From a virus, in IMG/VR virus record IMGVR_UViG_3300030061_000688, positions 8,731-31,907 of that record: a stretch of DNA of 23,177 nt. One strand, given 5' to 3'. This document shows positions 1-23,177 of the stretch, one piece after another. The notes under the pieces are model-generated. The model ran no database searches, was not told where the DNA came from, and saw only the letters and a list, made by a program, of their open reading frames with translations. Made by a program: the position numbers and the translations under genes. Every line of letters starts with the position of its first letter. Positions within the stretch are counted from its first letter, which is position 1.

Positions 1-1
1 T

Positions 2-346
2 ATATGGACTAGACAAAATAGCAGACAGTATTATTGGTTATTCCATCATATGTTAGGTCTTGGTGATGAATACACTAAACGTTATGGTAAAAAACATCTT
101 AGTATAACAAAGTGTTTTGATGCTCTTAAAAATTGCCCTGTAGGTATGCCTTTAGGCGGTGAGTTTAATGAACCACCTCAAGCAATGCCTGATCAGTACA
201 AAGTGCCTGGTTGTAGTATAACTGCGTATTGGAATTATTATGAAGGTGAAAAATATACAATTGCAGGTAAAGACGAACAATTAATAACAAGACCAGATGA
301 ATTTATTAATATCAATATTAGTAACAGCCACAATATACCATGCTGA
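2..346 (+). CDS. Conserved phage protein, C-terminal part (5' end outside window)
   Basis: The frame is open to the left edge of the window, so the first residues and the true start are missing. What remains reads IWTRQNSRQYYWLFHHM, then LGLGDEYTKRYGKKH, then a PPQAMPDQYK segment and an AYWNYYEGEK segment. From memory, this succession (W-R-x-S/N-x-x-Y-x-W-L, EY-x-x-RYGK-x-H, PPQAMPD-x-YK, AY-x-x-YY-x-x-EK) is a widespread phage protein sometimes annotated as a pyrimidine-dimer DNA glycosylase-like protein. I see no residue that proves enzyme activity, so the function stays open. Its last 50 bases overlap the start of the next gene, which suggests coupled translation. Being a real conserved protein is likely; the glycosylase idea is weak. 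Confidence 0.7.
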   Translation: MWTRQNSRQYYWLFHHMLGLGDEYTKRYGKKHLSITKCFDALKNCPVGMPLGGEFNEPPQAMPDQYKVPGCSITAYWNYYEGEKYTIAGKDEQLITRPDEFININISNSHNIPC

Positions 347-629
347 TCCTGCTCAAACTGACGCAGACTATTTAACTACAGCTTCAAACAAAACTATAAA
401 TGAAGCTGATCCTCAAGGTCACCGGTGGATAGCCGTATCTAGAGATTTAGAGCAACACGGATTTGTGTTTGGCACTAAAGTCTTAGTCGAAGGAGCAGGA
501 CAGTTAGATGGAATATGGACTGTTGAAGACCGCATGAATAAGAGATGGACAAAACGCATTGACTTTCTTGTGAACAAAGATGTAAAAGGCGGTAAATGGA
601 ATAAAGTAAAAATAACAATTATAAAATGA
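297..629 (+). CDS. 3D-domain (double-psi barrel) protein, probably secreted
   Basis: The protein has 110 residues. A hydrophobic N-terminus (residues 2-13, NLLISILVTATI) is followed by YHADPAQTDADYLTTASN and, near the end, GTKVLVEGAGQLDGIWTVEDRMNKR and a KRIDFLV stretch. These are the hallmarks of the 3D (Asp-Asp-Asp) domain, a double-psi beta-barrel related to MltA and RlpA: TA-x-Y, G-x-W-x-V-x-D and the Asp of R-x-D. Members of that family act on or bind peptidoglycan. The N-terminus lacks a clear positive charge, so export is likely but not certain. It overlaps the preceding gene by 50 bases and shares an ATGA overlap with the following 41-aa ORF. A cell-wall gene among the replication genes is unusual; the late operon carries a separate M15 endolysin. 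Confidence 0.75.
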   Translation: MNLLISILVTATIYHADPAQTDADYLTTASNKTINEADPQGHRWIAVSRDLEQHGFVFGTKVLVEGAGQLDGIWTVEDRMNKRWTKRIDFLVNKDVKGGKWNKVKITIIK

Positions 630-751
630 GCAGAATAAAAACTTATAAGCATTTAATTGCTACAGACGTATTTGGTATCCGTACCAAAATTAAGAATTTT
701 GTTAAACCTAGGGTGACAAAAGCCCGTAAAGATAATAAAGTAAGAGGCTAA
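626..751 (+). CDS. Small basic protein, 41 aa, unknown
   Basis: A short reading frame fills the only gap between the 3D protein and the HTH gene. It starts at the ATG inside the ATGA overlap with the upstream stop, and its TAA stop shares an A with the ATG of the downstream gene (TAATG). The product begins MSRIKTYKHLIATDVFGI and ends KARKDNKVRG, and is strongly basic. I recognise no family. The exact start/stop coupling on both sides is the main reason to believe it is translated. Confidence 0.6.
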   Translation: MSRIKTYKHLIATDVFGIRTKIKNFVKPRVTKARKDNKVRG

Positions 752-1359
752 TGTCATATGAAAGAAACATGAAATGGTTAAACGATCGTAGAGTAAATTA
801 CAGGTGTGATCCTATTAATGATAAACCTACGATTGATACCGCATTGTATAGTTACTATGAAGATGGTACGTACGAATGTTATCACTTGTTTCGTAGTAAA
901 GCAAAGATTACAACATATAAATCTTTGAAGTGGCATTTTTATGTTTTATATTATCTTAATGAAGATATAAATTTAGAGCATATATTTAAATTTATAGCTA
1001 ATAAAGAAAACGGGTTTGTTACATTTTTTATTAGTGATAAAAAGTTAAATGAAATGATTGAAGATGTTTTAGCTAACAGTGGCGAACCACCTGTAAATAA
1101 AAAACGTAAGATAATATTTAAAGACTATAGCGGTTTAACACCTAACGAGAAGATGAGTATCGTTGGTAAGCTTATCGGTAGATCTAGTCGTGTAGATGGT
1201 GAATCAATTTATCAATGCATGCTAGATTTAAACGATATGGGTAAGTCAATAACATGGAGTAGAATAGCTGGTTTATTAAACTGTTCTACTAGAACTATTC
1301 AGCGTAATATAAATGACGCATTGAAAAAAGAAAAAGCAATATTAAATGAAGAAATATAA
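751..1359 (+). CDS. Putative HTH DNA-binding protein
   Basis: The product has 202 residues. Residues from about 165 to 195 read ITWSRIAGLLNCSTRTIQRN followed by INDALKKEK. This fits a helix-turn-helix in which S-x-x-x-IA-x-x-L-x-C-S-x-R-T-IQR forms the recognition unit, as in many transcription regulators and sigma region 4-like domains. The N-terminal 100 residues are rich in Tyr and Trp and match nothing I know. The gene begins at the A of a TAATG overlap with the 41-aa ORF and ends 14 bases inside the sigma-factor gene. That position suggests a partner or regulator in phage transcription, but this is inference. No Shine-Dalgarno sequence decides the start. Confidence 0.75.
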   Translation: MSYERNMKWLNDRRVNYRCDPINDKPTIDTALYSYYEDGTYECYHLFRSKAKITTYKSLKWHFYVLYYLNEDINLEHIFKFIANKENGFVTFFISDKKLNEMIEDVLANSGEPPVNKKRKIIFKDYSGLTPNEKMSIVGKLIGRSSRVDGESIYQCMLDLNDMGKSITWSRIAGLLNCSTRTIQRNINDALKKEKAILNEEI

Positions 1360-2113
1360 CGTACAAAACTATATAAGGTATAAAGAAGATTTAAAACAGT
1401 CTTCATTAAGATTACCTGACTATGGTACAGATTATAAAAAATATACAAGAGATGAACTTATAGTAAAGTTTAGTCCTTTGATTGAAAACTTAGGCCGTAA
1501 ATTCTCTACAACTCAGCAAGCTTCAGGTGTTATGACTATAAATGATATAATACAATGTGGCGGTGAAGCTTTAACAAAAGCTGTTGACAGAATAGAGTGG
1601 ACAAAGTTGTACGAATCAGACGACAGAGAAAAAACATTAAAATCATTTTTATCTAAACGTATCAAAGGGGCTATACGTAGACGTATTGATATGGCTAGAG
1701 GTGATATACGTATACCAGAGCACAAGCTAAATGAAATACGTAAAAACCCTAAAGATAAAAAAATGGTTGAAATATTTTTCAATAGTATATTTTTATCTAT
1801 TGATGCACAAGTTACTAATGACGATGAAGAGAATATGATGTATCAAATAGCTGATAAATCAGAACCTTATAATATACAAATAATGAATGTGTATTTAAAA
1901 GGTTTAATGCAAAAGCATTTAAACTATAACGAATACGAAGCACTAAGATTATCTTACGGACTTGATTGTAATAAACACTCAGCTAAAGAAATAGCTGATC
2001 ACTTAAACATCAACGGAGTAAGTGCTTATGTTCGTGTTTCAGAACTAAAAAAGCAAGCAGTACAAAAACTAATTGACAACGTCGATCACTCGCAAGTGCT
2101 TGATATAGTGTAA
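1346..2113 (+). CDS. Phage sigma-70-family RNA polymerase sigma factor
   Basis: At 255 residues the length suits a group 3/4-like sigma factor. Region 2 is visible at about residues 35-110: LIVKFSPLIENLGRKFS, then the DIIQCGGEALTKAVDRIEW helix and LKSFLSKRIKGAIRRRID, which corresponds to the core-binding and -10 reading helices. It is followed by RGDIRIPEHKLNEIRK, resembling the start of region 3. Region 4 lies near the C-terminus: YNEYEALRLSYGLD, then AKEIADHLNI and VRVSELKKQAVQKL, a typical -35 recognition HTH. The expected role is to recruit host core RNA polymerase to phage promoters. It overlaps the HTH gene upstream by 14 bases. A 42-base AT-rich gap follows before the recombination genes. 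Confidence 0.85.
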   Translation: MKKYNVQNYIRYKEDLKQSSLRLPDYGTDYKKYTRDELIVKFSPLIENLGRKFSTTQQASGVMTINDIIQCGGEALTKAVDRIEWTKLYESDDREKTLKSFLSKRIKGAIRRRIDMARGDIRIPEHKLNEIRKNPKDKKMVEIFFNSIFLSIDAQVTNDDEENMMYQIADKSEPYNIQIMNVYLKGLMQKHLNYNEYEALRLSYGLDCNKHSAKEIADHLNINGVSAYVRVSELKKQAVQKLIDNVDHSQVLDIV

Positions 2114-2155
2114 GTTAGATATGTAAATTAATTTTAAACATGTAATTATAATAGT

Positions 2156-2674
2156 ATGACCATATACGAAAAATTATCTAAAATTCAGACAAAGTTTAAA
2201 TCGAAGAAAAGTAGATTTAACTCATTCGGTAAGTATTACTTCAGGTCAGCCGAAGACATTCTCGAAGCAACAAAACCCTTTCTGTTAGAGTTAGGAGTTA
2301 CAGTAACAGTAAATGAAGAATTGATCTCTACAGATCCAATGCCTGTTATTCAAACTACAGCTACTATAACTGATGGTGACGGTACAATTACAGCTACATC
2401 CGTAGTTGGAGTTGATCTTAATCAAAAAGGTATGCAAGCACCTCAACAGTTTGGTTCTGCATCGAGTTACGCAAAGAAGTATGCACTAGGAAATTTATTC
2501 CTAATTGATGATACTCAAGATAGTGATGCAACTAACAACCACGGTAAATCTAAAAGTAAATTAACTGACATAATTGCAGCTAAAAACTTTATTGCTAATG
2601 GTGGTAAAATAGATGCTATCAAAAAGAAGTATCAATTAACATCAGCTCAAGAAGCTGAACTTAAAACTCTCTAA
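2156..2674 (+). CDS. ERF-family single-strand annealing protein
   Basis: This 172-residue protein matches the ERF superfamily of phage single-strand annealing recombinases. It has the N-terminal helix MTIYEKLSKIQTKFKSKKSRFN, FGKYYFRSAEDILEATKPFL and the central beta segment with TTATITDGDG. The diagnostic GSASSYAKKYALGNLFLIDD motif (about residues 100-120) follows, with DTQDSDAT after it. ERF proteins anneal complementary single strands during recombination-dependent replication and genome circularisation. Its stop shares a base with the ATG of the exonuclease gene (TAATG), which is the classic pairing of an annealing protein with its exonuclease. No Shine-Dalgarno sequence precedes the start. 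Confidence 0.92.
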   Translation: MTIYEKLSKIQTKFKSKKSRFNSFGKYYFRSAEDILEATKPFLLELGVTVTVNEELISTDPMPVIQTTATITDGDGTITATSVVGVDLNQKGMQAPQQFGSASSYAKKYALGNLFLIDDTQDSDATNNHGKSKSKLTDIIAAKNFIANGGKIDAIKKKYQLTSAQEAELKTL

Positions 2675-3405
2675 TGAAAAAAGAAGATGTAATTGAAAAG
2701 CTACGCAATGACGAGCATTACTACGGTGCTTTTGGTAAAAAGTATCTAAGTAATTCTGACATTGGTACTTTACTTACAAATCCCTTAGCTTTAGGCAAGC
2801 AGCAAGCTCCGCGACCTGCATTTCTAGTTGGTGGATATTTTCACACAGCTATACTTGAACCAGATAAACTGCACAAGTATAAAGTGATACAATCTACTAC
2901 TAGAAACACTAAAGCATACAAAGAGATGTCTGGCGGTGAATTATGTTTATTACAACACGAAGTTGATGCTATAGAATTATTAACAGACAAAGTCTTAGAT
3001 AATAATGTATGCAAAGGATTAATACGTGATAGTAATACAGAATATGAAGTACCAGGCATAACAGAGCTTGAAGGTCAAATGTGGAAGGGTAAAGCTGATA
3101 TTGTTAACCACAATGAAAAACTTATTATTGATTTGAAAACGACAGCAGATCTAAACAAATTTAAGTATTCAGCTTCTAAATACAATTATGACAGTCAAGC
3201 TTATATTTACAGTAAACTATTTGGCTATGAAATGATATTTATTGCAATAGATAAAAACACAGGTCAAATAGGTATCTTTGATTGCTCACCAGAGTTCTAT
3301 GAACGTGGTAAAGATAAAGTTGAAAGAGCAGTGCAGGCTTATGAATTGTTCTATAAGTCTGAGGGCTTTGACCCTAAACAATATTTTATTAATAAAACCT
3401 TATAA
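2674..3405 (+). CDS. PD-(D/E)XK exonuclease (RecE/YqaJ-like)
   Basis: The product has 243 residues and the motif order of RecB-type nucleases. GGYFHTAILEPDK has His57. It is followed by WKGKADIV with Asp142, IIDLKTT with Asp153 and Lys155, and the QAYIYSKL motif with Gln175. Members (annotated PD-(D/E)XK nuclease or DUF3799) resect 5' ends of double-stranded DNA and hand the single strand to the annealing partner. The directly coupled upstream ERF gene supports a two-component recombination module here. No key residue appears to be missing. Confidence 0.88.
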   Translation: MKKEDVIEKLRNDEHYYGAFGKKYLSNSDIGTLLTNPLALGKQQAPRPAFLVGGYFHTAILEPDKLHKYKVIQSTTRNTKAYKEMSGGELCLLQHEVDAIELLTDKVLDNNVCKGLIRDSNTEYEVPGITELEGQMWKGKADIVNHNEKLIIDLKTTADLNKFKYSASKYNYDSQAYIYSKLFGYEMIFIAIDKNTGQIGIFDCSPEFYERGKDKVERAVQAYELFYKSEGFDPKQYFINKTL

Positions 3406-3407
3406 TT

Positions 3408-3587
3408 ATGGCAAGAACCAGAAAAAACCAAACTAAAGTATGCAGTGTAACAGGATTAGAAACTAGTGTAGATAATTTTTATACTAATCAAACCCATGTT
3501 AAAGCAGTAGATAACTTAAGAAGAACTACTGGTGCTACAAAAGAGCAACTGCAAAGGATGTTTAATCAAATAAATCAATACGTATAA
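3408..3587 (+). CDS. Small conserved-looking protein, 59 aa
   Basis: A 59-residue frame fills the space between the exonuclease and the SSB-like gene, starting 2 bases after one stop and ending 1 base before the next ATG. The product is basic at the N-terminus (MARTRKNQTK) and continues KVCSVTGLETSVDNFYTNQ and a C-terminal RTTGATKEQLQRMFNQI helix. The CSVTG...DNFY part resembles short recognition modules in phage proteins, but there is only one Cys, so no zinc site is possible. The function is unknown. Position between ERF/exonuclease and SSB suggests a role in recombination or replication. Confidence 0.7.
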   Translation: MARTRKNQTKVCSVTGLETSVDNFYTNQTHVKAVDNLRRTTGATKEQLQRMFNQINQYV

Positions 3588-3588
3588 T

Positions 3589-3897
3589 ATGGCTAGTATA
3601 ATTAAAACTAGTATTAACCTTACTAACATTGATAAATCAAAAGTTATCGATGGTAAAAAAGGTAAATACTTACCAATTACTATTACTTTGAACGACGAAG
3701 TAGATCAGTTTGGTAATAACGGTCCAGTTTGTATAGCGCAAACTAAAGAGGAACGTGAAGCTAAAACTGCTAAGGTTTACTTAGGAAACGTACAAGTAGT
3801 ATGGACAAACGGCAACAATGTAGATGTTGCACCAAGACAAGACCAGCCGGTTAAAGCTGCACCAGCTGCTGCTCCGGTAGATGATTTACCATTTTAA
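3589..3897 (+). CDS. Small single-stranded DNA-binding protein-like
   Basis: This 102-residue protein has a compact beta-rich N-terminal part, including DGKKGKYLPITITLNDEVDQ and the YLGNVQVVWTNGN strand. A low-complexity linker with Pro/Ala (KAAPAAAP) follows, and it ends in VDDLPF. An acidic tip ending in Pro-Phe is the hallmark of bacterial and phage SSBs, where it docks replication partners. The core is shorter than the usual 110-residue OB fold, so the fold is inferred rather than seen. The gene sits between the recombination pair and the primase-helicase, exactly where an SSB is expected. A gp2.5-like role is the best guess. Confidence 0.75.
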   Translation: MASIIKTSINLTNIDKSKVIDGKKGKYLPITITLNDEVDQFGNNGPVCIAQTKEEREAKTAKVYLGNVQVVWTNGNNVDVAPRQDQPVKAAPAAAPVDDLPF

Positions 3898-3906
3898 TTA
3901 AATTAA

Positions 3907-5631
3907 ATGCAGACAACAGAGATCAATGGATTTTTGATTGATGAGTTCAATCAATATAAGCTAGAAGAAGGGAAAAAGCAGGGTATATGTCCTCTTTGCT
4001 CTCACACTAGAAAACCCAAAAACCAAAAAGCAAAATGTGCTTCTTATGATTGGGAACGGGGTCTCGGTACTTGTCACAACTGTAATACATCATTTCAATT
4101 ACATACTTATCAACGTAAAGGAGCTAGCGAAAAAGAATATGTTAGACCTGTTGATAAAGTTGAAGACTATAATATAACTGGTGATCCAGAACAAAAAGTC
4201 TTGAAATGGTTTAAAACAAGAGGTATATCAGCTCAGACTCTTATCGACTTGCACGTCGGTGAGGGTCCTGAGTATATGCCGCAAACCGGTAAGACCGAGA
4301 ATACTATAAAGTTTAATTACTTTATGGGCGATCAACTTATTAATATTAAATATAGAGATGGTCGTAAAAACTTTAAGTTATATAAAGGTGCTGAAAAAGT
4401 ATTTTATAATATTAATAGTATTGTAGGTTATGAGTATTGTATTATAACTGAAGGTGAAATGGATGTGTTAGCACTACATGAAGCTGGTATACCGAATAGT
4501 ATATCAGTTCCTAACGGTGCTACACTAAATAGTAATAACTTAGATTATCTTGACAATTGCATAGATTATTTTGAAGACAAAGAAAAAATAATACTAGCTG
4601 TTGATTCAGATGAAGCAGGACAAGCATTACAAGCAGAATTAGTTAGAAGACTTGGTGCTGAAGTTTGTTATTTAGCTTCGTTTGATGACTGTAAAGATGC
4701 TAATGAATATCTTGTAAAATATGGCAAAGAAAAATTATCGGAGCGTATTACCAAAGCGAGACCAGTCCCGCTCGAAAACGTCACAACATTCAAAGACATC
4801 GAAGATGAAGTTACTGACTTTGTACGTAATGGATTTAAAAAAGGTTATCAAGTTGGGTTGGAAAACTTTGACAACATTTTTAGCACGTATACCGGTCAGT
4901 TTATTACTGTTACTGGGATACCTAGTAGCGGTAAGTCTGATTTTGTTGACCAAATGGTTGTAGGTTACAATCGTAACTATGGCTGGAAAACAGCTTTTGC
5001 ATCACCAGAAAATGCACCTACGTATCTACATGCTCATAAGCTAATGCGTAAAACATGGGAAGGTATGCCAACGTCATCTGATATACACGGTGATAAATGG
5101 AATCAAGTTGCTAGTCACGTTAATGATAACTATTTCTTTATTGATATGGAACGTTATACTTTAGAATCAGTACTACGTAAAGGTGCTGAGCTAGTTAAAC
5201 GTAAAGGTATTAAATGTTTAGTTATTGATCCTTTTAATAAGGTTAGAGATGTAGACTGTAAAACAGAAGACGTTAACCGTTATACAATGGAATATCTTAC
5301 TAAAATAGAAACGTTTGCTAAAAAGTTTGATGTGCTAGTATTTATTGTAGCACACCCAACTAAAATGTATAAAGACAAAGACGGTAAGATTGAAGAACCA
5401 ACTATGTATAACATTAAAGGCGGTGGTGAATGGTATGATGCAAGTTATCATGGTATATTAGTTCATAGAGATTATGAAGCTAAAACAGTTAAAGCTAAAG
5501 TTTTAAAAGTTAAGTTTCAAAACCTTGGTGAAAACGGTGCTGAAGCTCATTTTAAATGGGAGCATAAGTCAGGTTGTTTTATACCGTTTGAACCCATAAG
5601 TATTAACGATGAACCAATGCCGTGGGAATAA
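3907..5631 (+). CDS. DNA primase-helicase (T7 gp4 / Twinkle type)
   Basis: This 574-residue protein has all three parts of a primase-helicase. A zinc-binding domain shows CPLC (Cys28, Cys31) and CHNC (Cys56, Cys59). A TOPRIM primase domain has ITEGEMDVLALHEAG with Glu182, followed by LAVDSDEAGQAL with Asp233 and Asp235. The RecA-like DnaB-type helicase has Walker A GIPSSGKSD (Lys343), Walker B KCLVIDPFNK (Asp441), and the downstream motifs FIVAHPTK (His483) and GGGEWYDASYHGILVHRD. It would unwind the fork and lay down lagging-strand primers. It starts 9 bases after the SSB-like gene and ends directly against the next ATG. No DNA polymerase gene is visible in the window, so it must lie outside it or come from the host. 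Confidence 0.95.
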   Translation: MQTTEINGFLIDEFNQYKLEEGKKQGICPLCSHTRKPKNQKAKCASYDWERGLGTCHNCNTSFQLHTYQRKGASEKEYVRPVDKVEDYNITGDPEQKVLKWFKTRGISAQTLIDLHVGEGPEYMPQTGKTENTIKFNYFMGDQLINIKYRDGRKNFKLYKGAEKVFYNINSIVGYEYCIITEGEMDVLALHEAGIPNSISVPNGATLNSNNLDYLDNCIDYFEDKEKIILAVDSDEAGQALQAELVRRLGAEVCYLASFDDCKDANEYLVKYGKEKLSERITKARPVPLENVTTFKDIEDEVTDFVRNGFKKGYQVGLENFDNIFSTYTGQFITVTGIPSSGKSDFVDQMVVGYNRNYGWKTAFASPENAPTYLHAHKLMRKTWEGMPTSSDIHGDKWNQVASHVNDNYFFIDMERYTLESVLRKGAELVKRKGIKCLVIDPFNKVRDVDCKTEDVNRYTMEYLTKIETFAKKFDVLVFIVAHPTKMYKDKDGKIEEPTMYNIKGGGEWYDASYHGILVHRDYEAKTVKAKVLKVKFQNLGENGAEAHFKWEHKSGCFIPFEPISINDEPMPWE

Positions 5632-5877
5632 ATGCCGAGAATAAAGAAACAATCAATGGGAAGCTATTTGCCTACGTCGGAAGAACTAACGGCATATCGG
5701 TGGTGTATAAACAATGGAATACATATATCCCCGTTTGCAACTGGAGAAGCGACATGGTACTTAGATATAGAGATTAACAAAAAAACTAATAGATCACCTG
5801 TTACATATGGTAAAGATACTATATGGATCAAGATGTATGAGTTTTATAAATATTATTACGATAAATATGCTAAATAG
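5632..5877 (+). CDS. Hypothetical protein, 81 aa
   Basis: The frame begins immediately after the primase-helicase stop and overlaps the start of the next gene by 11 bases. The product is rich in aromatic residues: YRWCINNGIHISPFATGEATWYLD in the middle and IWIKMYEFYKYYYDKYAK at the C-terminus. It has no signal peptide and no membrane segment. I do not recognise the family. Its tight placement between primase-helicase and a nucleotide-metabolism gene suggests an auxiliary replication role, which is only inference. Confidence 0.65.
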   Translation: MPRIKKQSMGSYLPTSEELTAYRWCINNGIHISPFATGEATWYLDIEINKKTNRSPVTYGKDTIWIKMYEFYKYYYDKYAK

Positions 5878-6508
5878 TTATAACAATGCGAATGAAGCTT
5901 ACGAAGCATTATTAGACGCCGTCATAATAAACGGTATTGAGTTTGATAATACTAAAGCTTTGTTTAACTGTGGGTTTTATATGCGTGACCCTTTGGATAA
6001 TCATATAACCAATAAACAACGTAATTGGAAACTAGAGTATGCTGAAGCTGAATGGCAATGGTATTTATCAGGTGATCCTAATATAATAAAGTTAGGGCAA
6101 CTATACGGTAAAATACCACCAATATGGGAACGTATGGCAGACAGTAAAGGTAATGTAAATAGTAATTATGGTTATCAATGGAAACGAAACGATCAAATAG
6201 ATTATGTCGTTGCTAAACTAAAAAATAATCCTAATACTAGACACGCTGCAATAAGTATATACGATGCTAAAGAGTGGCAAAAATATACTAAAGATACACC
6301 ATGTACATATGCAGTTCAATTTACAATTGTAAACAATACATTAAATATGTCTGTTTATATGCGTTCTAATGACATCTGGTACGGTTTCTGCAATGATCAG
6401 TATCAGTTTTCATCATTACAAAAAATGATTGCAGACAGATTAAATATTGAAGTTGGTTGGTATTACCATCATGCTCACAATATGCACTTATACAATGATA
6501 AACTTTAA
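5867..6508 (+). CDS. Thymidylate synthase-fold protein, dCMP (hydroxy)methylase-like
   Basis: I start at the ATG at 5867; an earlier in-frame ATG at 5807 would overlap the upstream gene far more. The resulting 213 residues align with thymidylate synthase almost residue for residue, apart from small indels. PPIWERMADSKGN corresponds to the WDEWAD region and NPNTRHAAISIYD to the phosphate-binding arginine region. TPCTYAVQF holds the catalytic Cys146, MRSNDIWYGF gives Arg166, Ser167 and Asp169, and NMHLYND gives His207 and Tyr209. At position 177, where TS has Asn, this protein has Asp (GFCND). That is the residue found in dCMP hydroxymethylase (T4 gp42) and in engineered TS variants that accept dCMP. 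The C-terminal segment (about 50 residues) that closes over folate in TS is missing. A MazG fusion follows, consistent with nucleotide remodelling. Confidence 0.8.
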   Translation: MLNSYNNANEAYEALLDAVIINGIEFDNTKALFNCGFYMRDPLDNHITNKQRNWKLEYAEAEWQWYLSGDPNIIKLGQLYGKIPPIWERMADSKGNVNSNYGYQWKRNDQIDYVVAKLKNNPNTRHAAISIYDAKEWQKYTKDTPCTYAVQFTIVNNTLNMSVYMRSNDIWYGFCNDQYQFSSLQKMIADRLNIEVGWYYHHAHNMHLYNDKL

Positions 6509-6513
6509 AATTT

Positions 6514-7278
6514 ATGTATTATTTATACCACATACCAGGTAAAAAGATCGGTGTCACACGTGATCTTAATACCAGAGTTACCCTTATGCAAGGTTATAAG
6601 GAGAATGAGTATGAGGTTCTTGAGCAGTCAGACGATATAGATTATATATCAGACCGCGAAATAGAACTTCAAAAGTCTTATGGCTATAAAGTTGACCTAA
6701 AGAAATATAAAAACTTATTTAATAAAATGAAAATAAATGCAACAGAACAAACCTCAACATTTCCCTGTCCTGTAGATAAACTAAAAGGCAGATTAATGGA
6801 TAACAAAGGTTTAACTTGGCAAACGGAATTTGGCCAGTTTGAAATTACCAAACAAAATATTCCGTGGATAATGGCTAATGTTAAAACATCTATGTTTAAC
6901 GAAAACAGAAGCTATATTTATAATAAAGCTTTTTACGAAGCTTACTTTAATCCAAATCACAATCCTGATGTACAAACCCATGAAGATCGTTTTGATCTGA
7001 TTAGAGACTGGGCTGCAACAAGAGGCTTATACGACAAAGGTAATGCACATACACAATATGTGAAGCTTATGGAAGAAGCTGGAGAGTTAGCTAAAGCATT
7101 GTTAAAGCAAGACAAACCTGAAATTATAGATGCTATTGGTGACATGGTTGTAGTATTAACAAACTTAGCACACCTACAAGGATTTGAAATAGAAGACTGT
7201 ATTGACTCAGCATATAATGTTATTGCTGCTCGTACAGGTAAAATGATTAACGGAACATTTGTAAAAGATGAAGATTAA
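6514..7278 (+). CDS. GIY-YIG-like domain fused to MazG NTP pyrophosphohydrolase
   Basis: This 254-residue protein has two recognisable parts. Residues 1-60 read YYLYHIPGKKIGVTRDLNTR and then EIELQKSYGYK. This resembles a shortened GIY-YIG nuclease fold, with possible catalytic Arg21 and Glu49 or Glu51. The middle (about 75-155) matches nothing I know. The C-terminal part (about 155-254) is a MazG-type all-alpha pyrophosphatase: LMEEAGELAKALL contains the EExxE motif (Glu187, Glu188, Glu191), followed by EIIDAIGDMVVVL (Glu203, Asp206, Asp210) and ARTGKMINGTFVK. MazG hydrolyses (d)NTPs to the monophosphate, which would feed the adjacent TS-fold enzyme. It overlaps the next gene by 11 bases. The MazG call is firm; the nuclease call is moderate and activity is unproven. 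Confidence 0.82.
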   Translation: MYYLYHIPGKKIGVTRDLNTRVTLMQGYKENEYEVLEQSDDIDYISDREIELQKSYGYKVDLKKYKNLFNKMKINATEQTSTFPCPVDKLKGRLMDNKGLTWQTEFGQFEITKQNIPWIMANVKTSMFNENRSYIYNKAFYEAYFNPNHNPDVQTHEDRFDLIRDWAATRGLYDKGNAHTQYVKLMEEAGELAKALLKQDKPEIIDAIGDMVVVLTNLAHLQGFEIEDCIDSAYNVIAARTGKMINGTFVKDED

Positions 7279-7582
7279 AACACAAGATAAAATAGTACAA
7301 GCTGTATTAGCTAAAATGGATCAACGTAGTTTAGTTGGCCAAAAAAAATATGGAGCAACAATGATGCAAGAAATTGAAGGCCAAACTAAAGACTTAAATA
7401 GATTTTTAGTTGATGTTCAAGAAGAATTAATGGATGCGTTGTTATATATTGAAGCAGCTAAACGTTGTCTAAGCGATGAGATCGAAGAGGCAATGTTAAA
7501 TAGAATAAATGTAATAGGTCAAAATGGCAATGACGGATTACATTATCATGATATAGAAATCAATGAAGAAGAAATCTTATAA
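7268..7582 (+). CDS. MazG-like all-alpha NTP pyrophosphatase, putative
   Basis: The product has 104 residues and looks all-helical. KMDQRSLVGQKKYGATM is followed by LVDVQEELMDALLYIEAA, whose Glu52, Glu53 and Asp56 resemble the metal-binding E-E-x-x-D stretch of MazG/dUTPase-like phage proteins. A complete four-helix set is not obvious by eye, so the assignment is from these motifs only. It overlaps the MazG fusion upstream by 11 bases and the nuclease downstream by 20 bases. Two pyrophosphatase-like genes in a row would be a strong commitment to controlling nucleotide pools. Alternatively it is a structural relative without activity. Confidence 0.55.
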   Translation: MKIKTQDKIVQAVLAKMDQRSLVGQKKYGATMMQEIEGQTKDLNRFLVDVQEELMDALLYIEAAKRCLSDEIEEAMLNRINVIGQNGNDGLHYHDIEINEEEIL

Positions 7583-8018
7583 ACGAAAAAGAGGTCCTGT
7601 ACAATCAAAGAAAATAACATATGATGGTATTAACTTTGCATCAGGACTTGAGCGTTATATGTATATGGCTTTAAAAAAGGCAAAGATTAAAGCTCTTTAT
7701 GAAGGACAAACGTTTGAACTAGTAGAGGGTTTTGATTTTCCTTTTGAAGCATATGAACGATGCGGAAACGGAAAAGGTGATTACAAAAATAGAGGTAATA
7801 AAAAAATCTTTAATATAAAGTATACACCTGATTTCATAGGTAAAGGTTTTATTATTGAAACAAAAGGTAGAGCTAACGAATCTTTTCCAATGCGTTGGAA
7901 ATTATTTAAAAAGCTTATAGCTGAAAACAGAGTAGGACCATTTACATTATATAAACCTCAAAATCAAAAAGAATGCGACGAAACAGTAAGACTGATCCTC
8001 GACAAGCTAAAGCAGTAG
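7563..8018 (+). CDS. Endonuclease I-like PD-(D/E)XK nuclease (Holliday-junction type)
   Basis: The 151-residue protein shows INFASGLERYMYMALKKAKI (Glu30), YTPDFIGKGFIIETKGRA (Asp90, Glu99, Lys101) and an RWKLFKKLI helix. This is the arrangement E...PD...E-x-K of T7 endonuclease I and of DUF1064 phage nucleases. They cleave branched DNA, resolve Holliday junctions and debranch replication intermediates. It differs from the T7 enzyme in an extended basic N-terminus and in an insertion with CGNGKGDYKNRGNKK before the catalytic Asp. It overlaps the gene before it by 20 bases and the small gene after it by 46 bases. Confidence 0.85.
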   Translation: MKKKSYKRKRGPVQSKKITYDGINFASGLERYMYMALKKAKIKALYEGQTFELVEGFDFPFEAYERCGNGKGDYKNRGNKKIFNIKYTPDFIGKGFIIETKGRANESFPMRWKLFKKLIAENRVGPFTLYKPQNQKECDETVRLILDKLKQ

Positions 8019-8143
8019 CTAGAAAAAAATATGCCGAGCGTCAGATTGACAAGTGGTGGAAATGGAGCTGGGAAATTAGAGGTAAAATAAAATATAAAGA
8101 ACTAGTAGCAAAACAAGATTATTATGGAATCAAATGTTATTGA
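7973..8143 (+). CDS. Small basic Trp-rich protein, 56 aa
   Basis: A short frame starts inside the nuclease gene (46-base overlap) and runs to a TGA at 8141-8143. It begins MRRNSKTDPRQAKAVARKKY and continues ERQIDKWWKWSWEIRGK and ELVAKQDYYGIKC. It is rich in Arg/Lys and has three Trp within five residues. The overlap with a conserved nuclease limits what it can evolve, but the C-terminal two thirds occupies otherwise non-coding DNA and stays open. The next gene overlaps it by 20 bases. I see no family. Confidence 0.65.
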   Translation: MRRNSKTDPRQAKAVARKKYAERQIDKWWKWSWEIRGKIKYKELVAKQDYYGIKCY

Positions 8144-8273
8144 TTATGTTTTAAAGAATTATCCTAAAACATTTAAAAACAAACAAATAATAGTAATGGA
8201 GAACAAGTCTTGTTATTTTGTTTCAACAAACAAAGACGCTTCACCATTAATACTAAGCAAGAATATAATATGA
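8124..8273 (+). CDS. Small protein, 49 aa, unknown
   Basis: A 49-residue frame overlaps the preceding small gene by 20 bases and the following one by an ATGA. It begins MESNVIDYVLKNYPKTFKNK and ends PLILSKNII. It has no signal peptide or membrane segment. Its support is the overlap on both sides in a block with no other coding option. A function cannot be suggested. Confidence 0.58.
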   Translation: MESNVIDYVLKNYPKTFKNKQIIVMENKSCYFVSTNKDASPLILSKNII

Positions 8274-8416
8274 AAGAACAAAACAAAGGCTGGAGTTTAT
8301 CATTAGGTTTTTATCCGGGTATATTATTCGGAGTAAGATCTTATAATGAAACTAATCAAACAACACATGTATTATATGTGCCATTTATTGATATAGCATT
8401 AGAAATATATAACTAA
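8270..8416 (+). CDS. Small protein, 48 aa, upstream of nrdB
   Basis: I choose the ATG at 8270, which shares an ATGA with the upstream stop, rather than an earlier ATG at 8210 that would read through another small gene. The product has 48 residues: MKEQNKGWSLSLGFYPGILF, then GVRSYNETNQ and VLYVPFIDIALEIYN. The aromatic, hydrophobic pattern GFYPGILFGVR looks conserved and could be membrane-peripheral. Its TAA overlaps the nrdB ATG by one base, so it may be needed for nrdB translation. Confidence 0.68.
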   Translation: MKEQNKGWSLSLGFYPGILFGVRSYNETNQTTHVLYVPFIDIALEIYN

Positions 8417-9384
8417 TGGGATTATTTGATGAGCGCATAGCGTACAAACCGTTTGAATACCCTGAGTATTACACTGAGGGTTGGCTAAAACAAGCTCAGG
8501 CATTTTGGTTGCATACTGAAATACCTATGAGCGGAGATGTAAAAGACTGGAACGAAAAATTAAATGACAAAGAAAAAAACCTTGTTGGAAACATACTACT
8601 CGGCTTCGCACAGACCGAATGCGCTGTCTCCGACTACTGGACGCAAAAAGTTGTATCTTGGTTTCCAAAGCATGAGATACAGCAAATGGCGATGATGTTT
8701 GGATCGCAAGAAACAATACATGCAGTCGCATATAGCTATTTAAATGAAACATTAAAATTAGAAGATTATGAAGCTTTCTTACATGAAGAAGCAACGGCTA
8801 ATCGCTTTGACAATCTTGTTGCTTACAACGGCAACGAATCTGTGGGTATTGCGAAAAGCTTGGCTGTATTTTCAGCCTTCGCTGAAGGAGTTAGTCTGTA
8901 TAGTGCTTTTGCAGTGCTGTATAGTTTTCAGCTACGAAATTTACTCAAAGGTATTGGGCAACAAATGAAATGGTCCGTAAGAGACGAATCATTACATAGT
9001 AAAATGGGATGCAGATTATTTAGACATATGTGTGAAGAAGACAATAAACTATTGTCTGCTTGTAAACAAGATGTTATAAAAGCTGCTGAAATAATGGTAG
9101 ATCTCGAAGAGAAATATATTGACAAGATGTTTGAAATGGGTGATATAGAAGGTATTAAATCTTACGACTTAAAACAATTTATAAGAAAAAGAACAAATGA
9201 AAAACTTATGGAACTCGGTTATACAGAACTTAAAGATAAGTTCGAATATGACACTAAAGCAGCGGCTAAGCTTGATTGGTTTTATCATCTTACCGGGGGC
9301 GTTACCCATACTGATTTTTTCTCTATTCGTCCAACAGACTATAGCAAAGCTAATGAAGGCGAAGACTTCGAGGACATTTGGTAA
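8416..9384 (+). CDS. nrdB: Ribonucleoside-diphosphate reductase class I, small subunit (R2)
   Basis: The 322 residues form an R2 protein that carries the diiron centre and tyrosyl radical. Metal ligands can be read as Glu68 in FAQTECAVSDYW (Asp in E. coli), Glu99 and His102 in GSQETIHAVAY, Glu157 in SAFAEGVSLY, and Glu191 and His194 in VRDESLHSKMG. The radical Tyr is Tyr106, seven residues after Glu99 as in E. coli (Glu115/Tyr122). R2 pairs with the large subunit to reduce ribonucleotides to deoxyribonucleotides for phage DNA synthesis. The start overlaps the preceding gene by one base, and the end overlaps a 39-aa ORF. The partner nrdA lies 0.5 kb downstream, separated by three small genes. 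Confidence 0.95.
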   Translation: MGLFDERIAYKPFEYPEYYTEGWLKQAQAFWLHTEIPMSGDVKDWNEKLNDKEKNLVGNILLGFAQTECAVSDYWTQKVVSWFPKHEIQQMAMMFGSQETIHAVAYSYLNETLKLEDYEAFLHEEATANRFDNLVAYNGNESVGIAKSLAVFSAFAEGVSLYSAFAVLYSFQLRNLLKGIGQQMKWSVRDESLHSKMGCRLFRHMCEEDNKLLSACKQDVIKAAEIMVDLEEKYIDKMFEMGDIEGIKSYDLKQFIRKRTNEKLMELGYTELKDKFEYDTKAAAKLDWFYHLTGGVTHTDFFSIRPTDYSKANEGEDFEDIW

Positions 9385-9472
9385 TTGGTGTGACATCTAT
9401 GAAAAAGGATTTAATCTTGGAATAGATATAACAGAAGATGATATAAACAAAGACTTGTATGAAGGAAAATAA
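9353..9472 (+). CDS. Small acidic protein between nrdB and nrdA, 39 aa
   Basis: The ATG at 9353 lies inside the end of nrdB in another frame (32-base overlap). The product reads MKAKTSRTFGNWCDIYEK and then GFNLGIDITEDDINKDLYEGK. The portion beyond nrdB is acidic and carries one Cys. It overlaps the following coiled-coil gene by 14 bases. I recognise no family; a small RNR-associated protein is a possibility based only on location. Confidence 0.52.
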   Translation: MKAKTSRTFGNWCDIYEKGFNLGIDITEDDINKDLYEGK

Positions 9473-9680
9473 ATTAATAGAAATGAAAAACAAAGTTGAA
9501 GCATTAACTAGAGTAGTGCAACAACTTATAACAGAATTACAGTTTACTAGAGAAGTAGCTGTAGGATCCTTAGAAACAATTAAAAAAATGCCAGGTTATA
9601 ACGAAGCATTAGAAGAATTAAAAAATGAAGTCACAAAGAAAAATGAAAACGAAAAGAAGACTGAAGTACAGACTGATTAA
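9459..9680 (+). CDS. Coiled-coil protein, 73 aa
   Basis: The product is almost entirely helical and charged: MKNKVEALTRVVQQLITELQ and then ALEELKNEVTKKNENEKK. Heptad-like spacing of Leu/Val over residues 8-65 suggests a coiled coil. There is no signal peptide. It overlaps the genes on both sides (14 bases upstream, 56 bases downstream). Function unknown. Confidence 0.6.
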   Translation: MKENKLIEMKNKVEALTRVVQQLITELQFTREVAVGSLETIKKMPGYNEALEELKNEVTKKNENEKKTEVQTD

Positions 9681-9906
9681 GTTTTTAAGGTATACTAATA
9701 AATTAACAAGTTATCAAAAGTTTGCATCTCGTGTAGGATACATGGGTGCAGGCTTTTTGATAGCTGCACAATGGACTATAGAACCTGTATTATACATAAT
9801 GGGCTTTATATGTGTAATGGTGCAAACAGCATCTCGTAAACAATGGAATTTAGTAGCTTTAAACTTTAATGGTTTAATAGCTTGGATAACACACTTAATT
9901 AGATAA
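9625..9906 (+). CDS. Small membrane protein, 93 aa
   Basis: A basic N-terminus (MKSQRKMKTKRRLKYRL, residues 1-17) precedes hydrophobic stretches at about 36-52 (SRVGYMGAGFLIAAQW), 54-70 (PVLYIMGFICVMVQTA) and 74-92 (WNLVALNFNGLIAWITHLI). This fits two or three membrane helices with the N-terminus inside by the positive-inside rule. ATG codons at 9625 and 9643 are both possible starts; the second avoids most of the overlap with the upstream gene. It ends 1 base before nrdA. It has no dual-start or lysis signature that would make it a convincing holin. Confidence 0.62.
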   Translation: MKSQRKMKTKRRLKYRLIKFLRYTNKLTSYQKFASRVGYMGAGFLIAAQWTIEPVLYIMGFICVMVQTASRKQWNLVALNFNGLIAWITHLIR

Positions 9907-9907
9907 T

Positions 9908-11626
9908 ATGTGGAATAATGAATGGAAAAAAGGCGAAGACTATCCTCGCTGGGGTGACACAGATGTTTATAAAAAAACTATATCTGGAGGGTATTTACTA
10001 CAAGATGAAACACCTCGTGAAGCATACATGCGTGTTGCTAAAACAGTTGCGCGTAGACTTTACAAACCTGAAATGGCCGGAACGTTTTTTGATTATATTT
10101 GGAATGGTTGGTTGTGTCTGGCTAGTCCTGTGCTATCAAACACAGGGACTGATCGCGGTTTACCTATATCTTGCTTTGGCATTGATGTTGCAGACTCGAT
10201 ACAGGATATAGGACAAAAAAATTTAGAGATGATGCTACTCGCTAAGCATGGCGGTGGAGTTGGTATCGGTATAAATCAAATTAGACCCGCCGGCGCAAAA
10301 ATTACAGGTAATGGAACAAGTGATGGCGTTGTGCCATTTTGTAAAATCTATGACAGCACTATACTTGCCACTAATCAAGGATCTGTCAGACGAGGAGCTG
10401 CATCAGTTAATATCAATATTGAACACGACGATTTCGAAGAGTGGCTTGAAATACGCGAACCAAAAGGAGATGTCAACAGACAATCCCTCAACTTGCACCA
10501 ATGTGCTGTTGTCGGCGATAAATTCATGCGAAGACTTGAAGCTGGAGATAAGCAAGCCAGAAAACGTTGGGGCAAATTGTTACAAAAACGTAAAGCTACT
10601 GGAGAACCTTATATCTTATTTAAAGGGAATACAAATAAAAAGAACCCGCGTGCGTATAAAGATAATGGTTTAAAAGTACATATGACAAATATATGCTCAG
10701 AGATTACATTACATACAGATGAAAACCACAGCTTTGTTTGTTGTTTATCATCATTAAATCTAGCAAAATATGAAGAATGGAAAGGTACTAACCTTATTTA
10801 TGACAGTATATGGTTTTTGGACGGAGTTATGGAGGAGTTTATACAAAGAGCTAAGGGCTTACGAGGTTTTGAAAACGCAGTCAGATCAGCAACGAAAGGT
10901 CGAGCACTTGGACTCGGCGTCTTGGGCTGGCACACGTATTTACAGGAAAAAGGTATATCGTTCGAAGGTTTACTTGCTCAGTTTGAAACTAGGAAAATTT
11001 TTAGTCAGATTAAAATTGAAAGCGAAAGAGCTTCCATGGCTCTTGCTGAAACTTATGGTGAACCTTTGTGGTGTGCTAATACTGGTATGCGTAATACTCA
11101 CTTGCGTGCTGTTGCTCCCACTGTTTCTAATAGTAAGCTTTCGGGCAATGTATCTCCGGGTATTGAACCTTGGGCTGCTAATGTATTCACAGAGCAATCA
11201 GCCAAGGGAACGTTTATAAGAAAAAACCCTACATTAGTAAAGTTATTAAGAAAACTTAAAATAAACAACAATGAAACATGGGATAAAATACTTGCTGACG
11301 GTGGTAGTGTTCAAAATCTTTCTGAGCTTGATAATGTTGTCATGGCGCATGACACACCAGCAAAAGAGGTATTTAAGACTTTTAAAGAGATTAATCAATT
11401 AGAGTTGGTTAATCAAGCAGGTCTGAGGCAACAATATGTTGATCAGTCTGTAAGTTTAAACTTAGCTTTTCCAAGTGTTGCTACACCAAAATGGATTAAT
11501 AAAGTACATTTTGAAGCATGGAAAAAAGGAGTTAAAACTTTATATTATACGCGTACAGAATCTGTATTGCGTGGAGATATTGCGCAGCAAGCAATGAATG
11601 AAGATTGTCTTGCGTGTGATGGTTAG
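9908..11626 (+). CDS. nrdA: Ribonucleoside-diphosphate reductase class I, large subunit (R1), short form
   Basis: The 572 residues contain the catalytic core of R1 without an N-terminal ATP cone, so dATP overall-activity control is expected to be absent. Active-site residues match E. coli: Cys89 in LPISCFG (Cys225), Asn261, Cys263 and Glu265 in TNICSEI (Asn437/Cys439/Glu441), Cys278 in FVCCLSSLNL (Cys462), and the radical-transfer pair Tyr546-Tyr547 in LYYTRTES. The C-terminal redox pair is Cys567 and Cys570 in CLACDG. The enzyme is shorter than the 761-residue E. coli protein because of the missing cone and reduced loops. A strong terminator follows 18 bases after the stop, so it closes the plus-strand operon. 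Confidence 0.95.
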   Translation: MWNNEWKKGEDYPRWGDTDVYKKTISGGYLLQDETPREAYMRVAKTVARRLYKPEMAGTFFDYIWNGWLCLASPVLSNTGTDRGLPISCFGIDVADSIQDIGQKNLEMMLLAKHGGGVGIGINQIRPAGAKITGNGTSDGVVPFCKIYDSTILATNQGSVRRGAASVNINIEHDDFEEWLEIREPKGDVNRQSLNLHQCAVVGDKFMRRLEAGDKQARKRWGKLLQKRKATGEPYILFKGNTNKKNPRAYKDNGLKVHMTNICSEITLHTDENHSFVCCLSSLNLAKYEEWKGTNLIYDSIWFLDGVMEEFIQRAKGLRGFENAVRSATKGRALGLGVLGWHTYLQEKGISFEGLLAQFETRKIFSQIKIESERASMALAETYGEPLWCANTGMRNTHLRAVAPTVSNSKLSGNVSPGIEPWAANVFTEQSAKGTFIRKNPTLVKLLRKLKINNNETWDKILADGGSVQNLSELDNVVMAHDTPAKEVFKTFKEINQLELVNQAGLRQQYVDQSVSLNLAFPSVATPKWINKVHFEAWKKGVKTLYYTRTESVLRGDIAQQAMNEDCLACDG

Positions 11627-11644
11627 TTAGTTTAATAAATTAAA

Positions 11645-11674
11645 AAAGGGGATCTTAACGGATCCCCTTTCTTA
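11645..11674. terminator. Bidirectional intrinsic terminator between convergent operons
   Basis: A perfect 10-bp inverted repeat pairs AAAGGGGATC with GATCCCCTTT, separated by the 6-base loop TTAACG. The 5' side carries a run of A and the 3' side continues TTTCTT, so a U-tract follows the stem on either strand. It lies 18 bases after the nrdA stop and 34 bases before the stop of the last minus-strand gene. It would therefore end transcription of both converging units. Confidence 0.9.
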
Positions 11675-11707
11675 GTTACAGGAACTTTTGGGTATGGTAC
11701 GCCCATT

Positions 11708-11929
11708 TTATTTTTGTTCCTTTTTAGCTAATCTTTTATTTAGTCTTTTTAATTTTTTCTGAGCTCTTTTTTCTTCTGGACTTTCTTCATATTCTTCATC
11801 TGTATAGTCAGGAGATCCTTTCATATAAGCTTTTTTTTCAGTTTCTTTTATTTTTTCTCTTAGCTTTTGCTCTCTTGTTTTCTGATTTAAAGGACTTTTT
11901 GCCATGAATGGCGAACCAAATTGATTCAT
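11708..11929 (-). CDS. Small charged protein, 73 aa
   Basis: The last gene of the minus-strand block encodes 73 residues, very rich in Lys and Glu. After MNQFGSPFMAKSPLNQKTRE comes a long helical part with KLREKIKETEKKAYMKGS and EESPEEKRAQKKLKRLNKR. A second Met (residue 9, MAKSPLNQ) is an alternative start. No domain is recognised. The charge pattern suggests a coiled coil or a disordered virion-associated protein, but nothing proves it. Confidence 0.62.
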   Translation of the reverse strand: MNQFGSPFMAKSPLNQKTREQKLREKIKETEKKAYMKGSPDYTDEEYEESPEEKRAQKKLKRLNKRLAKKEQK

Positions 11930-11934
11930 AATAT

Positions 11935-12075
11935 TTATTTTTTACAGACACACTCTGCTACAGGGCAGTCTTTTACGTTAATAATTAATTTTGATACTAA
12001 CCAGTTCCACTTGCAACATAACTTGCACCAGAACTTCTGCATCCATAATCCTATTTTTACAAATAATTTTCCCAT
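11935..12075 (-). CDS. Cys/Trp-rich mini-protein, 46 aa
   Basis: A 46-residue frame on the minus strand fills the gap between two longer genes, ending 5 bases before the next gene's start. The sequence is MGKLFVKIGLWMQKFWCKLC, then CKWNWLVSKLIINV and KDCPVAECVCKK. Six cysteines (17, 20, 21, 37, 42, 44) and four tryptophans (11, 16, 23, 25) in 46 residues are remarkable. The Cys are arranged CxxCC and CxxxxCxC, which could bind a metal or make disulphides, and the hydrophobic helix could sit in a membrane. No homologue comes to mind. Confidence 0.65.
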   Translation of the reverse strand: MGKLFVKIGLWMQKFWCKLCCKWNWLVSKLIINVKDCPVAECVCKK

Positions 12076-12078
12076 AAT

Positions 12079-12360
12079 TTATTTTTTTGTTTTGTGTTTA
12101 TTACAAAAGTTTCTAGCAGCTTCTTTACTACCAAATCCCCATTTTTTTAATGCCATTTTTAATTTAGTTGGTTCGCCTTTAGCATCTTTTAAAGCGCCCG
12201 CCATACCTGCAAATCTACAAGCAAATGATACTCTTCGTTTACCAGTGCCCGAGGTTTGTCTTGAACCTAATGATTTACCTGTTTCTTTCTTATAATCAGA
12301 TCTCATTTTTCTATTAGATCTTTCATAAGCTTGTTCTTTTATTTTAAGTGGTGAGTTCAT
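12079..12360 (-). CDS. DUF6321-like small basic phage protein
   Basis: This 93-residue protein is basic. Its C-terminal half reads SGTGKRRVSFACRFAGMAG, then LKDAKGEPTKLKMALKKWGF and GSKEAARNFCNKHKTKK. From memory the TGKRRVSFACRFAG...KWGFGSKEAA core is a domain of unknown function shared by marine phages and other marine viruses, which I believe is DUF6321; the number should be checked. The single Cys in each half (SFAC, NFC) may be structural. It overlaps the upstream endolysin by 4 bases (ATGA). A role in the virion or DNA packing is a guess from its charge and late position. Confidence 0.75.
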   Translation of the reverse strand: MNSPLKIKEQAYERSNRKMRSDYKKETGKSLGSRQTSGTGKRRVSFACRFAGMAGALKDAKGEPTKLKMALKKWGFGSKEAARNFCNKHKTKK

Positions 12361-12818
12361 ATTACTTTATATTTAGTTCTACCGTTTTCTTTATATGCTT
12401 TTAAGCATCTATTTCTATTGTCTTCATCATTAACATAAGACACATGTATCCAGTTTGGATTTGTGTCTGTACCAAACTCCCATATTAATTGATCAAAGTT
12501 TAAGTTTTGTTTTATCCAATGATACATTTCTGCATTGCTTTTATGTCCATAGACGTCGTCTAAGTCCATTGCTTGGCCTTTACAATGCTGAGATGTTTTT
12601 GATCCTCCTATTGCAGTATTTAGTTCTGATGATCTAAAAAATGAAGTTACTTTTATTGGTCCTCCAACCCATTTTCTAAGTGGTTCAAATATTTTAGATG
12701 CTGTTAAACCCATAGTTTCTACGTGAACTGGGCTAGGTGTATTATCTATTCCTTTACGCTTAGCTGTATTCGAGTGTATAGCTTCAGCATATGTTATATG
12801 ATCACTTATCTTTTGCAT
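12357..12818 (-). CDS. Peptidase M15 endolysin (D-Ala-D-Ala-type)
   Basis: The product has 153 residues and matches the Peptidase_M15 (M15_3) zinc peptidase fold found in many phage endolysins. FFRSSELNTAIGG is followed by SQHCKGQAMDLD, holding His78 and Asp85, and NWIHVSY, holding His125. These are the three zinc ligands. The enzyme would cut peptide cross-links of peptidoglycan in host lysis. It has no signal peptide, so it needs a holin or another export route. The membrane/coiled-coil gene 1.4 kb upstream in the same operon is a candidate. It lies downstream of the secreted beta-barrel gene with a 2-base gap. Confidence 0.9.
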   Translation of the reverse strand: MQKISDHITYAEAIHSNTAKRKGIDNTPSPVHVETMGLTASKIFEPLRKWVGGPIKVTSFFRSSELNTAIGGSKTSQHCKGQAMDLDDVYGHKSNAEMYHWIKQNLNFDQLIWEFGTDTNPNWIHVSYVNDEDNRNRCLKAYKENGRTKYKVI

Positions 12819-12820
12819 AA

Positions 12821-13900
12821 TTATAATTTAAAGTTAATGCCAGCCTTAATTACTTTTATCTTTCTATCCCAATATTTCTGTATAGCTATTTCACTAAATA
12901 AACCAAACTTTTTATTTATGTTTATTCCAAACTGTCCACCAAAAGAGTAATCAATCCAGTCGTTGTTACCTACAAAAGCTTCATAAGAATATTCTTTTTT
13001 ACCACTTTCTGTATAGGTTTTATGTATTGGTAGTATATTACCGTAAGCGTGAATCCAGTGACTTTTTCTGTAGTGATAAAAATCTAAACCGATAACACCT
13101 GATAAGTTAGCATAACCACCAGAAACTAATTCTAATTGCTCTGCATTATATTGATTAACAAGATTACCAAATATATTTTCTCTATAATCTAAATCAGAGT
13201 TAGAAATTAAAACTCCATTTTGATCATACCAAAAATAGTCTATACCTGTTTCACCTGTTACAAAGTTTTCCCAAGAATAAGGTACATCATTGTGTCCATA
13301 GTAATCTCTACTTAAGTTCCACCAATAGTTTTCTTCAAGATATGATTCTATAGGATTTACACCATAAGCTTTTTCATATGTTCTATAAGCAGCACCAACA
13401 CTTAAACTTATTTTTTTACCAATAGGTAATCTTAATCTAAGATCTGCTAGTTTATAATCTAAATCAACTAATTCGTTTTTAGTTCTTTCTACTTTAGCAA
13501 CCCAGTAATTAGCTAAATATCTAACAAACATTTGACTGTTTTCGAACTCAGATCTTTGTTGTCTACCTTTTGAATATTCAAATAAATACTCTAGACCTTT
13601 AGCATTACCTATGTTTGCAGATTTACCTATATTAGTTTCTGTTCCATTATAAAACTGATCTCTATTTTCATATTCAAAGAAAGCTAATTTTCTAATACCA
13701 ATTGTCAATGTTTGATCAGCAGGTGTATTAGGTGTTGTTTCTATTAAATCATTGTTTGCACTAACAGCAAATGATTGCATCGGCTGTATAGAGTTGTTTT
13801 GATCATAACTAGCATAAACAGTACTATATTTAAATATTTTTTTAAATTGAGCTTGACTAGTAAAACTAATCAGTAAAAATAATAATAGTAATTTTTTCAT
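12821..13900 (-). CDS. Secreted outer-membrane beta-barrel-like protein
   Basis: The 359-residue product begins with a clear signal peptide: MKK, a Leu-rich core (residues 4-13) and the SFTSQAQ cleavage region near residue 18, typical of Flavobacteriia. The mature part is rich in Tyr, Asn, Gly and Trp, with many short alternating strands such as LDYKLADLRLRLPIG, KISLSVGAAYRTYEK and NLSGVIGLDFYHYRK. It ends IKVIKAGINFKL, the style of a Bacteroidota outer-membrane barrel. I recognise no specific family. The gene starts directly after the stop of the thioredoxin-fold gene. Such a host-envelope-type protein in a phage late operon could mask or replace a receptor, or help in envelope rupture; both are inference. 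Confidence 0.72.
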   Translation of the reverse strand: MKKLLLLFLLISFTSQAQFKKIFKYSTVYASYDQNNSIQPMQSFAVSANNDLIETTPNTPADQTLTIGIRKLAFFEYENRDQFYNGTETNIGKSANIGNAKGLEYLFEYSKGRQQRSEFENSQMFVRYLANYWVAKVERTKNELVDLDYKLADLRLRLPIGKKISLSVGAAYRTYEKAYGVNPIESYLEENYWWNLSRDYYGHNDVPYSWENFVTGETGIDYFWYDQNGVLISNSDLDYRENIFGNLVNQYNAEQLELVSGGYANLSGVIGLDFYHYRKSHWIHAYGNILPIHKTYTESGKKEYSYEAFVGNNDWIDYSFGGQFGININKKFGLFSEIAIQKYWDRKIKVIKAGINFKL

Positions 13901-14233
13901 CTAAAATTTATTTGCTTGTAGTTCATCTACTTTGTTGATAATTTGTTTTAAAGTGTCATCTGGTAATTCTAACGACATACCACCATGTATTCTTAAAACC
14001 TCTTCGCCATTGTTATATACACATATAGTTGGCAAATATTCTATATTTTCTTCAGTAAAATACTTTTTGTGCTCACTCATATAAAAAGTGTGAGTATTAA
14101 AGCTTTTTAATTTTTTTAATGATATTTCTTTTTCCACTAAAAACTTTGCGCTGTATTGAACAATACTAATATCGTCTTTATAGTTTTGTCCAAATGCAAA
14201 AGTGGTAAATAGTAATGCAATAATTAATCTCAT
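13901..14233 (-). CDS. Secreted thioredoxin-fold protein lacking CxxC
   Basis: The 110 residues start with a short signal peptide (MRLIIALLFTTFAFGQ, cleavage near residue 15). The mature domain resembles a small thioredoxin fold. ISIVQYSAKFLVEKE occupies the position of the usual active-site strand and helix. EENIEYLPTICVYNNGEEV contains the cis-Pro loop (LPT) and is followed by IHGGMSLELP. The redox CxxC is absent; AKFLVEKE replaces it, so a classical disulphide reductase is excluded. It shares ATGA overlap with the membrane/coiled-coil gene and abuts the beta-barrel gene. A periplasmic chaperone or binding role is possible. Confidence 0.68.
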   Translation of the reverse strand: MRLIIALLFTTFAFGQNYKDDISIVQYSAKFLVEKEISLKKLKSFNTHTFYMSEHKKYFTEENIEYLPTICVYNNGEEVLRIHGGMSLELPDDTLKQIINKVDELQANKF

Positions 14234-14538
14234 CTTCTTTGTATTTCATAAAGACGCTGATCTAATTTATCTATCATTTGTTTTATTTCTTCAACGTCTT
14301 TTTCAATGTTATCAACTTGTTCAATAACTTTTTCTACGTTCGATCTTATCAGTTCGTCTTTGTATTTAAATTCTAATGAAGTTATCTCTGGCTTTGGTTC
14401 TTCCATAGCTAAAGCTATATCAGATTTTAAAGTGAAATAAGTTGTAGATAATCCTACAACAAAACTTATAATTATACCTATTGTTTTCACATCTAATGTG
14501 AATTTAGTATTTTCTCCTATTTGTGGTATTTTAGCCAT
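14230..14538 (-). CDS. Single-TM coiled-coil protein, possible lysis factor
   Basis: I start at the ATG at 14538, because GGAG lies just upstream of it (ggagaataaATG); it is one of the few Shine-Dalgarno-like sites in the window. An ATG 57 bases further upstream would run deep into the preceding gene. The 102-residue product starts MAKIPQIGENTKFTLDVK and has one membrane helix at about 18-36 (TIGIIISFVVGLSTTYFTL). It ends in a long heptad-rich region at about 60-100 (VEKVIEQVDNIEKDVEEIK). The layout, and its place before secreted proteins and the M15 endolysin, make it a candidate holin or spanin-like component. No known holin motif is present. Confidence 0.65.
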   Translation of the reverse strand: MAKIPQIGENTKFTLDVKTIGIIISFVVGLSTTYFTLKSDIALAMEEPKPEITSLEFKYKDELIRSNVEKVIEQVDNIEKDVEEIKQMIDKLDQRLYEIQRR

Positions 14539-14539
14539 T

Positions 14540-14890
14540 TTATTCTCCGCATTTTTTAGATGGATCATCAACTCTTCTCCAGTCTTCTTTTTCAAACCAG
14601 TCTCTAAGTGTAGCTCCTTTTTTACGAGCGCCTTTAACGTTTGTCTTAGACGATCTTTTATATTTGCCTTTTGCGCCAGCAGCTTTTTTAGAGTTAACTA
14701 GCTTCTGTCTTTCTTCTTTACTCATGCTTCTGATTTTAGAAGCAGGTAAGCATGTTTTAGTTGTACCACCACCTTTTTGTTTTGTTACAGGTGATGACTT
14801 ACGACAACTACCTTTTTCTCCTGGTTTAGTACCTGGAACTCTTTCATATCCTTTCCAACATGGAAGCGGTGATGTTATTTTAAAAGCCAT
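14540..14890 (-). CDS. Lys/Cys-rich marine-phage protein, 116 aa
   Basis: The product is very basic (many Lys, Arg). It begins MAFKITSPLPCWKGYERVPG and then TKPGEKGSCRK. This CWKGY...K..GSC opening resembles short 'CW-x-GY ... NC' modules seen in marine phages. The middle carries CLPASKIRSMSKEERQKLV and AAGAKGKYKRSSKTN, and the end reads KGATLRDWFEKEDWRRVDD with a final Cys (SKKCGE). The C-terminal part may match DUF5872 (recalled, not searched). The function is unknown; charge and late position suggest a virion or nucleoid-binding protein. Confidence 0.7.
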   Translation of the reverse strand: MAFKITSPLPCWKGYERVPGTKPGEKGSCRKSSPVTKQKGGGTTKTCLPASKIRSMSKEERQKLVNSKKAAGAKGKYKRSSKTNVKGARKKGATLRDWFEKEDWRRVDDPSKKCGE

Positions 14891-15081
14891 TACTTTTTCT
14901 TTTTCTTTTTACCTCCACCAAATTTACTTGGTCCACCAGCCTTAGTACATCTTACACCCCAACCAGAAGCATAAGCACTAGGCCAAACCTTAAATTTTCT
15001 TTTTGCAGCAGCTTTACAAGCTGAACTTATTTTACCATATAAAGGGCTACTTTCCATCTTTTTCTTTGTTTTGTAGTTCAA
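14890..15081 (-). CDS. Short Lys-rich DUF5872-like protein
   Basis: The 63-residue frame reads SSPLYGKISSACKAAAKRKF, then KVWPSAYASGWGVRCTKAGG, and ends in a poly-Lys tail. The KVWPSAYASG...C motif is one I associate with DUF5872-like proteins of marine viruses (recalled, not searched). The start may be the first Met (15081, overlapping the giant gene by 35 bases) or Met9 at 15057 (overlap 11 bases). The latter seems likelier, because residues 1-8 lie inside the giant gene's coding sequence. It stands between the giant protein and the similar Lys/Cys-rich 116-aa protein, and the two may act together. Confidence 0.7.
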   Translation of the reverse strand: MNYKTKKKMESSPLYGKISSACKAAAKRKFKVWPSAYASGWGVRCTKAGGPSKFGGGKKKKKK

Positions 15082-18000
15082 TAATTTTCTTAACTCTATC
15101 TTGCTCGTATTTTAAATCTTTAATTTGTTTTTTAGTTAAACCAAGATTTAATAATGTTTCTACCTGTTGAGGTTTAGTGGTTTCTTTCATCATGTTTTCT
15201 AACTTGATTTCAGCTTCCATTTCTGGAGTTATAACAACTTTGTCTTCAACGCCGTAATATGGTAAACCAACATCCCAAGTAGACCAACCTAGTAATAAAG
15301 CTACTTTTTGCCATTTCTCAGAACTATCACTATATATAGCTCTCATGGCATTTAATTTTATAACAGCTTCATCAACAGGTAAATTTGTTAAAGCTGATAT
15401 AGTTTGTGCTACAGCTAAATAAGCCGGATTGTTTAAATTAATTCCTTGCGCTTTCATTTCTTTCATATTCCATGAAAAAGTATTTGCAGCGCTTTTTAAT
15501 TTTCTTAATTTAGATTGTAAAGGTGGAGATATAGAAAATAAAGCATCTACAGCTTCAGCATATTCAGGTGTTTTCTTGCCAGCTTGTTCTGCTATTTCCA
15601 TTAATGTATTTTTCAATGTAACAGACAAGGCTCCATAAATACCTAAACCTCTAAGTTGAGAGTCAATCATACCATTTAAAGTTCTTTGTATTCTTTTTTC
15701 TCTTTTTTCTTGATCTTTCTCTTCATCACCATCAAATAATAAAAACTGTATACCTTGTTGCAACGCGTTAAACATTAAGTTTTGTATACCACCGTAATAA
15801 ACTATTTTAGATACATTTTCTTTCCAATCACCTCTACGATTAATTAAATCTTGTATAGCTCTTTTTTGTATTCTAGCATACTGCATTTGCGTATTACCAA
15901 AAGAAAGTATTAAACGACCTGCTGCTGATCTTTGTTGTTGACTAACTTTCATTGGGTTACTTGACTGCTGACTAGTTTCAGAAGTGTCTCTAAAATCTTC
16001 AAAAGCTTGTTTAGCTGCAACATCTGGAGTCATACCATCTTTTATATAGGAATTATATCTATTTCTATAAAAAGTAGCACCACCTGTTGCAATAGCAAAA
16101 CTATCTGCAAATCTTGTAAATACAAAACCTTTTTCTAAAGCTAATGCTATAAATTTCTGTGCTTTATTACCTTTACCTTTTGCTAAATCAGCTATTTCAG
16201 ATTCACTAATATTTATTTTTAAACCATCTCGTCTAGCTTTTAGATAAGGTGAGTTTAATAAAAACATAACATCTTTCCAATACTGTGGTTGATTACCAAA
16301 AGCTTTAGCTGCTTGAAGAGGGTTATTGTCTTTCCAATTTATAAAGTTTACATTTGAAATCATCTGCAGTAAAGCGGATCTTGTATTAAGAAACATTACT
16401 ACACCTACAGAGTTATTTATCCAATCATACCATTTAGAAGTAATTGAGTCAGTACTACTACTTCTGTTGCTACCTCTATACATAGCATCAATGCTAGCTT
16501 TTAAAGCTTCAACATACTTAGCGCCAAACGCTGCCTCTAATTTACCCATAACTTTATCGGTAAATATAAGATCTACGTTTTCTTTCCACTGAGTTAAATA
16601 TTGTTTTCTATCAACTTTATTTATACCACTTATAATATCTGTTGTTATAGTTCCAGCTGTCCAGCTTTCATTTGGAGCTGGATAATCTTTTCCTTTTCTT
16701 AATGATATTAATTGATCGGCAAAAATCTTTAAGTTAGGATCTTTTTTAACAAAGTCACTTAATCTTTTTAAATCTCTTTTAGATAATCCTGGTATTGACA
16801 TACCTTGTTCACCCCATATATAAGCTCTAATTGCATGCTCAAAAGTAAATTTACCTATACCTGTTTCTTGTTTTAAACTTTTCGGAAGAGTAGGAAACTT
16901 AGATTTTAAAGCATTAAAGTCTCTAGAAGCAGCAACCTTAGAAGCTTCAAGTTCTATTTCTGCTCTGTTATATGGATCAATTAAATTATCTTTAAAAAAC
17001 GCCATTTGAGCATCGCCAATACTACCTTTACCGAGTAATTTATATAATAAACCTGTAAAGTCTTCAGCGGAAGGTGGTATGAAAAATTGAAACTTACCTT
17101 TGCTAGCGCCTATTGTTTTTGCTTTTGCTGGTGAATAATTTTTATATGATTGTATGCCAGTTTTCTTTTCAATTATATCATTCATTATAATTTCAAAGTT
17201 CTTCTGTTTACTTCTTAATGCTATTTGTGCTCTTCCTTTTACATCAAGAACATCATAAACAGCTTGTACAGCTTGAACATTTAGCAAAGCATCATCAGCA
17301 AAATAAAAATCATTATAACCTTCAGCGGCTTTACCTACAATCCAATTTGCTTTTGCTTGTGCAGCACCATCTGCAAGTCCAACAATATTTTCAAATTTAA
17401 GAGTTATACCTTCTGATTTTAACCACTCATGTATAGCTGTTGCTGCTTCTGGAGTTCTAGCTGTTAATATATAAACATTACTATTACCAAATTTATCTAC
17501 AGCTTTTTTAAGCTTGTTAAATAATGGTCCTCTTCTTCCTTGTACAACTTTATTAAATTCGCTAAAATCAAACTTAGCTCCCATTGATTCCAATGTGCTA
17601 TGTTCTAAAGCAAACTCTGTAGCGTTTATTTTTCTTATAGTTCCATCCGGCATCTCTACAATAACACTACTATTTGTTATTGCAACTGTATCATCAAAAT
17701 CAAGAACAGATATACCTTTTACAGGAGATTTAGGATCTCTTGCAATTTGTATTGCTTTTTGATAATCTTCTAATATTTTTATTTTACCAGAAACTGTTTT
17801 ACTACGCATTACTTTTTTACCAAAAGTATTATCTATATTTTCAACAGCTTTTATTTTTAAAGGTAAAACTTTTGTAGAATATACTTTAAACTCTGCTTTT
17901 GCTTGTGCTAAAGTTATTTCACCTGACAACACTTTTGTTATAAGTTCGTTTGCTTTTTCGCCAGCAATAGCAACTCCTGTTTCAGATTTTATATTTAATT

Positions 18001-21000
18001 TACCTACAAAAAACTCTCCTATAGTCATTTTAGGATTTACAAGTTTATATAAAAAAGGATTAGCAGTATTGTTAAAACTATATCTTATCCATGAAGCTAA
18101 GCCTGCTGGCAAAAAGTCTAATTTACCTTGTTCTATTAAAGGTATAACAGTTTCATAAAAAATAGGAGGCATAGCTTCGTTTAAACCTAAAGGTTTCAAA
18201 GCTAAATCATCATTATATCTTAAACCACCTTGTGCGTAAGATTTTTCTATAATTTTAAATTCACTTTCAACATTTCCTTTTATAGCAGCATCAAATAGTT
18301 GCTTACCCATTTGTATAGCTGGCATCATGTGTTCTTCAGTTATTCTTACAACATCTATTTTACCATTAGCTTTTACAGGATAAAAAATAGTTGGAGCTAA
18401 ATACCTTAAAGGACTATTCATATCCACAGATAAATCTGCTATTATTCTAGCTAAATCTGGAGCAGCATCCTTGTTTTTAGCCATAAACTCTTGCATGGCT
18501 AGGAAAAGCTTTTTAAGCTCTGCTAAATCTTTAGATATTAAAGAAGGATCATCTATTAATCTTTGTATAGCTTTTTTATTTACTACTTGAACACCGTTTT
18601 TTCTTGTACCATATTTTAGTCTAATAACTTTAGGATCGCCAGTTTTTATACCTATATACTTGTCAAATTTTACTTTATCTGTAAAAGTTTTACCATAACC
18701 TCCTGTCATAGCTCTTCTAACATAGTCACCAAGTTCTGGATAAGCTTCTATAAAAGATTTTATTGTACTTACAAATTTTTGACCTTCAGCAGTGTCTAAG
18801 TCATATGCTTTTTTAGCAACGCCTTTTGAATTTAATACATCAGTAGCTACTCTAATTAATAGTGGTAATTCTACAGGAAATTTACCTTTACCCCAATTTC
18901 TTTTAGTAACTTTACTTCTTTTAACTTGTGCTTTTTGTATAGCTCCTTCTGCTGGTGTTTTAGTTCCTTCTGCAACTTGTTGGTCAATAGCTATTTCTAT
19001 AGAATTTAAAGTTAACAGTCTAGATAAAAGCTCCATTATGTTTTTTGAAGCTTGAGCTGTTCCTGATCTAGCGTCTTTTATATTACCTTTTGCATCCATT
19101 CCAAATACAGATAAAAAGTAAGGTAATTTTAATTTATTAGGATCTAATCTATATTGTATTTGATTATTTACTTTTAAAGGTTTACCATCTTCGCCTTTTA
19201 ATTGTATATAAAAAGCATCTAATAATTTTTGACCAAGTTTTCTACCTTCACCACCTACTTTAATAGTTTTACCGTTTTTATTTTTTATAGTAAGTATATC
19301 AGCATTACCTTTTATTTGCTTTAGCATCGATAGCAAAGCAGGTGCGTTGTTTTTTATAAACATTTGTATAGGTGTTACTTCACCTTTACGTAAATTATCT
19401 TTAGGATTTAATATACGCGATACTGGTATTCCTAGTTCATCAGCAATTTGTTGCGCAGCAGCTTCAGCAAAAGGTTTTAAATCTTTTAAAGTTATATCAC
19501 TGTCTAAATTTATTTCACCAGTTTTAATTTTTTCAAGAATAGAAGAAACAATAACTTTTTTGTTTGGTTTTTTAAGAATTTTAAAAGCATCAATATCTAT
19601 TTCTTTTACTGGAGTTGTTTCTGTTTCTACATCTGTTTCAACAATACCAGTATTTCCATCTGTTATTTCAGAAGTATCAAAAACAACATCACCAAGATCT
19701 TTTGCTCTTTCAAATATTATATCGGCTCTATTACCTATTCTACCTAAATATGTTGTAACTGCAAAATCAGGATTATAACCTTCACCTTCTTCAAATAATG
19801 GTGTTGTTTTTCCAGACCAAGCTGCTATATCACCACCTAATATAAGTTCAACAATAGCTTGTTTTATTCCATTTTCATCTATTCCTTTTGTGCCTCTTCT
19901 TTCGTATTTTAATTTACCTTTTATAAAGCCAAAATTTGCTTCAACAATTGCTTCAGCCGCAGCATATTGCTCATCACGCTGTTTTTGATTTACAGGTTTT
20001 GTTCTAACTATAGCAACTAAATCTTTATTAGTATATATTCCTTCTTTGTAACCTTCTAAAAGTTGAATACCTCTAGGCGTTATTTTAGATCTTTTTTTAC
20101 TAGGAACTGTTATAACAACTTCTTCGTTTGTAAATCCTTCTCCCTGCCAAACATCACTATCAATTATTTTGTTTAATGCGTCAACTGATAACTCTTTATT
20201 ATTCCATGCATCAGCAAGAGTTTGAAAAAATTGCAGAGCTCCATCTTTTCCTGAAAAATCCATATTGAATTTAGATTCAGTATTATTAGCCTTAATAGAA
20301 TTATTAACACCAAATGCTAATTGATTCCAGAAATTAAAATTATTAGCTTTTTCAATGTTTATTCTTTTACCTGACAATTCTTCTAAAAACGCTATTATAA
20401 CTTCATCAGCTTTAGTTGTGTCAGCTTTTTGTGTTATTCTTAAGTATGCGTTAAAATTGTTATCTGCTAAATAATCTAATATAGAAGCTGCAACTGGTTC
20501 AAAAGCTTTAGAATCAGTTCCTAAGGCTTCAGAAAATATAACATGGTTAAGTTCATGAAAAGTTGTTTCACTAGCTTGATTAGCAACAGAATTTTGTTGA
20601 CTTACAATAACATCGTAAACTAATTTTTTTTCGCCTTTAGCATTTGTTTGAGTAGTTACAAATGTAGTACCGTTCATTGTACCATCTTCTATACCTTCTA
20701 TAAACTCTTCTAATTCTTTTTTAGCTTCTTCTTCAGTTAAACTGTTTTTAGAATCTTTAACTCTAGCATCTAACATTTTTCTGTATCTAGCTATAGTCTG
20801 CTTGTTTGTTCTACCTAAAGAAAAACTTATGTTTAAACCTTTTGTTTTTAAAGATTTTAATAATTCTATACCATTCGTAAAATTTCTTTCAAATTTATCC
20901 TGTATGTGAACTTGCTCAGATTCATCGTATATTTGCTTTTCACTAGGATTATTTATTCCTTTTACTTCAAGGTTTTTAATAGCTCTTTTTTTAATTTCTG

Positions 21001-23177
21001 CCCGTTCAGATTTAGAAAGTAAACCAAATGTTTTAGTAAAAGCTTCAGTAAATACATTTCTAGCATTAACCAAAGCTTCAAATTCAACTCTTATAGGTTC
21101 AAGCAACGCCTCCTTTGTTTTAAAATCGTAAGCAGGATTATCATTTATTTCGCTAGCTTTTTGTTGTAATTCAGCAACTCTAGTCATAGCGTCTGCGTAA
21201 ATTCTAAACCCATCCGCGTCCATTTCTTTTATTCTTTTATTTAAGTCTAATAAAATATTTTCATTACTCTGAACTAGCTCTAATTGAATATTTTTCATTT
21301 GCTGAATCTGTTCAGCAGTTAAGCTACTTTTTAAAACTTTTTTCTTAAATCTATTATCGTAAAGAGATCTTTCAATATTGTTATATTCAGCTACATTTGC
21401 TTTAAATTGAGCGTTTATTTTAGGCGAAGACAAAGCATTGTATATTCCACCCGCAACAATAGGAGTAACATACATTGTATTAGAAAAAAGTAAAGTATTA
21501 AAAGAAGCTTCGGTAAAACCAGTAAACATAGGTTTCCCGTCTAACAAGTTTTGTGCAGTAAGAGTTAGTCCTATTTCTCCTAAGTAATCCAATCCTATTA
21601 GTCTACTATATTCTGGTAAACCATTTAATCTTCTTCTACTCCAAGCTTTTAATCCTTTTTCTAATACTTCATTACCAACTGCTCCTTTTGAAAATCTAGC
21701 CTTTACTCCTTTTAATATCTTAAACTCTGGTATAGTACCAGCTACTTCAGCCAAACTATAACCTGTCATTGTAAGATTCATATCTTGAAAATCATAAGGT
21801 CTACCACCGTTTAACATTTCATTATATCTTTCTCCTGCATACATACCACCAGTAGTGCTTGAAGCAACAGCTATACCAGCATAAGGATTTCCTGTTAAAT
21901 AAGTAGTACCTATCATAGAACCATAAAAAGGAACTAACTCAAGACCGTAATCAAAAATATATTCAGTAAAGTTTGAAAAACTACTAAAAGCATTACCAAA
22001 TTCAGGAGACTTTACGTATCGCTCTTTGTGTTTTTTTCTATAATCTATAAAATCACTTTGAATTTCAAGAAGTTTCGCTTGTTTTTCTTTTAAACCTACA
22101 GAGTTATTTGGTGTTCCAGTTGCTAAATCTATTAAAGCTAATAATTGTTGAAGTCCACCTAAAGCGTAACTTATAGAATTTATTGCTAAGTCTCCAGGTT
22201 CTCCTAGTCCACCAAAATATTTTTTCATTTGGCTATAGTTTCTTTTTAGCCATTCAATTTCATATGTATCGTCTTCGTATTCTTGCGCTTTTTTAATGTA
22301 ATTGCTATAATCTAGTTGAACATCTTGTACAGCGTATTTTAAATCTTTTTTAAAACCATTGACACCCTCTATTCTTTTGTTCATTGTTTTTAAAAGAGAA
22401 TTATACTGTTGAGACAAAGCCGTTACATCAAAACCATTAGCCTGACCCTCTTTAATTTGCTTGGCAAGATCAAGTAAGTTTTGTTGATCTATGTTTATAG
22501 CTGTAGTATATTTTTTTATATTGTTAACTAAAGAGCTATTTTTTATAGAATCAAATCTAGCTTCAAAATCAAATCTTTCTTCTAATTCTTTTTTTATTAT
22601 TTGTCTAGCTAAACCTTCTATTTCTTCTTTTGTTATAGCTTTATTACTACCTTGTTCTTTTCTTTCATTTTCTAAAATTAATCTAGCTTTATCTAATTGA
22701 TCTTCAAAAGGTTGAAAAACCGTACCAGGCATGTTAAGTGGAGTACGCATATTCATTTTAATATCCATACCTTCACCAGCAGCAAATCCAGCGTCAATAC
22801 TTTCTTCAGGTTCAAAACTTATGTTATTTACAAAGTTATCTATTTTAATTTCTTCTTCAGGACTTATATTAGTTATATTTGTAAATTCATCATATTTTTG
22901 CTCTATAGATCCTTCATAGTCGCTTGGTAAAACAAAAACCTCAGAACCTCTTTTTCTATGAATATCTAAGTACTCTTTTACACTATTTATTTTTTCAAAA
23001 CCCTTGTCGTTGTTTCTTATTCTATTATCTATTTCTTGATGAGTGTATATACTGCCATTTATTTTGTATTTACTTTTGTTTTCAACAATTAAAGGTATTT
23101 CAACTTTTATATTTTCAGAACCCATTACTAGGTCTTCATCATCATCTTCTTCTTCAGGTTGTTGCAACTCAGGTATT
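15047..23177 (-). CDS. Giant polyvalent/virion-type protein, over 2700 aa (N-terminus missing)
   Basis: The frame stays open through the right edge of the window, so the true start is outside. Residue numbers here count from the TTG at 23167. It fills about 35% of the window. An acidic N-terminus (EEEDDDED) precedes a mostly helical, Gly-spotted region with PFYGSMIGTTYLTGN near 410. A zinc-peptidase motif follows (HELNH, 871-875). A sigma-region-2-like stretch lies around 1068-1160 and a HAD phosphatase domain around 1815-1985. A long C-terminal region has FLNTRSALLQMISNVNF (from about 2258) and RFADSFAIATGGATFYRN. The combination fits the large polyvalent proteins injected with phage DNA (LPP type) or a giant internal virion protein. 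It is the first gene of the minus-strand set visible. The function is inferred. Confidence 0.8.
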   Translation of the reverse strand, partial: IPELQQPEEEDDDEDLVMGSENIKVEIPLIVENKSKYKINGSIYTHQEIDNRIRNNDKGFEKINSVKEYLDIHRKRGSEVFVLPSDYEGSIEQKYDEFTNITNISPEEEIKIDNFVNNISFEPEESIDAGFAAGEGMDIKMNMRTPLNMPGTVFQPFEDQLDKARLILENERKEQGSNKAITKEEIEGLARQIIKKELEERFDFEARFDSIKNSSLVNNIKKYTTAINIDQQNLLDLAKQIKEGQANGFDVTALSQQYNSLLKTMNKRIEGVNGFKKDLKYAVQDVQLDYSNYIKKAQEYEDDTYEIEWLKRNYSQMKKYFGGLGEPGDLAINSISYALGGLQQLLALIDLATGTPNNSVGLKEKQAKLLEIQSDFIDYRKKHKERYVKSPEFGNAFSSFSNFTEYIFDYGLELVPFYGSMIGTTYLTGNPYAGIAVASSTTGGMYAGERYNEMLNGGRPYDFQDMNLTMTGYSLAEVAGTIPEFKILKGVKARFSKGAVGNEVLEKGLKAWSRRRLNGLPEYSRLIGLDYLGEIGLTLTAQNLLDGKPMFTGFTEASFNTLLFSNTMYVTPIVAGGIYNALSSPKINAQFKANVAEYNNIERSLYDNRFKKKVLKSSLTAEQIQQMKNIQLELVQSNENILLDLNKRIKEMDADGFRIYADAMTRVAELQQKASEINDNPAYDFKTKEALLEPIRVEFEALVNARNVFTEAFTKTFGLLSKSERAEIKKRAIKNLEVKGINNPSEKQIYDESEQVHIQDKFERNFTNGIELLKSLKTKGLNISFSLGRTNKQTIARYRKMLDARVKDSKNSLTEEEAKKELEEFIEGIEDGTMNGTTFVTTQTNAKGEKKLVYDVIVSQQNSVANQASETTFHELNHVIFSEALGTDSKAFEPVAASILDYLADNNFNAYLRITQKADTTKADEVIIAFLEELSGKRINIEKANNFNFWNQLAFGVNNSIKANNTESKFNMDFSGKDGALQFFQTLADAWNNKELSVDALNKIIDSDVWQGEGFTNEEVVITVPSKKRSKITPRGIQLLEGYKEGIYTNKDLVAIVRTKPVNQKQRDEQYAAAEAIVEANFGFIKGKLKYERRGTKGIDENGIKQAIVELILGGDIAAWSGKTTPLFEEGEGYNPDFAVTTYLGRIGNRADIIFERAKDLGDVVFDTSEITDGNTGIVETDVETETTPVKEIDIDAFKILKKPNKKVIVSSILEKIKTGEINLDSDITLKDLKPFAEAAAQQIADELGIPVSRILNPKDNLRKGEVTPIQMFIKNNAPALLSMLKQIKGNADILTIKNKNGKTIKVGGEGRKLGQKLLDAFYIQLKGEDGKPLKVNNQIQYRLDPNKLKLPYFLSVFGMDAKGNIKDARSGTAQASKNIMELLSRLLTLNSIEIAIDQQVAEGTKTPAEGAIQKAQVKRSKVTKRNWGKGKFPVELPLLIRVATDVLNSKGVAKKAYDLDTAEGQKFVSTIKSFIEAYPELGDYVRRAMTGGYGKTFTDKVKFDKYIGIKTGDPKVIRLKYGTRKNGVQVVNKKAIQRLIDDPSLISKDLAELKKLFLAMQEFMAKNKDAAPDLARIIADLSVDMNSPLRYLAPTIFYPVKANGKIDVVRITEEHMMPAIQMGKQLFDAAIKGNVESEFKIIEKSYAQGGLRYNDDLALKPLGLNEAMPPIFYETVIPLIEQGKLDFLPAGLASWIRYSFNNTANPFLYKLVNPKMTIGEFFVGKLNIKSETGVAIAGEKANELITKVLSGEITLAQAKAEFKVYSTKVLPLKIKAVENIDNTFGKKVMRSKTVSGKIKILEDYQKAIQIARDPKSPVKGISVLDFDDTVAITNSSVIVEMPDGTIRKINATEFALEHSTLESMGAKFDFSEFNKVVQGRRGPLFNKLKKAVDKFGNSNVYILTARTPEAATAIHEWLKSEGITLKFENIVGLADGAAQAKANWIVGKAAEGYNDFYFADDALLNVQAVQAVYDVLDVKGRAQIALRSKQKNFEIIMNDIIEKKTGIQSYKNYSPAKAKTIGASKGKFQFFIPPSAEDFTGLLYKLLGKGSIGDAQMAFFKDNLIDPYNRAEIELEASKVAASRDFNALKSKFPTLPKSLKQETGIGKFTFEHAIRAYIWGEQGMSIPGLSKRDLKRLSDFVKKDPNLKIFADQLISLRKGKDYPAPNESWTAGTITTDIISGINKVDRKQYLTQWKENVDLIFTDKVMGKLEAAFGAKYVEALKASIDAMYRGSNRSSSTDSITSKWYDWINNSVGVVMFLNTRSALLQMISNVNFINWKDNNPLQAAKAFGNQPQYWKDVMFLLNSPYLKARRDGLKINISESEIADLAKGKGNKAQKFIALALEKGFVFTRFADSFAIATGGATFYRNRYNSYIKDGMTPDVAAKQAFEDFRDTSETSQQSSNPMKVSQQQRSAAGRLILSFGNTQMQYARIQKRAIQDLINRRGDWKENVSKIVYYGGIQNLMFNALQQGIQFLLFDGDEEKDQEKREKRIQRTLNGMIDSQLRGLGIYGALSVTLKNTLMEIAEQAGKKTPEYAEAVDALFSISPPLQSKLRKLKSAANTFSWNMKEMKAQGINLNNPAYLAVAQTISALTNLPVDEAVIKLNAMRAIYSDSSEKWQKVALLLGWSTWDVGLPYYGVEDKVVITPEMEAEIKLENMMKETTKPQQVETLLNLGLTKKQIKDLKYEQDRVKKIIELQNKEKDGK
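15878..16450 (-). other. C-terminal LPD38-like region of the giant protein
   Basis: Residues about 2240-2430 contain WYDWINNSVGVVMFLN, TRSALLQMISNVNFINW, TRFADSFAIATGGATFYRN, AKQAFEDFRDTSETSQQSSN and AAGRLILSFGNTQMQYARI, then GGIQNLMFNALQQG. The alternation of Trp/Asn-rich and hydrophobic helices resembles a large polyvalent protein-associated domain (LPD38-type), recalled from memory. The hydrophobic helices could insert into a membrane. I treat the family name as tentative. Confidence 0.45.
17213..17725 (-). other. HAD-superfamily phosphatase domain within the giant protein
   Basis: Residues about 1815-1985 show the HAD motifs in order. Motif I is LDFDDTVA (Asp1823 nucleophile, Asp1825 acid/base; DFDDT). 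Motif II is YILTARTPEAA (Thr1902). The acidic motif IV is YFADDALLN (Asp1958, Asp1959). KSEGITLKFENIVGLADG and AKANWIVGKAAEG lie between motifs II and IV. This resembles polynucleotide- or small-molecule-phosphatases carried by marine phages. No clear Lys motif III was picked by eye, though AKANWIVGK offers candidates. The substrate is unknown. Confidence 0.8.
19700..19975 (-). other. Possible sigma-70 region 2-like segment in the giant protein
   Basis: Residues about 1068-1160 read AEAIVEANFGFIKGKL, then RRGTKGIDENGIKQAIVELI and FAVTTYLGRIGNRADIIFER. These parallel the sigma region 2 order: (E)xLIExNLxLV, a gap, (D)LIQEGxxGL, a gap, FSTYLxxxIR. The resemblance was found by eye and may be chance. 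The rest of the sigma factor is absent. Confidence 0.3.
20348..20605 (-). other. Zincin-like metallopeptidase domain within the giant protein
   Basis: Residues about 855-940 of the giant protein hold SETTFHELNHVIFSEALG, with the HExxH zinc motif HELNH at residues 871-875. A helix with DEVIIAFLEELSGK (residues 921-934) follows about 46 residues later. Its Glu922 or Glu929 would be the third ligand of a gluzincin. Such peptidases are a recurring module of large polyvalent phage proteins, where they may cut the protein itself or host targets after DNA entry. Ligands are visible; activity is inferred. Confidence 0.72.

Follow-up and report, generated by a model that had tools for sequence, protein, structure and literature searches.

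Gene content of the locus

The stretch of phage DNA analysed here (23,177 nucleotides, referred to below as the window) encodes on its plus strand a primase-helicase with TOPRIM and DnaB-like parts (3907-5631), a small ORF of 81 amino acids (orf81, 5632-5877) and, overlapping the latter by 11 bases, a thymidylate-synthase-fold protein of 213 amino acids with Asp at position 177 and no C-terminal tail (5867-6508), a predicted dCMP 5-hydroxymethylase. Downstream on the same strand are genes for a MazG/PRA-PH pyrophosphohydrolase (6514-7278), a small conserved partner protein (7268-7582), a DUF1064/resolvase-like nuclease (7563-8018) and the small (NrdB, 8416-9384) and large (NrdA, 9908-11626) subunits of ribonucleotide reductase. 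The order from orf81 through the enzyme to NrdA is kept in most loci with enough sequence. The position of the enzyme gene, bordered upstream by the primase-helicase gene, is called the slot below.

The original prediction spoke of adjacent MazG enzymes. This holds for the 6514-7278 protein, which matches PF01503 (3.6e-07), PF03819 and a MazG-like PHROG. The 7268-7582 protein has no match among families, structures or PDB sequences, and its AF2 model is a helical hairpin only (pLDDT 74.6), so that its MazG label is a motif-level guess. The N-terminal segment of the MazG protein (6514-6720; YLYHIPGKKIGVTRDLNTR) is reminiscent of a GIY-YIG nuclease motif in degenerate form; in its homologue from the related contig G044, this part gives only sub-threshold Pfam matches, to MUG113/T5orf172.

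Elsewhere in the window, a minus-strand ORF of 2706 amino acids (15047-23167) has no Pfam match; by eye, a HAD-like part and an HELNH motif of metallopeptidase type can be made out, in the manner of phage polyvalent proteins. Genes for GroEL and for a GroES-like protein are also part of phage genomes of this lineage (L107:10139-11704, L098:15974-17545).

The thymidylate-synthase-fold enzyme and its predicted reaction

The enzyme gene runs from an ATG at 5867 to a TAA at 6508. An alternative in-frame start at 5807 would give a longer ORF; conservation among relatives starts at about 5867. The protein belongs to the thymidylate synthase fold, as it matches PF00303 (5.5e-31, 108 bits at a cut-off of 24), and its AF2 model, built on the family alignment (pLDDT 94.4, pTM 0.91), superimposes on T4 dCMP hydroxymethylase (1b49) with a Z score of 23.4. 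The Z scores of the model with the CMP 5-hydroxymethylase MilA and with AfhB are both 25.3, and thymidylate synthases reach at most 21.8. Among solved structures, the top sequence matches are MilA (7.9e-19) and T4 dCMP hydroxymethylase (4.4e-18), above all thymidylate synthases, and a family profile again ranks MilA first.

The protein was aligned with E. coli ThyA, T4 gp42 and others. As originally proposed, Cys146, Arg166, Ser167, Asp169, His207 and Tyr209 fall at the same numbers as in ThyA, and position 177 is Asp rather than Asn. Ten residues (D143, C146, T147, R166, S167, D169, N176, D177, H207 and Y209) are invariant in 48/48 homologues, as is Ser99-Asn-Tyr101, a conservation far above chance level. 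Asn-Asp at 176-177 was found in all 80 relatives from viral contigs, and nearly every complete one of them ends with the sequence HLYNDKL or only a few residues away from it. The window protein itself stops four residues beyond Tyr209, and so do nearly all homologues; the absence of the thymidylate synthase C-terminal segment, noticed at the outset, is therefore a conserved feature of the family and not the result of a frameshift.

Both NCBIfam and PHROG would name this protein a thymidylate synthase, although in NCBIfam it falls far short of the curated cut-offs. A thymidylate synthase, ordinary or degenerate, that acts on dUMP is hardly credible, the least probable of the readings considered: the thymidylate synthases in our residue table have Leu three residues before the catalytic Cys (position -3), His147, Asn177 and tails of 55-63 residues, whereas the present family has invariant Asp177 and Thr147 and lacks the tail throughout. 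Furthermore, the exchange of Asn177 for Asp in the E. coli or L. casei enzyme shifts the preference to dCMP (PMC8670742). Asp177, Thr147 and the fact that the best-scoring solved structures are cytidylate hydroxymethylases support specificity for dCMP, in line with what had been expected from Asp177. Note that the hydroxymethylase-type enzyme of Vi01, which has Asn177, combines Asp at -3 with Asn147. A protein of Agathobaculum phage AB434P2 (L115:3838-4500), annotated as dUMP hydroxymethyltransferase, carries Asp177 and Thr147, and dCMP is therefore its likelier substrate.

According to the ternary complex of the T4 enzyme, hydroxymethylases are marked by a water-activating acid three positions ahead of the catalytic Cys, a Ser/Thr-x-Tyr motif, Asp179 and the lack of a thymidylate synthase tail (PMC6400193). 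The window protein has the corresponding Asp143, Ser99-Asn-Tyr101, Asp177 and an end four residues after Tyr209, as well as the folate-activating Glu62. The original prediction left hydroxymethylation and methylation of dCMP side by side; the former is preferred for this protein on account of Asp143 (the water-activating Asp145 in T4), the Ser99-x-Tyr101 pair and the lack of a tail. The missing tail had also been counted against a T4-like system, which does not hold since T4 dCMP hydroxymethylase lacks it as well.

We therefore regard the 5867-6508 product, with a probability of roughly 80%, as a predicted dCMP 5-hydroxymethylase that acts in the manner of T4 gp42 and whose product would enter phage DNA in place of cytosine; fold, residues, their conservation and the operon are what the analysis shows, and the activity, the product and its incorporation are what we infer. 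In such a reaction, Cys146 would attack C6 of dCMP, with Asp177 holding and protonating the cytosine and Arg125 and Arg166 holding the phosphate. Glu62 would open methylene-tetrahydrofolate, the methylene moving to C5. As no C-terminal tail seals the site for hydride transfer, water activated by Asp143 and placed with Ser99 and Tyr101 would attack the methylene to give 5-hydroxymethyl-dCMP (hmdCMP) and tetrahydrofolate. The adjacent MazG/PRA-PH enzyme, proposed to turn dCTP into dCMP, would probably remove the former and supply the latter. Phosphorylated hmdCMP would then be built into phage DNA instead of cytosine, with protection against restriction as the outcome. The MazG/PRA-PH gene fits modified cytosine, because PF01503 and PF00303 occur together on contigs that an experiment had enriched for this base, where position 177 is mostly Asp (PMC8670742). 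The DNA-ligase domains PF01068/PF14743, also associated with such contigs (PMC8670742), are present in the related genome G008.

T4 gp42 (1b5d, 6a9a) resembles the window protein in the fold, Asp at 177/179, Asp three before Cys, Ser-x-Tyr, Glu, His-x-Tyr and the absence of a C-terminal tail. However, the two share only 28% identity, T4 gp42 ends 28 residues after the Tyr209 equivalent (four in the window protein), the equivalent of E. coli thymidylate synthase Arg127 is His in the window protein, unlike in gp42, and neither a gp1-type kinase nor a BGT/AGT gene was seen in the window lineage. MilA (5jnh, 5b6d) has the best sequence and structure scores and shares Asp at -3, Thr147 and Asp177, but possesses a large C-terminal domain that the window protein lacks. 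Its preference for CMP is owed to Ala176/Lys133 (PMC5175136); the window protein has Ser167 and Arg125, the marks of deoxynucleotide use, in place of this Ala and Lys, and is thus not of the CMP-specific type (PMC5175136), with dCMP as the expected substrate. The closest protein from an isolated phage is the annotated deoxycytidylate 5-hydroxymethyltransferase of Bacteroides phage BF486P2 (43.8% identity, same key residues). It differs in that 17 residues follow Tyr209; its phage also has a second, divergent copy with Asp177 and, in the vicinity, a gene resembling P-loop kinases. In that second copy (L083:12120-12881), Leu replaces the equivalent of the catalytic Glu58.

AfhB, the dCMP hydroxylase of phage HY126 (its sequence was identified by a 99% match to 9iqc), is a thymidylate-synthase-fold enzyme reported to make 5-hydroxy-dCMP (PMC13390438). 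A flavin-dependent synthase of this kind, using FAD and O2 for the synthesis of 5-hydroxycytosine that is later glycosylated, would be a quite improbable identity for the window protein. AfhB (9iqc, 9iqu) is structurally as near as MilA, is likewise tail-less and has Asp177 and Cys146, but its sequence match is far weaker (1.9e-8 versus ~1e-18 for MilA and the T4 enzyme). Moreover, its folate-handling set is gone (Glu58 to Phe, Trp at 87 to Val, Asp169 to Asn, Tyr209 to Phe), whereas Glu62, Trp87, Asp169 and Tyr209 are all retained in the window protein and invariant in the 48 homologues. The combination of Phe for Glu58, Asn169 and Phe209 as the mark of an AfhB-type active site, derived from two sequences, is absent here, where Glu62, Asp169 and Tyr209 stand. 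Judged from these residues, folate chemistry appears to have been lost in AfhB and retained in the window protein.

Two enzyme types in one slot

Contig G044 matches the window in the primase-helicase (85%), NrdB (86%) and NrdA (91%), but its slot holds a thymidylate-synthase-like (TS-like) protein of 274 amino acids instead (L357:10317-11141). In a set of 80 loci picked by their primase and not by the slot gene, the place between primase-helicase and MazG is occupied by the short enzyme in 55 loci and by a full-length TS-like protein in 25; anything else was found in 0/80. On the primase tree of this set, slot type changes seven times, at least four of these changes being forced by the starred branches; in a mixed locus set, at least six of seven changes are forced. 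Primase and NrdA show no difference between the two slot states. The type of the small partner gene (7268-7582 in the window) differs between the states, in 77/77 cases of the primase set and with seven exceptions among all loci. As the partner gene lies two genes from the enzyme, linkage could explain this as well as functional coupling.

All 105 loci with a TS-like protein in the slot have Asp177, Leu143, His147 (Tyr in four) and a tail of 45-70 residues. These proteins score above the cut-off of the NCBIfam thymidylate synthase model TIGR03284, and their residues suggest that they are likely dCMP methylases hidden under the thymidylate synthase name. Indeed, Asp177 together with a complete tail is the make-up of engineered thymidylate synthase mutants that methylate dCMP (PMC8670742). 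It is also found in the TS-like enzyme of Bosavirus AXL1, a relative of Xp12 used here as its stand-in; Xp12 is a 5-methylcytosine (5mC) phage, and its DNA is refractory to most restriction enzymes (PMC9206674). A methylase function of the TS-like state is on these grounds a supported prediction. The AXL1 enzyme shares Asp177 and an adjacent pyrophosphohydrolase gene with the window protein, but has a full C-terminal tail and no Asp at -3 and is therefore of the methylase and not of the hydroxymethylase type.

Could the window protein itself form 5-methyl-dCMP through hydride transfer, in the way of Xp12-like phages? It has Asp177, and natural full-length Asp177 enzymes do occur in the same slot and in AXL1. 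Nevertheless, this is as improbable as the flavin-dependent reaction, since the tail that closes the site for hydride transfer is missing and the residue three before Cys is Asp rather than a hydrophobic one; the lineage's presumed methylases have retained this tail as well as Leu143 and His147 or Tyr147. The combination of Asp177, a thymidylate synthase tail and no acid at -3 thus characterizes the TS-like alternatives of the lineage and not the window protein.

We would give even odds to a broader scenario: one fixed locus of marine phages repeatedly swaps a tail-less dCMP hydroxymethylase, for 5-hydroxymethylcytosine (hmC), for an Asp177 TS-like dCMP methylase, for 5mC, each with its own partner type, and close relatives would thus be differently modified to escape different host defences.

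Proposed fate of the product in phage DNA

In T4, the annotated phage kinase acting on hmdCMP is gp1. A tblastn search with gp1 and with kinases from the neighbourhood of other phages' cytosine hydroxymethylases (E up to 0.01) gave no match in the window lineage. P-loop genes are found near the hydroxymethylases of ATCCB, nattely, AB434P2 and BF486P2; among the early genes of six contigs, the only recognised P-loop protein with a Walker A motif is the primase-helicase, and no Walker A motif is kinase-like. Two related genomes, G008 and G009, have repeated contig ends and are probably complete. No DNA polymerase or kinase family is among the 25 Pfam families listed for G008 or the best 25 of 59 PHROGs for G009 (ORFs of up to 1000 amino acids), and no glycosyltransferase or carbamoyltransferase is named in either list. 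In the window, Pfam and PHROG likewise name no glycosyltransferase or other DNA-modifying gene, in agreement with the original reading of the sequence. These gaps, together with the His at the Arg127 position, weigh against the T4-like reading. Either the host provides the enzymes for phosphorylation and polymerisation, or cytosine is not fully replaced by the product.

Some loci (L024:6910-9524, and also L048-L051, L053-L055, L058-L060, L064 and L074) carry after NrdA a block of four genes for a JmjC/cupin protein, a small cupin and two proteins that by eye resemble sugar transferases. The latter two match no named GT family; it is possible that this block tailors a modified base.

The second outcome, in which hmdCMP is made but not incorporated genome-wide (e.g., because the host is unable to phosphorylate it) and the enzyme mainly drains dCMP or dCTP, is unlikely but deserves more weight than the other alternatives. 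It would agree with the finding of no phage kinase, polymerase or sugar transferase in the window's phage. The occurrence of restriction-type palindromes speaks against it: C-containing 4-bp palindromes are present at 0.91-0.97 of expectation in the 12 contigs with the enzyme, none being strongly avoided, versus 0.55-0.79 in 12 of 13 related phages without PF00303 (0.97 in the remaining one, G030). This comparison is confounded by host and habitat and is for this reason given little weight. AT-only palindromes differ slightly between the groups, too, and T4 itself avoids GATC. Seven further close contigs show no avoidance; these contigs do not cover the slot, except that G045 reaches its downstream side. 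Phages with the TS-like state are near 0.90 of expectation (little avoidance). The lack of avoidance is suggestive of, though not decisive for, protected DNA in both slot states. Strong site avoidance was seen in G020, G023, G024, G019 and MW202828, where GATC is almost or completely missing, and in several of them CATG or CTAG as well.

The host is likely a member of Bacteroidota. Relatives of the terminase belong to phages infecting Flavobacterium and Cellulophaga, and the matched MAG bins were assigned to Flavobacteriaceae, Saprospiraceae and Sphingobacteriaceae; matches to one bin each of Aliivibrio, Halieaceae and Verrucomicrobiales probably reflect mis-binning.

An uncultured marine phage thus probably makes 5-hydroxymethylcytosine for its own DNA. 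A dCMP hydroxymethylase of the T4 type is already known; new are the very compact enzyme, the uncultured lineage and the locus that exchanges it with a second Asp177 enzyme. The comparison sharpens the residue rules that separate thymidylate synthase, dCMP methylase, dCMP hydroxymethylase and flavin-dependent 5-hydroxy-dCMP synthase. It also poses the question by which route hmdCMP enters DNA when the phage has no recognisable kinase or polymerase. Predicted wholesale cytosine modification is extended to a large lineage of uncultured marine phages whose enzyme annotation pipelines would label as thymidylate synthase. The paired slot provides a natural experiment, in which near-identical phages would be expected to differ in carrying hmC or 5mC.
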